Positions 1 through 64,000 of a stretch of DNA of 64,000 nucleotides are shown here, in pieces. Every line of letters starts with the position of its first letter. Position 1 is the first letter of the stretch. The position numbers and the translations under genes were made by a program. Under the pieces are notes generated by a model. It was not told where the DNA came from and searched no databases. It saw only the letters and a list, made by a program, of their open reading frames with translations. This DNA comes from Paraprevotella sp. GTDB lineage: Bacteria; Bacteroidota; Bacteroidia; Bacteroidales; Bacteroidaceae. The stretch lies in NCBI GenBank assembly GCA_017937925.1, contig JAGBCQ010000012.1, forward strand, positions 124,001 to 188,000, read 5' to 3'.

Positions 1-40
1 TCTCATTTTCGGCGAAAGAGGCTAAAAGTTCCATTTTTTC

Positions 41-71
41 TTGCTATTCTCAAAGATATAGCCTAATTTTG
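41..71 (+). promoter_or_regulatory. Predicted promoter of acyl-CoA synthetase gene
   Basis: A Bacteroidetes-type promoter is visible: TTG at 41-43, a 20-bp spacer, then TAATTTTG at 64-71, matching the -7 consensus TAnnTTTG. The start codon lies 24 bp further on. Seen in sequence; activity is inferred. Confidence 0.6.
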
Positions 72-94
72 CACAAATTTTAAAAGAATGTGCA

Positions 95-1762
95 ATGAAT
101 AACATGAGTTTAAACGCTTTGATTGAGAACAGCGTCAAAAAGCATTGGGACTTAGATGCCTTGTCAGACTACAGAGGAGAAACCTATCAATACAAGGATG
201 TCGCTCGAATTATTGAAAAACTCCACATTATTTTCGAACATAGTGACATTAAGAAAGGTGACAAGATTGCTCTTTGCGGTCGCAACAGTGCCAATTGGGG
301 TATCGCATTCTTCGCAACCGTAACATACGGTGCAGTAGCAGTCCCCATCCTACCCGACTTCATGCCGGAACAAGTACATACAATCGTTAATCACAGTGAA
401 TCCAAATTACTTTTTGTTGGCGACTTGGTGTGGAAAAATCTCAAAGCCGAAGAAATGCCTGGCTTGGATGCCATCATCAATATCCCCGATTATTCATTGT
501 TGGTATGCCATAATGAAAAGACAACATACGCTCGAGAAAATCTGAACAAACTTTTCGGTGAGCGTTTCCCCAATAAATTCCTTCCTGAACACATCTCTTA
601 CTACAAGGATTCACCAGAAGAAATGGGACTTCTTAATTATACTTCAGGAACAACAAGCAACTCTAAGGGAGTTATGATACCTTATCGTGCTATGTGGTCC
701 AATTTGGATTTTGCAAGAGAAGCAATTGGTAAGAACATGAAAGCCGGTGACAAAGTCATTTCTATGTTACCGATGGCACACATGTATGGTATGGCTTTTG
801 AATTCTTGTTTGAGTTCACACATGGTTGCCATGTTTATTTCTTGACCAAGAACCCGTCACCGACTCTTCTTTTTGCAGCATTTGCTGAAATCAAACCACG
901 CTTGGTGGTTGCCGTTCCGCTAATCATTGAAAAGATTATCCGCAAGGCTGTTCTTCCAAAGATTCAAGGAACAACCGTCAGAATGTTATTGAAGATGCCG
1001 GTCATCAGCCAGAAAATTAAAGATAAGATTTGTGCACAATTGAAAAATGCCTTCGGTGGCAACTTCTATGAGGTGATTGTTGGTGGCGCTGCTTTCAACC
1101 GCGAAATCGAAGCATTACTCAAAGACATCGGTTTCAACTATACAGTGGGCTATGGCGCTACTGAATGTGCACCGATTCTTTCTTATGCAGACTTTAAAGA
1201 ATTCAAATTGGGTTCTTGCGGTAAGGCTGCTCCACGTATGGAATTGAAAATCGACAGCAGTGACCCCGAGAATGTAGTAGGCGAAATCCTTGCTAAGGGC
1301 GCTAACGTCATGCTGGGCTATTACAAGAACGAGGAAGCTACAGCACAAACACTGGTAGATGGTTGGTATCATACCGGTGACCTAGGAATCATCGACAAGG
1401 ATGGTTTTGTTTACATCAAAGGAAGAAGCAAGAACATGTTGCTTGGAGCCAATGGTCAGAACATCTATCCGGAAGAGATTGAAGATGTACTCAACAACTT
1501 GACATTGGTCAACGAAAGTGTTGTCATCCAAAAAGGCGACAAACTATACGGATTAGTTTATCCGGACTTTGACGAAGCGAAGAATATGGGACTGAACACC
1601 GACGAGGATATTCAAAAACTCATGGAACAAAACAGGAGTGAGCTTAACACTTTGGTTCCGCCGTATGCAAAACTTGCCGGTATTAAGATTGTTCATGAAG
1701 AATTTGAAAAGACACCGAAGAGAAGTATCAAGCGCTTCCTTTATCTAAATACTGAGGTGTAA
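95..1762 (+). CDS. Long-chain-fatty-acid--CoA ligase (AMP-forming)
   Basis: A 555-residue ANL-superfamily adenylate-forming enzyme that should activate a fatty acid to acyl-AMP and then acyl-CoA in the cytoplasm. The A3 phosphate-binding loop YTSGTTSNSKG lies near residues 182-192, the A5 motif YGATECAP follows, and the A7 hinge region HTGDLG is near 426-431. The C-terminal catalytic lysine region (TPKRSIKRF) is present, so the enzyme looks complete. It is monocistronic, with a promoter just upstream and a strong hairpin terminator after it. An in-frame ATG at 104 is an alternative start. The acyl chain length cannot be read from sequence; a role in membrane lipid recycling is an inference. 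Confidence 0.88.
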   Translation: MNNMSLNALIENSVKKHWDLDALSDYRGETYQYKDVARIIEKLHIIFEHSDIKKGDKIALCGRNSANWGIAFFATVTYGAVAVPILPDFMPEQVHTIVNHSESKLLFVGDLVWKNLKAEEMPGLDAIINIPDYSLLVCHNEKTTYARENLNKLFGERFPNKFLPEHISYYKDSPEEMGLLNYTSGTTSNSKGVMIPYRAMWSNLDFAREAIGKNMKAGDKVISMLPMAHMYGMAFEFLFEFTHGCHVYFLTKNPSPTLLFAAFAEIKPRLVVAVPLIIEKIIRKAVLPKIQGTTVRMLLKMPVISQKIKDKICAQLKNAFGGNFYEVIVGGAAFNREIEALLKDIGFNYTVGYGATECAPILSYADFKEFKLGSCGKAAPRMELKIDSSDPENVVGEILAKGANVMLGYYKNEEATAQTLVDGWYHTGDLGIIDKDGFVYIKGRSKNMLLGANGQNIYPEEIEDVLNNLTLVNESVVIQKGDKLYGLVYPDFDEAKNMGLNTDEDIQKLMEQNRSELNTLVPPYAKLAGIKIVHEEFEKTPKRSIKRFLYLNTEV

Positions 1763-1806
1763 TAAGAAATGAATTAACAAGACCTTAAGCAAGGTTTTAT
1801 TCATAC

Positions 1807-1859
1807 AAACAAGAAGGCTGTTTTTTGAGTAGTTGCTCTTAAAACAGCCTTCTTGTTTT
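1807..1859. terminator. Bidirectional rho-independent terminator
   Basis: A near-perfect 17-18 bp inverted repeat (1807-1824 with 841-858 of the same kilobase) has a T tract on both strands. It sits between the acyl-CoA ligase gene and the convergent CotH-like gene, so it can serve both. Confidence 0.85.
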
Positions 1860-1889
1860 ACTTTAGGTTTCGTGAAAAGTATTCACATT

Positions 1890-3116
1890 CTACTTGATTG
1901 CTTGAATCAAGCTATCCAATTTAACAATGCGCTCTTCATATACACGACGCAACGTGTTCACGCCGGAATCGTATGTCGTACAAGTATCGAATCTTGCAGG
2001 TTCTTGATGATTCCATTTCATCTGGTCTTCCACAGCCGCCGGACGAATCAAGTTATCCAAACTATCTATATAGGTAATGAGTCGTTCAAAACTCGGTCGC
2101 AACTCTATCCATCTTTCTTTTAACATCTTTACAAACTCCGGACTTTTCATATAATCTCCATACCACAATGCTGATGAATTATATAAGGAATCTGAAGTAA
2201 GGCGACGTATTCCTTCAAGATGAAAGAATCGCATAGGACGTGTATCTTTCATTGAATCAACACCGACCGTATTAAATGCCAAATCAAAGTCCCAAACCGG
2301 ACCGGCTACAAAACAATCATTACTGTTTGAATGTACAAAACAACTGCGCGGTCCGTTCGGCTCGGCATTCTGACAAAGTTCTTGAACAATATAATAATCC
2401 ACAAAAGACTTCATGTCAATAATTTCCGAAGGCAGTGCGTCTAACCGATTTATCAATGCTTCCATCTTACCTTTCAAGGGTTTAGGCAAAGTGCTTGGAT
2501 TACGAACGGAGACGGGTAGCTCATTTCGATTTGTTTTAAATACTGTTTTATCTTCCTTGTACGCATAGGTATCAAACTCCAATAAGATGGATTCCTTAGA
2601 CACCATATCCTTTGCGCGCTCACAAAGATAATATACGCCCTGCGACTCGTCATTAACTACCAATTCTACAAAACAGCCTTGCGGTGTTGTAGATGCCAAC
2701 GATGTTTGACGCGCCACTTCAAAAGCCAACGCATTGCGCATCAGAGAGTGATCGAAGAAGTTGGCCAAAAGCACATAACGCTTACGCGGTGGCAAGCCAA
2801 GCAATGACATGGGCTCATCTAATTTTATATTATAAGGACGTTTCGGTTTTGCGAACGTTGAATTACCTCTTCCTTTCACATTGACATCCATTGTAGCGGA
2901 ACGCCTGATTCCATCTGCATCGACCACTTCTGCTTTACATTTTTCTATCCAATAATCCTTCGACAAAGGAGCTGCATCATACGGGAACTCTATCCTGACT
3001 TGGGGCAATGCGTAGTTGACTTCGTATCTCAAAGACTTGTAAAAATCTACAACTATGAAACCGAATACAATTATAAACATCAAAATAACTACCGTAGCAA
3101 AAGCTTTCTTTTTCAT
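1890..3116 (-). CDS. CotH-family protein kinase-like protein
   Basis: A 408-residue protein with an N-terminal membrane anchor or signal segment (about residues 5-23) and a CotH domain. The family's glycine-rich KGRGNST motif is at residues 81-87 and the metal-binding GPVWDFDLAF motif is near 272-281. CotH proteins are atypical secreted kinases first described in spore coats. Here the protein should be exported to the periplasm or held at the membrane; its substrate is unknown. The gene starts 10 bp after the TonB-receptor stop codon, so the two are almost certainly co-transcribed. This suggests a function linked to the outer-membrane receptor, but that is an inference. Confidence 0.8.
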   Translation of the reverse strand: MKKKAFATVVILMFIIVFGFIVVDFYKSLRYEVNYALPQVRIEFPYDAAPLSKDYWIEKCKAEVVDADGIRRSATMDVNVKGRGNSTFAKPKRPYNIKLDEPMSLLGLPPRKRYVLLANFFDHSLMRNALAFEVARQTSLASTTPQGCFVELVVNDESQGVYYLCERAKDMVSKESILLEFDTYAYKEDKTVFKTNRNELPVSVRNPSTLPKPLKGKMEALINRLDALPSEIIDMKSFVDYYIVQELCQNAEPNGPRSCFVHSNSNDCFVAGPVWDFDLAFNTVGVDSMKDTRPMRFFHLEGIRRLTSDSLYNSSALWYGDYMKSPEFVKMLKERWIELRPSFERLITYIDSLDNLIRPAAVEDQMKWNHQEPARFDTCTTYDSGVNTLRRVYEERIVKLDSLIQAIK

Positions 3117-3126
3117 GATTACATTT

Positions 3127-5013
3127 CTATAATTTCAGACTTAATCCAACCATTACAGTTGCCTTAGGCATCGGATAACCGGCATTGATTTCATACCGTT
3201 GTGCCAAAAGGTTCTCTCCCTTTACCCATACGTCCAACCATTTCGTCGCATTGAAGTTACAACGAAGATTCCATAATACAAAATTTTCTTTTTTATTTGG
3301 TGATGTAGATGTATATAACCCTTCTACGTATTGCACACCCGTTGCAACATTCCACCGGGATTTAGAGTATGAAGCTCCTACATACAATTTATGTTCCGGC
3401 GCCGCAACGACGGGATTCTTCATATTCAACCAACTGTAATTGGCGTTAATCTGCCATTCTTTGCGAATATGATAATTGACATCAGCCTCAACTCCCACAT
3501 TCTCTATCGTTCCGGAGTTTTGGTTCAAACGTCCAGCCCCGTTCGGATTAGGCAATGTCAATATCATGTTGTCGCCATTGATATAATATACGTTGATTCC
3601 ATATTTTAGACGCCGATTTAAAAAACACTGTGACAGTGTCAATTCATAACTCCACAAGCGTTCCGATTTCAAGTTTGGGTTTTGAACCGGAAACATATAC
3701 ATTTCCTTTATAGAAGGATTCCTGAAACCTTTAACAGCAGAGGCCTTTAACTCTAAACTATGAGGTAAATGCATGGCGACTCCTACTTGAGGGATATACT
3801 CTGTCCCTACTCTTGAATGATGGTCGATGCGGAAACCGGCATTCAACGTCAATCTGGTCCCTATATGCTGACGAATGTCTAAATATGCAGCGACTTCATT
3901 CTCCGTTTTATCAGCTATATCTTTCTTTTGTCCTTTTTGAGAACCGACTACATATTGATTCCATGCATCGCCACCAAAACGAAACCAGTCGAAACCTACG
4001 GTCAAAAGATTTCCTTTGAACAAACGCAAATTTTGATTCCATGAGGCTCCCATCATATCATCTATGGAATAAAACAGATAATCCAACGGCTTCTCACCAC
4101 TCATAGGTTTATAACCATCATTTATCTTATGCCTTCCCCAATTATAAAACAAACTCAGACTACCTGTTGTCTTCTCATACTTATTCTCAACTGCTACAGA
4201 AGAGAGGATACGATTTACAGTTTGTCGCGCATCATTCAAAGGTTCTGTCACCATTCCCGGTTGTTGCGCATTAAAATATGTAATGCTCGCATCAGCCGTC
4301 ATGCTCCAATGTTGAGAGATTTTATACCCCAACTTAACAAACCCATTGACTTGTTCAAATTTCATTTCAGGTCTATGTCCATCAGTGCGATTGTACGACA
4401 CTCCGGCAATACTTGTAAACTTACCTTTTCGCCAGCGATTTACCAATTCCGTTTCTAAAGTATTGTATGAGCCATAACCTACGTTTGCTGAAGTTCTCAC
4501 ACCATCTTCACGCATCTTCCTTGTCACGATATTGATAACGCCACCCATGGCATTGCCTCCATAAAGCATTGATGCCGGACCTCTCAACACCTCAATACGC
4601 TCAACCATTAACGATTGATAAGCATCAGGCGTTGGGTGACCGAAAAGTCCCATGAACTGAGGATGCCCATCTACAAGAACCATCATCTGCCCACCACTGC
4701 TACTCAATCCCCGCAATGAAATATTTCCTGCAGAACCGCCCGACACACCATATCCCATCATCCCTCTTGATGTCACGAACAAGCCGGGTACATGCTCTGA
4801 TAGCAAAGGTAATACTGAAGCAGAATGTTCTAGTTCTATATCTTTTCTATCTATAACAGATACGTTCATCGACAAATGACGGACATCGGTTTCCTGACGA
4901 ATACCGGTCACAACCACTTCGTTCAGACTATCCTTATTTTCCTCTTGCGCACAGATTGGCGAAAGGGACAACAAGAAAAATACTAGACTTATAAGGCTTT
5001 TACCTCCCTTCAT
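3127..5013 (-). CDS. TonB-dependent outer-membrane receptor
   Basis: A 628-residue receptor with a signal peptide ending near residue 22 (SPICAQ), a plug domain (MVLVDGHP, VERIEVLRGPASMLYGGNAMGGVINIVTRK region) and a 22-strand-type beta-barrel that ends in a hydrophobic C-terminal strand. Size and plug motifs resemble BtuB/FepA/HmuR-type importers of cobalamin, siderophores or haem, and it lacks the long N-terminal extension of SusC proteins. The ligand cannot be assigned. It is first in a two-gene unit with the CotH-like gene, downstream of a DUF362 gene from which it is separated by a terminator-like hairpin. Confidence 0.88.
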   Translation of the reverse strand: MKGGKSLISLVFFLLSLSPICAQEENKDSLNEVVVTGIRQETDVRHLSMNVSVIDRKDIELEHSASVLPLLSEHVPGLFVTSRGMMGYGVSGGSAGNISLRGLSSSGGQMMVLVDGHPQFMGLFGHPTPDAYQSLMVERIEVLRGPASMLYGGNAMGGVINIVTRKMREDGVRTSANVGYGSYNTLETELVNRWRKGKFTSIAGVSYNRTDGHRPEMKFEQVNGFVKLGYKISQHWSMTADASITYFNAQQPGMVTEPLNDARQTVNRILSSVAVENKYEKTTGSLSLFYNWGRHKINDGYKPMSGEKPLDYLFYSIDDMMGASWNQNLRLFKGNLLTVGFDWFRFGGDAWNQYVVGSQKGQKKDIADKTENEVAAYLDIRQHIGTRLTLNAGFRIDHHSRVGTEYIPQVGVAMHLPHSLELKASAVKGFRNPSIKEMYMFPVQNPNLKSERLWSYELTLSQCFLNRRLKYGINVYYINGDNMILTLPNPNGAGRLNQNSGTIENVGVEADVNYHIRKEWQINANYSWLNMKNPVVAAPEHKLYVGASYSKSRWNVATGVQYVEGLYTSTSPNKKENFVLWNLRCNFNATKWLDVWVKGENLLAQRYEINAGYPMPKATVMVGLSLKL

Positions 5014-5035
5014 TTTTTAGCATTATTACCTTTTA

Positions 5036-5075
5036 CAGAAAAGGGGTTGAACTACTCGTTTCATAGCTCAACCCC
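5036..5075 (-). terminator. Terminator after DUF362 gene
   Basis: GGGGTTGA (5043-5050) pairs with TCAACCCC (5068-5075). On the minus strand the stem is followed by a T-rich stretch. It lies between the DUF362 gene and the TonB receptor and may end or attenuate transcription. Confidence 0.65.
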
Positions 5076-5096
5076 ACTCCTTATATATTATGGGGA

Positions 5097-6047
5097 TTAT
5101 TTATCTATATCAATCAACTTATAAGTCTGACTACCCAGCCCTATCTTCTCTGCATATTCAACAATCCATGTTCCATGAAGACTATTGATTCTCTTAATAA
5201 GCGGTTCGCTCGTATCGCCTTCCTTGCTTTCATGTCCGAAAACAATATCTAGACACGCCTTATCCAACGCTACAGGGTCGAGCGATGCCAGGATACCGAC
5301 ATCTTTCATTTGTGGCGCTGCCGGATTTCCATTACAGTCGCAATCGATAGACAAGTTGTTCATTACGTTTATGTAGAGAATCTTCTTTCCATTATCAAAG
5401 TAATTGTGCACTGCCTGAGCCGCAGCCGCCATACACTCAATGAATCCATCTTGGTCATTCGTATAACGCCAAATCTTCTTCACATCTTCTATTCTTCCTG
5501 CCGAATGAATGTAAGTCTTGCCACTACGAGAAGCCACACCAATACTTGCATTTTTCAAAACACCGCCGAAACCTCCCATTTGATGTCCTTTGAAGTGTGC
5601 AAGGTTAATCATAAAATCATAATTAGCCATATTCGCACCGACGATATTATACTTCATTCTGGTTGTGTCTTGTACCGGTATCTTCAAATCGCCTGTCTCA
5701 TCCATGATGTCAACATCTGCAATGTCGTAGAAACCATGATCACGTGCCGCTTTCTTATGACTTTCTGTGTTGAATCGCGGACCATTGTAGGCCGTATTAC
5801 ACTCAACGATTGTACCATCAACTTTCTGAACCAAATCCTTTATCAATGACGGTTGTAAAAAATGCTTTCCACCCGGCTCTCCCGTACTGATTTTCACAGC
5901 AACTCGTCCCTTGGCTTTTCTGCCAAGGGCCTTATACACTTTGACTAAACCTTCAGGAGAAATATCCTTCGTAAAGTAAACTTTCGACTGAGCAACAACC
6001 GACATTGCGCCCAACACAAAGAATAAACAAAATAAAATCTTCTTCAT
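5097..6047 (-). CDS. Secreted DUF362 domain protein
   Basis: A 316-residue protein with a typical signal peptide (residues 1-19, cleavage after VVAQ). The rest matches the DUF362 family, with the conserved segments VAVKISTGEPGG and INLAHFKGHQMGGFGGVLKNASIG. DUF362 domains often accompany ferredoxin domains, but no CxxCxxC iron-sulfur motif is present here; a CDC pair near residue 230 is the only Cys cluster. The function is unknown. The exported form next to a TonB receptor fits a surface or periplasmic metal-related role, which is speculation. Confidence 0.75.
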   Translation of the reverse strand: MKKILFCLFFVLGAMSVVAQSKVYFTKDISPEGLVKVYKALGRKAKGRVAVKISTGEPGGKHFLQPSLIKDLVQKVDGTIVECNTAYNGPRFNTESHKKAARDHGFYDIADVDIMDETGDLKIPVQDTTRMKYNIVGANMANYDFMINLAHFKGHQMGGFGGVLKNASIGVASRSGKTYIHSAGRIEDVKKIWRYTNDQDGFIECMAAAAQAVHNYFDNGKKILYINVMNNLSIDCDCNGNPAAPQMKDVGILASLDPVALDKACLDIVFGHESKEGDTSEPLIKRINSLHGTWIVEYAEKIGLGSQTYKLIDIDK

Positions 6048-6137
6048 AACTTATTGATAACTTAATATTAGTACTTAGTTTTATTCTATAAACACTGATA
6101 ACCTTATGACTTCATGGCGTTCAAAAGGTTTAATCAT

Positions 6138-6764
6138 TTAATGATTCTCCGTTGACGTATATTTTTTATCTTTACCAATCTCGCCTGCCATGTGTGCAGC
6201 CCGAACACGACTTAACGTCTCCGGGGACATCTGTAGGTATGATGCGATGTGCAACATAGGCGCTCGCAACAGGATTTCCGGTTTAGTTTCCAACAAACGC
6301 AAATAGCGTTCCGTAGCATTCTCAAAGCGTTGGCTGTCGGCATATACCTGAGAACTTATCAGCGCATGTTCCATAATCTTACGGAACAACAATTCTATCT
6401 CCTTGTTCTCATCAGCCAGTTGATGCAACTCATCGTAAGGAATACCATAAAGACGACTGTTCTCCAACGCCTCGACAATCAATTTGGAAGGCTCTTGTCT
6501 GAGGAAACTCTCAATGCACACAACGATACGCCCTTCATAGGAGAAATGCTCAGTCACATCCCTTCCACCTTTATAATAATATTGTCTCACCATGCCCCTT
6601 TCAACAAAATACATATGACGACACACGTCTCCTTCAGGCAGGACCACCGCCCCTTTTGCAAATTTAAAAGGTACAAGTATCTCGGACAAAGCCTCTACAC
6701 CTTGAGGAGACAAACGGCAATATATTCGGGCTATCTCGCGAGCCACATCACGTCTCAAATCCAT
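6138..6764 (-). CDS. Crp/Fnr-family transcriptional regulator
   Basis: A 208-residue cyclic-nucleotide-binding-like regulator. The N-terminal beta-roll (about 20-125) carries FAKGAVVLPEGDVCRHMYFVERGMVRQYY. The C-terminal winged helix includes APMLHIASYLQMSPETLSRVRA as recognition helix. It lacks the arginine/serine cAMP-binding signature and the Fnr cysteines, as is usual for Bacteroidetes members, so the effector is unknown. The start lies 24 bp after the lepA stop codon, so it may be transcribed with lepA. Confidence 0.85.
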   Translation of the reverse strand: MDLRRDVAREIARIYCRLSPQGVEALSEILVPFKFAKGAVVLPEGDVCRHMYFVERGMVRQYYYKGGRDVTEHFSYEGRIVVCIESFLRQEPSKLIVEALENSRLYGIPYDELHQLADENKEIELLFRKIMEHALISSQVYADSQRFENATERYLRLLETKPEILLRAPMLHIASYLQMSPETLSRVRAAHMAGEIGKDKKYTSTENH

Positions 6765-6788
6765 GGCTTTAGAATTTATTATTTAAGG

Positions 6789-8570
6789 TTAATCCAACTT
6801 CAGCACGGCAAGAAAAGCTTTCTGTGGCACTTCTACGTTACCGATTTGTTTCATTCTTTTCTTTCCTTTCTTCTGCTTTTCCAACAATTTTCTCTTACGG
6901 CTCACGTCTCCACCATAACACTTTGCAGTCACATCCTTACGCAATTGTTTCACTGTCTCTCGTGCTATAATCTTCGCACCTATGGCTGCTTGTATGGCGA
7001 TATCAAACTGTTGTCTCGGTAATAGTTCTTTTAATTTCTCGCACATTCGGCGTCCGAAATTCTCAGCATTGTCAAAGTGTGTTAGTGTAGATAAGGCATC
7101 CACCGACTCTCCGTTAAGCAGAATATCCAATTTTATCAGTTTCGACGGACGAAACCCATCCTGATGATAGTCAAAAGAGGCATACCCTTTGGAGATACTC
7201 TTCAGTTTGTCATAGAAATCTATCACGATTTCTCCCAAAGGCATATAATACTGTAATTCCACTCGATTACCACTGATATACTCCTGTTTAATGAGTTCTC
7301 CACGCTTGCCTAAGCACAACGTCATGATATTGCCAATGAAATTCGTTGTGGTAATGATGGAAGCTTTGATATATGGCTCTTCAATATGGTCTATCATTGT
7401 TATATCTGGCATTCCTGCCGGATTATGCACTTCCTTCACTTCTCCTTGTTTGTCATAAACCAAGTAAGACACGTTAGGAACTGTTGTAATGACATCCATG
7501 TTAAACTCACGGTCCAAGCGTTCTTGCACAATCTCCATGTGCAACAATCCCAAGAAGCCACATCGGAATCCGAAACCGAGCGCAACAGAAGATTCCGGTT
7601 GGAACGTTAACGAGGCATCATTGAGTTGTAATTTCTCTAACGAAGCGCGCAAGTTCTCAAAATCTTCTGTCTCTATCGGATAAAGACCTGCAAACACCAT
7701 CGGCTTCACTTCCTCAAAACCGGCAATGGCTTTACTACAAGGACGAGCTACATGGGTGATTGTATCGCCCACCTTGACTTCCGTGGCGGTTTTTATTCCG
7801 GAAACAATATATCCTACGTCACCGCAATGTAATTCTTTACGGGGCGACATCTCCATCTTCAGCACGCCGATTTCGTCAGCCGAGTATTCTTTCTCGGTAT
7901 TGATAAACACCACTTTATCGCCGGACTTGATACTTCCGTTCACAATCTTGAAGTAAGCGATAATGCCTCTGAAGGAATTGAACACAGAGTCAAAAATCAA
8001 TGCTTGCAATGGGGCTTCCTCATCGCCTTCCGGATGTGGGATGCGCTCTACAACAGCTTTCAAAATGTCGTCAACTCCCTGACCTGTACGTCCGGAAGCT
8101 CTGATAATCTCCTCGCGCTTACAGCCCAACAAATCAATGATCTCATCCTCTACTTCCTCCGGCATGGCATTTACCATATCACACTTGTTGATGATAGGAA
8201 TAATTTCCAAATCATGATCGATAGCCATGTAAAGGTTGGAGATGGTCTGCGCTTGGACGCCTTGCGTAGCATCAACCACCAACAATGCTCCTTCACAGGC
8301 AGCAATAGAACGTGACACTTCGTAAGAAAAATCAACGTGTCCCGGAGTATCAATAAGATTCAACGTATATTTCTCCCCCTCGTACATATATTCCATTTGG
8401 ATAGCATGGCTTTTAATGGTTATGCCTCGCTCCTTCTCCAAATCCATATCGTCGAGCATCTGCCCCTCTGTAACCTTTATCGTGTTGGTATATTCAAGCA
8501 ATCGATCCGCCAAAGTTGATTTTCCGTGGTCGATATGCGCTATGATACAAAAATTTCTAATATGCTTCAT
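6789..8570 (-). CDS. lepA: Elongation factor 4 (LepA)
   Basis: A 593-residue translational GTPase, full length for the family. The G1 motif AHIDHGKST is near residues 11-19, the G3 DTPGH near 77-81 and G4 NKCD near 131. The C-terminal LepA-specific domain is intact ([22 protein letters not shown]). EF4 back-translocates or remodels stalled ribosomes. It has its own promoter upstream and Crp-family gene downstream. Confidence 0.97.
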
Positions 8571-8605
8571 TAGTTATCTATAAAGTCTGTCTTAATGTAT
8601 GTTTG

Positions 8606-8636
8606 CAAAGATAGTGCAAAGCCGAAGAAGTACAAA
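8606..8636 (-). promoter_or_regulatory. Predicted lepA promoter
   Basis: Read on the minus strand, TTTG (8633-8636), a 19-bp spacer and TATCTTTG (8606-8613) match the Bacteroidetes promoter consensus. The element points to lepA 36 bp away. Confidence 0.65.
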
Positions 8637-8833
8637 ATTCCTAAAGGTGTTTTTATGCAGAAAAATCAAGCTTTCCAATGCCTTTTTTCTACAAAACAAG
8701 AGGTTTTTCTTTACGGAAGAACAAATTAACGGCAACAAAATAACATTTAGTCAAGCAAACTACCTTAAAAAGCAGATAAAATGATTGTTTTTAAAAGAAA
8801 AACTAAGCAAAAAGATTTTTTTTCGTAATAATA

Positions 8834-8864
8834 TTGGCAGTTTGTCATTAAATTCATACCTTTG
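8834..8864 (+). promoter_or_regulatory. Predicted gdhA promoter with long leader
   Basis: TTG at 8834-8836, a 20-bp spacer and TACCTTTG at 8857-8864 form a good promoter. It implies a 5' leader of about 130 nt before the gdhA start at 9000. The leader has no recognised riboswitch. With the lepA promoter it accounts for the 428-bp divergent intergenic region. Confidence 0.6.
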
Positions 8865-8999
8865 GCGACTGAAAACGAACACCTCGCTTCGGACACATAA
8901 ACAAATCGGTAACGTAGAAGTGTCGAGGATTCGTCACAAACACACAAAATAAAACGAGAATTAAAACATTTTTAGAACACTTATTAAAAAGATTGAAAC

Positions 9000-10334
9000 A
9001 TGGACGCAAAAAAAGTATTGGAAGATTTGAAACGTCGTTTCCCTAATGAACCGGAATACCACCAAGCTGTGGAAGAAGTTCTTGGAACAATAGAAGAAGA
9101 ATACAACAAACATCCCGAGTTTGACAAGGTCAACTTAATCGAACGCCTTTGCATTCCCGATCGCGTTTACCAATTCCGTGTAACATGGGTGGACGATAAG
9201 GGTCAAGTACAAACCAACATGGGTTATCGTGTACAGCACAACAACGTGATAGGTCCTTATAAGGGCGGTATCCGTTTCCACAGTTCAGTAAACTTAGGAA
9301 TTTTGAAATTCTTGGCTTTTGAACAAACATTCAAGAACTCACTCACCACATTGCCTATGGGTGGTGGCAAGGGAGGTTCCGACTTCTCTCCTCGCGGTAA
9401 GAGCAATGCGGAAGTGATGCGATTCTGCCAAGCCTTCATGCTTGAGTTGACAAAGCACATCGGTCCGGACACTGACGTACCGGCAGGCGATATTGGTGTT
9501 GGCGGTCGCGAAGTAGGCTATATGTTCGGTATGTATAAGAAACTTACTCATGAGTTTACAGGAACATTTACCGGCAAGGGCCGTGAGTTCGGTGGTTCGT
9601 TGATTCGTCCTGAGGCTACAGGATATGGTAATGTTTACTTCCTTATGGAAATGTTGAAAACCAAAGGCATGGACCTCAAGGGTAAGAGCGTGCTGATTTC
9701 CGGTTCAGGAAACGTGGCGCAATACACAGCAGAGAAGGTTCTGCAATTGGGCGGTAAAGTACTTACCATGTCCGATTCTGATGGTTACATCTACGACCCG
9801 GACGGTATCGACCGTGAGAAATTGGACTACATTATGGAGTTGAAGAACTTGTATCGCGGACGTATTCGTGAGTATGCCGAGAAGTACGGTTGCAAGTACG
9901 TAGCAGGTGCAAAACCATGGAACGAGAAAGCTGACATCGCTCTGCCTTCAGCTACACAAAACGAGTTGAACGAGGATGCAGCGAAAGCTCTTGTAGCAAA
10001 TGGCGTTATCGCAGTGAGCGAAGGTGCTAACATGCCTTCTACTCCGGGTGCCATTCGTGTGTTCCAAGAAGCTAAGATTCTGTACGCTCCGGGTAAGGCT
10101 GCCAATGCAGGTGGTGTGTCAGTATCAGGTTTGGAGATGAGTCAGAACTCAGAACGTTTGTCATGGACTTCCGAGGAAGTGGACAACCGCTTGCATATGA
10201 TTATGGAAGACATCCATAACAACTGTGTGAAGTACGGAACAGAGGAAGACGGTTACGTCAACTATGTGAAGGGTGCGAACATTGCCGGTTTCATGAAAGT
10301 GGCGAAAGCGATGATGGCGCAAGGCATTGTATAA
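9000..10334 (+). CDS. gdhA: Hexameric glutamate dehydrogenase (paralogue 1)
   Basis: A 444-residue enzyme, the usual size of the small hexameric GDH-I class. It interconverts 2-oxoglutarate plus ammonia and glutamate. The substrate-binding segment with the catalytic lysine (LPMGGGKGGSDFSP) and the dinucleotide fold SGSGNVAQYTAEKV are clear. Cofactor preference (NADPH or NADH) is not certain by eye. It is single-gene, with a promoter 136 bp upstream and a strong terminator behind. A second paralogue lies at 13495-14832 on the other strand. Confidence 0.95.
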   Translation: MDAKKVLEDLKRRFPNEPEYHQAVEEVLGTIEEEYNKHPEFDKVNLIERLCIPDRVYQFRVTWVDDKGQVQTNMGYRVQHNNVIGPYKGGIRFHSSVNLGILKFLAFEQTFKNSLTTLPMGGGKGGSDFSPRGKSNAEVMRFCQAFMLELTKHIGPDTDVPAGDIGVGGREVGYMFGMYKKLTHEFTGTFTGKGREFGGSLIRPEATGYGNVYFLMEMLKTKGMDLKGKSVLISGSGNVAQYTAEKVLQLGGKVLTMSDSDGYIYDPDGIDREKLDYIMELKNLYRGRIREYAEKYGCKYVAGAKPWNEKADIALPSATQNELNEDAAKALVANGVIAVSEGANMPSTPGAIRVFQEAKILYAPGKAANAGGVSVSGLEMSQNSERLSWTSEEVDNRLHMIMEDIHNNCVKYGTEEDGYVNYVKGANIAGFMKVAKAMMAQGIV

Positions 10335-10353
10335 ATACGAATAGAAAAATAAG

Positions 10354-10394
10354 AAATGGAGGCTGTGTCAAGTGGACAGAGCCTCCATTTTTTT
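10354..10394. terminator. Bidirectional terminator between gdhA and PEP-binding gene
   Basis: An inverted repeat of about 17 bp with one mismatch (left arm from 10354, right arm to 10391; core GGAGGCT/AGCCTCC) is followed by seven T residues. The minus strand also has a T-rich run, so it can stop both convergent genes. Confidence 0.85.
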
Positions 10395-10406
10395 ATCACT
10401 TACTCA

Positions 10407-13370
10407 CTAATTTTCTCCCGGTAGCATCACGACACCTTCCTTTTTCATGCCATCGACTTTTACTACTATCGGTTGTTCAAATCGGACACAGCGCACAAAC
10501 TTTGTTTCTTCCACTGCCGGCTGACTATTTAAATACGATTGGTTGTACACGCCATCGCCCATAAAGTCGTTGACAGTGAAATACCCCACTCCAAAGCTCG
10601 TCAGATTTTGGAAGAAGTGCGTACCTTGACTTGGGTCAACCCTATAGTTTGTCAATCCCGATTCCACAATGACGCGGGCTGCGGATATATTGGGCCATTT
10701 GACAGGGACTCCTAACCAAGAATCACTGCTACCCCAACGTCCCGGACCTACCAAAACATAATTCTTTCCTTCGCGCAAGTATCGGCTGTTTATCTTGTCA
10801 ATCTCGTCAGCTATCGCCGGATTGTTGGCAGCCGTATAATCCTCGGTCTTCACATATACCACATCAAAGATGTCGGTCATTACACCATGACCAATGGCAT
10901 TGTGCGAGCGTATCAGGGTTGCACTGTCGGGTATTAGGGTCAAGTCCTCCTCCAACATCATTTTGTTATCCACCATCGGACGGATTTGCAGCAGATAGAA
11001 CGTACCTGTTCGGTCGTCGTTCAGTTGGACTGCGAACTCAATTTCAACGGCACGGCGCATATCTTCCTGTCCATATTTCAATACCGACTTCAACAGGTCC
11101 GGCAATGGGAAGACGTTTTGCTGCAGTACGCCACAGAAGGTAATCAACTTGCGTCCACCATCGTAAATACCGTCACGAATCACCATGTCGTATGGGTCGT
11201 AGGTTGAGGCGATATAGCGCAACGACCCATCCTTCTCGGCATCGCGCACAGGCACTTTCAACAGGTTGAAGCCATCATCCACGCGGAACTCATCTTTCAC
11301 GGCTTTCATTTCCAGCGCATAAAAACAACTCTGTGTCTCGCGCAAGGCTATCTCCATCTCACTTGTTTGCAACACCTTGTCGGGATGTACCGGACATACG
11401 CGCAAATTCAAGCCGCCGTCCACGATATACTTGCCCAAACCGAGCGCAAGGTTCACTATTCCCTCCTCGGCTTTCTCGTCTCCAATCGGATAATAGTTGA
11501 CCGAACGTGCTACTCCTGATATGTTGGGATAGAAGCGTTCGCCATACTGACAGCCCGCCACTTCTTGCAGAATCACAGCCATCTTCTCTTGATCTATCAC
11601 ATTACTCGTAGCCGTCATATACGCCTTACTATCTTTATAATAAACCGAAGCATAAACGCCTTTAATCGAATCCGTCAGCATTTTTATTCGCTCCTGCTTA
11701 TTTTCGACGAATGGTATCATATAGGTAGAATAGATTCCGGCAAAAGGCTGATAGTGAGCGTCCTCAAGTAAAGAAGAGGAACGGATGGCAATGGGCTGAC
11801 GCACCACCTCGACGAACTTGCTCAAATCCTCCATCAATTGTTCCGGCAATTTGGCTTGAAGGAACGACCGGAGAATTTCCTCATCGGGAATATCCGACAA
11901 TGCCGTTTGGTAGAGTTCATTCTCGTCCATAAACTCATCAAAAACATCGGTACACAGCACCACCGTCTTGGGTATCATAACCTGTGCATTGTCATAAGCG
12001 TTCAAATCGGGATGCTGCTTGATGATATGGTCCAGAAACGCCAAACCGCGCCCCTTGCCTCCCAGCGAGCCTTCGCCAATACGGGCAAAATTGCTGAACC
12101 TGTCGAACCGCTCACGGTGGAACACAGCCACAACGCCTTGATTCTTCATGCGTCGATAACTCACTATGGCATCGTAGATAATCTGTCGGTGTGCGTCAAC
12201 ATCCTGCAACGAATCCCATGTGATATGCTTCAGGAACTCGGAGATGGGGAACAATGCCCTTGAACACAGCCAACGGGACACGTTGTTTCGTGTAATATGA
12301 TACAAGAGCGACTCCTTGGGCAGACTGAATATATTGTCCTGCAAGTCCTTCAGATTCTTGATGCGCGCCACTTCTTCCATAGTCTCCGGATTTTTGAAAA
12401 TAAAATCGCCAAAGCCGAAATACTTTCTGACCAACCGACGCAAGTCAACGCCTATCTTTTTGGAATTCTTGTCTATAAACTTTGCTCCACATCGCTCTGC
12501 CCACTCCTGTTTGTTCTCCTCCGACGACTCCATAATCAACGGCACGAACTCGTCCTCCGAACGTATGGCCGACAAGAGTTCGTAACCTGCCAATTCGTCC
12601 GTTTTTCCACCACGTGGGAAACGACAATCGCTAATGACTCCCAACGTATTGCCTTTATAACGACTATACAGCCCCCATGCCTCCTCATAATTACGCGCCA
12701 GAACAATCTTCGGGCGACCTCTCATTCGCAAAGTCTCCAACTGTGCGTTAAGCGCCTCGGTGGCAAACTCCAAACTCTGCTGAAGCACGAAACGGTATAA
12801 GATGGGGAGGATGGACGAATAGAAACGTATGGAATCCTCCACCAGCAGAATCATCTGAACTCCCGCAGCCACATCGTTCTCCAAATTCATCTTGTCCTCT
12901 ATCAATTTGATGATGGACAGCAGCAAGTCTGTATTCCCCAACCAGCAGAACACGTAGTCGAAGATAGAATAATCCATCTTCTCCATACTCCTACGAATAC
13001 CATGACTGAAGGGGGTCAGCATGACAAACGGGATTGTAGGATGCTCCGTCTTTATCCTTTTAGAGATTTCAAACACATCTTTGTTGTCCGCTCCCGGCAT
13101 ACAAATTATCAGGTCGAACGATGTGCGCTCCAACTCCTCCTTGGCCTCTTCGAACGACGCCACTTGAAAGAAACGAGGAGGATAGCGCAATCCCAACTTG
13201 ACATACTCATCAAATATTTTTTCATCCACACGCCCATCATCCTCCAGCATAAAGGCATCGTACGGGTTCGCTATCAGCAACACATTAAAGATGCGACGTT
13301 TCATCAAATCTACGAACGACGTATCCCTTAATAACGGGCACTCACTGTTATTTCCTGTCATGTTTTTCAA
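10407..13370 (-). CDS. Two-receiver / PEP-synthase-type ATP-grasp protein
   Basis: A 987-residue protein. Residues about 28-150 and 165-320 resemble two response-regulator receiver folds. The first lacks the acceptor Asp (FDLIICMP); the second keeps one at VISDCRFP. From about 430 to 790 there is a pyruvate-phosphate-dikinase N-terminal ATP-grasp domain (GEGSLGGKGRGLAFLD, PIAIRSSSLLEDAHYQPFAGIYST, ending FYLLQIRPM). The phosphohistidine swivelling domain and the PEP-binding barrel of true PEP synthase/PPDK are absent; a unique C-terminal region (VLVGPGRWGSSDSW, THFFQNLTSFGVGYF) replaces them. The activity is therefore uncertain: possibly an ATP-dependent phosphotransfer or sensory protein. 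It lies between two glutamate dehydrogenase genes. Confidence 0.75.
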   Translation of the reverse strand: MKNMTGNNSECPLLRDTSFVDLMKRRIFNVLLIANPYDAFMLEDDGRVDEKIFDEYVKLGLRYPPRFFQVASFEEAKEELERTSFDLIICMPGADNKDVFEISKRIKTEHPTIPFVMLTPFSHGIRRSMEKMDYSIFDYVFCWLGNTDLLLSIIKLIEDKMNLENDVAAGVQMILLVEDSIRFYSSILPILYRFVLQQSLEFATEALNAQLETLRMRGRPKIVLARNYEEAWGLYSRYKGNTLGVISDCRFPRGGKTDELAGYELLSAIRSEDEFVPLIMESSEENKQEWAERCGAKFIDKNSKKIGVDLRRLVRKYFGFGDFIFKNPETMEEVARIKNLKDLQDNIFSLPKESLLYHITRNNVSRWLCSRALFPISEFLKHITWDSLQDVDAHRQIIYDAIVSYRRMKNQGVVAVFHRERFDRFSNFARIGEGSLGGKGRGLAFLDHIIKQHPDLNAYDNAQVMIPKTVVLCTDVFDEFMDENELYQTALSDIPDEEILRSFLQAKLPEQLMEDLSKFVEVVRQPIAIRSSSLLEDAHYQPFAGIYSTYMIPFVENKQERIKMLTDSIKGVYASVYYKDSKAYMTATSNVIDQEKMAVILQEVAGCQYGERFYPNISGVARSVNYYPIGDEKAEEGIVNLALGLGKYIVDGGLNLRVCPVHPDKVLQTSEMEIALRETQSCFYALEMKAVKDEFRVDDGFNLLKVPVRDAEKDGSLRYIASTYDPYDMVIRDGIYDGGRKLITFCGVLQQNVFPLPDLLKSVLKYGQEDMRRAVEIEFAVQLNDDRTGTFYLLQIRPMVDNKMMLEEDLTLIPDSATLIRSHNAIGHGVMTDIFDVVYVKTEDYTAANNPAIADEIDKINSRYLREGKNYVLVGPGRWGSSDSWLGVPVKWPNISAARVIVESGLTNYRVDPSQGTHFFQNLTSFGVGYFTVNDFMGDGVYNQSYLNSQPAVEETKFVRCVRFEQPIVVKVDGMKKEGVVMLPGEN

Positions 13371-13430
13371 TGTTCATAATACGCAAAACAAATAAACACA
13401 AAAAACGGAAGACTGGCAAGACATTGGCGG

Positions 13431-13473
13431 AAAAATTATCGGCATGAATACAATAAAATGTACTCACGCCGAT
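13431..13473 (-). terminator. Terminator of second glutamate dehydrogenase gene
   Basis: ATCGGCATGA (13438-13447) and TCACGCCGAT (13464-13473) pair with one mismatch. The minus-strand transcript then reads a run of U residues. Confidence 0.65.
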
Positions 13474-13494
13474 ACGTCATTTAGCTTATTATTC

Positions 13495-14832
13495 TTAAAC
13501 CACTCCTTGTGCCATCATCGCTTTCGCCACTTTCATGAAACCGGCAATGTTCGCACCCTTCACATAGTTGACGTAACCACTCGGCTCCGTACCATATTTC
13601 ACGCACTGCTCATGGATATTGTGCATGATGGCATGAAGTTTGGCATCCACCTCGTCAGCACTCCAATTCAGATGCGTTGCGTTCTGACTCATCTCAAGTC
13701 CGGAAGTTGCTACCCCACCGGCATTGACAGCCTTACCCGGAGCGTACAACATTTGATGCTCGACAAACAAATCTATGGCCTCGGGCGTGCAACCCATATT
13801 GGAAATCTCACCGACACAAAGCGTACCATTATCAATCAAACACCGGGCATCATCACCATTCAACTCGTTCTGAGTAGCACAAGGTAACGCAATGTCACAC
13901 TTCACCTCCCACGGTTTACGAGAGGGCACAAACACTGCTCCCTTGAACCTTTCGGCATAAGGACTGCAAATGTCATTCCCGCTTGCTCGCAACTCCAGCA
14001 TATAATCAATCTTCTCGCCACTCACCCCCTGCTCGTCGTAAATATAGCCATCCGGACCGGATATAGTAATCACCTTAGCACCCATCTCAGTGGCTTTCTT
14101 GGCAGCTCCCCATGCCACATTACCAAATCCGCTTATTGCCACACGTTTGCCTTTAATGTCCAAACCCTTGACAGCCAACATCTCCTTAACGAAATAAAGT
14201 CCGCCATATCCTGTAGCCTCAGGGCGAATCAACGAACCACCGAACTCCAATCCCTTACCGGTCAATACACCACTCCAATCCCTTGTCAACTTCTTGTACT
14301 GCCCGAAGAGATAGCCTACTTCACGTCCGCCAACACCTATATCGCCTGCCGGAATATCAATTTCAGGACCGATATAACGATACAATTCATTCATAAACGC
14401 TTGGCAGAATCGCATCACTTCAGCATCACTCTTACCGCGAGGAGAGAAGTCGGAACCTCCCTTGCCACCACCCATAGGCAATGTGGTCAAGGCATTCTTA
14501 AAGGTCTGCTCGAAAGCGAGAAACTTCAAGATGGACAAATTGACCGAAGCATGAAAGCGCAGACCGCCCTTATAAGGACCTATAGCACTGTTGAACTGCA
14601 CACGGTAGCCTAGATTCACCTGAACCTCCCCCTTGTCATCAACCCACGGCACACGGAATATGATGATACGCTCCGGTTCAACAAGACGTTCTATCAATTT
14701 AGCTTTTTCAAACTCGGGATGAGCATTATAAACATCCTCTATTGAAACAAGTACTTCGCGAACAGCTTGCAAATACTCGTTCTCACCCGAATGCTTGGCT
14801 TCAAGATGAGCCATAATCTTCTGTAGTTCCAT
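13495..14832 (-). CDS. Hexameric glutamate dehydrogenase (paralogue 2)
   Basis: A second GDH-I-class enzyme, about 445 residues from the chosen start. It has the same LPMGGGKGGSDFSP active-site segment and an identical C-terminal motif (VNYVKGANIAGFMKVAKAMMAQG), but a different Rossmann loop (SGFGNVAWGAAKKA), which suggests a different cofactor or kinetic role. The reading frame is open to a GTG at 14868, but the predicted -7 promoter element ends at 14877, so that codon would sit at or before the transcript start. The ATG at 14832 (MELQKIM) or 14838 fits the family. The bidirectional role (assimilation or glutamate catabolism) is inferred. Confidence 0.93.
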   Translation of the reverse strand: MELQKIMAHLEAKHSGENEYLQAVREVLVSIEDVYNAHPEFEKAKLIERLVEPERIIIFRVPWVDDKGEVQVNLGYRVQFNSAIGPYKGGLRFHASVNLSILKFLAFEQTFKNALTTLPMGGGKGGSDFSPRGKSDAEVMRFCQAFMNELYRYIGPEIDIPAGDIGVGGREVGYLFGQYKKLTRDWSGVLTGKGLEFGGSLIRPEATGYGGLYFVKEMLAVKGLDIKGKRVAISGFGNVAWGAAKKATEMGAKVITISGPDGYIYDEQGVSGEKIDYMLELRASGNDICSPYAERFKGAVFVPSRKPWEVKCDIALPCATQNELNGDDARCLIDNGTLCVGEISNMGCTPEAIDLFVEHQMLYAPGKAVNAGGVATSGLEMSQNATHLNWSADEVDAKLHAIMHNIHEQCVKYGTEPSGYVNYVKGANIAGFMKVAKAMMAQGVV

Positions 14833-14876
14833 AGACATCGATTTAAGTAAATAACATTTTGTCACCACTCACACCG

Positions 14877-14907
14877 CAAACCTACGAATTTAGAAAGCAA
14901 AAAGCAA
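14877..14907 (-). promoter_or_regulatory. Predicted promoter of second glutamate dehydrogenase
   Basis: On the minus strand, TTG (14905-14907), 20 bp, then TAGGTTTG (14877-14884). It places the transcript start near 14870 and so decides the translation start of the gene downstream. Confidence 0.6.
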
Positions 14908-14970
14908 TACCATACAAGGTTAATAAAGTATAAATCTTACAAAATGACAACCACGCCAAAGGGACGACAC

Positions 14971-15010
14971 AAAAAAAGAGCGTGCCGAAACCATCGTTCC
15001 GACACGCTCT
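14971..15010 (-). terminator. Terminator of DUF2582 gene
   Basis: AGAGCGTG (14978-14985) pairs with CACGCTCT (15003-15010), extended inward with one mismatch. The minus strand continues into seven U residues. Confidence 0.8.
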
Positions 15011-15034
15011 AATATCTTTTAAAACACTACCTGA

Positions 15035-15235
15035 TTACTTCAAAGAGAAAACAGGTTCTTTCTCATCACCGCTAACAGCCAATTTATCCTCACGGAGCAA
15101 CCAACCAAGAGCCAAATACAATTCCTTGTCAGTCTTTACCTTTGCTGCTTTCTTCAATTCTTTTACACCTAACTGTGCGTTCTCGTTCAATGCAGTCCAA
15201 ACTTGTCCTGCCAATGCACCAGCATTTTCAAACAT
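15035..15235 (-). CDS. Winged-helix DUF2582 small protein
   Basis: A 66-residue protein that fits the DUF2582 winged helix-turn-helix family: an N-terminal helix (AGALAGQVWTALNE), LGVKELKKAAKV as putative recognition segment, and a C-terminal strand EPVFSLK. Many Bacteroidetes encode one copy next to an unrelated gene. DNA binding is inferred from the fold only. It has its own terminator and a TACCTTTG -7 element (15286-15293, minus strand). Confidence 0.75.
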   Translation of the reverse strand: MFENAGALAGQVWTALNENAQLGVKELKKAAKVKTDKELYLALGWLLREDKLAVSGDEKEPVFSLK

Positions 15236-15285
15236 AATACTTAAACTTTTTAATAAATTAAAACAATCTTTCCTTAAATCGGGTG

Positions 15286-15293
15286 CAAAGGTA
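15286..15293 (-). promoter_or_regulatory. -7 element upstream of DUF2582 gene
   Basis: The minus strand reads TACCTTTG, a perfect TAnnTTTG match 51 bp before the start. No convincing -33 TTTG is seen, so confidence is modest. Confidence 0.45.
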
Positions 15294-15402
15294 CGAAACT
15301 TTTCCTTATATCTTATAAGCAGGGGATTTGCAGTTTGCTATTTATAAGTATTATTAACTTTTCACAACAATTTAACGTACCAATTATGGCATACAGCATC
15401 CA

Positions 15403-15867
15403 TTATTCCAATGTTTCGAGGTAATCAGCAAATATCCTTGCTGCCGTCTCCACCATCTTAGCACAGGGCCTTTTTTGATAATAGGCAGCTGTCCTAGCCT
15501 CAGCCTCACTGACAACAGGCTCTTGTCGCGACAAACCCAAAAGTTCGGCACAAGTCAAAGAGCCATTCTCCTCCTTAAAACGCTTGGCAAGTTCCTGAAC
15601 CACTGCATAATTGCGCGACTTCCCCTCGCGGTCTGCACCATCCACCGCTCCGGTCTCCAACCCGGCCAAAAGAAACATTCCGCAAGCAGCTCCACACGTC
15701 ATTCTCATCCTACCGATACCACCACCAAAGGAGGCTGCCATCCTCAAAGCCTGCTCACGATTAAATCCATAAATGTCGGCAAAAGCCGCTACAACAGCCT
15801 GCGAACAATTGTAACCCTCCTTAAAGTAAGCCACAGCCCTTGCTACCCTCTCTTCCTTGTTAATCAT
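15403..15867 (-). CDS. C_GCAxxG_C_C family redox-type protein
   Basis: A 154-residue protein of the C_GCAxxG_C_C family, named for its conserved cysteine pattern. Seen here: GYNCSQAV, then TCGAACGMFL (CGAxxG core), then SLTCAELL and RPCAKMVE. The family is predicted to bind metal or carry out redox chemistry, but its function is not established. A possible minus-strand -7 element, TAACTTTG, lies at 15891-15898 with a loosely spaced TTTG at 15922-15925. Confidence 0.82.
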   Translation of the reverse strand: MINKEERVARAVAYFKEGYNCSQAVVAAFADIYGFNREQALRMAASFGGGIGRMRMTCGAACGMFLLAGLETGAVDGADREGKSRNYAVVQELAKRFKEENGSLTCAELLGLSRQEPVVSEAEARTAAYYQKRPCAKMVETAARIFADYLETLE

Positions 15868-15987
15868 ACTCTATACCATTTATCTCACTACAAAGTTAAG
15901 CAGAAATTGGAATCTACCATGCAAAACCCGAGAAAATATCATTGCCGAACCACTGCCGACCGATTTCAGAAGAGAACATCACAAAGA

Positions 15988-16019
15988 TTTGCTACTTACA
16001 AGAGAATAACGTAATTTAG
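15988..16019 (+). promoter_or_regulatory. Predicted promoter of small lipoprotein gene
   Basis: TTTG at 15988-15991, a 20-bp spacer, then TAATTTAG at 16012-16019, one base off the -7 consensus. The start codon is 24 bp on. Confidence 0.5.
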
Positions 16020-16043
16020 CAGACAAAATAACACTCATCAACG

Positions 16044-16451
16044 ATGAAAGCAATAAGATTATTCACCCCACTGCTGTCAGTACTGCTACTCGCAAGTTGT
16101 GGCTTTGAGAATTTCGACGAACGCTGCGAACGAGAAGCACAGGAATACACCCAAAAACAATGTCCGCGCCGCATGGATCAATACACCATGATGGACAGTC
16201 TGACTTACAACAAACCGACACGCACCCTTACCTATTACTACACTCTTGAAGGCATGTTAGACAATGACAGCGTCATGACCCCCGATGCCGGAAACATCTT
16301 AGAAGCCAACCTTAAAGAAGCCATTATCAACTCCGTCGATTTGAAGACACACAAGGACAAGGGCATCAACTTCTGTTATTGCTATCATTCCAAGACCACC
16401 GGAAAAGTCCGCTTTACCACTACCATTACCCAAGCCGACTATAGTAAGTAG
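16044..16451 (+). CDS. Small predicted lipoprotein
   Basis: A 135-residue protein with a lipoprotein signal peptide: charged MKAIR, hydrophobic stretch, and lipobox LLASC with Cys19 as lipidation site. The mature part is polar and has no recognised domain. Position +2 after the Cys is Gly. An inner-leaflet outer-membrane or periplasmic location is likely. Function unknown. Confidence 0.7.
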   Translation: MKAIRLFTPLLSVLLLASCGFENFDERCEREAQEYTQKQCPRRMDQYTMMDSLTYNKPTRTLTYYYTLEGMLDNDSVMTPDAGNILEANLKEAIINSVDLKTHKDKGINFCYCYHSKTTGKVRFTTTITQADYSK

Positions 16452-16454
16452 CAT

Positions 16455-16491
16455 TAAAAAGAAAAGGGGCGTGCCAATAACACACCCCCTT
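16455..16491 (-). terminator. Imperfect terminator of pheT-TSCPD operon
   Basis: AAGGGGCGTG (16464-16473) pairs imperfectly with CACACCCCCTT (16481-16491). On the minus strand a T-rich run (complement of 16455-16465) follows, fitting termination of the minus-strand operon that ends at 16518. It may also stop the lipoprotein gene. Confidence 0.5.
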
Positions 16492-16517
16492 ATACCTTAT
16501 TATTATACGCGCGCGCG

Positions 16518-16766
16518 TTACTGCTGCATCGCCTGTTCCAAAGCACGACACAATTGGTCGGGACAAGATGTCGCCTTCATGCCACAACGGATACCATTAA
16601 GTCGGGCTATCACATCACTCACTTTCATACCCTCTACCAAACGGGCTATTCCTTGCAAATTCCCATGACAGCCACCGGCAAAACGAACGGACTTTACGAC
16701 CTCTCCGTCTAGCTCCAACTCAATAGCTTGGCTACAAGTACCTTGCGTATAATAAACCGTTTTCAT
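16518..16766 (-). CDS. TSCPD domain protein
   Basis: An 82-residue protein made of a single TSCPD domain, with the eponymous TSCPD at residues about 70-74 plus conserved GTCS and FAGGCHGN. The domain is also found at the C terminus of class II ribonucleotide reductases, where it may bind metal. Stand-alone copies have no proven function. It starts 2 bp after the yebC stop, so it is the last gene of the operon. Confidence 0.8.
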   Translation of the reverse strand: MKTVYYTQGTCSQAIELELDGEVVKSVRFAGGCHGNLQGIARLVEGMKVSDVIARLNGIRCGMKATSCPDQLCRALEQAMQQ

Positions 16767-16768
16767 GT

Positions 16769-17500
16769 TTACGCCTCTTCAGGTTTCATGTTGGTATATA
16801 CTGTCTGCACATCGTCAAACTCTTCCAACTTCTCTACCATCTTGTTCAAGGTTTCTCGTGCCTCAGCAGTGACATCCTTCAAGTCGTTCGGGATATAAGT
16901 AAACTCACCACCGACATCCTCAAAGCCTTGCTCCTCAAGTTGTTTTTGGATAGCGCCATAGCTCTTAGGGTCACCGTAGATGGTAATCGTTCCTTCTTCC
17001 TCATCCATATCGAAATCCTCTTCCACTCCGTAGTCAATCAGTTCGAGAATCAAATCGTCCATATCCAAGTCAGCCGGTTTCTTAAATGTAAACAAGCACT
17101 TGTGGTCAAAGAGATATGCCAACGAACCCATGTTGCCCAAAGTTCCGGAGAATTTGTTGAAGACCGAACGCACGTCGGCTACTGTTCTCGTAGGGTTGTC
17201 TGTCAACGTATCGACAAACACCGCGATTCCGTGCGGTCCATAACCTTCATACGTCATGCTCTTGTACTCGCTTTGGTCCTTGCCCATCGCATTCTTAATA
17301 GCACGCTCGATGTTATCCTTCGGCATGTTCTCACGCTTACAGGTTGCTATCAACGAACGCAATGTCGGGTTGTTCTCAGGTTCCGGACCGCCTGCTTTCA
17401 CCGCAATGGCAATTTGTTTTCCTAACTTAGTGAAGGTCTTTGCCATGTGGCCCCATCTTTTCAGCTTTGCAGCTTTTCTATATTCAAAAGCTCTTCCCAT
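16769..17500 (-). CDS. yebC: YebC/PmpR-family regulator or translation factor
   Basis: A 243-residue YebC/PmpR (TACO1) family protein with the hallmark N-terminus MGRAFEYRKAAKLKRWGHMAKTFTK-like region and acidic C-terminal domain. Members act either as DNA-binding regulators or, as shown for some, as ribosome factors that relieve stalling. It lies in one operon with pheT and two small genes, which suits a link to translation. Confidence 0.92.
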   Translation of the reverse strand: MGRAFEYRKAAKLKRWGHMAKTFTKLGKQIAIAVKAGGPEPENNPTLRSLIATCKRENMPKDNIERAIKNAMGKDQSEYKSMTYEGYGPHGIAVFVDTLTDNPTRTVADVRSVFNKFSGTLGNMGSLAYLFDHKCLFTFKKPADLDMDDLILELIDYGVEEDFDMDEEEGTITIYGDPKSYGAIQKQLEEQGFEDVGGEFTYIPNDLKDVTAEARETLNKMVEKLEEFDDVQTVYTNMKPEEA

Positions 17501-17520
17501 TGGTTTAAATTTTTATTGTG

Positions 17521-17685
17521 TTATTTCTTTGTATTTCTCATTTTATAGTTCAGCCAAACTCCGTAAACTACCAATACAACAGTCGGTATGAGCAGTGCCC
17601 TAGTATATCCCTGCATGGTAATTTGCAGTAGCCAGCAGAACACCAAGATGTAATAAACGATTTTTGCTATGAGTAAACCTTTCAT
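17521..17685 (-). CDS. 54-aa membrane protein between pheT and yebC
   Basis: A short frame (ATG at 17685, TAA at 17521) encodes 54 residues beginning MKGLLIAKIVYYILVFCWLL and ending in a basic tail, KMRNTKK. Two hydrophobic segments (about 5-21 and 29-46) suggest a hairpin membrane protein. It starts 6 bp after the pheT stop and ends 20 bp before yebC, on the same strand, so it looks like a real member of the operon. Function unknown. Confidence 0.65.
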   Translation of the reverse strand: MKGLLIAKIVYYILVFCWLLQITMQGYTRALLIPTVVLVVYGVWLNYKMRNTKK

Positions 17686-17691
17686 CTATCT

Positions 17692-20199
17692 TTATCGTAA
17701 TTTCGCTCCGAGCTGACGTTCCAAATTGGCTACCAACTTGCTCATTATCGCGTCTATCTGCTTGTCATTGAGCGTCTTCGTTTCGTCTTGTAAAAGGAAA
17801 TTCACGGCATAACTCTTCTTGCCTGCTTCCAAGTTCTTGCCTTCATAGACGTCGAACAGCTTCACTTCTTTCAAGAGTTTCTTTTCGGTAGCGAAGGCTA
17901 TCTTTTCTATTTCAGCGAACTCAACATGCTTGTCGAGCAACAATGCCAAGTCGCGGCTTACTGCCGGGAACTTGCTGATTTCATGATAACTTACCTTATT
18001 ATTACGAATGGCTTTCATCAACAGGTTCCAGTTCAAATCCGCAAAGTAAACCTCATTATCTACGTCCATTGCCTTTTGAATCTTCTTGCTGACTACGCCC
18101 ATCATGGCAAGTACCTTTCCGCCACGATTCTGAATCTCTATACCTTTAGAATAAATATCCTTGTTGCAAGGTGCGAACACCAATGCTCCGAAACTTACTC
18201 CCAAGCGCTGAAGAATGTTCAGCACATAGGCTTTCAACTCGTAGAATGTGGAATCCTCATCGGGATGCGCCCATGAGCCGACTACGCGTTTGCCTGTCAC
18301 CCATAAGCCCAAATGGTAATCCTCATTGTATGCATCCAGCACATGCTTTATCACCTCTGGGTCGCGACTACTGCTGACACCCGGTATGATATCCGCACAT
18401 TTCCTACTCTCATTATAATAATAGCAATTACCAAACTCAAAGAACTTCAAATCGGCATTCTTACGGTTGGCGTTGTGAGCGATACATTCCAAACCGCCGA
18501 ACAGCAGACTCTGGCGCATCGCATTCAAATCCGAGCTCAACGGGTTCATCAACTTCACAAGGTTCTCTGCCGGATAAGAAGTGACTCCGTCATAATATGC
18601 GCCTCGTTGCAAAGAGTTGTTCAATATTTCGTTAAAGCCACAGCCTACCAATTGCTCTGCAATCAGGTTCTGAAGTTTGTGGCTTTTGTCCTCGTCGCCC
18701 TTTACGTTCAACGTAGATTTTACCGACGAAGGAATCTCTACATTGTTATATCCATACACACGCAAAATATCCTCCACGACATCACATGGACGCTGCACAT
18801 CCACACGATAAGCGGGTACTTGCAATTTCAAACCTTCAGCAGTCTCCTCAAGCACTGTCATTTCCAAGCTGGTAACGATACTCTTTACCGTTGCTGCCCC
18901 GATGTTCTTACCCATCAATCTGTAAGCATAATCGTAGTTCAAATCAACAATAAAGTCTTGGATTGGATTGGGGTAAACATCCTTAATCTCCATCGCAATC
19001 TCTCCACCCGCCAATTCTTTACACAATATCGCAGCCTGCTTTAACGCATAAATAACTCCGTTGGGGTCGATGCCTCTTTCAAAACGGAACGATGCGTCAG
19101 TACTCAACCCATGACGACGCGCACTTTTACGAATCCAAGTAGGATTGAAGTAGGCACTTTCCAACAAGACATTGCAAGTCGTTTCGTAAGTACCACTACC
19201 CCTTCCGCCGAAGACACCGGCAATACACATCGGTTCTTCTACATTACAGATAGCCAAATCGCGCTCACTCAACTTATGTTCAACACCATCGAGCGTTACG
19301 AAAGGTGTACCTTCGGGCATGGTCTTCACCACCACCTTGCCACCTTTTATCATATCAGCATCAAAGCAGTGCAATGGTTGGCCATACGCATGCATGATGT
19401 AGTTGGTTATATCCACGATATTGTTAATAGGGCGAAGTCCTATGATGCGCAACTTCTCTTGCAACCACTCCGGACTTTCCTTCACCTCACAATTCTTGAT
19501 TGTAACAGCGGCATAACGCGGACAAGCCTCAACGTTTTGCACCTCAATATCGATATTCAAAGCATTACTATCTACCTTAAAGCCTTCGCATGAAGGACGA
19601 CGCAACGCTGTCTTGTAACCGTTCTGAACCAACCATGCATACAAATCGCGCGCTACACCGTAATGTGAGCAGGCATCGGCACGATTGGGAGTGATATCCA
19701 CCTCAATCAAATAGTCACTCTTCAAGTTATAATAATCTGCCGCCGGCGTTCCCGGTACGGCTGTTTCCGGCAGAACAATAATACCGTTATGGTCTGTACC
19801 CAATCCTATTTCGTCCTCAGCACATATCATTCCATTGCTCTCCACGCCACGCAACTTGGACTTCTTGATGGTAAAACACTCGTCACCATCATACAATTTG
19901 CAACCCAAAGTTGCTACGACTACTTTTTGTCCTGCTGCCACATTAGGCGCTCCACATACAATCTGAACAGGCTCACCATCACCTAAGTTGACCATACAAA
20001 CGTGCATATGGTCAGAATTAGGATGCTCCTCACAAGTCAGTACCTCGCCAATCACCAAACCTTGCAATCCACCCTTGATAGGTTGCACCTCTTCCACACA
20101 GCCCACCTCAAGACCTTCCGATGTCAAGGCTTCTGCAACGGCCTGAGCAGTCAAATCAAAATCGACATACTCTTTCAGCCAATTATAAGAGATATTCAT
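17692..20199 (-). CDS. pheT: Phenylalanyl-tRNA synthetase beta subunit
   Basis: An 835-residue beta chain of PheRS. The N-terminal tRNA-binding OB domain (EEHPNSDHMHVCMVNLGDG) lies at about 40-150, the B3/B4 editing region with NRADACSHYGVARDL follows, then B5, the catalytic-like domain (RFERGIDP) and a C-terminal ferredoxin-fold anticodon-binding domain (SYHEISKFPAVSRDLALLLD). It is somewhat longer than the 795-residue E. coli protein, as usual for Bacteroidales. pheS is not adjacent. It leads the pheT-yebC-TSCPD operon. Confidence 0.96.
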   Translation of the reverse strand: MNISYNWLKEYVDFDLTAQAVAEALTSEGLEVGCVEEVQPIKGGLQGLVIGEVLTCEEHPNSDHMHVCMVNLGDGEPVQIVCGAPNVAAGQKVVVATLGCKLYDGDECFTIKKSKLRGVESNGMICAEDEIGLGTDHNGIIVLPETAVPGTPAADYYNLKSDYLIEVDITPNRADACSHYGVARDLYAWLVQNGYKTALRRPSCEGFKVDSNALNIDIEVQNVEACPRYAAVTIKNCEVKESPEWLQEKLRIIGLRPINNIVDITNYIMHAYGQPLHCFDADMIKGGKVVVKTMPEGTPFVTLDGVEHKLSERDLAICNVEEPMCIAGVFGGRGSGTYETTCNVLLESAYFNPTWIRKSARRHGLSTDASFRFERGIDPNGVIYALKQAAILCKELAGGEIAMEIKDVYPNPIQDFIVDLNYDYAYRLMGKNIGAATVKSIVTSLEMTVLEETAEGLKLQVPAYRVDVQRPCDVVEDILRVYGYNNVEIPSSVKSTLNVKGDEDKSHKLQNLIAEQLVGCGFNEILNNSLQRGAYYDGVTSYPAENLVKLMNPLSSDLNAMRQSLLFGGLECIAHNANRKNADLKFFEFGNCYYYNESRKCADIIPGVSSSRDPEVIKHVLDAYNEDYHLGLWVTGKRVVGSWAHPDEDSTFYELKAYVLNILQRLGVSFGALVFAPCNKDIYSKGIEIQNRGGKVLAMMGVVSKKIQKAMDVDNEVYFADLNWNLLMKAIRNNKVSYHEISKFPAVSRDLALLLDKHVEFAEIEKIAFATEKKLLKEVKLFDVYEGKNLEAGKKSYAVNFLLQDETKTLNDKQIDAIMSKLVANLERQLGAKLR

Positions 20200-20232
20200 A
20201 TCTTTTGTATTTAGTTATTTCGAAATAATGCG

Positions 20233-20263
20233 CAAAATTACACTTTTTCGTACAATCCACCAA
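20233..20263 (-). promoter_or_regulatory. Predicted pheT operon promoter
   Basis: On the minus strand, TTG (20261-20263), a 20-bp spacer and TAATTTTG (20233-20240), 33 bp before the pheT start. Confidence 0.6.
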
Positions 20264-20372
20264 GAAAAAAGGGCGTACCAAAATGAAAAAACGCCCCAAC
20301 TATCGTGTTCTTTCCGCAACACGCACCTAATTATAACGAAATACTTACTTTGTTATAATGAAACCAACCTTT

Positions 20373-20505
20373 GTCATCCGAACCATAGGTCAGCGCCCGT
20401 AGATCCCTCGTCGCTTCGCTCTGTCGGGATGACATAACATTGGGAATGAAGATTATCTCCCCTCCCTTGTGGAGGGGACGGGGGTGGGTCTCCCCCGCTT
20501 TAATG
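20373..20505. repeat. REP-like palindromic repeat (copy A) and GGAGGGG hairpin
   Basis: The 325-bp gap between dnaB and pheT holds a copy of a dispersed repeat (20373-20434; core TCCCTCGTCGCTTCGCTC...GTCGGGATGAC). It is followed by a second palindromic block with CCCCTCC (20459-20465) pairing GGAGGGG (20471-20477) and a GGGGG/CCCCC stem. The second block may also terminate dnaB on the minus strand. Related copies lie near 28850, 53841, 55868 and 59385. Confidence 0.7.
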
Positions 20506-20525
20506 CAGTTTTTTACTCTCTGTTT

Positions 20526-22085
20526 TTAGAACGGCGGAGGAGTATCCAAAACAGGTGCCTCATAGGGTGAAGATGGTTCAATAGGAGGAACAAAATCCGG
20601 CGAAGGCAATGGTGCTCCACCACCTCTATCAGAACCAAACGCTACCGACTCTCCCGGCATAGGCACATAAGCATCCTCTTCAGGGTCCTGGAAGCGTGCA
20701 TACTCTCCACGGAACTTCAAGCGCACATCACCCACTGCACCATTACGATGCTTGGCGATAATGATTTCCGCCATCCCATGCAGGTCGTTTCCCTTTTCAT
20801 CCTTATATATCTTGTAATATTCAGGACGGTGGATAAAGCATACCATATCCGCATCCTGCTCAATAGCTCCCGACTCACGAAGGTCGCTTAACTGTGGACG
20901 CTTACCCTCAATACCTTCACGACTTTCAACACCACGGTTCAACTGACTCAGCGCAATAATAGGAATGTTCAACTCCTTAGCCAATCCCTTTAACGAACGT
21001 GATATGGTGCTGACTTCTTCCTGACGACTTCCGTAGGACATTCCACTGGCATTCATCAACTGCAAGTAGTCTATCAATATTATTTTTACACCATGCTCTC
21101 TTACCAAACGACGTGCTTTGGTGCGCAACTCAAAGACTGACAACGACGGTGTGTCATCTACGTAAAATGGAGCATCGTACAACTGAGTGATTTTACTATC
21201 CAACTGAATCCATTCATAGGGTGCCAACTGACCGCTTTTCAACTTTTCTCCCGGAATCTCACACACATTGACAATCATACGGTTTACCAACTGTACGTTA
21301 CTCATTTCCAATGAGAACATGGCTACAGGGATTTTCAAATCTACCGCCATTTTCTTTGCCATAGAGAGGACGAAAGCCGTTTTTCCCATTGCCGGACGTG
21401 CAGCGATAATGACCAAGTCTGAGTTTTGCCAACCGGATGTCATCTTATCCAAACGTTCAAAACCGCTACTCAAACCGCTCAAACCATCTGTTCGTGCAGC
21501 TGCTTTCTGCAACATTTCATACGCCTCACGGATGACAGGGTTGATTTGAGTATAGTCTTTCTTCATGTTCTGTTGAGAAATCTCAAACAACTTTCCTTCA
21601 GCCTCCTGCATCAAGTCATCCACATCCTCCGTCTCATCAAATGCCTTTGTTTGCACCTGACTTGTGAAGGTTATCAACTCACGCGCCAAAAACTTTTGGG
21701 CTATAATCCGCGCATGGTATTCAATATGGGCAGACGATGAAACCTTGTTGCTCAACTGGGTGATATAGAACGGACCGCCCACCTCGTCCAACTTATCCAT
21801 TGACTTCAGATGCTCCGCCACCGTCAGGATATCCACAGGTTTCTGTTGCGAGTTCAAACCTCTGATTGCATCGTAAATGATTTGATGTCTATGATCGTAG
21901 AAACTCTCCGGCTTTAATATCTCACTGACTATCGAGAAAGCATCCTGTTCTATCATCAATGCTCCCAATACAGCCTCCTCAAACTCTACCGCCTGTGGTT
22001 GTACGTGCCCATAGGCATCTTCTTGTGGTACTAGCGTTTTCGCTTTCGAGTTGACTCTCCGTGTTGTTCTTCTTTGTTCTGCCAT
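20526..22085 (-). CDS. dnaB: Replicative DNA helicase DnaB
   Basis: A 519-residue hexameric replicative helicase. The N-terminal DnaB domain (EAVLGALMIEQDAF) is at about 35-140; the RecA-like motor has Walker A AARPAMGKTAF near 226-236, Walker B ILIDYLQLM, and the SQLNRGVE / DLRESGAIEQDAD motifs. No intein is present. The C-terminal tail is Pro/Gly-rich, as in other Bacteroidales. It acts at the replication fork with DnaG. Confidence 0.97.
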   Translation of the reverse strand: MAEQRRTTRRVNSKAKTLVPQEDAYGHVQPQAVEFEEAVLGALMIEQDAFSIVSEILKPESFYDHRHQIIYDAIRGLNSQQKPVDILTVAEHLKSMDKLDEVGGPFYITQLSNKVSSSAHIEYHARIIAQKFLARELITFTSQVQTKAFDETEDVDDLMQEAEGKLFEISQQNMKKDYTQINPVIREAYEMLQKAAARTDGLSGLSSGFERLDKMTSGWQNSDLVIIAARPAMGKTAFVLSMAKKMAVDLKIPVAMFSLEMSNVQLVNRMIVNVCEIPGEKLKSGQLAPYEWIQLDSKITQLYDAPFYVDDTPSLSVFELRTKARRLVREHGVKIILIDYLQLMNASGMSYGSRQEEVSTISRSLKGLAKELNIPIIALSQLNRGVESREGIEGKRPQLSDLRESGAIEQDADMVCFIHRPEYYKIYKDEKGNDLHGMAEIIIAKHRNGAVGDVRLKFRGEYARFQDPEEDAYVPMPGESVAFGSDRGGGAPLPSPDFVPPIEPSSPYEAPVLDTPPPF

Positions 22086-22104
22086 TGCTCATTCATTTTG
22101 CTTG

Positions 22105-22112
22105 CAAAGGTA
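22105..22112 (-). promoter_or_regulatory. -7 element of dnaB
   Basis: TACCTTTG on the minus strand, 19 bp before the dnaB ATG. The -33 element is not clear. Confidence 0.45.
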
Positions 22113-22187
22113 ATACTTTGCGAAGTACGTTTGCAGCATTTTTTTATGATTTTACTAACATCTTATCAACTATTTATAAACATTTTA

Positions 22188-22195
22188 TAATTTTG
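22188..22195 (+). promoter_or_regulatory. -7 element of ispE
   Basis: TAATTTTG, 19 bp before the ispE ATG. No perfect -33 TTTG is visible. Confidence 0.45.
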
Positions 22196-22214
22196 TTGGT
22201 TAAAAACTCAAGGT

Positions 22215-23102
22215 ATGATTTGTTACCCTAACGCTAAAATCAATTTAGGACTGAACGTAACGGAACGTCGCCCGGATAGTTATCACAACTTGGAAACCAT
22301 ATTTTACCCCATTCCCCTCTGCGATATTCTGAAGGTGGAAACAGTTACGGATATCACAAAGGCTGACGATGAAACTTTCTTTCTAGACAGCTGCATCACC
22401 ATTACACAAGAATCAGACGATTATACACTTCAGACCGGCGGTATAGACATCAACTGCCCGGCCGAGAAGAACCTCATCATCAAAGTTCTAAGGTTGTTGA
22501 AACAGGAATTTGACATCCCTTATTTGCGCATCAGTATGCTCAAGCGCATCCCTTCAGGAGCCGGTTTGGGCGGTGGGTCATCGGACGCAGCATTTATGAT
22601 GACAACACTCAACAAAATGTTCAACCTCCGTTTGAGCGATGACGAAATGGAACAACGTTTAGCAACCTTGGGAGCAGACTGCGCTTTCTTTGTCCGCAAC
22701 CGCCCCGTATTCGCCACTGGCATAGGCAACATCTTCAAACCTTGCGAATTATCACTAAAGGGATGGACTTTAGTTTTAGTCAAACCCGACGTTTTTGTTT
22801 CTACTAAAGAAGCTTACGCCGGTATCACTCCTCACGCTCCGAACCAATGCGTTACAGACATCATCACACGCCCCATAGAAGAATGGAAAGACCTCCTTGT
22901 AAACGACTTTGAGGACGGCATATTTCAGTTACACCCCACCATTGCCGATATTAAGACCACCCTATACCGTCTGGGTGCCACTTATGCCTCAATGAGCGGT
23001 TCGGGTTCCAGCGTTTTCGGACTGTTCAAACAACCATTGAACGAGAACAGATTGAACGAATTATTTGCCCAACACTTCCATCAACAATTCACATTAGGAT
23101 AA
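22215..23102 (+). CDS. ispE: 4-diphosphocytidyl-2-C-methyl-D-erythritol kinase
   Basis: A 295-residue GHMP kinase that phosphorylates CDP-methylerythritol in the MEP isoprenoid pathway. The N-terminal PNAKINLGLNVTERRPDSYHNLETIFYP-type segment is diagnostic (residues about 4-30), and the ATP loop PSGAGLGGGSSDAAF is near 113-127. A second glycine motif, SMSGSGSSVFGLF, is near the C terminus. Full length. It is transcribed divergently from dnaB. Confidence 0.95.
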   Translation: MICYPNAKINLGLNVTERRPDSYHNLETIFYPIPLCDILKVETVTDITKADDETFFLDSCITITQESDDYTLQTGGIDINCPAEKNLIIKVLRLLKQEFDIPYLRISMLKRIPSGAGLGGGSSDAAFMMTTLNKMFNLRLSDDEMEQRLATLGADCAFFVRNRPVFATGIGNIFKPCELSLKGWTLVLVKPDVFVSTKEAYAGITPHAPNQCVTDIITRPIEEWKDLLVNDFEDGIFQLHPTIADIKTTLYRLGATYASMSGSGSSVFGLFKQPLNENRLNELFAQHFHQQFTLG

Positions 23103-23160
23103 AAACAAATCCACATTAAGCGCTGATATTAAATCGGTTGACGTCATTTCATATCAACTT

Positions 23161-23226
23161 TAGGGAAATTCCTACCGGCTTTTAGGAATAATCCTTTGTA
23201 CCGGTCCCTAGAAAAGGTGAACTTTG
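23161..23226 (+). promoter_or_regulatory. Promoter with overlapping dyads before secreted-protein gene
   Basis: TTTG (23195-23198), a 20-bp spacer and GAACTTTG (23219-23226, one base off TAnnTTTG) form a likely promoter. Two nested inverted repeats overlap its upstream half: TAGGGA (23161-23166) with TCCCTA (23205-23210), and TTCCTA (23169-23174) with TAGGAA (23183-23188). This looks like an operator rather than an mRNA leader. Inferred. Confidence 0.45.
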
Positions 23227-23271
23227 CCCATGAGAAAAGTAAACAAGTACTAACCTTTAAATGATAAAGAT

Positions 23272-24234
23272 ATGAAAAAGTTATTAGGAATATTGAGCGT
23301 TCTGTTCATCGGATGGACAACCGCTAACGCAATGCCTTACGAAGAAGCCAGAGACAGAGCACGGTTCTTGACCGACAAAATGGCATACGAATTGAACTTG
23401 AATGATGCGCAATACAACGATGCGTATGAAATCAATTTGGACTATTTCCTAAACCTCCGCACCGAAAGCGACCTTTATGGTTCGTATTGGACCTACCGTA
23501 ATGCCGACCTACGTCACATCCTTTACGATTGGCAATACACACTGTTCGCTGCCGCCGACTACTTCTTCCGTCCTGTGATATGGAGAGCCAACGCATGGTT
23601 CTATCCCATGTACGGAATTTACAGAGTGAACCACTTCTACTACAATCCACCTAGAGTTTACCACGTCTATCGTGGTGGCCACTACGCCCACCATCATCAC
23701 CACCATGTGAGCTACTATGCACATCGACGTCCTGCATGGAATGGCGGATTCAGAGGCACAAGCAGAGGTCCTGTAGCCGACAACCACCGCAGAAGTAGCA
23801 CACAGCACAGAGACAATGGGTTCCGATTTGAGCGTAGCAAAGGCATCCACCAAGAGCAAAATTCCGGGCGCAACAAAAACAACGGATTCCGTATCGAATC
23901 CCCCTCACGCCAAGGCAAAGATATTCAAGGCAAGAGTCAAGCCGTAGAACGTAACAATAAATCACAACAAACCCTACGCGGTTCGCAAAGCAAAAAGGAA
24001 CGGGCAACGGCACCAACACGCAGCCACCAATACAACCGTCAAAGTTCTACACGCACCACCGTGAAACGAACAACGACACGCACCACAACAAACACGCCAC
24101 GCATTAGCAGCCCGAACAGGAACTCACATCAAAGCATACAGAGAAGTAGCGGTCGTTCATCAGCATCAAACAGGAACGCCACCCCTCGCGGCAATAGCAG
24201 ACCCTCAAGAGGTGGTGCATCACATAGAAGATAA
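23272..24234 (+). CDS. Secreted His- and Arg/Ser-rich protein, unknown
   Basis: A 320-residue protein with a signal peptide (residues 1-20, cleavage near TANA). The first part (about 21-135) is aromatic-rich and ordered, with a repeated DxxLR/YDWQYT pattern. Residues near 136-150 hold a histidine cluster of six in a row. The remainder (about 160-320) is a disordered, highly basic Arg/Ser/Asn/Gln/Thr-rich tail. The family is not recognised. Metal binding by the His cluster or binding to anionic polymer by the tail is possible. A hairpin terminator follows. Confidence 0.65.
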   Translation: MKKLLGILSVLFIGWTTANAMPYEEARDRARFLTDKMAYELNLNDAQYNDAYEINLDYFLNLRTESDLYGSYWTYRNADLRHILYDWQYTLFAAADYFFRPVIWRANAWFYPMYGIYRVNHFYYNPPRVYHVYRGGHYAHHHHHHVSYYAHRRPAWNGGFRGTSRGPVADNHRRSSTQHRDNGFRFERSKGIHQEQNSGRNKNNGFRIESPSRQGKDIQGKSQAVERNNKSQQTLRGSQSKKERATAPTRSHQYNRQSSTRTTVKRTTTRTTTNTPRISSPNRNSHQSIQRSSGRSSASNRNATPRGNSRPSRGGASHRR

Positions 24235-24292
24235 ATCATTACAATCATGAGGTAAAGTCAAAATAGAACCCGTTATTTATTATATTGTATTC

Positions 24293-24340
24293 ATTCCTCC
24301 CACCATGTCACACCGACAGATGGGAGGAATCTCTCTTTCT
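24293..24340 (+). terminator. Terminator after secreted His-rich protein gene
   Basis: ATTCCTCCCA (24293-24302) pairs perfectly with TGGGAGGAAT (24321-24330), followed by a pyrimidine-rich CTCTCTTTCT tail. Confidence 0.7.
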
Positions 24341-24466
24341 GCACAACCTCGCTTGTTTTATCAATCTCACAAACATCAACGACCAAACCGGGCGCCGGTC
24401 TTTGGACATTATAATAAGGTGTAGATAAAAAAAGTAGAAAAGAACACACCTCAGCGACAAGTATGT

Positions 24467-24535
24467 TTTAGATTGTTTTATACTTAATTTATTGCTGCGA
24501 ACTCAAGTTCGCTCTTTTAAAACAACATCTAAAAC
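24467..24535. repeat. Nested inverted repeats immediately upstream of recombinase gene
   Basis: GTTTTAGATTGTTTTA (24467-24482) is inverted relative to 24518-24535 (TAAAACAACATCTAAAAC, two extra bases). Between them lies a perfect 7-bp stem, GCGAACT-CA-AGTTCGC (24497-24512), followed by TCTTTT. It ends 8 bp before the recombinase ATG. It could be a crossover site, an attenuator or an operator. With the terminator it accounts for the 309-bp gap; the rest shows nothing. Confidence 0.6.
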
Positions 24536-24543
24536 TAATTATT

Positions 24544-25752
24544 ATGACATCAATCAAAATTAAGTTCAGACCTTCCAGCATTGAAGGTAAAACAGGAAGA
24601 ATCTACTTCCAAGTCATTCATCAACGTAAAACAAAAGTACACAAAAGTTCTTACAAAGTGCACCCGACAGAATGGAGCAACGAAACCTCAAGTTTTGTCA
24701 TTGCAGATGGAAACAACTCACGCGCCACACTACTCAACGAGTATCAAAGCAGTTTGGATAATGACATCGTCAAACTGCAAGAATGTATTGATTTACTCAT
24801 CAAACGTGATCGCCCATTTACAGCCAACGACGTCATCAGGCTGTATGAAAACAAGACCCATGCACAGACCTTAGAAACATATATGATAACCCTCATTGAC
24901 AACCTAAAAGAACAAGGACGAATACGCACAAGCGAGACTTACCAGTGCGCCTTGGATTGCTTTCTTAAATTTAGGAAAAATAAGGACATTTATTTCGACG
25001 ACATCACTCAGGAGGTAATGGAAAGATACGAATCGTATCTCAAACAAAAAGGAATCTGCATGAACAGCATTTCATTCTATATGCGCATACTTCGAGCCGT
25101 CTATAACAGAGCGATTGAGAACGGATTAACCCTCCAACGCCACCCCTTCCGTCACGTTTACACAGGCATCGAAAAGACTTCCAAACGTGCTGTACAAAAG
25201 CACATTATCAAAAACATCAAAGAAGTACAGCTAAAGACTGGCTGCTCTATGGATTTTGCGAGAGATATGTTCATGTTTTCTTTCTACACCAGAGGCATGT
25301 CGTTCGTCGATATGGCATACCTTCGCAAAAAGGATTTGAAGAACGGGATACTGACATATCGTCGTAAAAAAACAGGACAACAGCTCAGCATCAGATGGGA
25401 GAAATGTATGCAAGAAATCATCAACAAATACCCTTCCACCCAAACGACAGAATACATACTCCCTATCATAAGAAAAGTTAATCTTAACGAACGACAACAA
25501 TATCGTAATGCAATGATATTAGTAAACAGGAAACTCAAACAGATTTCTTCTCTGGTAAATAGTCCGCTCCCATTATCCATGTATGTAGCACGCCACTCAT
25601 GGGCAAGCATCGCTAAAAGTAAAAGAATCCCACTTTCTGTCATCAGCGAGGGCATGGGACACGAATCAGAAAATACAACAAAAATATATCTCGCCACACT
25701 GGATACATCCGTCGTGGACCGCGCCAATCATCTTATCATAAAGGACATTTAA
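24544..25752 (+). CDS. Tyrosine recombinase / site-specific integrase
   Basis: A 402-residue phage-integrase-family recombinase of the Bacteroidales type. It has an N-terminal arm-binding region (about 1-95), a SAM-like core-binding domain (about 100-200) and a catalytic domain. Visible catalytic residues: Arg250 (TRGMSFVDMAYL), Lys near 276 (RRKKTG), Arg350-His351 within YVARHSW, His373 (MGHES) and nucleophile Tyr382 (KIYLATLD). The first His of the HxxR motif is Tyr, as common in this group. Such genes often sit next to Bacteroides capsule loci and invert nearby DNA; here its target is not identified. No other mobile-element genes accompany it. Confidence 0.9.
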   Translation: MTSIKIKFRPSSIEGKTGRIYFQVIHQRKTKVHKSSYKVHPTEWSNETSSFVIADGNNSRATLLNEYQSSLDNDIVKLQECIDLLIKRDRPFTANDVIRLYENKTHAQTLETYMITLIDNLKEQGRIRTSETYQCALDCFLKFRKNKDIYFDDITQEVMERYESYLKQKGICMNSISFYMRILRAVYNRAIENGLTLQRHPFRHVYTGIEKTSKRAVQKHIIKNIKEVQLKTGCSMDFARDMFMFSFYTRGMSFVDMAYLRKKDLKNGILTYRRKKTGQQLSIRWEKCMQEIINKYPSTQTTEYILPIIRKVNLNERQQYRNAMILVNRKLKQISSLVNSPLPLSMYVARHSWASIAKSKRIPLSVISEGMGHESENTTKIYLATLDTSVVDRANHLIIKDI

Positions 25753-25823
25753 TTATGCAAAGCGTATAGATTTACAATAAAACAAAACCCTCCTAATAAT
25801 TTCCGTCTCTCATGAAAAAGGAG

Positions 25824-25831
25824 TAACTTTG
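25824..25831 (+). promoter_or_regulatory. -7 element of 66-aa gene
   Basis: TAACTTTG, 24 bp before the start of the small gene at 25856. The -33 region is weak. Confidence 0.45.
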
Positions 25832-25855
25832 ACTCGTTAAAACAAAGAAAAGAAC

Positions 25856-26056
25856 ATGAGTGACGGAAATTTTAATCGTAGCCTTCTTCCCCACACGCCC
25901 TACCATAGCGGTCTGCAAGCCGGTAAGTCAATGGCACGCATGAAAGCCATCGAAGCCTTTAAATGCTATTTGACCGATACGCATCCCTCGCTATCAGAAG
26001 AAGAATTAAAGACAGAAATTGAGCGGTTTAAAAAGATACTCTCCACTAAAATATAA
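25856..26056 (+). CDS. Small conserved-type hypothetical protein
   Basis: A 66-residue protein with no recognised domain. The N-terminal half is Pro/His/Gly-rich (LLPHTPYHSGLQAGKSMARMKA) and the C-terminal half is predicted amphipathic helix with a Glu/Lys pattern. A good promoter element and codon use like the backbone support it as a real gene between the recombinase and tRNA-Ser. Function unknown. Confidence 0.55.
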   Translation: MSDGNFNRSLLPHTPYHSGLQAGKSMARMKAIEAFKCYLTDTHPSLSEEELKTEIERFKKILSTKI

Positions 26057-26084
26057 TCTTTTTCAAAAAAAAAGCAGCCTAAAA

Positions 26085-26116
26085 TTTGGAGCGTTCAACA
26101 GAAAAGCCTACCTTTG
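26085..26116 (+). promoter_or_regulatory. Promoter of tRNA-Ser gene
   Basis: TTTG (26085-26088), exactly 20 bp, then TACCTTTG (26109-26116): a textbook Bacteroidetes promoter, 40 bp before the tRNA. Confidence 0.7.
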
Positions 26117-26156
26117 CATCGCTTTTCAAGAGAACTACTCTTAAACAAGAAGCTCA

Positions 26157-26241
26157 GGAGAGATGGTAGAGTGGTCGATTACAGCGGTCTTGAAAACCGC
26201 CGTGCTGAGAGGCACCGGGGGTTCGAATCCCTCTCTCTCCG
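26157..26241 (+). tRNA. tRNA-Ser(UGA)
   Basis: A class II tRNA with a 7-bp acceptor stem (GGAGAGA with TCTCTCC at 26234-26240), anticodon stem GCGGT/ACCGC with loop CTTGAAA (anticodon TGA), a long variable arm (GTGCTGAGAGGCAC) and T loop TTCGAAT. The discriminator is G and no CCA is encoded. Its promoter and terminator are both clear. Confidence 0.97.
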
Positions 26242-26380
26242 CAAAGAACAAACCATCAAGAAGGTGTCGAGAAATCGACACCTTTTCTTTTTATATAGCA
26301 ACGTCAAAAGCCCGCTTTTGTAAGTTGATATATGAAAAGAATGGTAGCGGGAACCGCCCTTCTTGATGGTTTGTTATTTG
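26242..26380. repeat. Long inverted repeat downstream of tRNA-Ser
   Basis: An exact 18-bp arm, AACAAACCATCAAGAAGG (26247-26264), is repeated in inverted orientation at 26358-26375. With one mismatch the arms extend to 23 bp (26242-26264 and 26358-26380). The spacer is about 93 bp and contains the tRNA terminator and one copy of a 45-bp direct repeat. Part of a 313-bp gene-free stretch (26242-26554). Confidence 0.8.
26261..26290 (+). terminator. Terminator of tRNA-Ser
   Basis: AAGGTGTCGA-GAAA-TCGACACCTT is a perfect 10-bp stem with a GAAA tetraloop, followed by TTCTTTTT. Confidence 0.85.
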
Positions 26381-26480
26381 AAAGGGCCCCGCGGCGAGCG
26401 AAAGGGAAAAACAAGCAAAGCGAAGTTAATCCCTAAGCAACATCAAAAGCCCGCTTTTGTAAGTTGATGTATGAAAAGAA
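26297..26480. repeat. 45-bp direct repeat pair
   Basis: Positions 26297-26341 and 26436-26480 are identical at 43 of 45 bases. Each copy holds a short palindrome, CAAAAGCCCGCTTTTG. The 94 bp between the copies hold the right arm of the inverted repeat and a GC-rich GGGCCCCGCGGCG patch. Origin unknown. Confidence 0.8.
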
Positions 26481-26492
26481 AAAAAAGAAAAA

Positions 26493-26523
26493 TTGCACTA
26501 TAATTTCTTTTTCCTTATCTTTG
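26493..26523 (+). promoter_or_regulatory. Promoter of nfeD-stomatin operon
   Basis: TTG (26493-26495), 20 bp, then TATCTTTG (26516-26523), 31 bp before the nfeD start. Confidence 0.65.
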
Positions 26524-26554
26524 ACAAATCTAAATCAAACAAAATAAGGACAAT

Positions 26555-26986
26555 ATGGAATCTTGGATTTTGTGGACTATCGTAGCCCTCTTGCTTTTTA
26601 TCACAGAGTTAATGACGACAGGATTTGCAGTCATTTGCTTATCCATAGGCGCAGGTGCAGCTGCCATTGCTGCAGCATGTGGCGTAAGCCTCAATATGCA
26701 GCTGCTCACTTTTGCCGTTATTTCAGTATTGGCAATCGCCTGCATTCGCCCCGTACTAAAACGAACATTTTTCAAAGGAGGCGAAAAAGTCATCACAAAC
26801 GCTTCTGCCATCATTGGCAAACACGGAGTGGTCTGCTCCGACGTAGACGGCGATGATGACACCGGTCGAGTCATCATTGACGGAATAGATTGGCGCGCCA
26901 AAAGCGAAGGAGAAAAAATTCCTAAGGGTACAAGAGTCGTTGTAACAAAGATTGAAAGTGTAGTACTAACCATTAAAAAACTATAG
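26555..26986 (+). CDS. NfeD-like membrane protein
   Basis: A 143-residue short NfeD (NfeD1b-type) protein. Two or three hydrophobic segments occupy residues 4-70, followed by the soluble OB-fold NfeD domain (IIGKHGVVCSDV, GRVIIDGIDWRAKSEG, IPKGTRVVVTKIES). It has no ClpP-like protease domain. The start of the stomatin gene follows 3 bp after its stop, the classic nfeD-stomatin pairing. It probably helps organise membrane microdomains. Confidence 0.88.
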   Translation: MESWILWTIVALLLFITELMTTGFAVICLSIGAGAAAIAAACGVSLNMQLLTFAVISVLAIACIRPVLKRTFFKGGEKVITNASAIIGKHGVVCSDVDGDDDTGRVIIDGIDWRAKSEGEKIPKGTRVVVTKIESVVLTIKKL

Positions 26987-26989
26987 CAT

Positions 26990-27964
26990 ATGATTACCGT
27001 ATTCTTCATCATTGCCATCATAGCAGTGATTTATGTAATGAAAGGTTTTATGATTGTTCCACAATCAGAAACAAAAGTAGTAGAACGTTTGGGACGTTAT
27101 GACAGAACCTTGCAATCGGGCATCAACTTCCTTCTGCCCATTGTTGACCGCGCACGTGAAGTCGTACAACGCGATGAAATCAAGCACACCAACAGCACGA
27201 AGAATGTCGTCATGCGCACCACATCACGCATCGACCTGCGTGAGCAAGTGTACGACTTTGACAAACAAAGCGTCATCACGAAAGACAATGTGACAACCAC
27301 CATTAACGCCCTACTCTATTTCCAGATTGTAGATCCTGTCAAGTCTGTGTACGAAATTGACAACCTACCCAACGCCATTGAAAAACTTACACAAACCACT
27401 TTACGTAATGTCATCGGCGAATTGGAATTGGACGAAACACTCACCTCACGCGACACCATCAACTCCAAATTACGCCTCGTATTGGACGAAGCCACGAACA
27501 AGTGGGGTGTAAAGGTAAACCGTGTAGAACTTCAAGACATCACGCCACCGGAATCAGTACGCAGAGCCATGGAACAACAAATGCAGGCCGAGCGAGAACG
27601 CCGCGCAAAAGTTCTTGAAGCACGCGGTAATAAAGAAGCCATGATACTACAATCCGAAGGTGAGAAAGAATCACAAATCAACCAAGCAGAAGCAGAACGC
27701 CAAACACAGATACTCAAGGCACAGGGCGAAGCTGATGCAAAGATTTTGCAAGCCAACGCAGAAGCAGAAGCAATACGAAAAGTGGCTGCCGCCATTGCCG
27801 AATCAAAGACCGACCCCGCCACTTATATGCTCTTGACAAAATATGTTGACGCCATCAAAGAAATTGGAAGCGGCGAACAATCCAAGACCGTTTTCTTACC
27901 CTTCGAAGCAAGCAACCTCGTAGGCGCACTCGGTTCACTCACAGAATTACTACCTAAAAAGTAA
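26990..27964 (+). CDS. SPFH/stomatin-like protein (QmcA type)
   Basis: A 324-residue SPFH (band 7) protein with one N-terminal membrane segment (residues about 2-20), an SPFH domain (MIVPQSETKVVERLGRYDRTL onward) and a long Ala/Glu/Gln-rich coiled coil (about 190-265) that mediates oligomerisation. It is the partner of the NfeD protein upstream. It forms membrane-bound rings in related bacteria; its specific role here is unknown. Confidence 0.9.
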   Translation: MITVFFIIAIIAVIYVMKGFMIVPQSETKVVERLGRYDRTLQSGINFLLPIVDRAREVVQRDEIKHTNSTKNVVMRTTSRIDLREQVYDFDKQSVITKDNVTTTINALLYFQIVDPVKSVYEIDNLPNAIEKLTQTTLRNVIGELELDETLTSRDTINSKLRLVLDEATNKWGVKVNRVELQDITPPESVRRAMEQQMQAERERRAKVLEARGNKEAMILQSEGEKESQINQAEAERQTQILKAQGEADAKILQANAEAEAIRKVAAAIAESKTDPATYMLLTKYVDAIKEIGSGEQSKTVFLPFEASNLVGALGSLTELLPKK

Positions 27965-28034
27965 TTCATGAATTAGGAATATATTTTACAGCAACACATT
28001 CCGATTTGTTCGGTTAATAAAAATAACCACACCC

Positions 28035-28070
28035 GTCCTATCATGCACCAAGCAAGATAGGACTTTTTTT
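28035..28070 (+). terminator. Terminator of nfeD-stomatin operon
   Basis: GTCCTATC (28035-28042) pairs with GATAGGAC (28056-28063), followed by seven T. It isolates the capsule locus from the upstream operon. Confidence 0.9.
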
Positions 28071-28101
28071 GTGCAAACCTTAAAAAAAGTTGTCACTTTT
28101 T

Positions 28102-28133
28102 ACTGACTATTAAAGAAATATTACATACCTTTG
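28102..28133 (+). promoter_or_regulatory. Predicted capsule-locus promoter
   Basis: TACCTTTG (28126-28133) is a perfect -7; the -33 position holds only ACTG (28102-28105) at 20-bp spacing. No inverted-repeat pair flanks it, unlike the invertible capsule promoters of B. fragilis. Confidence 0.5.
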
Positions 28134-28144
28134 TAAAGATTAGG

Positions 28145-28160
28145 ATACTCTAAAGAGTAT
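28145..28160 (+). promoter_or_regulatory. Palindrome in upxY leader
   Basis: ATACTCTAAAGAGTAT is a perfect 16-bp palindrome about 12 bp past the -7 element and 25 bp before the upxY ATG. In RNA it would form a 6-bp stem with a UAAA loop. UpxY proteins act on the leader between promoter and upxY, so it may be part of that recognition or pausing signal (inferred). Confidence 0.5.
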
Positions 28161-28185
28161 AGCTACTATCGCAAATGCTCTCTTT

Positions 28186-28842
28186 ATGGATAGCAATTTT
28201 GTAAAAAACGACCGGGATAAAACAAATGCGATGCCAGCCAACACACTAGCTGACAACGCCGTAGGCGTACCGGAAAGCGAGCAACCACAACGAAATTGGT
28301 ACATTGCAGTCGTTGGAAACAAAGCAGAAAAAGCCTGCTATGAACGGTTCAACAAATGGATTGAGCAACAACCCAACGGCACGAACGACTACGAAGTGTG
28401 CCTTCCTACACAAAAAACGCTCCGCCTGAAAAGCAACGGACAGCGCACCTACGCCGACCGCATCTTATTTCCCACACTTTTATTCATTAAATGCACAGAA
28501 AAGGCACGCCTCAAAGAGGTGGTGCGCCTTCCCTATATCAAACGTTTTTTTATCAACATTGCCGGAGCGAACGACAAAGGTCATCGTCCTGTAGCCATCA
28601 TACCCGACCACCAAATGGAGAATCTGAGACGATTGGCTTCGGACGCCGAATCGCCCATCAGCATTGAATCGCACGTATTCCAAATTGGCGAACGTGTCAG
28701 AGTCATTGCCGGCAATCTCATTGGATTAGAAGGATATGTCTGTCGGGAGCCGGATAATAGTACTAGCCTCGTAGTCAAAATGGACGTTCTAGGCTGTGCA
28801 AAAGTGTCTATCTCACAAGATTTTCTTCAGTTAATAAAATAA
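28186..28842 (+). CDS. UpxY-family capsule transcription antiterminator
   Basis: A 218-residue NusG paralogue. The NGN domain starts near residue 38 (NWYIAVVGNKAEKACYERF) and a KOW motif is near 165-200 (IGERVRVIAGNLIGLEGYV). In Bacteroides, UpxY proteins prevent premature termination of their own capsule operon. The polar N-terminal extension of about 37 residues makes it longer than typical UpxY. The usual partner upxZ is not found downstream; ugd follows. Its presence as first gene marks the start of the polysaccharide locus. Confidence 0.88.
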   Translation: MDSNFVKNDRDKTNAMPANTLADNAVGVPESEQPQRNWYIAVVGNKAEKACYERFNKWIEQQPNGTNDYEVCLPTQKTLRLKSNGQRTYADRILFPTLLFIKCTEKARLKEVVRLPYIKRFFINIAGANDKGHRPVAIIPDHQMENLRRLASDAESPISIESHVFQIGERVRVIAGNLIGLEGYVCREPDNSTSLVVKMDVLGCAKVSISQDFLQLIK

Positions 28843-28849
28843 AATCAAA

Positions 28850-28932
28850 TGTCATTCCGACAGAGCGAAAGCGACGAGGAATCTAATGAGCATACAAAGA
28901 AACTGAGATTTCTCACATCCGTTCGAAATGAC
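28850..28932. repeat. REP-like palindromic repeat (copy B)
   Basis: GTCATTCCGACAGAGCGAAAGCGACGAGGAATCT-type block (28851-28884), followed by an inverted half GAGATTTCTC...GTTCGAAATGAC. It sits between upxY and ugd and is related to copies A, C, D and E. Confidence 0.7.
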
Positions 28933-28958
28933 TAAAGATTAAAACGTATCAACAACCC

Positions 28959-30197
28959 ATGAAAATAGCAGTAGCAGGTACCGGTTACGTCGGTCTGTCC
29001 ATCGCCACCCTATTGGCACAACACAACGAAGTAGTAGCCGTTGACATCATCCCCGAAAAAGTGGATATGATCAACAAACGTCAGTCACCCATTCAAGATG
29101 AATACATTGAGAAGTATCTGGCAGAAAAGGAATTGAACCTACGCGCCACACTTGACGCAAAAGAAGCATACAGCAATGCCGACTTCGTCGTGATAGCCGC
29201 ACCAACCAATTACGACAGCAAAAAGAACTTCTTTGATACAAGTGCGGTAGAAACAGTCATCCAATTGGTGAAGCAATACAATCCGGAAGCCATCATGGTC
29301 ATCAAATCCACCATTCCGGTGGGATATACCGAAGGTATCCGCAAAACCATGAACTGCAACAATATCCTGTTCTCACCGGAATTCCTTCGTGAGAGCAAGG
29401 CATTGTATGACAACCTCTACCCCAGTCGTATCATTGTGGGCAGACCCGAAGGTGACGAACGCTTGGATAAAGCCGCCCGTACCTTTGCCGCATTATTGCA
29501 AGAAGGAGCCATCAAGCAAGACGTGGAAACCCTCTTTATGGGATTGACAGAAGCCGAAGCAGTAAAACTTTTCGCCAACACTTATCTGGCATTGCGCGTA
29601 AGCTATTTCAACGAACTAGATACATACGCCGAGATGAAAGGGCTTGACACACAAGCCATCATCAACGGTGTAGGACTAGACCCTCGCATTGGCACACACT
29701 ACAACAACCCCTCATTCGGTTATGGTGGTTACTGTCTGCCCAAAGACACCAAACAACTATTGGCCAACTATCAGGACGTACCGCAAAACATGATGAGCGC
29801 CATTGTGGAAAGCAATCGCACCCGTAAGGACTTCATCGCCGACAGAGTACTAAACATCGCCGGCTATTACGACTACTACAATCGCGGCGATTACAATCCC
29901 AATGAAGAAAAGCAATGCGTCATCGGCGTCTTTCGCCTGACCATGAAATCCAATAGTGACAACTTCCGTCAGAGCAGCATACAAGGCATCATGAAACGCA
30001 TCAAAGCCAAAGGTGCCACCGTCATTATCTACGAACCCACGTTAAAAGACGGTGATACTTTCTTCGGCAGCAAAGTAGTGAACAACCTTGACGAGTTCAA
30101 GAACCAAAGTCAGGCCATCATCGCCAATCGCTACGATAGTTGCTTGGACGACGTCCAGGAAAAAGTCTATACACGCGACATCTTCAAGCGTGACTAA
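28959..30197 (+). CDS. ugd: UDP-glucose 6-dehydrogenase family enzyme
   Basis: A 412-residue NAD-dependent nucleotide-sugar dehydrogenase. N-terminal Rossmann motif GTGYVGLS (residues 7-14), KSTIPVGYT, and the active-site segment [14 protein letters not shown] with catalytic Cys259. It most likely oxidises UDP-glucose to UDP-glucuronate for the capsule; UDP-galactose or UDP-HexNAc cannot be excluded. Its last 10 codons and stop are duplicated about 950 bp downstream, after the AbiEii module. Confidence 0.9.
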
Positions 30198-30204
30198 AAT
30201 GAAA
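30171..30204 (+). repeat. 34-bp direct repeat, copy 1 (ugd 3' end)
   Basis: Starts ACACGCGACATCTTCAAG and contains the ugd stop codon. It recurs at 31121-31154 with one mismatch (C30179 to T31129). The two copies bracket the DUF6922-AbiEii module exactly, like direct repeats left by integration at the ugd 3' end. Confidence 0.85.
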
Positions 30205-30210
30205 TGCCCC

Positions 30211-30230
30211 GTTAAAGTTACCGTTAAAGT
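30211..30230 (+). repeat. GTTNNN hexamer array (short)
   Basis: GTTAAA-GTTACC-GTTAAA-GT: three and a half units of a hexanucleotide family seen also at 32859, 56283 and 58427. It lies between two possible starts of the DUF6922 gene. Confidence 0.65.
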
Positions 30231-30243
30231 AAAAAATCCCCAC

Positions 30244-30549
30244 ATGGAAACTACAGAATATTCCAAGAATTTTACAGAAGGGCTGTTTTGGGACATCGAC
30301 ATGGAACTCTTTGATATGGATAAATGCCCATCCCAAATCATCCAGCGCGTTCTTGAATACGGAGACATAAAAGACTGGAACACAATACGTTCATATTACG
30401 GGCTAGACAAGATTGTAGAAGTCTGTCAAAATCTTCGCACATTAGACCCCGTCTGCCTATCATTTATCTGTTGTATCTCCAACACCAATAAAGAAGAATA
30501 TAGATGTTATCACACAAGACAATCGAACCCGGCACATTGGAGTTACTAA
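30244..30549 (+). CDS. DUF6922-like protein, probable antitoxin partner
   Basis: About 101 residues from the ATG at 30244 (METTEYSKNF). It matches the DUF6922 pattern: FWDIDMELFDMDKCPSQIIQRVLEYG, DWNTIRSYYG, TLDPVCLSFICCI, and a C-terminal EEYRCYHTRQSNPAHWSY. In Bacteroidetes this small protein regularly precedes an AbiEii-type toxin and is the presumed antitoxin. The gene overlaps the toxin gene by 46 bp, implying translational coupling. An in-frame ATG at 30199 would add 15 residues encoded partly by the hexamer array (VKVTVKVK); the shorter start fits the family better. Confidence 0.72.
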   Translation: METTEYSKNFTEGLFWDIDMELFDMDKCPSQIIQRVLEYGDIKDWNTIRSYYGLDKIVEVCQNLRTLDPVCLSFICCISNTNKEEYRCYHTRQSNPAHWSY

Positions 30550-31121
30550 AATCTTTGATGTTAGAGCCTGAGTTCTCTCAATTACGCTTAGTTGGTGGGA
30601 CATCTCTAGCCCTACAATATGGGCATCGAGTATCTATTGATCTAGATTTCTTTGGTAAAATACAAACCGATGACGACACGATAAAAAGCATTCTTCATAA
30701 ATACGGTACATTAAAAGTTATCAAAGAAAGTGCAAACATTAAAGTCTATATACTTAACAATATAAAAATCGATATTGTAAACTACAATTACAAATGGATT
30801 GACGCACCACTTATTGAAGAAGATATCCGTTTAGCTACTCCAAAGGACATTGCAGCAATGAAAGTAAATGCGATAGCAGGAAGAGGTTCTAAAAAAGACT
30901 TTATCGATATGTATTTCCTTCTTCAACACTATTCTTTATCGGATATTATTAGTTTCTACGAAGAAAAATATCCGGAAAGTTCTGTATTTAGGGCATTGAT
31001 GAGCCTAACCTATTTTGAAGATGCAGAAGAACAAATCATGCCAAAGATGTTTTCTGAAACGTCTTGGGATACAATCAAGGAGCATATAATAAAAACCGTG
31101 AGCAAATATAAATTATTATAA
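30504..31121 (+). CDS. AbiEii/AbiGii-type nucleotidyltransferase toxin
   Basis: A 205-residue minimal nucleotidyltransferase. Motif I is VGGTSLAL (30-37) and the metal-binding DLD is at residues 46-48 (RVSIDLDFFG), followed by the conserved K-x-A-x3-R-x-x-KKDFIDMYFLL segment. AbiEii proteins are toxins of type IV toxin-antitoxin or abortive-infection systems that transfer nucleotides to tRNA. The stop codon's last base is the first base of the second 34-bp direct repeat. Lower GC than ugd, consistent with acquisition. Confidence 0.85.
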   Translation: MLSHKTIEPGTLELLKSLMLEPEFSQLRLVGGTSLALQYGHRVSIDLDFFGKIQTDDDTIKSILHKYGTLKVIKESANIKVYILNNIKIDIVNYNYKWIDAPLIEEDIRLATPKDIAAMKVNAIAGRGSKKDFIDMYFLLQHYSLSDIISFYEEKYPESSVFRALMSLTYFEDAEEQIMPKMFSETSWDTIKEHIIKTVSKYKLL

Positions 31122-31154
31122 CACGCGATATCTTCAAGCGTGACTAAAATGAAA
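31121..31154 (+). repeat. 34-bp direct repeat, copy 2
   Basis: 33 of 34 bases match the ugd 3' end at 30171-30204, including the TAA stop and following AAATGAAA. It marks the right edge of the AbiEii insertion. Confidence 0.85.
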
Positions 31155-31232
31155 CATCATGTTTCACTCCAAAAACCGCATAAACAGAAGCATTTTGAAG
31201 GAAAATGAAACATGAAACATGATTTCAAAACT
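31150..31232. repeat. TGAAACAT palindrome and repeats
   Basis: TGAAACAT-C-ATGTTTCA (31150-31166) is a perfect dyad. The TGAAACAT octamer recurs as a tandem-like block near 31207-31226. It may be an operator or iteron-like sites ahead of the helicase gene. The rest of the 353-bp gap (31122-31474) holds a tandem of GCAGAAAGTRACGG near 31399-31432 and no gene. Confidence 0.55.
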
Positions 31233-31452
31233 CTAGGTAATATATACGCGCGCGAAAAGTCATTCATCCTTCACAAAATCGAAACAAAAACGACAGACGT
31301 ACATCAGTAAAACGACATCAGTCCGTCAATTGAACGCCAGACGTCCGTCATTTTGACGACGAACGCACCACAGTAAAATCAGGAAATGACGAAAAAATGC
31401 AGAAAGTGACGGAAATGTGCAGAAAGTAACGGGGCAAAATCTCAAGGGACCA

Positions 31453-31460
31453 TACCTTTG
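31453..31460 (+). promoter_or_regulatory. -7 element of VapE-like gene
   Basis: TACCTTTG, 14 bp before the ATG at 31475; no clear -33. Confidence 0.4.
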
Positions 31461-31474
31461 TCACAAAAAAACAA

Positions 31475-32704
31475 ATGAAGTTCCAAGAGATTATTGCAAA
31501 AGCACACCAAAAAGCCGTTATAGAAAGAAGCAGAAAGAGATTGGAGAAACTATTAGCAGGGAAAGACATTCAACAACCAACCACAATTCACCGATTGTCA
31601 GACTTCCTAAAAAAGCATTACGAGCTGCGCTATAACCAAATCTCAACCAACACCGAATATCGGGAACATAACAGTAAAGAATTCCACCCATTGACACTGC
31701 GAGATATGAATACGATATGCCTATCAGCCCACGATGCTGGTATCCTATGCTGGGACAGAGACGTCTATCGGTATATCCAATCATCACGCATCAAGTCCTA
31801 TCATCCATTCAAAACCTACATTGACACCCTCCCGCAATGGGACGGTACAGAACGCGTCGAAGCACTGGCAAAAAGAATCTCCGACAGCCCTATATGGACA
31901 ATGGGGTTCCACCGCTGGATGTTAGCCATGATGGCACAATGGATGGAACTCAATAAAAGCTACGCCAATAGTCTGATGCCGATATTGGTCAGCGAGCGAC
32001 AAGGCATGGGGAAGTCCACTTTCTGCCGTTCACTCCTACCCCCATCTTTGCAGGAGTACTATACAGACAATGTCAATATGACCAATCTGTCACAATTAGG
32101 GAAACACCTCACCGAAATGGGACTCATCAACCTTGACGAATTCGACCAAATATCAGCACAGAAACACCCCATGCTGAAGAACATCATGCAACTCACAGGA
32201 TTGCGCCTCCGCAAGGCATACCAACACGACGAGCGCAACCTCACACGCATAGCAAGCTTCATCGGAACATCCAACAGTCATGAGTTACTGACAGACCCTT
32301 CCGGCAGTCGTCGTTTCATCTGCGTGGACGTAATACACCCCATTGAGAACGCTCCCATTCAGTACGACCAACTCTATGCCCAATTGAAAGAAGAGTTGCA
32401 AAGCGGACATATCTATTGGTTCACGAAGGAAGAGGAAGAAGCGATACAACGCAACAACCAACCATTTTACAAAAGCGATTCCCTCCAAGAGATACTCTCA
32501 CAACACTTCCGCATCCCTCAAGACGATGAAGAAACCACCCTATATTCCCTACAAGAAATCATAGCACTCACACGTCGGAAATCCGACATACCCCTCACCG
32601 GTATCAGAGTACAGGATTTCAGCAAAGCCCTCCGAGCATCAGGGATAGAACGGATTCACACCAGCATGGGCAATCGGTATCGTGTAGTGGAGGTTACAAA
32701 TTGA
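31475..32704 (+). CDS. VapE/VirE-family (DUF3874-type) P-loop helicase-like protein
   Basis: A 409-residue protein with the virulence-associated-E P-loop domain. It carries FKTYIDTLPQWDGTERVEALA, Walker A ERQGMGKST (about 174-182), Walker B INLDEFD with Asp221-Glu222, and the sensor-like GTSNSHELLTDPSGSRRF. These superfamily-3-like helicases come from phages and integrative elements, where they pair with a primase; no primase is present here. The winged-helix-like C terminus (IRVQDFSKALRASGIERIHT) is intact. Its role in the island is unclear: element remnant or cargo. Confidence 0.82.
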   Translation: MKFQEIIAKAHQKAVIERSRKRLEKLLAGKDIQQPTTIHRLSDFLKKHYELRYNQISTNTEYREHNSKEFHPLTLRDMNTICLSAHDAGILCWDRDVYRYIQSSRIKSYHPFKTYIDTLPQWDGTERVEALAKRISDSPIWTMGFHRWMLAMMAQWMELNKSYANSLMPILVSERQGMGKSTFCRSLLPPSLQEYYTDNVNMTNLSQLGKHLTEMGLINLDEFDQISAQKHPMLKNIMQLTGLRLRKAYQHDERNLTRIASFIGTSNSHELLTDPSGSRRFICVDVIHPIENAPIQYDQLYAQLKEELQSGHIYWFTKEEEEAIQRNNQPFYKSDSLQEILSQHFRIPQDDEETTLYSLQEIIALTRRKSDIPLTGIRVQDFSKALRASGIERIHTSMGNRYRVVEVTN

Positions 32705-32751
32705 TATATACAGTATCAAAACTATAAAGAAATAATTGGAACTATAACAAT

Positions 32752-32818
32752 AAATATTCAAAATAGGCATCAACTTCGACAGCGAAACCAAGAAGATAGA
32801 TGATTGGAAGATTCGGTA
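32752..32818 (+). pseudogene. 3'-end remnant of a PD-(D/E)XK nuclease / AAA ATPase gene (copy 1)
   Basis: The frame reads KIFKIGINFDSETKKIDDWKIR-stop, the usual C terminus of Bacteroidales AAA-ATPase-like proteins with a PD-(D/E)XK (DUF1703-type) nuclease domain. Only about 21 codons remain. The first 62 bp are 92% identical to 33873-33934 beyond the fic gene. Assignment of family is from memory of that C-terminal motif. Confidence 0.5.
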
Positions 32819-32858
32819 AAACAACAGCAAGATTCTATACAATAACAATCGCTACAAA

Positions 32859-32917
32859 GTTAAAGTTACCGTTACCGTTACCGTTATAGTTAAAGTTATC
32901 GTTACCGTCACCGTTAA
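32859..32917 (+). repeat. GTTNNN hexamer array upstream of fic
   Basis: Nearly ten hexamers (GTTAAA, GTTACC x3, GTTATA, GTTAAA, GTTATC, GTTACC, GTCACC, GTTA) end 9 bp before the fic ATG, occupying its whole 5' region. Confidence 0.8.
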
Positions 32918-32926
32918 TCACATGAA

Positions 32927-33799
32927 ATGAACCAACAACAAAAAATCTCAATCCGTTTCTTTAACAACAAAGAAGTTCGTGCCGCATGGGACTATGATGG
33001 CAACCGTTGGTTATTTTCTGTAGTCGATGTTATAGCAGTATTGACGGAAAGTAAAGATCCACGCAATTATTGGAAAGTTTTAAAACATCGCTTAACAAAA
33101 GACGGGAATGAGTTGGTTACACGTTGTAACCAACTGAAACTTGTTGCCACAGATGGCAAACGGTATAAAACCGACTGTTTATCTCAAAAAGAAATGCTCA
33201 ACCTCATTGAAGTCGTTCCTAGTCAACATGCTATCACCTTTGCAAAATGGCTAATTACAGGAGAGGATCAGATTGATAGCAAAAGTCGCGACAAAGCATA
33301 TCAATTATGGGACAGTTCCCTGTTAGAAACAATAGAGGTGGGAACTGTTCGTGGTTTACAACAAATCCACGCATATCTTTTTGGCGGCCTATACGAATTT
33401 GCAGGACAAATCCGACAAAAAAATATTTCCAAAGGTGGATTTCAATTTGCAGTATCAAGATTTCTAGACCAAACGCTCATTCAAATTGAGCGAATGCCAG
33501 AAAATGATATTAAATCAATTGTTGACAAGTACGTTGAAATGAACATTGCTCATCCTTTTATGGAAGGTAATGGTAGAAGTACTAGAATCTGGCTCGACTT
33601 AATTTTAAAACGCTCACTGAAGCATTGCGTTGATTGGAGTAAAATTGACAAATCAGCATACATGGAAGCAATGCGTTTAAGTCCAGTCAACTCAACAAAT
33701 ATTCAAACATTAATAACAAATGCTTTAACAGACAAAATCAATGACCGAGAGATTTTTATGAAAGGCATAGACTATTCTTATTATTACGAACAGGATTGA
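32927..33799 (+). CDS. BRO-N domain fused to Fic AMP-transferase
   Basis: A 290-residue protein. Residues 1-115 resemble the BRO-N/phage-antirepressor domain (KEVRAAWDYDGNRWLFSVVDVIAVLT, LSQKEMLNLIEVVPS). Residues 125-290 are a complete Fic domain with the full active-site motif HPFMEGNGRSTR, catalytic His209. The C terminus carries SYYYEQD: Ser284 and Glu288 fit the class III inhibitory motif S-x-x-x-E-(G/N), but the last position is Gln. Fic proteins usually AMPylate targets such as gyrase, so this may be a self-inhibited toxin. A separate antitoxin gene is not seen. It is flanked by remnants of another gene. Confidence 0.87.
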   Translation: MNQQQKISIRFFNNKEVRAAWDYDGNRWLFSVVDVIAVLTESKDPRNYWKVLKHRLTKDGNELVTRCNQLKLVATDGKRYKTDCLSQKEMLNLIEVVPSQHAITFAKWLITGEDQIDSKSRDKAYQLWDSSLLETIEVGTVRGLQQIHAYLFGGLYEFAGQIRQKNISKGGFQFAVSRFLDQTLIQIERMPENDIKSIVDKYVEMNIAHPFMEGNGRSTRIWLDLILKRSLKHCVDWSKIDKSAYMEAMRLSPVNSTNIQTLITNALTDKINDREIFMKGIDYSYYYEQD

Positions 33800-33940
33800 C
33801 AAATCAGCCCAAGAAGCTTTGGACCAAATAGAAGAAAAAGGATATGCAGACACCTTTGCCGGAGATAACAGAAAATATTCAAAATAGGCATCAACTTCGA
33901 TAGCGGAACCAAGAAAATAAACGATTGGAAGATTGTTTGA
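33795..33940 (+). pseudogene. 3'-end remnant of a PD-(D/E)XK nuclease / AAA ATPase gene (copy 2)
   Basis: Starting inside the last codons of fic, the sequence encodes IDKSAQEALDQIEEKGYADT and, after a one-base deletion in the A-run near 33873-33875, KIFKIGINFDSGTKKINDWKIV-stop. This resembles the last 50 residues of the DUF1703/PD-(D/E)XK AAA-ATPase family. It is frameshifted and lacks its upstream part. Its final 62 bp repeat those at 32752-32813, so fic sits between two copies of the same gene end. Confidence 0.6.
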
Positions 33941-34018
33941 TATAAAGAAAGATTTCATTATTTTTTATGATATTGAAATTAAAACATTTAAAATAATAAA
34001 TTAACCAATATTACATCT

Positions 34019-36076
34019 ATGGCAGACACGAAAAAAAGAACAATTCTGGAGAAAATTTCAACAAGAGTACCCGGACTTGATGAATTATTATTCGGTGGGT
34101 TAAATTTATCTGAAGACAACAATCTAATAATCATAAAGGGAGATGAAAGCATAGACAAAACATTATTAGGAATACAAATTGGATATGGAATAGCTCAATC
34201 ATTAAGTATAATTAATGGGGATACAAATTCTCATGAAGTTAATATTATATCTAACTATCATAAAGAAAAATATCTTAATGATTTGCTATTAGATACTTTA
34301 ATTGCTCATTGCACGCAAAAAATGATTGAGTTAAAAGCATCTGTTAATACAAACTTTTCAGATAATAATCTTTTTAATGCTTTTTTCTCTTCAACACCAT
34401 ATATTGAATATCGAAATGATAATATTCAAACGCCTCCCCCATCAAGTTGGCAAAACAACATAGATGAACTTATCTGCAGAGAAGCTATTTTTTACAATAA
34501 TAGGACTAATGGTCTTCATTATAGGAGCATACCTTTCGATACCAGTACAACCACTTTACTGTACAAACGCAAAAAGGATTCTATCAATGAATATTTTTCC
34601 GAAAACAACAAAGAAGATTTTGAAAAATTCAAAAGGCATATTGATGTATTAAGAAACAAATTACAAACTCCTATCATCAATGCTCATTGCAAGAATGTCG
34701 AAATCAAAAATCTTTCTCATGAGATAAATGAAAAGCCAAACAATATTTATATCTATGATCTTATAGACTACAATAAGAAACACAATTGGGAAGATATTAT
34801 AAACGGATTAAGTAAACACTATATTTCTATTCTTGTTATTTCAAAAGAACTAAATATACCTAACGATTTAGCAAATATGATTATTGAGTTAGGCAATAAA
34901 GAAAGTGATAATTATTACATTTATAATTTATCAATTAAAAGAAGTATATCGCAACAAACCTGCTTAGGAGTGCATCAATACAAAAAAAGAGATTATGGAT
35001 TAGAAATATTCCCTAACATTTACACGTATTTCTCCAAAAGAAGATATATGCAACGTGCTATTGTATATACTCATTCCGATGTTATTACTCCAACTTTCCA
35101 ACAATATTTGGATAGTATTCCTAATAATGCTTCTCCTAATGATTATAATTATAATTACTATAAACAAAAAAAAGAGTTATTAAAGATAGAAAATACAAAA
35201 GAACTAACTAATCCTAAGGATTCATACTTTTGCTCTGTTGATATTTTGGAACGCATATTCATGTCTCGCAGAAACAACACTGAAATAAATCATACTTCGA
35301 ATAAAGATATAATTAGTAATTACAGAGGTGGCGTCACAGCTGTTATTGGGAATCCCAACACTTATAAACGTTATATAACTTTTGGTAGTATCTTTAGTTC
35401 ATCTTTAAACGAAGAACATACACTAATATTCTTACTAAACAAAGATGACGCAACAATAAGAAGAAAATTATCATGTCCTGCATTATCTAAGCGATGCAAA
35501 TGCACTGGAGATACATGCATAAAATGTTATTCATACATCCATTTTATGAACATACTGATGGGCAATATTACACCCTCAGAAATTCTTTTCTATATCAAGA
35601 AACAAATTGAGATTACATACAATACTAAAAAAATAAAACGAATTATAATTGACGATATACAAATTATAGATTATTGTTTTCCTCTATTAAAAGAAGCTGA
35701 CCTCTTTATTTCATCATTAATTACACTATGTAGAGAAAAGAACATTGATTTATTCCTTTTATGTGATAAAACTGCTAAATCAGCAAACCAATTGTTAGCC
35801 ATTGCCGACAATGTAGTATGTACTCAAAGAGATAACGATAGTTCACTTATGTTATTTATTGAACATTATGCAGGCTATGATAAAGAACCAAGTAAAGTCT
35901 ACTGTGGAAAAGTAAAAAATCCACAAAACTTATTTGAATGTTACGAGACTGTAGATTCAGAAAATATGCCTATAAGACAATATGGAATTAAGGAAAGTGA
36001 GATTGAAGACATAGACATTTCAGACATGGATGATTTTTGGGTATATAAGGATATTAAGAATCATAAAAAAAGATAA
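34019..36076 (+). CDS. KaiC/RecA-like two-domain ATPase, unrecognised family
   Basis: A 685-residue protein. Its N-terminus (TRVPGLDELLFGGLN, residues 15-29) matches the start of KaiC/RadA-type domains and is followed by a P-loop-like GDESIDKT (41-48), in which the usual Gly before Lys is Asp. A second RecA-like half begins near 415, with YRGGVTAVIGNPNTYKR (degenerate P-loop 444-451), a CxCx4CxxC cluster (Cys493, 495, 500, 503) that may bind zinc, and a Walker B-like IIIDD (542-546). The tail is acidic. No known defence family fits. It is AT-rich, and the membrane-protein gene follows after 6 bp, so the two form a pair. Nucleotide binding is plausible; catalysis uncertain. Confidence 0.6.
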   Translation: MADTKKRTILEKISTRVPGLDELLFGGLNLSEDNNLIIIKGDESIDKTLLGIQIGYGIAQSLSIINGDTNSHEVNIISNYHKEKYLNDLLLDTLIAHCTQKMIELKASVNTNFSDNNLFNAFFSSTPYIEYRNDNIQTPPPSSWQNNIDELICREAIFYNNRTNGLHYRSIPFDTSTTTLLYKRKKDSINEYFSENNKEDFEKFKRHIDVLRNKLQTPIINAHCKNVEIKNLSHEINEKPNNIYIYDLIDYNKKHNWEDIINGLSKHYISILVISKELNIPNDLANMIIELGNKESDNYYIYNLSIKRSISQQTCLGVHQYKKRDYGLEIFPNIYTYFSKRRYMQRAIVYTHSDVITPTFQQYLDSIPNNASPNDYNYNYYKQKKELLKIENTKELTNPKDSYFCSVDILERIFMSRRNNTEINHTSNKDIISNYRGGVTAVIGNPNTYKRYITFGSIFSSSLNEEHTLIFLLNKDDATIRRKLSCPALSKRCKCTGDTCIKCYSYIHFMNILMGNITPSEILFYIKKQIEITYNTKKIKRIIIDDIQIIDYCFPLLKEADLFISSLITLCREKNIDLFLLCDKTAKSANQLLAIADNVVCTQRDNDSSLMLFIEHYAGYDKEPSKVYCGKVKNPQNLFECYETVDSENMPIRQYGIKESEIEDIDISDMDDFWVYKDIKNHKKR

Positions 36077-36082
36077 ATATAT

Positions 36083-37189
36083 ATGCTAAAAGATTTCAAC
36101 GAATGGCTTAAAAAAGAAAAATATCAAATTTGCCTAACATTACTTGCCGCCATAATACCTGTCATTCTTTCTGCAATATTTATAAAAGCAGGAGAAACCG
36201 ATTCGGTAGTACCCTTTAATCCAAATAATTACCCAAATAATGAATTAGTAAATAGCGAGGTAAATAAGAGTTCTGAAAGTGATCTAAAAATATTCATTAA
36301 AAGATTTACAATTTCAGAGCGACAAAACTATGCAGCACAATCACTATTTATATTTTTTTCATTGTTTATCCTTCTACATAACAAAAAGATTATTTATGAT
36401 TACCTTGAAAATGGTCAATCTATTAAAACCTATTTGATAAGAAAATGTCATGTCAAAATTAAAGATGAAAATACAATAATTGAAAAATATAATATTATTC
36501 AAGATACAACAAAATATTTCTTTAGGGTTTGGATTTTAGTATGGATGATGTGGCTTGCACTATATTTGGGGTTGTTTATGTTTACTATTATAGACATAAA
36601 TAAAGCCTCCTCAATAATTAGCATACCAATATCCCAACTATTTTATAGACAAGTTTTTGATTTCATGACAAGCTCAACCGTTTTTATTATTTATTTAGTA
36701 TTAACGAATGTGACCATTAATATTAGACATCATAAAAATTATGATGAAAGTATATGGTGGGGAATTCTTGGTTGGATTCTATGCTTTACCATATTTATAA
36801 TATGCTTATGTGCTGAATTTACATATAAAGATTCTGAAAATGCTCGAATAATAACCACTACTTTACTGAGCGTCATATCGGCCATTTCATTTTTACTTGT
36901 ACTTGGTAAGTTAAATAGTTTATATTTACAAATACCGCAAGGTTTTCTTATTATTTTATATTTTTACGGAATTTTTCAATGCTATCATGCCTTCCCATTA
37001 ATCTTAGAAAAGAACATCATTGTATATTTGAATTTTCTTATCCCTTACATAACACTAATAGGAAAAGTTGTATTAATGCTAACCTTATGTTGGATTACAT
37101 ACAATAAAAGATTTATATACTATATTATACACCAGACCGTATTAGTCGAAGAAACACCGCAACTATTGAAAGAGTTAAACCGGAAATAA
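36083..37189 (+). CDS. Multi-span membrane protein paired with KaiC-like ATPase
   Basis: A 368-residue protein of unrecognised family. Hydrophobic segments lie near residues 14-35, 88-101, 146-170, 191-211, 224-245, 256-277, 287-304 and 310-340, so seven or eight membrane spans. Between spans 1 and 2 is a 50-residue polar loop; a charged cytoplasmic-type loop (KTYLIRKCHVKIKDENTIIEKYN) lies near 115-140. It starts 6 bp after the ATPase gene and ends 20 bp before wzx. It could be the membrane effector or anchor of the ATPase. Confidence 0.6.
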   Translation: MLKDFNEWLKKEKYQICLTLLAAIIPVILSAIFIKAGETDSVVPFNPNNYPNNELVNSEVNKSSESDLKIFIKRFTISERQNYAAQSLFIFFSLFILLHNKKIIYDYLENGQSIKTYLIRKCHVKIKDENTIIEKYNIIQDTTKYFFRVWILVWMMWLALYLGLFMFTIIDINKASSIISIPISQLFYRQVFDFMTSSTVFIIYLVLTNVTINIRHHKNYDESIWWGILGWILCFTIFIICLCAEFTYKDSENARIITTTLLSVISAISFLLVLGKLNSLYLQIPQGFLIILYFYGIFQCYHAFPLILEKNIIVYLNFLIPYITLIGKVVLMLTLCWITYNKRFIYYIIHQTVLVEETPQLLKELNRK

Positions 37190-37209
37190 GCCTATATAGA
37201 TTTCAACGC

Positions 37210-38742
37210 ATGAACGAAAACAATAAACGTATAGCAAAAAATACACTTGTACTTTATGTGCGTATGTTGGCTATGATGGTTATTAGCATATACACATCAA
37301 GAGTTATTCTAAAATCACTCGGCATTGAGGATTATGGAATTTACAATGTCGTTGGTGGATTTGTATCCATGTTCACAATGATTTCCGGATCACTTAACAA
37401 TGCAATTAATCGCTTTTTAATGTTTGATATCGGTAAGGGTAATATTGAGCAATTAACAAAAACCTTTTCTTCTGCCGTCACGATTCAAATGCTATTGGCA
37501 TTGATATTTTTTATTATTGCAGAAACAATAGGTCTTTGGTTTCTTAATTACAAAATGGTTATCCCCGAAAGTCGAATACTTGCAACAAATTTCGTATATC
37601 AATTCTCTATAATATCATTCATGCTAAGTTTAATTACTATCCCATATAACGCCATAATTATTGCACATGAAAAAATGTCAATCTTTGCTTATATGAGTAT
37701 TCTTGACGTTGTTGGTAAATTATTAATTGCATGGAGTACGCAATATACACCGACCGACAAATTGATTTTCTTTTCTGCAATTATTATGATATTTAATTTA
37801 ATCATGCGATTAATCTATGGCATTTATTGTAAAAGGAATTTCGAAGAATGTAATTTTAAATTTAATTTTGATAAGGAACGACTTAAAGAAATGTTCAGTT
37901 TCGCAGGTTGGAATGTGATAGGTTCTGCTTCTGCCATTTTGAGAGACCAAGGAGGAAACATTTTAATTAATTTGTTCTTTGGTCCGACGGTAAATGCAGC
38001 TAGAGCTATTGCAAGCCAAGTTAATAACGCAATTACAGGATTTGTTCATAACTTTCAGACTGCACTAACACCACAAATTATTAAGAACTACGCATCTTCA
38101 AATCATGATTATATGTTTACTTTAGTCATGAAGGGCGCAAGGTTTTCATTCTACATTTTATTTTTCCTTTCATTACCATTTATCCTAAATACTGACTATA
38201 TATTACAATTATGGCTTGAAGAAGTTCCTGCACATTCTGCATTATTCGTACAGTTAGTTCTCATTTTGGCTATGTTTGACTGCATTGCTAATCCATTTGT
38301 CACAATAGCCTTAGCAACAGGAAGAATTAGAAACTATCAATTAATAGTTGGTGGATTACAAATGCTAAATTTACCCATAGCATATATCTGTCTCAGAGTG
38401 GGGAGCTTTCCTGAGATAGTAACTATTGTTGCAATATTTATGGCATCGATTTGTATGGTCGCTCGTTTGATTATACTAAAAAAAATGGTAAACTTAAATA
38501 TACAGAGAGTATGTAAAGAGGTTTTCTTTAACGCCATTAAAGTAGGACTTTTATCCTCTATAATACCATATCTCATACACATTAACAACGAAACAACTTT
38601 TTTACATTTTATGATTGATTTTATCTTTTGTTTAATTTCCTCGTCTATAGTAATACTATTTGTGGGATGTGATAAGAAAGAGCGGACATTCATTTTTGAA
38701 AAAGTATTTGATAAATTGAATTTAAAGAACACAAATAAATGA
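37210..38742 (+). CDS. Wzx-type polysaccharide flippase
   Basis: A 510-residue MATE/MOP-superfamily protein with 12-14 membrane spans (start region IAKNTLVLYVRMLAMMVISIYTSRVILKSLGIEDYGIYNVVGGFV, typical of Bacteroides Wzx). It should flip undecaprenyl-linked repeat units across the inner membrane. It overlaps the next gene by 4 bp (ATGA), starting the tightly packed polysaccharide operon. Confidence 0.9.
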   Translation: MNENNKRIAKNTLVLYVRMLAMMVISIYTSRVILKSLGIEDYGIYNVVGGFVSMFTMISGSLNNAINRFLMFDIGKGNIEQLTKTFSSAVTIQMLLALIFFIIAETIGLWFLNYKMVIPESRILATNFVYQFSIISFMLSLITIPYNAIIIAHEKMSIFAYMSILDVVGKLLIAWSTQYTPTDKLIFFSAIIMIFNLIMRLIYGIYCKRNFEECNFKFNFDKERLKEMFSFAGWNVIGSASAILRDQGGNILINLFFGPTVNAARAIASQVNNAITGFVHNFQTALTPQIIKNYASSNHDYMFTLVMKGARFSFYILFFLSLPFILNTDYILQLWLEEVPAHSALFVQLVLILAMFDCIANPFVTIALATGRIRNYQLIVGGLQMLNLPIAYICLRVGSFPEIVTIVAIFMASICMVARLIILKKMVNLNIQRVCKEVFFNAIKVGLLSSIIPYLIHINNETTFLHFMIDFIFCLISSSIVILFVGCDKKERTFIFEKVFDKLNLKNTNK

Positions 38743-39680
38743 AAACCATTTTTCTAATCGGAGGATTCGGATTTATTGGTTCAAATCTGTTAGATTTTAT
38801 TGATAATAATTTGTCAAATATATATGACGTCATTGTATTTGACAAATTTCAGAAGCATAGAAGCGGACACAAATTCAAATGCGTAAAAAAAGTTTATTCT
38901 GGTGATTTTTCAGACGAAACAAACCTATCAAATGTTTTTGAAGAGAATAACATTGATTATGTTCTCCATTTTTTATCAAGTACTACACCTATAACATCCA
39001 ATAACGCATTATACGACATTGAATCAAACTTAATTCCAACGATTAAGTTACTAAACATTATGCAAAAATATAATGTTAAAGATATCGTATATTTATCATC
39101 AGGTGGAGCTATATATGGCAACTTCCAAAAGAAGAAACATTCAGAGGGAGATGCCGTATATCCTAAGAGTTCATATGGTATTGTAAAACTCGCAACAGAA
39201 AAATATCTTCTTTCATATTCTGAGTTATATGGATTCAATTCATTAATTCTTAGATTGTCAAATCCGTATGGTAAATATCATTATAATGATAGACAAGGAA
39301 TTATTAATATAGCAATACGTAAAGCTATAAACGAACAAACATTCAACATTTGGGGGGATGGTAAAGGTTTAAAGGACTATATTTATATAAACGACGTTTG
39401 TGACATCATTTTTAGGCTTATTAAAGAAGGAGTAAAAACGAATGTTTTAAATATAGCATCTGGTTCTTTACACTCTGTAAATGAAATAGCCAATTCCATA
39501 AAAAAAATTGTTCCTTCGTTTAAAGTTGAATATACGAGTTCATCTTTTGTAGATATTCCTAGTTTTGAATTAGACATAACACTTTTAAAGTGTACAATAG
39601 GAGAATACAATTACACTACCTTTGAAGAGGGAATGGAAGAAACATTTGAATGGGAAAAACAAGAAAAAATAAATAACTAA
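38739..39680 (+). CDS. NAD-dependent nucleotide-sugar epimerase/dehydratase
   Basis: A 313-residue short-chain dehydrogenase (extended type). Rossmann motif GGFGFIGSN (8-16) and active-site SSYGIVK with Tyr-x3-Lys near 146-150; a Ser-rich SSGGAIYG segment precedes. UDP-glucose 4-epimerase or a deoxysugar-forming enzyme are both possible; specificity cannot be read. Confidence 0.85.
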   Translation: MKTIFLIGGFGFIGSNLLDFIDNNLSNIYDVIVFDKFQKHRSGHKFKCVKKVYSGDFSDETNLSNVFEENNIDYVLHFLSSTTPITSNNALYDIESNLIPTIKLLNIMQKYNVKDIVYLSSGGAIYGNFQKKKHSEGDAVYPKSSYGIVKLATEKYLLSYSELYGFNSLILRLSNPYGKYHYNDRQGIINIAIRKAINEQTFNIWGDGKGLKDYIYINDVCDIIFRLIKEGVKTNVLNIASGSLHSVNEIANSIKKIVPSFKVEYTSSSFVDIPSFELDITLLKCTIGEYNYTTFEEGMEETFEWEKQEKINN

Positions 39681-39692
39681 AAAACGCTATAT

Positions 39693-40619
39693 ATGAATAT
39701 CCTTTGTTGTATAGACCAGAATTATCTTATGCCATTGTGTGTAACCCTTGCATCTATTTATGAAAATAACAAGGAAACTCATATTACAACACATGTAATT
39801 GGCAAAGGATTAGAAGATAGTCATAAGGCAATTGCAAAAGAATTATCCAATAAATATCATCAAGAAATCTTTTTTTATAGCATAGATAAAGAACTTCTTG
39901 AAACTTTGCCTGCAGTTCATAGTTACTTAACAAACGCTACGTACATCCGCTTGTTTATTTCAAATATTCTTCCAAAGAATATTGACAAAATCCTTTATCT
40001 TGATAATGATATCATAATCAATGATAAACTTGACGATTTATGGAACATTGATATAAAAGGACACCCTTGCGCAGTAGTTATGGATAGTTATGCTTATGAT
40101 ATCAGTCATTTTAATAGGTTACAATATCCAATGTCAAAAGGATACTTCAATGCTGGAGTTATGCTCATTAATTTGAAATATTGGAGAGAACATAAAGTAT
40201 TGGAACAAGCCTTATCATTTGCTGAAAAATATAAGGAACGTATATATATGGCGGACCAAGACATTATGAATTATCTCTTTCAAGATAGCAAGATTAATCT
40301 ACCTTTAAAATTCAATTCTATTTGTACTTATTTCTTCATAAGAAAGCCTGTACCGTATGAACTATGGGATGAATTAAAAGAAGCGCAAGAACATCCTGTT
40401 ATCATCCATTTCACTTGGATAAAACCATGGTTTTACGAAGGATTAGATCACCCATACGCTAAAGAATTCTTCAAATACCAATCCTTGACCAAATGGAATG
40501 GCATGCCTTTAAAGTATTATTACAAAGGATGGGAGAAATATAAATTTATTATCAATTCATTTTTGAGAAAAATAGGTTTAAAAAAGAAATACTCCCCTTA
40601 TATCGATATACAATTATAG
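39693..40619 (+). CDS. Glycosyltransferase family 8
   Basis: A 308-residue GT8 enzyme of LgtC type, a retaining galactosyl- or glucosyltransferase. It has the DxD metal site in ILYLDNDIIIN, the FNAGVMLINL segment, and a C-terminal HFTWIKPW. It probably acts on the lipid-linked repeat unit on the cytoplasmic side. It starts 12 bp after the epimerase gene. Confidence 0.88.
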   Translation: MNILCCIDQNYLMPLCVTLASIYENNKETHITTHVIGKGLEDSHKAIAKELSNKYHQEIFFYSIDKELLETLPAVHSYLTNATYIRLFISNILPKNIDKILYLDNDIIINDKLDDLWNIDIKGHPCAVVMDSYAYDISHFNRLQYPMSKGYFNAGVMLINLKYWREHKVLEQALSFAEKYKERIYMADQDIMNYLFQDSKINLPLKFNSICTYFFIRKPVPYELWDELKEAQEHPVIIHFTWIKPWFYEGLDHPYAKEFFKYQSLTKWNGMPLKYYYKGWEKYKFIINSFLRKIGLKKKYSPYIDIQL

Positions 40620-40620
40620 T

Positions 40621-42027
40621 ATGGTCATTAATTCTCTTAATTTTTTATTGTTCTTTATTCTTGTATTTTCTTTATACTACATACCCCAAAGAGATAAGAA
40701 CATACAAAATACAATTCTATTTATAGCCAATTATGCCTTTTATGCTTTTGCTAATTGGTATATGTGTTTGTTCCTTCTAATAATGAACATCGCCACATAT
40801 TGGATGGGAATCAAGATAGAAAAAAGTAAAAAAAATATATATGTGGTTTTAAGTATTATAATAGGATTAATACCTTTAATTTATTATAAGTATTACCATT
40901 TCTTACTTGAATCCATATATGATACATTTCATTTAATAGGGGTTCACATGCATGAATCAACTGTAAAAATTGCATTACCTTTAGGAATTTCTTTCTTTAC
41001 ATTTAAGATTATTAGTTATTTCATTGAAATACATAAAAGCAATATTAAAGCTGAGAAAAATTTCATCATCCTTTCGAACTATATTTCATTTTTCCCAACA
41101 ATAATTTCCGGACCAATTGATCGACCGAATTCTTTTATTTCTCAACTTTTAGTAATTCGCAAGTTTAATTATGAATTAGCAGTAGATGGATGCAGACAAA
41201 TACTATGGGGACTTTTTAAGAAAATGGTAATAGCAGACAACATTGCCAATATAGTAAATGAGGTTTGGAACGACTATACGAATCTTCCCGCATCTACGTT
41301 AATTTGGACTGCTTGTCTTTACAGCATACAAATATATGCAGATTTTTCAGGATATAGCGACATGGCTATTGGAGTTAGTAAACTGTTAGGTTTTAACATT
41401 ATCAAAAATTTTAACATGCCATATTTTAGTAGGAACATGAATGAATTTTGGAAGAAATGGCATATCTCATTAACTTCATGGTTTACTGATTATATCTATA
41501 AACCATTAGGAGGAAATCGATGCTCAAAAATACGCCATCTAATAAATATTTTAATTGTCTTCCTAGTTAGTGGGCTATGGCATGGTGCCAATTGGACCTT
41601 TGTTTTATGGGGCGCTTTTCATGGTTTATTACTAATAATAAGCATTTTGATGAAACAAGAGAAGTATAAAGATATTATTGCAAAAGATAAAAATTTACCC
41701 AAATTCACAGAAATCGTTTTAATGTTAAAAGTCTTCATGCTATCTACAATTGGTTGGATTTTATTTAGGGCTGCAACAATATCAGATGGTTTTTTATATC
41801 TAAAACGAATATTTACTACAACATGGTTAATAAGACCTGATATCCATATAAATATTCTCTCATACATCTTTATCTTATTCGTACTTGAATGGATTACACG
41901 AGATAAAGAACATCCACTTCAACTTAAAAGCAACAAATTTGTATCATATTCTCTATATTTATTTTTGACATATTTGATAATTTATCATCAAGGACAATCA
42001 TCGGATTTTATCTATTTTAAATTCTAA
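40621..42027 (+). CDS. MBOAT-family O-acyltransferase
   Basis: A 468-residue membrane-bound O-acyltransferase of AlgI/DltB/PatA type with about 10-11 spans. Signature motifs: FWKKWHISLTSWFTDYIYKPLGG, and SGLWHGANWTFVLWG with catalytic His321. It would move acyl (probably acetyl) groups across the membrane. The next gene encodes an SGNH-like partner 8 bp downstream, giving a two-part O-acetylation module. Confidence 0.9.
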   Translation: MVINSLNFLLFFILVFSLYYIPQRDKNIQNTILFIANYAFYAFANWYMCLFLLIMNIATYWMGIKIEKSKKNIYVVLSIIIGLIPLIYYKYYHFLLESIYDTFHLIGVHMHESTVKIALPLGISFFTFKIISYFIEIHKSNIKAEKNFIILSNYISFFPTIISGPIDRPNSFISQLLVIRKFNYELAVDGCRQILWGLFKKMVIADNIANIVNEVWNDYTNLPASTLIWTACLYSIQIYADFSGYSDMAIGVSKLLGFNIIKNFNMPYFSRNMNEFWKKWHISLTSWFTDYIYKPLGGNRCSKIRHLINILIVFLVSGLWHGANWTFVLWGAFHGLLLIISILMKQEKYKDIIAKDKNLPKFTEIVLMLKVFMLSTIGWILFRAATISDGFLYLKRIFTTTWLIRPDIHINILSYIFILFVLEWITRDKEHPLQLKSNKFVSYSLYLFLTYLIIYHQGQSSDFIYFKF

Positions 42028-42035
42028 TTGTTTTT

Positions 42036-42863
42036 ATGAAAAAAATTATAATTCAAACTCTTATTATAACCATTGTCTTCGGGGCTATTTTTAATTTATA
42101 TAGTTTTTCTCGATTACATTTGACTTATAAAAATCCACATGGAGAATATGCTCTCCCATTAAATGGGAGCGAAATATTTAGTGCAATTTATAAAAGCAAA
42201 ACTAAGAAAAAAGTAAAAAAAGTCATTATTGGTGATTCTGTCGCTGAACAAATATATAGTGTCAACGAGTATAATGACTCTATATATTCATTATCATGTA
42301 ATCAAGCTATAACACTTGCTGGGCATTATTGTTTACTTAAGAGTTTCATAGAAACAAATAAGGAGTTGTTGCCCGAAGAAATCATTCTATACTATAATCC
42401 ATTTAGCCTCAAGAACAATTTGGATCGTTTTGCTTTTCATTATTTCTTGAAATTTTTCTATTATAACAGCGAATATGAAGCAGAACTGAACAATGAGTTA
42501 ATAAACTCGAGAGTAAAAAAAATTCCATACCACTTCCTAGCGAAACTACCCGTAATAAAAGGTATAAATTGGAGTCCATCATATTCACTTCCAGACGAGA
42601 ACGCAGGTCAATGGTGTAGCCCTATAACAAAATGTTATTTAAATAAAATAGACAGCATATGTAAAGAAAACAATTTAAGTTTTAATTTTTACCCTTCTCC
42701 TGTCAAAGAAGATAGAAAAAAAGAATTACATAATCTCCTTTTAGATACAGACCGTCTATTAAAAACTTATATAGATAACTTAAATTACAGACCATCTAAT
42801 GAATTTACAGACCAAATTCATTTTAAAAAGAATTACATACCTCAAAACCCTCTAAATTTATAA
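42036..42863 (+). CDS. SGNH-like periplasmic acetyltransferase partner of MBOAT
   Basis: A 275-residue protein with an N-terminal membrane anchor (residues 1-20). A GDS block I is at 66-68 (VIIGDSVAEQ) and a D-x-x-H block V at Asp259-His262 (TDQIHF), giving the Ser-Asp-His set of SGNH/AlgX-like acetyltransferases. Overall similarity is weak, so assignment rests on motifs plus position behind the MBOAT gene. It likely places the acetyl group on the polysaccharide. Confidence 0.68.
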   Translation: MKKIIIQTLIITIVFGAIFNLYSFSRLHLTYKNPHGEYALPLNGSEIFSAIYKSKTKKKVKKVIIGDSVAEQIYSVNEYNDSIYSLSCNQAITLAGHYCLLKSFIETNKELLPEEIILYYNPFSLKNNLDRFAFHYFLKFFYYNSEYEAELNNELINSRVKKIPYHFLAKLPVIKGINWSPSYSLPDENAGQWCSPITKCYLNKIDSICKENNLSFNFYPSPVKEDRKKELHNLLLDTDRLLKTYIDNLNYRPSNEFTDQIHFKKNYIPQNPLNL

Positions 42864-42866
42864 TTT

Positions 42867-44066
42867 ATGAAGAAAAGAATACTCGTGTCAGGAGGATGGG
42901 GATATCGTAATTTAGGAGATGACGCAATCTTAATCTCTACCATTAAGATACTAAAAAGGGATTACCCCAATTCAGATATCGTCATTACATCATATAACCC
43001 TATAGAATCTCTAAAATGCGTCAAAAAAAGTATTTTGAGTGAAGTGGAGATTATTCCATCTATTCAGAGAATTATTTTTGGCTACACTTTACAATACATT
43101 TTTATAACTCCTATTGTTTGGAATACTTTCTTTAAGATTAAATATCATTTATGGAATATATTTCACAAAAATAAAATTGAATTTTATTACTATCTTTTAG
43201 AAAAACATCCGAGAATATTAAGATGGATTCTATCACTCCTCTACAAAAAAATCGAGAAACAGTTTAAAGATATTGACTTATTTATCATGTCTGGAGGAGG
43301 ATATTTAAATGAATCACACGAATGCAATATCGGTCATTTCCTTGAAATAGAATGGGCAAAGAAGAAAGGTATTCCTATTTATTTAATTGGGCAAACAATT
43401 GGTCCATTTGAAAATAAAAGGACTAAAAGTCTAGTGCAAAGATACTTATCCCTTTCTGATAAAATTATAGTTAGAGATTTAGAAAGCCAAGAAGAACTTG
43501 AACATTTGGGAATAAAAGTAGATGAGCATATCACTCCCGACTTAGCAATATACGATACATCTATATACAAAGGAGTCCGATCGTATATAACAATAATTCC
43601 CTTTTTCGGAATCCACAATCGGATAAATGAGATAATAGAAGTTATTGAGGAGCTAGTAAATACAACTGGGAAAAAGGTTCTAATAACGATTTCTCAGCAA
43701 TGGACTATTCCACAAAAATATGCAGAAACAATTTATAAAGAATTAGAGAAAAGAAATATAGATACTACATATAAAATCCCTAAAAATGTGATGGAGTTGC
43801 AAGATTTACTATGTAAAAGCTACATCGTTCTTTCACAAAATCTACATGGACTAATTATGTCATATAGAGTTGGAACTAAAATAATTTCACTCAATGACAA
43901 AAGGAAATTTCAAACATTTATATCACAAACTTTTGAAAATGGAAAATGTTTCAATATTGAAAGTTTTAATAAGGAAGAACTTCTAAATTACTGCATGAAT
44001 ATTATTAATGATAGAATTATAAATAAGGATAGAAACAATATTATAAAACAAATTTCTCTTAAATGA
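42867..44066 (+). CDS. Polysaccharide pyruvyl transferase family protein (1)
   Basis: A 399-residue WcaK/CsaB-type protein. Conserved GGWGYRNLGDDAIL at the N terminus, SGGGYLNE near 145, GQTIGPF, RDLESQEELEHLGI and QNLHGLIMSYRVGTKII. Members add ketal pyruvate to sugars, but many in capsule loci have unproven roles. It overlaps the next gene by 4 bp. Confidence 0.85.
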   Translation: MKKRILVSGGWGYRNLGDDAILISTIKILKRDYPNSDIVITSYNPIESLKCVKKSILSEVEIIPSIQRIIFGYTLQYIFITPIVWNTFFKIKYHLWNIFHKNKIEFYYYLLEKHPRILRWILSLLYKKIEKQFKDIDLFIMSGGGYLNESHECNIGHFLEIEWAKKKGIPIYLIGQTIGPFENKRTKSLVQRYLSLSDKIIVRDLESQEELEHLGIKVDEHITPDLAIYDTSIYKGVRSYITIIPFFGIHNRINEIIEVIEELVNTTGKKVLITISQQWTIPQKYAETIYKELEKRNIDTTYKIPKNVMELQDLLCKSYIVLSQNLHGLIMSYRVGTKIISLNDKRKFQTFISQTFENGKCFNIESFNKEELLNYCMNIINDRIINKDRNNIIKQISLK

Positions 44067-44866
44067 AAATTGCTGTTGTAATACCTATATATAAACCATT
44101 TCTAAAAGATAGTGAAACTGCATCATTAAGGCAAGTTTTATCAATTCTTAGAAATTATACTTTCTCTTTTGTTATTCCAAAAGGCATAGACATTTCAAGA
44201 TATCTACAGATTTGCAACGACTATCCCGAAACAAATATAATTTATGAGGAATTTGACCCTAAATGGTTCGAAGATATTAAATCATACAATTTATTATGCC
44301 TATCTCCTTTATTCTACAAAAAATATATTGCATTCGATTATATACTTATATATCAGTTAGACGCTTGGGTTTTTAATGATTCATTATATGAATGGTGTAA
44401 AAAAAATTATGATTATATAGGTGCTCCATGGATTGAATACGATCAAACCGGGAAAGAAGTTTTTCTTGTTGGCAATGGCGGATTTTCATTGAGAAGGGTT
44501 CAATATTTTATAGATTTATTAAAAGAGAATAACAATATTTTTTCATTTAAGCAATGGATGAGTAACTGTAAAACATTCAAGGACTATATTTTGCTTATTC
44601 CTCATATATTGGGTTATCATGCCAATGGCGCATTCTTCCTATCCAGATTAGGAAAAGAAATCAATGAAGATATCATAATATCAAAATTGCTACAACATAC
44701 AAAATATCCTCCTCGAATTCCGAGTTATGATGAAGCAATCTCGTTCGCTTTTGAATGTAAACCTTCATTGATGTACGCAATCAATAACAATCAACTTCCT
44801 TTTGGTTGTCATGCATTTGAGAAATGGGAATTTCAAACATTTTGGTCAAAATTCATTAAAATATAA
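44063..44866 (+). CDS. DUF5672-type glycosyltransferase
   Basis: A 267-residue protein matching DUF5672: YILIYQLDAWVFNDSLYEWCKKNYDYIGAPW and GNGGFSLRRVQYF. The family is related to GT-A glycosyltransferases and is common in Bacteroidetes capsule loci; QLDAW takes the place of the DxD region. Donor and acceptor unknown. Confidence 0.8.
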   Translation: MKIAVVIPIYKPFLKDSETASLRQVLSILRNYTFSFVIPKGIDISRYLQICNDYPETNIIYEEFDPKWFEDIKSYNLLCLSPLFYKKYIAFDYILIYQLDAWVFNDSLYEWCKKNYDYIGAPWIEYDQTGKEVFLVGNGGFSLRRVQYFIDLLKENNNIFSFKQWMSNCKTFKDYILLIPHILGYHANGAFFLSRLGKEINEDIIISKLLQHTKYPPRIPSYDEAISFAFECKPSLMYAINNNQLPFGCHAFEKWEFQTFWSKFIKI

Positions 44867-44867
44867 G

Positions 44868-45683
44868 ATGTATCCGTTTTCTATTATTACAATTAATTAC
44901 AACAATAAAATTGGATTAGAGAAGACTTTAACTTCCATAAGTTCTCAAAAAAATAAAAATTTTGAGTTTATTATTGTTGATGGGGGAAGTACTGATGGAA
45001 GTGTTGATTTACTTAGAAAAAACTCAAAAATCATTTCTAAATATATTTCCGAAAAAGACTCTGGTATATATCATGCAATGAATAAGGGCATAAAAATGTC
45101 TTCTGGTAATTATCTAATCTTTATAAATAGTGGCGATTGTTTAGTTGATGAAAATGTAACTGACGAAATCAATAAAATAAAATTTGATGCAGACATTTTA
45201 CAGGGTGATACGATATGCACAAGATGTGGTGAAATCTCACATATATGGGATGCTCCTTTACATGTAACATGTAATACATTTTATAGCGGTTCTTTAAGTC
45301 ATCAGAGTGCTCTTATTCGTAGAGAACTTTTCATTAAAACTCCGTATGATGAAAATCTCCGCATAGCATCAGATAAAAAATTCTTCTTTGAACAATTGAT
45401 ACTTCGTAATGCTTCCTACAGAAAATTAAACCTACTTATTGCAAAATTTGATGTAGAAGGAATTAGTAATCAAATTGACATGGAGAAGAAAAAACAGAAA
45501 GAGAATCGAATAATCATAAATGAATTACCATCCATCTTTCTCGCAGATTATGATGATTTTATAGGAAATAGAAGCGAAGTTGAAAAATGGGCATATAAAA
45601 ATCGTTATTCTTTTTCTGTCCGACTCTTTTCCTTACTACTTATATTTTTAAATAAAATTAAGCGTAAAATACATTTAAGATGA
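44868..45683 (+). CDS. Glycosyltransferase family 2 (WcaE-like)
   Basis: A 271-residue GT2 enzyme from the ATG at 44868, 1 bp after the previous stop. The frame stays open upstream inside the previous gene, but the family begins at FSIITINYNN. Motifs: VDGGSTDGS, DSGIYHAMNKGI, INSGD. It resembles colanic-acid WcaA/WcaE. It overlaps the next gene by 4 bp. Confidence 0.87.
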   Translation: MYPFSIITINYNNKIGLEKTLTSISSQKNKNFEFIIVDGGSTDGSVDLLRKNSKIISKYISEKDSGIYHAMNKGIKMSSGNYLIFINSGDCLVDENVTDEINKIKFDADILQGDTICTRCGEISHIWDAPLHVTCNTFYSGSLSHQSALIRRELFIKTPYDENLRIASDKKFFFEQLILRNASYRKLNLLIAKFDVEGISNQIDMEKKKQKENRIIINELPSIFLADYDDFIGNRSEVEKWAYKNRYSFSVRLFSLLLIFLNKIKRKIHLR

Positions 45684-46840
45684 AAAACATCTTATTCTAT
45701 ATATCAAGGTATCCGGGGTATGGCGGGATAGAAAAGGTCACATCTGTTCTTGCCAATTATTGGAGTAAAGTCATAGGCTGGAAAGTGTACATACTATCTG
45801 TACAAGCACAAGATCTAAATCTTCTATCAGAATTAGACAAAGATATAAAAGTATATTTCCTGCCGAAACCTCATGAAATTTCATCCTCCGAAAATATTGA
45901 TTTACTAAATCAAATAATAACAAACAATAATATAGACTGGATAATTTATCAAGACTCATACGCAAAGACAGAGGATTTATTATACGCAGTAAAAGATAAA
46001 TGTAAAATTGCTATCTGTGAGCACAATCTACCAGGCTGTATTAGCAAACAGGATTATTTAAATTGGAAAACACACAAAGTAAAATCTATTATTGATTTCA
46101 TTCATAAATTCACTTATTTTAAGCACCGATTAAAAGTTAATGAATGGGAACGTAATAGAAGATGTAATTTGTATGAGCTTTGTAATAAATATATTCTACT
46201 AAGCAAGAATTACATCCCTCTTTTTCAAAACATAACAAAAATCAAAGATTTAAAGAAACTAACATGGATAAATAATCCAACTACCAACAATACCATAAAC
46301 GTACGCAAAACAGAAGTTAAGAAAAACTTTATTTTCATTGGACGGCTTGATGATCAAAAAGGAATTAGTCATCTCCTACACATATGGAAAGGCATAGAAT
46401 TCCAACACCCAGAATGGTCTTTAAGAATTATAGGTGACGGGGTTAAAAGGAAAGAAATAGAGGATTTTATTAAAAAAAATCATCTTTCTCGAATCTTTAT
46501 AGAAGGATTTCATCCAAACATAAACGAATACATTGACAATGCATCTATTCTTCTAATGACTTCTATCTATGAGGGATGGCCTTTAGTTCTCTTTGAAACA
46601 ATGGGAAGAGGAATTGTACCTATTATATTCAATAGTTTTGATTCGGCGCACGAGATAATTGATAACTATAAAAATGGGATATTAGTAGAACCTTTTAATA
46701 TAAATTTATTTATTAAGGAAATTGAAACCTTAATGAACAATAATGAATTGATTTTGTATATGTCAAATAATGCCATTAATAAGGCAAAAGACAACCATAT
46801 TTCAAATATAAATAAAAAATGGATTGAAATTCTTAAATAG
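45680..46840 (+). CDS. Glycosyltransferase family 4 (1)
   Basis: A 386-residue GT-B enzyme. The N-terminal fold has GGIEKVTSVLANYW; the C-terminal half has FIGRLDDQKGISHLL, IIGDGVKRKEIE and the EX7E motif SIYEGWPLVLFETMGRG. A retaining transferase in repeat-unit assembly; sugar unknown. Confidence 0.88.
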   Translation: MKNILFYISRYPGYGGIEKVTSVLANYWSKVIGWKVYILSVQAQDLNLLSELDKDIKVYFLPKPHEISSSENIDLLNQIITNNNIDWIIYQDSYAKTEDLLYAVKDKCKIAICEHNLPGCISKQDYLNWKTHKVKSIIDFIHKFTYFKHRLKVNEWERNRRCNLYELCNKYILLSKNYIPLFQNITKIKDLKKLTWINNPTTNNTINVRKTEVKKNFIFIGRLDDQKGISHLLHIWKGIEFQHPEWSLRIIGDGVKRKEIEDFIKKNHLSRIFIEGFHPNINEYIDNASILLMTSIYEGWPLVLFETMGRGIVPIIFNSFDSAHEIIDNYKNGILVEPFNINLFIKEIETLMNNNELILYMSNNAINKAKDNHISNINKKWIEILK

Positions 46841-46842
46841 CT

Positions 46843-48072
46843 ATGAACACATTAAAGTATGAAAAGATATTTGCGTTTAGCATATTACTAACCACTATAT
46901 TTTCAATAAACCCTTGGTGTAGAATTCCAATAGGTAATCTTTATTTAGAATGGCTCACCATTTTTATAATCTTTTTCTTCTTATTTTATTATATAAAACA
47001 GAACCATCTTTTTAAAGCACCAGAATATCGTATATTATCTATTTATCTAGTATATGTATTCATTCAAATAGTTAGAGGTGTTTTTATAGCTGATAATTAC
47101 TGGGAATACAAACAACTTATTGATGGAGGTTTTGCTTTATTAGTACCTCTGCTTATTTACTATTTTGCTGACCCCTATAGATTATCATATATATTTAGAT
47201 ATTGGTTTAAGTATGCATTTGTTCTATTGGGTTTTTTTTATGTTTGGAATTTACATCAAAGTTCATACTGTTTCTATTTTGCTCCTGTTTTATTTATTGG
47301 TTGTTTTATACCATGTATAAAAGGGAAATGGAAATATACAATTCTAATCTCTGTTTTAGTTTTGCTTATAATAGCACCTTACGCTAGAAGTCAAACTATT
47401 AAAGCATTTATGTGTCTGCTTATGAGTTTACTGATTTTATATAAAAAACACATCAGTACTTCATTAATTAAAATCTTACATTGGGGTTGTTATATCATTA
47501 CCATTGTTTTGTTAGTATTAGGATTAAGTGGTAAATATAATGTTTTCGATGATATTGAAAAAAAAGACCGTTTTCATTCAGATTTTACGCAGCAAAATTT
47601 AAATGAGGATACTAGAAGTACCATCTATATAGAGGTTTTAACCTCCTCTATCAAAAACAATTATATTATTTGGGGACGCTCTCCTGCTCGCGGGAACGAT
47701 AGTCAAACATTCGGTAAAATCATTGAAAAACAAACTAATACAGGGAGGTTAGAAAGACACTCTAATGAAGTTGGTTCATTAAATATTTTTACATGGATGG
47801 GTATTATCGGAGTTATTCTTTATTTATTCTTGTTTCTGAGAAGTTCATATTTAGCTGTGTACAAATCTAATAATTTCTATATAAAAATTGTCGGATTCTA
47901 CATCGCATTTAGATGGTTGTATAGTTGGATAGAAGATTTTAATAGATTTGACATAATGAATATTTCATTATTCGCAATGGTTGCTATGGGTTACTCTGAA
48001 GCAATCAGAAACATGTCTAATGTTGAATTCAAAAAATGGATTAATAGTTTTTTACCAAAAAGAGTATTATGA
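46843..48072 (+). CDS. Wzy-type O-antigen/capsule polymerase
   Basis: A 409-residue protein with about 10-11 hydrophobic spans and a large periplasmic loop (about 240-310) containing GRSPARGNDSQTF and RHSNEVGSLNIFTWMG, as in the O-antigen ligase/polymerase superfamily. With Wzx it completes a Wzx/Wzy-dependent pathway. It overlaps the next gene by 4 bp. Confidence 0.78.
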   Translation: MNTLKYEKIFAFSILLTTIFSINPWCRIPIGNLYLEWLTIFIIFFFLFYYIKQNHLFKAPEYRILSIYLVYVFIQIVRGVFIADNYWEYKQLIDGGFALLVPLLIYYFADPYRLSYIFRYWFKYAFVLLGFFYVWNLHQSSYCFYFAPVLFIGCFIPCIKGKWKYTILISVLVLLIIAPYARSQTIKAFMCLLMSLLILYKKHISTSLIKILHWGCYIITIVLLVLGLSGKYNVFDDIEKKDRFHSDFTQQNLNEDTRSTIYIEVLTSSIKNNYIIWGRSPARGNDSQTFGKIIEKQTNTGRLERHSNEVGSLNIFTWMGIIGVILYLFLFLRSSYLAVYKSNNFYIKIVGFYIAFRWLYSWIEDFNRFDIMNISLFAMVAMGYSEAIRNMSNVEFKKWINSFLPKRVL

Positions 48073-48893
48073 CAAAAAAAAGTATAGCTGTTATTATGAC
48101 AGTATATAATAGAAAAGACAAAACTTTAAAATGTCTTTATTCGCTTTTCAAGCAAAAAAATCTCGATGACCACATCATTGATATATATTTAACTGACGAT
48201 GGATCTACTGATGGAACATCAGATGCTATTAAAATTCATTTCCCGACTGTAAATATCATACAAGGTAATGGTAGTTTATTTTGGACAAAGGGCATGTGGA
48301 CAGCATGGAAAGTCGCTGAATCTAAAAAAGAATATGACTATATCTGTTGGTTAAATGATGATGTTGCCTTATTTGAAGACGCATTGAAACATATATTAGA
48401 TTGTTCTGAAGAAAAAGAGAATAAGGCCATCATCTCTGGTATAATGTGCGACACTGAAGATCATTCTAAAACTACTTATTGCGGAAGATTCAATAAAAAA
48501 TTAATTATTGAAAATGGGGAAATGCAAGAAATTGAATACCTTCACGGAAATTTTGTATTAATACCCCAATCCGTTTATAAAAGTATTGGTATTATTGATA
48601 ATTATTACTCTCATTCGGGTGGTGATACAGATTACTCAATGACCGCTATAAGAAAAAACATAAAAGTATTTTCTAGTAGAAAAAAGTGTGGCACATGCAA
48701 AAAGAATTTATTAAAACCAAAATGTTTCTTAAAAGAAACTCCATTATTTAGAAGATTTAAAAATTTATATACCCCTTTATCATACTCAATGCCTAAAGAT
48801 ATTTTTCACTTTGATTGTAAGCACAGAAATATTATTGTTGCTATCTTGCATTTTATTTCTCTTCATCTCAAATGCTTATTCCCAAAGTTTTAA
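48069..48893 (+). CDS. Glycosyltransferase family 2 (rhamnosyltransferase-like)
   Basis: A 274-residue GT2 enzyme: MTVYNRKDKTLKCL, TDDGSTDGTSDAI, GNGSLFWTKGMWTAW and LNDDVALFEDAL resemble WbbL-type transferases. The C terminus is basic. Donor unknown. Confidence 0.85.
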   Translation: MTKKSIAVIMTVYNRKDKTLKCLYSLFKQKNLDDHIIDIYLTDDGSTDGTSDAIKIHFPTVNIIQGNGSLFWTKGMWTAWKVAESKKEYDYICWLNDDVALFEDALKHILDCSEEKENKAIISGIMCDTEDHSKTTYCGRFNKKLIIENGEMQEIEYLHGNFVLIPQSVYKSIGIIDNYYSHSGGDTDYSMTAIRKNIKVFSSRKKCGTCKKNLLKPKCFLKETPLFRRFKNLYTPLSYSMPKDIFHFDCKHRNIIVAILHFISLHLKCLFPKF

Positions 48894-48894
48894 T

Positions 48895-49995
48895 ATGGAT
48901 ATAATAATATTTTCTTCTTATTCATTTATTTGCAAAGTAAATAACTATGGTAGTTTACTTCAATATTTTGCATTGCAAACTTTTCTTGAAAAACACGGAC
49001 ATAATGTAAAATGGTTAAAATATACTAGGTCTGAAGCCAAAGGTATAAATCGTTATTTAAGAAAAAAGATTCTAAAAAGTCGTTATCTAAAAAGTGAGTT
49101 TATTTTTCATAACAAAGAAGAGTTCAACTCTTTTGTTGTTAATAAATGTCATTTTTCAGAAACATACAATGATTATAAGACTTTAAAGAAAAATCCTCCA
49201 ATGGCCGACATATATATAATTGGAAGCGATCAAGTTTGGGCTGGTTATCATCCTGACAAATATCTACAATGGACTCCGCCCAACAAAAAAAGAATATCAT
49301 ACGCAGCCTCATTTGGAAAAGATAATGTTAAATCCTTTATGAAGCCTTTAATTTGGTATTATTTAAATAGATTTAATGCTATATCTGTAAGAGAACCAGA
49401 AGGTGTTAATATCATCAATTCGTGTTGGCACAAAGATGCAAAATATGTAATTGACCCTACATTTCTTATAGAGAAAGAAGATTATTATCAATATGAAAAT
49501 CATTCAACACCGTTAGAAGGAGACTTTATATATGGATATTTTGTGAACCCATTTAATGCCGACAAATGTCCTTACGAAAATGAACTAAAAGAAATGGAGA
49601 ATATCTTGCGATATAAAATATACATCACTGCTATTCAAAATGCTGAATATGCTTTCTCCAATTTTAATCTTGTATATCCCTCTCCCATTGGATGGATTAA
49701 AAATATAGATAATTCTAAATATTTTATTACAAACTCCTTTCATGGCATTGCTTTTGCTATCAACACAAATACTCCTTTCTTGTTTTTACCACAAACAGGG
49801 AGTTCAAAGGTTGAAAATAATAGACAAATCAGTTTATTAAAGAAATTGGGATGTGAAGAACGTATCTATAATAGTTCTAAAGGCAGTTTATACAAACAAA
49901 TAACAAAACCTATAGATTGGAATCTAATAAATCTTAATAAAGAAACATTTAAAAGGGAATCTATTAAGTTTTTATTAGATAATATCCAATATTAA
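48895..49995 (+). CDS. Polysaccharide pyruvyl transferase family protein (2)
   Basis: A 366-residue protein from the ATG at 48895, 1 bp after the previous stop (the frame is open upstream inside the preceding gene, but those residues do not belong). NNYGSLLQYFALQTFLEKHGH, DIYIIGSDQVWAG, SYAASFGKD and TNSFHGIAFAINTNTPF are the family's conserved blocks. It is distinct from the protein at 42867-44066, so the locus has two members. Confidence 0.85.
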   Translation: MDIIIFSSYSFICKVNNYGSLLQYFALQTFLEKHGHNVKWLKYTRSEAKGINRYLRKKILKSRYLKSEFIFHNKEEFNSFVVNKCHFSETYNDYKTLKKNPPMADIYIIGSDQVWAGYHPDKYLQWTPPNKKRISYAASFGKDNVKSFMKPLIWYYLNRFNAISVREPEGVNIINSCWHKDAKYVIDPTFLIEKEDYYQYENHSTPLEGDFIYGYFVNPFNADKCPYENELKEMENILRYKIYITAIQNAEYAFSNFNLVYPSPIGWIKNIDNSKYFITNSFHGIAFAINTNTPFLFLPQTGSSKVENNRQISLLKKLGCEERIYNSSKGSLYKQITKPIDWNLINLNKETFKRESIKFLLDNIQY

Positions 49996-50012
49996 AAACA
50001 AAAATAAATCAT

Positions 50013-51281
50013 ATGAAAGTTCTTTGGGTTGCTATGAATCCATCGCATTTTGACCAATCTGTTAAAAGGGATAAATATGGTGGTGGTGGATGGATTTCGT
50101 CTCTTCAAGATTTAGTCGGAAAATATGCTCCAAATATACAACTTGGAATTACATTTTTATATCCTCACAATACTAAAAAAAGGGAGATTGACAATGTTAC
50201 ATACTTTCCGATTAAAGAGAACAAGAAAAAAGGATTTGCTAAACTCTTGTATTATTGGCATGGATTTAAAAAGGAAAATCAAAAACAGTATCTCCCACAC
50301 ATACAAAACATTATACAAGAGTTCAAGCCTGACGTTATTCATCTATGGGGTGTTGAAAATGTGTTAGGTTCCGTTTGTCTTTTAAAAGACGTTCCTGTTG
50401 TTGCTCATTTGCAAGGTTTTCTCTCTCTATACATATATACATACTATCCATATGGCATGAACAAATACTCTTTCAAATGGAGTAGATTCTCGTTAAATGA
50501 GTGGATTTATAAAAATGGATTCATCTTTAATGAAAAAAAAATGGCGAAGAGAGCAAAAGTTGAAATTGAATATTTAAAAAATGTACCAAACGTTATTGGA
50601 AGAACGCATTGGGATAAGAATATAGCAACTTTTAACAATCCGAACGTCAATTACTTCCATATTAACGAAACATTAAGGAGCGATTTTTATACTGCAAAGA
50701 AATGGAATAAGCCTAGAAATAATAAATTTATAATATTTTCAACTCTTTCTGAAACTCTTTATAAAGGATTTGATTTAGTACTAAAAACAGCGGCTATTTT
50801 AAAAGAATATAATTCATTTGATTTTGAATGGCATATAGCAGGTGTTAATAACAAATCTGAATATACAAAGTTCTTTGAAAAGATATGTAATTTAAAAACC
50901 AGTTCTATTAATGTTCACCTTTTAGGACCATTACAGCCCGAACAAATAATTAAAGAATGTCTATCTGCAGATTTATATGTACATCCATCTTATATAGACA
51001 ATAGTCCAAATAGTCTTTGTGAAGCTCAGATATTAGGTGTTCCTATAATCGCTACTAATGTTGGTGGAATTAGTTCATTAATAGAGAATAACATTACCGG
51101 TCATCTTATTCCTGCCAACGCCCCCATAGATCTATCAATATCAATAAAAGATTGCTATGGCAATGAAGAAAAATGGAAAGACATGGCGCATAAAGGTATG
51201 TTATTAGCCATTGAAAGGCATAATCCTAAAAACATAATTAACGATTTGTTAAAAGTTTATTCATCCATAGCACAAAATTAA
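50013..51281 (+). CDS. Glycosyltransferase family 4 (2)
   Basis: A 422-residue GT-B enzyme with DVIHLWGVENVLGSV, LYKGFDLVLKTAAILKE, LGPLQPEQIIKECLSADLYVHPSYIDNSPNSLCEAQILGVPII (EX7E-like region). Likely a cytoplasmic sugar transferase of repeat-unit assembly. Confidence 0.88.
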   Translation: MKVLWVAMNPSHFDQSVKRDKYGGGGWISSLQDLVGKYAPNIQLGITFLYPHNTKKREIDNVTYFPIKENKKKGFAKLLYYWHGFKKENQKQYLPHIQNIIQEFKPDVIHLWGVENVLGSVCLLKDVPVVAHLQGFLSLYIYTYYPYGMNKYSFKWSRFSLNEWIYKNGFIFNEKKMAKRAKVEIEYLKNVPNVIGRTHWDKNIATFNNPNVNYFHINETLRSDFYTAKKWNKPRNNKFIIFSTLSETLYKGFDLVLKTAAILKEYNSFDFEWHIAGVNNKSEYTKFFEKICNLKTSSINVHLLGPLQPEQIIKECLSADLYVHPSYIDNSPNSLCEAQILGVPIIATNVGGISSLIENNITGHLIPANAPIDLSISIKDCYGNEEKWKDMAHKGMLLAIERHNPKNIINDLLKVYSSIAQN

Positions 51282-51317
51282 AAAATACTTATATTCCTTC
51301 TTTTCTAAATTCAGTTT

Positions 51318-52115
51318 ATGACACTCTCTATTATTATTCCATTATATAATAAGGAAAAATATATAAAGGACACCATTGAGTCAGTGATCAGTCAGACCTT
51401 TACCGATTATGAGATTCTGATTATTAACGATGGGTCGACAGATAGGTCATTATCCGTTGTAGAATCAATAAACAATCCTCGTATCCGCATCATTGATAAG
51501 TGTAATGAAGGGGTTTCTGCCACAAGGAATAGAGGTGTATGTGAAGCTCAAGGAGAATACATATGCTTTTTAGATGCCGACGACCATTTGTGTCCTGGTG
51601 CTTTTGAAGAGTTTAACCGAATGAGATTGGAATCCGGGAAATGTGAGATTCTTATTGGCAGTTTCATTGAAAAAGACGAAATAGGGCATATAAGAAAGAC
51701 GTGCATCAATCAAACAAAGGGATTGACAAAAGATCCTATGCGTGCTTTATGGAACAAGGAATTTTCCTCACGGATGGGAAATACATTCATAAAGAAAACA
51801 CTCATTGAAAGGGTTGGACTAATGCGAACCGACTTGACCTTATACGAAGATAAAGAATGGAATCTAAGATTGTTCCGAAATAGTTGCGTTTATACCTCTA
51901 CCGAAATCATAATGGAATATAAAAGGAATGGTGAGGGTTTAAGCCATAAATCCATTCCAATAAACAAAGATTTTGCAGGCCACGTTAAATTAAAACAAAT
52001 CACCAACAAATACGAAAAACGTATTCTCCTTGATTTTCTCTTTCGCAGGCTAGTAAGAAGAATCATTGCGAGAGACTTTAAAGGCGCTATGACTATCATT
52101 AAGAATAACTTATAA
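51318..52115 (+). CDS. Glycosyltransferase family 2 (3)
   Basis: A 265-residue GT2: LSIIIPLYNKEKYIKDTIESV, INDGSTDRSL, ATRNRGVCEAQGEYICFLDADD (DxD). Full length. Base composition is higher in GC than in the preceding genes, so it may have a different origin from the core of the operon. Confidence 0.9.
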   Translation: MTLSIIIPLYNKEKYIKDTIESVISQTFTDYEILIINDGSTDRSLSVVESINNPRIRIIDKCNEGVSATRNRGVCEAQGEYICFLDADDHLCPGAFEEFNRMRLESGKCEILIGSFIEKDEIGHIRKTCINQTKGLTKDPMRALWNKEFSSRMGNTFIKKTLIERVGLMRTDLTLYEDKEWNLRLFRNSCVYTSTEIIMEYKRNGEGLSHKSIPINKDFAGHVKLKQITNKYEKRILLDFLFRRLVRRIIARDFKGAMTIIKNNL

Positions 52116-52127
52116 AGATTAATCGAT

Positions 52128-52799
52128 ATGCTTCAAAAATTAAAGAAAATCTTCAAGTTCTTTCCTATTAAGCGCGCCTTAGGCGGTAGCGGAAAGAATT
52201 CCCGTATAGAGTTTCCTACATATATTGCCGAACCAAGTGCGCTGTACATGGAAGAAAACACGCTCATCAGGAAATATGCTAAAATTCAGAATGCACCCAA
52301 TGAGAAGATTACAATAAAAAAATATACCGTCGTAAGTATGAATTGTTCCATCATTACGAACAGTCATAGAAACACCGTTGGTATTCCGCAAATTTTATTG
52401 AGTGCATCTCACATTAATGACAAATCAAGCGATTTAACCATTGAAGAGGATGTTTGGGTGGGAGCGAATGTTACAATACTTCAAGGAGCAAATTTAGGAA
52501 GAGGTTGCATTTGCGGTGCAAGTAGCACTGTAACTAAGCCAGTCCCGCCGTATGCCTTAGTTGTGGGATCTCCGGCAAAAATAGTTGGCGTTACGTATAC
52601 GATTGATCAAATTTTAGAACACGAAAAAGCCTTATATAAAGAAGAGGAACGATTCACAAGGGAATATTTAGAAGATTTGTTTGAGAAGTATTACAAGGAC
52701 AAAAAAGTGTTCGGTGTAAAAACCGATTTAACAGAAGAAGACTTGAAAGCACTGGAAAGAGCTAAAAAACAAAGAAATTTTATAGAACTCAACGTATAG
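52128..52799 (+). CDS. Left-handed beta-helix acyltransferase
   Basis: A 223-residue hexapeptide-repeat O-acetyltransferase (CatB/NodL/WcaF type). Repeats such as LTIEEDVWVGANVTILQGANLGRGCICGASSTVTKPVPPYALVVGSPAKIVG lie at about 100-160; a charged helical tail (160-223) is longer than usual. It probably acetylates a capsule sugar. Confidence 0.87.
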   Translation: MLQKLKKIFKFFPIKRALGGSGKNSRIEFPTYIAEPSALYMEENTLIRKYAKIQNAPNEKITIKKYTVVSMNCSIITNSHRNTVGIPQILLSASHINDKSSDLTIEEDVWVGANVTILQGANLGRGCICGASSTVTKPVPPYALVVGSPAKIVGVTYTIDQILEHEKALYKEEERFTREYLEDLFEKYYKDKKVFGVKTDLTEEDLKALERAKKQRNFIELNV

Positions 52800-52816
52800 T
52801 CATCATTTCACTTTAT

Positions 52817-53788
52817 ATGAATCGTAATATAAGCATTGACATTCTTAAGTTCCTTGCTGTTTTGTTTATAACAAACAGCCATATGGATTTGTTATATGGT
52901 GAATATTCTTATTTAGCCACCGGTGGTGCTATTGGGGATGCATTATTCTTTTTTATTTCCGGATTTACCATATTCCTTGGAAGGGACTATAAAGATTTTG
53001 GTAATTATTACAAAAGAAGAATAAACAGAATATACCCTACCGTTTTTGCATGGGCAATGATTAGTAGTATTTTTCTACATAATAATAAATCGTTCATTGA
53101 TATTCTCATTACAGGTGGTAGTTGGTTTGTGTCATGTATTATGATTTACTATGTCTTTCTCTATTTTATTAGAAAATATTTAATCAACCATCTAAAACCA
53201 GTGTTTTTTACAACTATAGCCATTTCTCTATCTTTATATCCTATATTCAGAGAAGTTGATACATTTAACATTTATGGTGATACATATTACAAATGGGTAT
53301 TCTTTTTCTGTTATATGCTTCAAGGGGCTATACTTGGGTTACATTCTAAACAGAATACTCTTTATATAAAAAGTGGGTGGTTAGAGATTTCAAAGGTCTT
53401 GCTATGTACAATTGCATTTTATGCGTTCTGTTACTTTAAAACAAGCATACAATTTAATTATATTCAACTTATATCATTAATTCCATTATCTGGTATTACA
53501 TATTATTTGTATAGATGGTGTAATAGTGATTGTGTGAAAAGTCTATTTTCGAATAAAATCATAGGAAATATCATATCTATTATTGGAGGACTATGTTTGG
53601 AGGTATATCTTGTGCAATCAAGCATATTTACAGATAAACTAAACTTCCTATTTCCTCTTAACATTCTCATTATTTTTGCAGTTATTCTTGTATGTGCATA
53701 CCTCCTCAGATGTTTAAGTCGGATTTGGGCACAAACATTTAAAGATTGCGATTATAATTGGAAAGAAGTTTTTAAAATTCACCCTTGA
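52817..53788 (+). CDS. Acyltransferase 3 family membrane protein
   Basis: A 323-residue integral membrane acyltransferase with about 9-10 spans. NISIDILKFLAVLFITNSHMD contains the conserved His near residue 22 and FISGFTIFLGR follows; YYKRRINRIYP is the family's RxxR segment. It transfers acyl groups to exported polysaccharide. Last clear gene of the AT-rich operon. Confidence 0.87.
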   Translation: MNRNISIDILKFLAVLFITNSHMDLLYGEYSYLATGGAIGDALFFFISGFTIFLGRDYKDFGNYYKRRINRIYPTVFAWAMISSIFLHNNKSFIDILITGGSWFVSCIMIYYVFLYFIRKYLINHLKPVFFTTIAISLSLYPIFREVDTFNIYGDTYYKWVFFFCYMLQGAILGLHSKQNTLYIKSGWLEISKVLLCTIAFYAFCYFKTSIQFNYIQLISLIPLSGITYYLYRWCNSDCVKSLFSNKIIGNIISIIGGLCLEVYLVQSSIFTDKLNFLFPLNILIIFAVILVCAYLLRCLSRIWAQTFKDCDYNWKEVFKIHP

Positions 53789-53840
53789 AAGCTTTGAAAA
53801 AAGGTTTGTGGAGAAAATAAAAGAAATAGTATAGAGGTTG

Positions 53841-53912
53841 GAGATTCCTCGTCGCTCCGCTCGGTTGGAAGGACAAAAGAGGGAGAGATTCCTCCCGTCG
53901 GTCGCAATGACA
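53841..53912. repeat. REP-like palindromic repeat (copy C)
   Basis: GAGATTCCTCGTCGCTCCGC... and GAGATTCCTCCCGTCGGTCGCAATGACA in tandem. It lies 48 bp before the nuclease-like gene. Confidence 0.7.
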
Positions 53913-53959
53913 AGAGAGTACAGGGTGAAGAAGGACGAAAATACGAAGTCATTTCATAC

Positions 53960-55834
53960 ATGATATTCAAGGACATCGATCTTCATGAGGCGCACAAAGA
54001 TTTGATGCATGCTAAAGAGCATCATCGAACGCAAGAAGAGATTATTAAGGAACTGAAAGAAGAAGTAAAGGAACTCTCAGAAAGAGAGTTCCTAGTGTTC
54101 CTTATGCGTATATATGCAGAGATGGAAAGTAGGGCTACTTCTCCCCTCTTCAAACATCTGCAGTCGCCCATGAAACAAATCCTCTATCTGATTGATGTTT
54201 ATTACAGCGTAAGAAATAAATCAGGAAAAGAAATAATTACCGAAAGTAAATGGGATTCCATTTCTTTTCTTTTGGGAGAAATGGAATTGGCTTATTTCGT
54301 CAGTATCGGATTCGATAATAACGGTAATGCCTATCACGATGAACGTGGCGATAAAGTGGAGGTGTCCTTAGCGGTCTTTATGAACCATTTTAGCAACTGT
54401 CGTTTATGCTACGAGGAACAGACACTTGACAGATTGAAACGGCATTGTACGTTGTATGATAAAGAAATAAAAAATGAATTCGGTTTTACCATTAATGACG
54501 CCATTACATTTTCTTTGCACATGCGTACGCTAACCAACCAAAAATATACCAAGAATATGTTGGCTTACGCTCAATCTTACAACTATTTTTATGAGAATCC
54601 TGATATTTGGAGCGGATTAACAGATGTGTTCGCTGAACGCGGTTTCAAACATAATGAATGGATATTACAACCTGAATTAACTGAATTACGAGAACATGGC
54701 TCCATGAGTCCCGGAGAACTTTTCTTACATTCCAAAGAGGAGATTGAATCGGTTAAAATAAACAAACAGGCTCTACAAGATATTCTTAAATTCATCTGTT
54801 ATAATAAAGAAGAGTTATGCGATAAGGTTGTATATTATGCCGAGAATCATGTGTCTGAAAAGTGCCCTTTAGTACCGCTGAATGGTGAATACGCTTGTTT
54901 AGGTAGCAAATTCCTATTGGAGGCTTTTTATTATCGGTTGGATGCTTTTTTACAAAATAACGTTATTGGGGGACAGAAATACAAAGAACGTAAGGACACT
55001 GCATTAGAGAATAAAGTTCTGACCATTTTTAAGAAATTCTTTGGGAATAAGACGCTTTTCTTTTCGAATTACAGCGTGGATGGGAAATCTGAGAATGACC
55101 TCCTAATTATATACAAAGATTCTTGTTTTATTGTTGAGGTGAAGAACTGCTCTTTTAGGGAACCTTTCAGAGAACCTATAAAGGCATACGACAGGATAAA
55201 AAGTGATTTCGCAAAGGCTGTTCAACTGGGTTATGAACAGTGTAAACGCGTAGAAGACGTTTTTTACTCCGATACATGCATCAATATTATTGATGGCAAG
55301 GATATGAAAACGATACTTCACCGATTGAATGGAAGAAAAATTCAACGCGTTTTTTCTATTGTCGTGACTGAACATAAATACGGACCTATTCAAACGAATC
55401 TTGAAAGACTTCTGAAGAAGAATGAAAAGGATTTATATCCTTGGTCGGTATGTGTTGATGACTTGGAAATATTTTTGACGCTTCTTAAACGTTTGAAAAA
55501 GGGTATTGCAGCTGAGTGGCTCATTGATTTTCTTGATTATAGAGAAGGATTTCATGAGCATTTGATTTGTTTTGATGAATTGGAACTTTGCGGATTGTTT
55601 CTCTGCCAAAAGGATCAATTTAAACAATGTTCTGAAATGGATGGTGTTGTCAATACATTCGGTGGCATGGGGGAAATTTTTGATGCTTACTATCATATTG
55701 GATTGGGATTTGAGAATGAGCTTGACTCTGACATTAAAAGGAATTATAAACTGAAAGATTACGCAAAATCTTTTAATATTGAAACTGTACAAGGAAGAGA
55801 TGTATTATCTTTTCAAAAAGAGACTCTTCATTAA
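53960..55834 (+). CDS. Large protein with PD-(D/E)XK nuclease-like domain
   Basis: A 624-residue protein of unknown family. The first 330 residues are mostly helical with a charged heptad-like start (KELKEEVKELSEREF), no motif recognised. A PD-(D/E)XK nuclease signature follows: LENKVLTIFKKFFG helix, Asp380 in GKSENDLLIIYKD, then Glu393-x-Lys395 in FIVEVKNCS (D-x12-ExK), similar to NERD or restriction-type nucleases. The C terminus (400-624) is unrecognised. It is not a polysaccharide enzyme and lies between two REP-like repeat blocks. A defence or DNA-processing role is an inference. Confidence 0.62.
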   Translation: MIFKDIDLHEAHKDLMHAKEHHRTQEEIIKELKEEVKELSEREFLVFLMRIYAEMESRATSPLFKHLQSPMKQILYLIDVYYSVRNKSGKEIITESKWDSISFLLGEMELAYFVSIGFDNNGNAYHDERGDKVEVSLAVFMNHFSNCRLCYEEQTLDRLKRHCTLYDKEIKNEFGFTINDAITFSLHMRTLTNQKYTKNMLAYAQSYNYFYENPDIWSGLTDVFAERGFKHNEWILQPELTELREHGSMSPGELFLHSKEEIESVKINKQALQDILKFICYNKEELCDKVVYYAENHVSEKCPLVPLNGEYACLGSKFLLEAFYYRLDAFLQNNVIGGQKYKERKDTALENKVLTIFKKFFGNKTLFFSNYSVDGKSENDLLIIYKDSCFIVEVKNCSFREPFREPIKAYDRIKSDFAKAVQLGYEQCKRVEDVFYSDTCINIIDGKDMKTILHRLNGRKIQRVFSIVVTEHKYGPIQTNLERLLKKNEKDLYPWSVCVDDLEIFLTLLKRLKKGIAAEWLIDFLDYREGFHEHLICFDELELCGLFLCQKDQFKQCSEMDGVVNTFGGMGEIFDAYYHIGLGFENELDSDIKRNYKLKDYAKSFNIETVQGRDVLSFQKETLH

Positions 55835-55867
55835 AATGATTTAGTAGAATAACAGAAGAGGATATTT

Positions 55868-55962
55868 TAGATTCCTCCCGTCGGTCGGAATGACATGGGG
55901 ATTTTGGATTGAGATTCCTCCCGTTGGTCGGAATGACAGTGAATGAAAGGTCGGAATGACAG
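55868..55962. repeat. REP-like palindromic repeat (copy D)
   Basis: Two tandem copies of GATTCCTCCCGTYGGTCGGAATGACA plus a half copy (GGTCGGAATGACAG). It lies just after the nuclease-like gene; with copy C it brackets that gene. Confidence 0.7.
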
Positions 55963-56012
55963 AAAAGGGGGAAATAAATAGGATAAATTTCGGGGAAAAG
56001 AAATAAAGCTTT

Positions 56013-56846
56013 ATGTTTTTACTCAAAGATGTTACTTTATTAAAGGATAAAAAGGCATTAGGGGATTTGCCTAAAGGTAAACTCCTAATCAATACTATCA
56101 ATGCTCATTCGTACAATACTGCATTGAAGGATAATCTATTTGCAGAGGCGCTGACCAAAGGAGATGTACTGATTCCTGATGGTGCAAGCATCGTTAAGGC
56201 GTGTCGCTGGCTGAAAGCTAAATCGCAACCGACAGAACGAATTGCCGGATGGGATTTGTTCATGCATGAAATGGAGAAGATTAACGTTAACTTTAACGAT
56301 AACGGGAACGGGAACTTTAACGGGAACGGGAACTTTAACGGGAACGGGAACGATAACGGGAACGATAACGATAACTTTAACGGGAAGGATTGTACTGAGA
56401 GAAAGGGGCGGGTGATGTTCATGGGTAGTTCGGAGATGGTATTGGGACTGATTAGAGAAAGGGCTGCAAAGGATTATCCTAATATTGAAATAGTAACCTA
56501 TTCCCCACCCTATAAGGCGGTGTTTACTGAGGAGGATAATCGTGCCATTATTGAGGCTATCAATAAGGCTGACCCCGACCTTTTATGGATTGGTATGACT
56601 GCTCCTAAACAGGAGAAATGGACGTATGAGCATTGGAATGAACTGAAGATTCATTGCCATGTGGGTACTATCGGAGCTGTATTTGATTTTTATGCCGGTA
56701 CTGTCAAAAGGGCTCCTATTTGGTGGCAAGAACATGGATTGGAATGGTTGTACCGTTTACTCAAAGAACCACGCAGGATGTGGAGACGGTATATCATCGG
56801 TAATACTCTCTTTCTATGGAATATACTAAAAGAATATAGAAAATGA
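56013..56846 (+). CDS. WecG/TagA/CpsF family glycosyltransferase with Asn-X repeat insert
   Basis: A 277-residue GT26 enzyme, usually a beta-N-acetylmannosaminyl or related transferase acting early in polymer assembly. Conserved blocks: VLIPDGASIVKACRW, MFMGSSEMVLG, LLWIGMTAPKQEKW, GTIGAVFDFYAGTVKRAPIWWQEHGLEWLYRLLKEPRRMWRRY. Between residues 91 and 124 a 34-residue Asn-X tract is encoded by 17 AACNNN hexamers; without it the protein has the usual 243 residues. The insert falls between two conserved blocks and keeps the frame. Confidence 0.9.
   Translation: MFLLKDVTLLKDKKALGDLPKGKLLINTINAHSYNTALKDNLFAEALTKGDVLIPDGASIVKACRWLKAKSQPTERIAGWDLFMHEMEKINVNFNDNGNGNFNGNGNFNGNGNDNGNDNDNFNGKDCTERKGRVMFMGSSEMVLGLIRERAAKDYPNIEIVTYSPPYKAVFTEEDNRAIIEAINKADPDLLWIGMTAPKQEKWTYEHWNELKIHCHVGTIGAVFDFYAGTVKRAPIWWQEHGLEWLYRLLKEPRRMWRRYIIGNTLFLWNILKEYRK
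56283..56384 (+). repeat. In-frame AACNNN hexamer minisatellite
   Basis: Seventeen perfect-register hexamers, AAC followed by GTT, TTT, GAT or GGG, inside the WecG/TagA gene. It is the reverse complement of the GTTNNN arrays at 30211, 32859 and the right half of 58427-58545. Because each unit is two codons, copy-number change would keep the frame. Confidence 0.92.
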
Positions 56847-56869
56847 TAAACACAAAACTTAGCAATGCT

Positions 56870-56900
56870 TTTGCAGTCACATTGAAACTTTGTACTTTTG
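56870..56900 (+). promoter_or_regulatory. Predicted trkH promoter
   Basis: TTTG (56870-56873), 19 bp, TACTTTTG (56893-56900), 17 bp before the trkH ATG. It shows that trkH is not merely the end of the capsule operon. Confidence 0.65.
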
Positions 56901-56917
56901 CTCCGCAATAAAGTTTT

Positions 56918-58423
56918 ATGGAACAGACTCTGAATAGTAGAAAAACGAATAAGAACATTCCATTCAAGAAGATTCTTAACTTTAAACTGATAGCATACGC
57001 TATAGGTATTTTGCTTTGGGTGGAAGGTGGTATGCTACTACTTTGCATGGGGGTGTCATTGTTCTATCATGAGGCTTGTTTCAAGAGTTTCCTTTATACT
57101 GCCATTATCAACGTTTTGATTGGTGGAGGATTGATATTTTACGGGAAAGGAGCGGACACATGGATGACCCGAAAGGATGGGTATTTCATCGTTACTCTGA
57201 CTTGGTTGCTGTTTACCGTTCTCGGTATGTTGCCTTTCTTGATAAGTGGCGAAATCTCTTCCGTAACGAATGCTTTTTTTGAAACCATATCGGGTTTTAC
57301 TACGACGGGGGCTACAATTCTTGACAATATTGAGGCCATGCCAAAAGGTATGCTTTTCTGGAGAAGCTTGACTCAATGGATTGGCGGATTGGGTATAATG
57401 TGTTTCACGATAGCTCTTTTGCCCGTTTTCGGAGGTGGTAATCTTCAATTGTTCAGCGCTGAGGCTACTGGAGTTATTCACGACAAGATTCACCCGAAAA
57501 TCAGTATCAATACTAAACTCATTTGGACAACTTACATCTTAATTACAGGATGTTGCACTACCTTACTTTATTTAGGAGATATGGATCTTTTTGATGCTGT
57601 GTGTCACTCTCTTACTGCACTGGGTACCGGTGGTTTTTCTACAAAACAGGATAGTATCGCATTTTGGAACTCACCTTACATAGAATACATTCTCGCTATT
57701 TTCATGATTATTGCCAGCTTGAATTTCTCCTTACTGGTGACGTGTATGCAAGGCAAATTCAAACGATTATTTGGTAATAGCGAAATAAGATGGTTTCTGA
57801 GTTCGGTTTGTATTATGACGATTATCATTACAGCCTCATTATTCTTTCAAAGAGACTATCCCATAGAAATGGCTTTTCGAAAAGCTTTCTTCCAAGTTTC
57901 CACCATTCATAGTTCTACCGGATTTGCTACGGATGATTATAATATGTGGCCTCAATTCACATGGGTTATTCTTTTATTAGCAATGATAGCGGGAGGATGT
58001 ACCGGTTCTACTGCGGGAGGCGTAAAAAATATGCGTATCATGATTTTATATCATAACATAAAGAATGAGTTTAAACGACTGATTCATCCTAATGCGGTGT
58101 TGGCTGTGCGGATTAACAAACAGGTGATTCCGCAGACTTTATTGAACACGATTTCTACTTTCATCTTGTTTTTCATCACTTGTTCGCTCATTGGTACGAT
58201 GTTACTCATGGCGCTTGACGTCAACTTCCTTGAAGCATTCAGTTGCACCATTTCATCACTCAGCAATACGGGACCGGCATTAGGGGAATATGGTCCTGCT
58301 TTTACCATGAACGGATTACCGGAAGCTGCAAAGTGGATTTTATCTTTCTTGATGCTCATCGGTCGTTTGGAACTGTTCTGTGTACTGACCCTGTTCAGTC
58401 CTGTGTTCTGGAAGGAGTGGTAA
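56918..58423 (+). CDS. trkH: TrkH-family potassium uptake protein
   Basis: A 501-residue potassium transporter subunit with four M1-P-M2 repeats. The four selectivity loops are visible: SGFTTTGATIL, TALGTGGFST, IHSSTGFATDDY and LSNTGPALGEY. The MWPQF and GGCTGSTAGGVKNMR gating segment is present. A TrkA regulatory subunit is not adjacent. Confidence 0.93.
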   Translation: MEQTLNSRKTNKNIPFKKILNFKLIAYAIGILLWVEGGMLLLCMGVSLFYHEACFKSFLYTAIINVLIGGGLIFYGKGADTWMTRKDGYFIVTLTWLLFTVLGMLPFLISGEISSVTNAFFETISGFTTTGATILDNIEAMPKGMLFWRSLTQWIGGLGIMCFTIALLPVFGGGNLQLFSAEATGVIHDKIHPKISINTKLIWTTYILITGCCTTLLYLGDMDLFDAVCHSLTALGTGGFSTKQDSIAFWNSPYIEYILAIFMIIASLNFSLLVTCMQGKFKRLFGNSEIRWFLSSVCIMTIIITASLFFQRDYPIEMAFRKAFFQVSTIHSSTGFATDDYNMWPQFTWVILLLAMIAGGCTGSTAGGVKNMRIMILYHNIKNEFKRLIHPNAVLAVRINKQVIPQTLLNTISTFILFFITCSLIGTMLLMALDVNFLEAFSCTISSLSNTGPALGEYGPAFTMNGLPEAAKWILSFLMLIGRLELFCVLTLFSPVFWKEW

Positions 58424-58426
58424 ATT

Positions 58427-58545
58427 AACGGGAACGATACAATAACGTTAACGATAACGTTAACGATAACGGGAACGGGAACGGGAATGTTAAGTCAATG
58501 TCAAAGTTACCGTTAAAGTTAAAGTCAAAGTTAAAAGTCAAAGTT
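58427..58545. repeat. Hexamer array filling the trkH-cysQ spacer
   Basis: The left half is AACNNN units (AACGGG, AACGAT, AACGTT), the right half is NNNGTT units (AAAGTT, ACCGTT). The array therefore changes orientation near 58490 and occupies nearly the whole 126-bp spacer, ending 4 bp before the cysQ ATG. Confidence 0.85.
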
Positions 58546-58549
58546 ATAT

Positions 58550-59359
58550 ATGAATAACGAATTATTATCATGTGCTATACGTGCTGCATTGTTGGCAGGA
58601 AAAGATATACTTGAAGTGTATAACGACCCGAAGTCGGATTTTGGCATAGAACGGAAGGCTGATAACTCTCCTCTGACTATCGCTGACAAAAGGGCTCATG
58701 TGCGAATTGTCAAGTTGCTTGAAGAAACGTCTATCCCTATACTGAGCGAGGAAGGGGCACATACGTCTTATGAAGAACGCAAAGAATGGAAAACGCTGTG
58801 GATTGTGGATCCTTTGGATGGTACAAAGGAATTTATCAAGAAGAATGGTGAATTTACAGTGAACATCGCATTGGTGGAAAACGAAAGTCCTGTTTTAGGG
58901 GTGGTATATATCCCTGTTACTCGCACTTTGTATTTTGGCGAGTACAGTATGGGGGCATACAAGATTGAGGATATTGATTATCGTTCTGCCGGTCTTTCGG
59001 TGGACGATTTGACTGAGCGTGCTGATGAACTGCCTCTTGAACAATCTGACAATAAGGGTTTCGTGGTAGTGGCTTCACGCTCTCACCTATCACCTGAGAC
59101 GGAGAATTACATTCAAAAGTTGGAGAGCGAATTCGGACACATCAATCTCATTTCATGCGGTAGTTCCATCAAAATTTGTAAGGTGGCTGAGGGTGCGGCT
59201 GACGTCTATCCTCGTTTTGCCCCTACAATGGAATGGGATACGGCTGCCGGTCATGCCATTGTGAGGGCTGCGGGCAAAAATATTTTCAAGACTGACGAAA
59301 AAACACACCTTCACTACAATAAGGAGGATTTACTCAATCCTTGGTTTATTGTGAAATAA
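58550..59359 (+). CDS. cysQ: 3'(2'),5'-bisphosphate nucleotidase CysQ
   Basis: A 269-residue inositol-monophosphatase-superfamily enzyme that removes the 3' phosphate from PAP or PAPS. Metal-binding motifs: LSEEGA near 65, DPLDGTKEFIKKNGEFTVNIAL near 87-108, and EWDTAAGHAIVRAAG near 223. Full length. It is likely co-transcribed with trkH through the hexamer-filled spacer. Confidence 0.9.
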   Translation: MNNELLSCAIRAALLAGKDILEVYNDPKSDFGIERKADNSPLTIADKRAHVRIVKLLEETSIPILSEEGAHTSYEERKEWKTLWIVDPLDGTKEFIKKNGEFTVNIALVENESPVLGVVYIPVTRTLYFGEYSMGAYKIEDIDYRSAGLSVDDLTERADELPLEQSDNKGFVVVASRSHLSPETENYIQKLESEFGHINLISCGSSIKICKVAEGAADVYPRFAPTMEWDTAAGHAIVRAAGKNIFKTDEKTHLHYNKEDLLNPWFIVK

Positions 59360-59384
59360 ACCCTTCCTATGAAGCTGGCACAAA

Positions 59385-59480
59385 AGATTTCTCGTCGCTT
59401 CGCTCCATCGAAATGACAAAATAATAGTCAAATTCTATTTTGCTTATGTAGAGATTCCTCCCTACGATTCTGAATGAACA
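59385..59480. repeat. REP-like palindromic repeat (copy E)
   Basis: AGATTTCTCGTCGCTTCGCTCCATCGAAATGACA, then a decayed second half GAGATTCCTCCCTACGATTCTGAATGA. Between cysQ and nagB. Confidence 0.6.
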
Positions 59481-59508
59481 CGATACTTTAATAGGTCTTT
59501 ATAACGAT

Positions 59509-59535
59509 AAAAGCTCGCTTCCGCGAGCTTTTTTT
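59509..59535. terminator. Bidirectional terminator between cysQ and nagB
   Basis: AAAAGCTCGC-TTCC-GCGAGCTTTT, a perfect 10-bp stem with A and T tracts on either side. Confidence 0.88.
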
Positions 59536-59547
59536 ATTCGTATATGA

Positions 59548-60357
59548 TTATAGATAACGGTCAACCAAACCTTCCAACTTCTCTTTGTCTTTGAAGTATT
59601 TGTAAGTGCCGACCTTAATTTCGGCACAGGCAGGTTCGTCGCATACGATGATACCGTGCGGATGCATCTGAATGGCACTGACGGTCCACATGTGGTTGAT
59701 GCATTCCTCTATGGCGTGCTTTAACGCACGAGCCTTATTATGTCCGTTGCATATCACCAACACCTCACGAGCTGCCATCACTGTACCCACTCCTACTGTC
59801 AAAGCTTGTTTAGGTACTTGATTGATGTCGTTGTCAAAGAAACGACTGTTGGCGATGATGGTATCGGTGTTAAGGGTTTTGATTCGTGTTTTGGAAGTGA
59901 GTGAAGAACCGGGTTCGTTGAAAGCGATGTGCCCATCAGGACCGATGCCTCCTAAGAATAAGTCTATTCCTCCTGCTTCGGCTATCATGCGTTCGTAGTT
60001 GTCGCACTCTTCCAACAAATCGGGTGCATTACCATTGAGAATATGTACGTTCTCTCGCTTGATGTCTATATGATTGAAGAAGTTGTTCCACATAAAAGAA
60101 TAATAACTTTCGGGATGCTCTTTCGGCAGACCGACATACTCGTCCATGTTGAACGTTATCACGTTCTCAAAAGATACTTTACCTTCCTTATTCAAACGTA
60201 TCAGTTCTTTATACATTCCTAAAGGTGACGAACCGGTAGGACATCCTAACACAAACGGATTTTCAGGTGTTGGGTTCTTTTGGGTGATTTTCTCCACCAC
60301 ATAGTTGGCTGCCCAACGTGACACCAAACTATAATCATCTAATATTATTACTCGCAT
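59548..60357 (-). CDS. nagB: Glucosamine-6-phosphate deaminase
   Basis: A 269-residue NagB. It converts glucosamine-6-phosphate to fructose-6-phosphate and ammonia. Conserved: [34 protein letters not shown] (catalytic Asp), [18 protein letters not shown], and [14 protein letters not shown]. Size equals the 266-residue E. coli enzyme. Confidence 0.96.
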
Positions 60358-60395
60358 ACTTAAATCTTTTAAAAGACATTTAAATTAGTTAAGTA

Positions 60396-60428
60396 CAAAA
60401 GTAGTGTTTTTTCAAAAAAACAAGCAAA
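60396..60428 (-). promoter_or_regulatory. Predicted nagB promoter
   Basis: On the minus strand TTTG (60425-60428), 21 bp, TACTTTTG (60396-60403), 38 bp before the nagB start. Confidence 0.6.
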
Positions 60429-60511
60429 ATCAAAAAAAAAAATCTCATGATAATCTTATTTTTTTTACTCCTCGCCCATCTATATTCTCTTTCGGAACAT
60501 ATTCTGTTATG

Positions 60512-60546
60512 TTTGGAGATAAATACAGATATTATCCTTAACTTTG
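60512..60546 (+). promoter_or_regulatory. Predicted ansA promoter
   Basis: TTTG (60512-60515), a 23-bp spacer (slightly long), TAACTTTG (60539-60546), 28 bp before the ansA start. Confidence 0.5.
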
Positions 60547-60574
60547 CAAAAGAACAATATTAAGTATTCAACAA

Positions 60575-61618
60575 ATGACTGGGACAGCACCTTCCGTATT
60601 ACTTATTTACACCGGTGGAACCATAGGTATGATAGAGAACCCGGAAACCGGAGCTTTGGAAAGTTTTAATTTTGACCATTTACTGAAATTGGTTCCTGAA
60701 CTGAAACGTTTCAATTACGACATCAATACTTATTCGTTCGACCCTCCCATTGACTCATCGGACATGGAACCTTATCATTGGGAACGACTGGCCCGCATCA
60801 TTGAACGAAACTACGACCATTATGACGGTTTCGTTGTTCTGCATGGTACAGACACCATGGCTTACACTGCCTCTGCCCTGAGTTTTATGTTGGAAAATCT
60901 TGCCAAACCGGTTATCCTTACCGGCTCGCAACTTCCTATGGGTATGTTACGAACTGACGGCAAAGAGAATCTCATCACATCAATAGAGATAGCTGCTGCC
61001 AAGAATCCCGATGGTACGGCAGTAGTGCCTGAAGTTTGCATCTACTTTGAAAGCGACTTGCTGAGAGGTAACAGAACCACGAAAATCAATGCCGAGAAGT
61101 TCAATGCCTTCAAATCATACAACTACCCTTGTTTGGGACATAGCGGTATTGACATTAAATTCATGCCACGTCGCATCAGAAAACCAAATGTGAATCAACC
61201 TCTTAAAGTACATTATTTATTTGATACGAACGTTGTTGTTCTAACACTATTCCCAGGCATACAGGAATCTATTATTACGTCCGTATTCCGTATGCCACAT
61301 CTTAAAGCCGTTGTATTAAAAACATTCGGTTCGGGCAACGCTCCGCAAAAGACGTGGCTCATCGATTTGATAAAAGAGGCCAACGAACGTGGTGTCATCA
61401 TCGTTAACATCACGCAATGTCAATCGGGAAGCGTGGAAATGGAACGTTATGAAACAGGACGACAACTTTTGGAAGCTGGAGTGATTAGCGGGTACGACAG
61501 TACTCCGGAATGTGCCTTGACGAAACTGATGTTCTTATTGGGACAGAACTTACCGACAGAAGAAATCAGACGGTTAATGAAAACAAGTATTGCCGGTGAA
61601 ATCAGTATTGAAGAGTAA
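60575..61618 (+). CDS. ansA: Type I L-asparaginase
   Basis: A 347-residue cytoplasmic-type asparaginase hydrolysing asparagine to aspartate and ammonia. Catalytic Thr in YTGGTIGM (residues 10-17) and second triad HGTDTMAYTASALSFM near 89-104. No signal peptide. Complete. Confidence 0.94.
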   Translation: MTGTAPSVLLIYTGGTIGMIENPETGALESFNFDHLLKLVPELKRFNYDINTYSFDPPIDSSDMEPYHWERLARIIERNYDHYDGFVVLHGTDTMAYTASALSFMLENLAKPVILTGSQLPMGMLRTDGKENLITSIEIAAAKNPDGTAVVPEVCIYFESDLLRGNRTTKINAEKFNAFKSYNYPCLGHSGIDIKFMPRRIRKPNVNQPLKVHYLFDTNVVVLTLFPGIQESIITSVFRMPHLKAVVLKTFGSGNAPQKTWLIDLIKEANERGVIIVNITQCQSGSVEMERYETGRQLLEAGVISGYDSTPECALTKLMFLLGQNLPTEEIRRLMKTSIAGEISIEE

Positions 61619-61658
61619 ATGTCAGATGACTTTTCTTTGCTAAAAGATGTTTACGTCC

Positions 61659-61688
61659 TTGTTTTTTTCATTAGGACAATGTACTTTC
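61659..61688 (+). promoter_or_regulatory. Predicted promoter of ZIP transporter gene
   Basis: TTG (61659-61661), 19 bp, TACTTTCG (61681-61688; one mismatch to consensus). Confidence 0.4.
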
Positions 61689-61713
61689 GTCCTTTAAAGA
61701 AATCAATAGAACT

Positions 61714-62493
61714 ATGAGCGGATTGTTATTAGGATTGTTATTGCCATTTTTAGGTACTACATTAGGAGCGGCATGCGTATTCCTTATGAAACAGAAAATT
61801 CCTACGTTGGTGCAAAAGACACTACTTGGGTTTGCTTCGGGGGTAATGGTGGCGGCATCTGTCTGGTCGTTATTGATTCCTGCCATTGATATGGGGGATG
61901 CAGATTCTGCTACTCGGGTTATTCCTGCCGTAGTTGGTTTCTGTGCCGGTATTGCTTTTTTATTGTTAATGGACAAAATTACACCTCACTTGCATTTAGG
62001 CAGTTCCTCGCCTGAAGGTCCGAAAAGTAAACTGTCACGCACAAGTATGCTTGTTATGGCTGTAACTTTACATAATATTCCTGAGGGGATGGCTGTGGGA
62101 GTGGTTCTGGCGGCTGCTTTAGAACAAAGTGTACACCTTTCCATGGCCGGTGCTTTGGCTTTATCATTGGGTATAGCCATCCAAAACTTTCCTGAAGGTG
62201 CTATCGTCTCCATGCCTTTGCGTGGGGAAGGGAATAGTAAGTTGCGCTCGTTTGGCATCGGTGCGTTGAGTGGTATTGTGGAACCGATAGCCGCCATTAT
62301 CACGATTTTGCTAGCGACTCACATCGTTCCCATACTCCCCTACCTCTTGGCGTTTTCGGCGGGAGCGATGATTTACGTTGTCGTGGAAGAACTCATACCG
62401 GAAGCTTCCGAAGGTGAACACTCCAATACGGGAACTATCGGTTTTGCTTCAGGGTTCGTTCTGATGATGATTCTGGACGTTCTATTAGGATGA
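61714..62493 (+). CDS. ZIP-family divalent metal transporter (ZupT-like)
   Basis: A 259-residue inner-membrane protein with eight predicted spans. Metal-binding signature helices LHNIPEGMAVGV (about 114-125) and IQNFPEGAIVSMP (about 155-167) are typical for ZIP importers of zinc, iron or manganese. The 3' end overlaps the convergent AraC-type gene by 9 bp. Confidence 0.9.
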   Translation: MSGLLLGLLLPFLGTTLGAACVFLMKQKIPTLVQKTLLGFASGVMVAASVWSLLIPAIDMGDADSATRVIPAVVGFCAGIAFLLLMDKITPHLHLGSSSPEGPKSKLSRTSMLVMAVTLHNIPEGMAVGVVLAAALEQSVHLSMAGALALSLGIAIQNFPEGAIVSMPLRGEGNSKLRSFGIGALSGIVEPIAAIITILLATHIVPILPYLLAFSAGAMIYVVVEELIPEASEGEHSNTGTIGFASGFVLMMILDVLLG

Positions 62494-63378
62494 TGCTTTA
62501 AGGGTTGAATTCACTCTGTATTCTTTGGGTCCCATTCCAAAGTGTTTCTTGACATATTTACCAAAGAATGACAATGAGGGGAAATCCAACTCTACCATTA
62601 TTTCTTTGATGCTCTTGGTGGTTTCTACCAATAATTCATGGATATCTTTCGTTACTGCCTTGTGAATCATGCTTGATGCCGTTCTGCCACAGTTCTGTTT
62701 GCAGACGGCTGAAAGATATTTTGGAGTAACATTCAATAAATCGGCATAATATGAAACCGAACGCGGACGTGGATAGGTGGTTGCCAAAATATCCATAAAA
62801 CTCTTAAACAGATTGCGACCTTGAGAAAAATCAGGTTGCTCGAATTTAACGTACTTGGTCAATACTGAATGAAAATCGTACATAAATGATTTCATCAGCA
62901 TCTGCACTGATTCTTTGTAACACGCAGCACTCTCGTCGCTTAGTTTACTATCCAACAATTCATAATACAGATTGAAACGCCTCATCTCTTCTGTATTCAT
63001 CGTCAATTTGGGATAGGACATTAAATAAGTCAATACATCCCAATTATATAAGGACATAGAAACAATATTAGAAATCATTTCCTTAGACACACAGATACAA
63101 TTGACTGTTAAATCGTCAGAACGTTCTCGTTTTTTGATGACCGTTTCCGGCAAAAGCATCAACATATCATGTGAACGAAGGGTATATTCTTCGTCATTGA
63201 TAACACACACACATTCACCACGCACTACTACACTGATAACAATAAGATCTATTTTTTTTGCTTTTTCATCTTCTTTCTCTATAAAATTCCGGTCATCTTC
63301 ATGAATTGAGTTGGGCAATGTCGTATGATTCTTTGAGATTCCGAAGTCTTTACATACTAAAAAAATATCTTTCATCAT
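62485..63378 (-). CDS. AraC-family transcriptional regulator
   Basis: A 297-residue regulator. The N-terminal cupin-like sensor part (about 20-170) contains VISVVVRGECVCVINDEEYTLRSHDMLMLLPE. The C-terminal double helix-turn-helix (about 200-290) contains YYADLLNVTPKYLSAVCKQNCGRTASSMI and SIKEIMVELDFPSLSFFGKYVKKHFGMGPKEYR. Effector and targets unknown; it overlaps the convergent ZIP gene by 9 bp. Confidence 0.9.
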   Translation of the reverse strand: MMKDIFLVCKDFGISKNHTTLPNSIHEDDRNFIEKEDEKAKKIDLIVISVVVRGECVCVINDEEYTLRSHDMLMLLPETVIKKRERSDDLTVNCICVSKEMISNIVSMSLYNWDVLTYLMSYPKLTMNTEEMRRFNLYYELLDSKLSDESAACYKESVQMLMKSFMYDFHSVLTKYVKFEQPDFSQGRNLFKSFMDILATTYPRPRSVSYYADLLNVTPKYLSAVCKQNCGRTASSMIHKAVTKDIHELLVETTKSIKEIMVELDFPSLSFFGKYVKKHFGMGPKEYRVNSTLKASS

Positions 63379-63545
63379 TCATAATTTTTACAAGTGCAAA
63401 GTAAAAGGGTTATTCGCAAACAAACAACTTAATATTTTATAAAGAGTTTTCATAAATACTTAAAAAGTTGCTTTTTAATACCTACATCAAATTACAACAC
63501 AATTGGTTTTTCTGTTCTTCGGAAGTTTTATTCTTGAGTTTTTAG

Positions 63546-63553
63546 TAACTTTG
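63546..63553 (+). promoter_or_regulatory. -7 element of mutS2
   Basis: TAACTTTG, 13 bp before the first possible mutS2 ATG; no clear -33. Confidence 0.45.
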
Positions 63554-63566
63554 CCACCTGAAACGA

Positions 63567-64000
63567 ATGTCAATCATGATTTACCCTCAGAACTTCGAAC
63601 ATAAGATTGGTTTCAATGATATCAGAAAACTTTTGACGGACTTTTGTGTCAGCTCATTAGGTCAAGGACGCGTAGAAGCCATGCACTTCATGACCGACGT
63701 GCATCAGATTCGTGAGTTACACGAACATACTAAGGAATTTCTGCGTATCATGCAAGGTGAAGAGGATTTTCCCGAACAGGATTTTTATGATGTTCGTCCC
63801 GCCCTAAAACGTATAAGGATTGAAGGGACCTATCTGGACGAAAACGAATTGTTTGACCTCAAACGCTCTTTATCCACCATTATCGGTATTGTCAGATTCT
63901 TAAATAAGGAAGACGAAGAAACCACTGACAACTCTACGGTCTATCCCGCCCTACACCGCTTATGTCAAGACGTCGTCACCTTCCCACAACTTGTAAAACG
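63567..64000 (+). CDS. mutS2: Endonuclease MutS2, N-terminal part (cut by window end)
   Basis: An open frame of 144 residues runs off the window. MIYPQNFEHKIGFNDIRKLLTDFCVSSLGQGR and the following helical segment match the N terminus of Bacteroidales MutS2, which acts on recombination intermediates or collided ribosomes. The start could be the ATG at 63567 or the one at 63576 (MIYPQNFE), which fits the family slightly better. The ATPase and Smr domains lie outside. Confidence 0.85.
   Translation, partial: MSIMIYPQNFEHKIGFNDIRKLLTDFCVSSLGQGRVEAMHFMTDVHQIRELHEHTKEFLRIMQGEEDFPEQDFYDVRPALKRIRIEGTYLDENELFDLKRSLSTIIGIVRFLNKEDEETTDNSTVYPALHRLCQDVVTFPQLVK

What the first reader, a model, noticed from the sequence alone, without database searches (positions are those of the whole stretch)
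34019..37189. Unrecognised two-gene system: KaiC/RecA-like ATPase plus multi-span membrane protein
The first gene encodes 685 residues with a KaiC-like start (PGLDELLFGG), a near-canonical P-loop (GDESIDKT), a second RecA-like half with a degenerate P-loop, a Cx1Cx4CxxC cluster and an IIIDD Walker B. The second gene begins 6 bp later and has seven or eight membrane spans. Neither is a capsule enzyme, and both lie in an island with a toxin-antitoxin pair and a Fic protein. A cytoplasmic nucleotide sensor with a membrane effector is the architecture of many anti-phage systems. That function is inference; domain motifs are seen directly.
Basis: partly seen in the sequence, partly recalled or inferred. 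Interest (0 to 1): 0.78.

Follow-up and report, generated by a model that had tools for sequence, protein, structure and literature searches.

The report
KaiC-like switch with swappable partner gene
Two adjacent genes, slotted into a gut bacterium's capsule gene cluster, form an apparently undescribed pair that looks like an anti-virus system: a clock-protein-like switch that travels either with a membrane protein or with an NAD-enzyme-like gene.

Summary
Window 34019-36076 encodes a 685-aa KaiC-related protein; 6 nt later, 36083-37189 encodes a multi-span membrane protein. Neither passes a Pfam or NCBIfam cut-off and PADLOC lists nothing for them, but KaiC is the best Pfam family in 9 of 9 homologues (above cut-off in 1). 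In 6 of 9 distinct loci the same membrane family follows within 10 nt; in the other 3 it is absent and a SIR2_2 (NADase-type) gene directly precedes. One tree branch (100/100) separates the types. Six loci lie in or beside glycan genes, one beside terminase and integrase, one beside a transposase, one near a GmrSD_N gene. A same-genus relative has the same flanks (flippase 92.5% identical) without the pair: an optional cassette, not core capsule machinery. Correction: 9 of 9 lack the P-loop glycine in the first half and have G-x-x-N-x-x-K-[RG] in the second, suggesting a pseudo-ATPase or nucleotide-binding switch. Best reading: a two-gene anti-phage (abortive-infection-type) system with interchangeable effectors; function untested. 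Against: one membrane homologue without KaiC; no match in viral contigs or plasmids; most loci are glycan loci; structure prediction was never available.

The parts
34019..36076 (+). KaiC-like protein, 685 aa; proposed sensor or switch
   Evidence: ORF; KaiC homology of the first half; nine homologous loci
36083..37189 (+). multi-span membrane protein, 368 aa; proposed effector
   Evidence: ORF; hydrophobic spans; same family downstream of the KaiC-like gene in 6 of 6 loci of this type
34040..35053 (+). first KaiC-like domain, residues 8-345, ending in the G[LI]E[IV][FY]P motif; P-loop at residues 41-48 lacks the glycine before Lys
35216..35938 (+). second, RecA-like half (assignment weak), residues 400-640: degenerate P-loop GNPNTYKR (444-451), Cys residues 486-503, Walker B IIIDD (542-546)
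   Evidence: (colinear, but E 0.26 and probability 0.2%); no KaiC or RecA chain found in the PDB by sequence
33934..37209 (+). extent of the optional cassette, judged by comparison with the allele without it in L060
33795..33933 (+). relic of the 3' end of an AAA-ATPase_like/PDDEXK_9 gene that is whole in L060; left edge of the cassette
37210..38742 (+). Wzx-type flippase gene, 20 nt after the membrane gene; right edge of the cassette
   Evidence: Pfam PF01943; 92.5% nucleotide identity to L060

Best explanation
A two-gene conflict system of Bacteroidales, most likely anti-phage and of the abortive-infection type. The KaiC-like protein (probably two RecA-type halves, both with altered P-loops) would act as a nucleotide-binding switch that senses an infection cue and releases or activates its partner. 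In this window the partner is a 6-8-span membrane protein that would permeabilise or depolarise the inner membrane; in related loci it is a SIR2_2 protein that would deplete NAD+. Shown: the genes, the homology of the first half, tight linkage, the partner swap, presence/absence of the cassette at one site, and location in variable regions. Inferred: phage as trigger, the direction sensor to effector, nucleotide binding, membrane damage as output.
For: Membrane gene downstream in 6 of 6 loci of this type, gaps 3-10 nt. SIR2_2 gene directly upstream in the 3 others: 4-nt gap, 4-nt overlap, 14-nt overlap; tblastn finds no membrane homologue in those 3 loci and no SIR2 homologue in the window or the 5 other membrane-type loci. 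Pfam SIR2_2 passes in 3 of 3: 46.8, 44.5, 31.7 bits against 24.5; GAG, N-x-D and H-x-H residues invariant in 3 of 3. The types lie on two sides of one branch, 100/100. KaiC-like and membrane pairwise identities correlate, r 0.955 over 15 pairs from 6 loci. Allele without the cassette in a same-genus genome. Mobile or defence-like neighbours: terminase and integrase in L020; transposase and AbiEii in L016; GmrSD_N 3.5 kb away in L015; DUF2971, a PADLOC candidate (PDC-S31), in L014.
Against: No Pfam or NCBIfam cut-off passed and no PADLOC match for the pair. No match in plasmids or in five scans of viral contigs; the only phage-collection match, MT835535.1, reads as a bacterial glycan locus. 6 of 9 loci lie in or beside glycan genes, which a capsule-linked role would also predict. 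A true membrane homologue stands without a KaiC-like gene in L044. Neither P-loop is canonical, so energy-driven sensing is unproven. The second half has no significant match to a known fold. No structure model: all 23 prediction requests met a full queue. No experiment.
Confidence: 0.58

Rival explanations
1. A capsule-linked regulatory pair: the KaiC-like protein, perhaps as a nucleotide-responsive regulator, and its membrane partner tune polysaccharide synthesis or export of the operon they sit in.
For: 6 of 9 loci lie in or beside glycan genes; in the window the pair ends 20 nt before the flippase gene and has the GC of the capsule genes; a flippase homologue lies in L012, L013 and L014 too; NusG-family (UpxY-type, name recalled) genes lie upstream in the window and L014, and a weak relative in L012.
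Against: The same-genus allele L060 has the flippase and dehydrogenase without the pair. No glycan genes were seen beside the pair in L015 and L016, nor on the one side visible in L020. SIR2_2 as alternative partner does not fit glycan regulation.
Confidence: 0.17
2. A toxin-antitoxin-like or element-stabilising module: the KaiC-like protein restrains a toxic membrane or SIR2_2 partner, without a dedicated phage trigger.
For: Two tightly linked genes, cassette behaviour, neighbours include AbiEii/DUF6922 and Fic genes.
Against: A protein of this size and make-up is not typical of antitoxins (general knowledge); no match on 72,556 plasmid records.
Confidence: 0.15
3. Another conflict role, such as exclusion of conjugative elements, or immunity tied to interbacterial competition.
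For: Some copies sit beside transposase, integrase or other mobile-element genes (L016, L020).
Against: I saw no secretion or conjugation gene shared by the nine neighbourhoods; this was by reading the ORF lists, not by a dedicated search.
Confidence: 0.08

Closest known systems
KaiC family (Pfam PF06745; cyanobacterial clock KaiC and bacterial or archaeal KaiC-like ATPases)
   Same: N-terminal KIxTxIxGLDxLLYDGL start, P-loop position, end-of-domain G[IL]E[IV][FY]P motif; best Pfam family in 9 of 9
   Different: No complete Walker A in either half (9 of 9), the EE pair of canonical KaiC is missing in the aligned stretch, large insert with the RT motif (NRTN in most), Cys residues in the second half, fixed partner genes; 8 of 9 score below the family cut-off
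SIR2-domain antiphage proteins (ThsA of Thoeris, DSR1/DSR2, SIR2-HerA), recalled; DSR2 and Thoeris also appear in the listings
   Same: 3 of 9 loci carry a SIR2_2 gene coupled to the KaiC-like gene, with GAG, N-x-D and H-x-H residues kept
   Different: The partner is KaiC-like, not TIR (ThsB), a C-terminal sensor domain (DSR2) or HerA; PADLOC lists nothing for P0006 and P0023 and only weak matches for P0020 (PDC-S25 E 0.0003, SIR2 E 0.0026)
Antiphage systems with interchangeable membrane or NADase effectors, such as CBASS (recalled)
   Same: One regulator family combined with either a multi-span membrane protein or an NADase-type protein
   Different: No nucleotidyltransferase of the signalling kind seen beside the pair; the regulator is KaiC-like

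Membership tests
KaiC family (PF06745) | Profile match above the curated cut-off (26.6 bits) | tested here: inconclusive
   Best Pfam family in 9 of 9, but above the cut-off in 1 of 9 (P0004, 30.5 bits); the window protein has 12.2 bits
KaiC family (PF06745) | Canonical Walker A GxxxxGK[ST] in the first domain | tested here: not met
   Glycine before Lys replaced by D, E or N in 9 of 9; Lys to Arg in 2 of 9
KaiC family (PF06745) | Canonical Walker A in the second domain | tested here: not met
   GxxNxxK[RG] in 9 of 9
KaiC family (PF06745) | Catalytic glutamate pair downstream of the P-loop (recalled as a KaiC feature) | tested here: not met
   EE of the second domain of the L037 KaiC aligns with Tyr-His of P0001 (one alignment)
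KaiC family (PF06745) | End-of-domain GIxVYP motif | tested here: met
   G[LI]E[IV][FY]P in 9 of 9; aligned to GFDIYP of the L037 KaiC (E 0.007); Pfam KaiC matches P0005, P0013 and P0021 at the end of the profile
KaiC family (PF06745) | Second half also of RecA/KaiC fold | tested here: inconclusive
   Colinear hhalign match but E 0.26, probability 0.2%; no KaiC or RecA chain in the PDB search; no structure model could be made
Known or candidate defence systems in PADLOC-DB 2.0.0 | Match of either protein to a PADLOC model | tested here: not met
   0 families for P0001 and P0002 at E up to 1, and for P0005 and P0015 at E up to 0.1
SIR2_2 family (PF13289), for the alternative partner | Profile match above the cut-off (24.5 bits) | tested here: met
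   3 of 3: P0006 46.8, P0020 44.5, P0023 31.7 bits
SIR2_2 family (PF13289), for the alternative partner | Catalytic Asn and His (their role recalled) | tested here: met
   N178, D180, H234, H236 invariant in 3 of 3
Abortive-infection two-gene system | Protection against phage with death or arrest of infected cells | not testable with these tools
   needs experiment

The most novel reading that the evidence does not exclude
A new class of bacterial immune system: a tandem KaiC-like protein that has given up canonical Walker A motifs in both halves and works as a nucleotide-binding switch, controlling either a membrane effector or a SIR2 NADase; and because the cassette sits inside capsule operons, intracellular immunity is expressed together with a particular capsule, coupling surface and internal defence.
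Probability: 0.25. Interest if true: 0.85.

Novelty: new variant of a known kind. Interest (0 to 1): 0.62.

Why it matters
If true, it adds the KaiC family, known for clocks and signalling, to the list of immune switches, gives one regulator with two natural outputs that can be compared side by side, and shows that capsule loci of gut Bacteroidales carry optional intracellular-defence cassettes. The presence/absence alleles in one genus make a clean comparison possible.

Tried and rejected
Phage carriage: the tblastn hit in phage record MT835535.1 looked like a phage copy; in the 13.9 kb read (of 37.9 kb) I saw glycosyltransferases and no phage gene, so I count it as a bacterial glycan locus. 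Five viral-contig scans found no relative. Invertible promoter upstream of the NusG-family gene: no inverted repeat of 10 nt or more in 27900-28250, so phase variation is not claimed. Not counted as members: a weak membrane hit in G033 (E 1.7e-4; a Trk-type potassium transporter as read by eye), one in G254 (E 1.8e-4, not followed), and the KaiC hit in G850 (a canonical KaiC). The L028 fragment (205 aa, contig end) was left out of the nine because its partner cannot be seen. SIR2_2 relatives in L045-L047 have no KaiC-like gene in the stretches fetched. A PDB search with the second half gave one unrelated chain at E 0.24, with the membrane alignment none, and with the SIR2 proteins none of note. 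PHROGs gave nothing for P0001, P0002, P0005, P0006, P0015 and P0018. Literature: eight full-text searches; I saw the listings and starts of abstracts (at most 20 papers of each, where up to 645 held the terms), and one passage of PMC5512222, whose only mention of KaiC concerns SMS/RadA domains as its sister lineage. None of these titles or abstract starts reports KaiC-like proteins in phage defence. Structure prediction was asked for 23 times and each time the queue was full; no fold search was therefore possible.
Full report
What is there. The window protein P0001 (685 aa) starts with a KaiC-type stretch (GLDELLFGGL); P0002 (368 aa) follows after 6 nt, and the Wzx-type flippase gene follows P0002 after another 20 nt. 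No curated family claims either protein, so the assignment rests on homologues.

Homologues. With the window's own genome counted in, matches were found in 4 of 200 relatives, 5 of 393 genomes of the order at 85% completeness or more and 5 of 399 of the family; at phylum level only the own genome and one canonical KaiC matched among 395. A scan of genome contigs with the four-sequence alignment gave six loci after a single-sequence scan had given none, and a tblastn of phage records gave one more. Eight of the nine are from Bacteroidales; the ninth (L029) is a faecal scaffold filed as a phage. The family is thus rare.

Partners. In six loci (window, L012, L013, L015, L016, L020) the KaiC-like gene is followed by the same membrane family, with gaps of 6, 3, 6, 9, 10 and 5 nt (coordinates; alignment). 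In the other three (L014, L027, L029) tblastn finds no membrane homologue, and a SIR2_2 gene lies directly upstream, with a 4-nt gap, a 14-nt overlap and a 4-nt overlap. The six membrane-type loci, in turn, hold no SIR2 homologue in the stretches fetched. The three SIR2 proteins share 37-41% identity with the first; 3 of 3 pass Pfam SIR2_2, and the GAG, N-x-D and H-x-H residues are invariant (their catalytic meaning is recalled). One branch of the KaiC tree separates the two types with 100/100 support, in a tree of nine rows with long branches. Pairwise identities of KaiC-like and membrane proteins over the six loci correlate with r = 0.955; this fits inheritance together, but one close pair (L015/L016) contributes much to it. 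An exception must be told: L044 has a real membrane homologue (hhalign E 1.2e-18) and no KaiC-like gene in the 17 kb fetched. In 197 genomes of the order the membrane profile matched 3, the SIR2 profile 3, the latter all without a KaiC-like gene nearby.

The KaiC-like protein. The profile of the first half finds 38 KaiC chains and one UPF0273 chain among PDB sequences at E up to 0.01 (best 4.4e-5, over the first 50 positions or so). KaiC is the best Pfam family of 9 of 9 homologues, at the start of the domain in some and at its end in others, but above the cut-off in only one. Against the canonical KaiC of L037, hhalign aligns the start and P-loop (E 7e-7, probability 92%), the end-of-domain motif (E 0.007, probability 6%) and, not significantly, the second half (E 0.26, probability 0.2%), in the right order. 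All nine lack the glycine before the P-loop lysine in the first half. In the second half they share G-x-x-N-x-x-K followed by R (8) or G (1), and an invariant Walker B aspartate. The EE pair of canonical KaiC is missing in the aligned stretch. I read this as a nucleotide-binding or pseudo-ATPase switch; that the second half is RecA-like is likely but not proven, because no structure model could be obtained. Three cysteines (486, 500, 503) are kept in 8, 8 and 9 of 9 and could bind a metal (inference).

Where it sits. Six loci lie in or beside glycan genes: the window; L012 (flippase homologue downstream, then the contig ends); L013 and L014 (flippase homologue; other glycan genes read by eye; a NusG-family gene upstream in L014); L027 (UDP-GlcNAc 2-epimerase, others by eye); L029 (glycosyltransferases). 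L015 has a GmrSD_N gene 3.5 kb upstream; L016 has a DDE transposase directly upstream and an AbiEii gene further up; L020 has a terminase large subunit and an integrase on the membrane-gene side, while its other side is not visible because the contig ends. The L020 KaiC-like gene has a broken frame towards its 3' end; intact copies exist elsewhere.

Allele without the cassette. In G007, same genus, a 3,473-base contig (L060) carries the 3' end of the same UDP-glucose dehydrogenase gene (87.6% nucleotide identity), a whole AAA-ATPase_like/PDDEXK_9 gene and, 26 nt later, the flippase (92.5%). tblastn finds no KaiC-like gene there. In the window the 3' end of that ATPase gene remains as a relic at 33795-33933 (85.7%), and a shorter copy at 32744-32812 (92.9%); the pair lies between the first relic and the flippase. 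So this operon exists with and without the pair, and the interval between dehydrogenase and flippase seems to have taken up several cargo genes (AbiEii/DUF6922, VapE-like, Bro-Fic, the pair); their order of arrival is not known. The pair's GC (0.28-0.29) equals that of the capsule genes, unlike the AbiEii, VapE-like and Fic genes, so it may have come from another capsule locus (inference).

Reading. Fixed coupling to one of two effector-like genes, cassette behaviour and variable surroundings are what is expected of a conflict system; SIR2-type NADases are established antiphage effectors (general knowledge; see the listings). The simplest model is a KaiC-like sensor or switch that unleashes either NAD+ depletion or membrane damage on infection. 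I give this 0.58. The capsule-regulator rival keeps 0.17 because two thirds of the loci are glycan loci; its main prediction, that the pair belongs to the operon's core, fails at L060.

Novelty. Eight full-text searches listed nothing on KaiC-like proteins in phage defence; the listings are capped and the library lacks many subscription papers, so this is not proof of absence. The pattern (regulator plus exchangeable effector) is known; a KaiC-like regulator with altered P-loops, and its lodging in capsule operons, is new to the sources I could search.

Noticed in passing
window 32744-32812 and 33795-33933: Two relics of the 3' end of an AAA-ATPase_like/PDDEXK_9 gene that is whole in the relative L060; they look like marks of cargo turnover between dehydrogenase and flippase.
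   Followed up: partly
window 32927-33799: Fic protein with a weak Bro-N match; strong match to PADLOC candidate PDC-S04 (463 bits) and NCBIfam protein adenylyltransferase Fic (269 bits).
   Followed up: no
window 30199-31121: DUF6922 gene followed by an AbiEii-type gene, a toxin-antitoxin-like pair inserted in the capsule locus.
   Followed up: no
L014 4430-8829: Between the SIR2/KaiC-like pair and the flippase lie a GlmS-like gene (by eye), a DUF2971 gene (PADLOC candidate PDC-S31) and an unassigned 347-aa protein: another cargo-rich capsule locus.
   Followed up: partly
L013 295-5565: 1757-aa protein with a sub-threshold AAA_16 match upstream of the glycan genes; no family above cut-off.
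   Followed up: no
L016 13206-15638: 811-aa AAA_16 ATPase directly downstream of the membrane gene; possible third component in that locus.
   Followed up: no
L045 5865-7226: TIR domain fused to SIR2_2 in one protein (454 aa), found with the SIR2 profile.
   Followed up: no
L029 (MT835535.1): Record filed as an unverified bacteriophage, but the 13.9 kb read carry glycosyltransferases and no phage gene that I recognised: probably a bacterial scaffold.
   Followed up: partly
window 26242-26380: 23-nt inverted repeat (96% complementary, 93 nt apart) starting at the last base of the tRNA-Ser gene.
   Followed up: no
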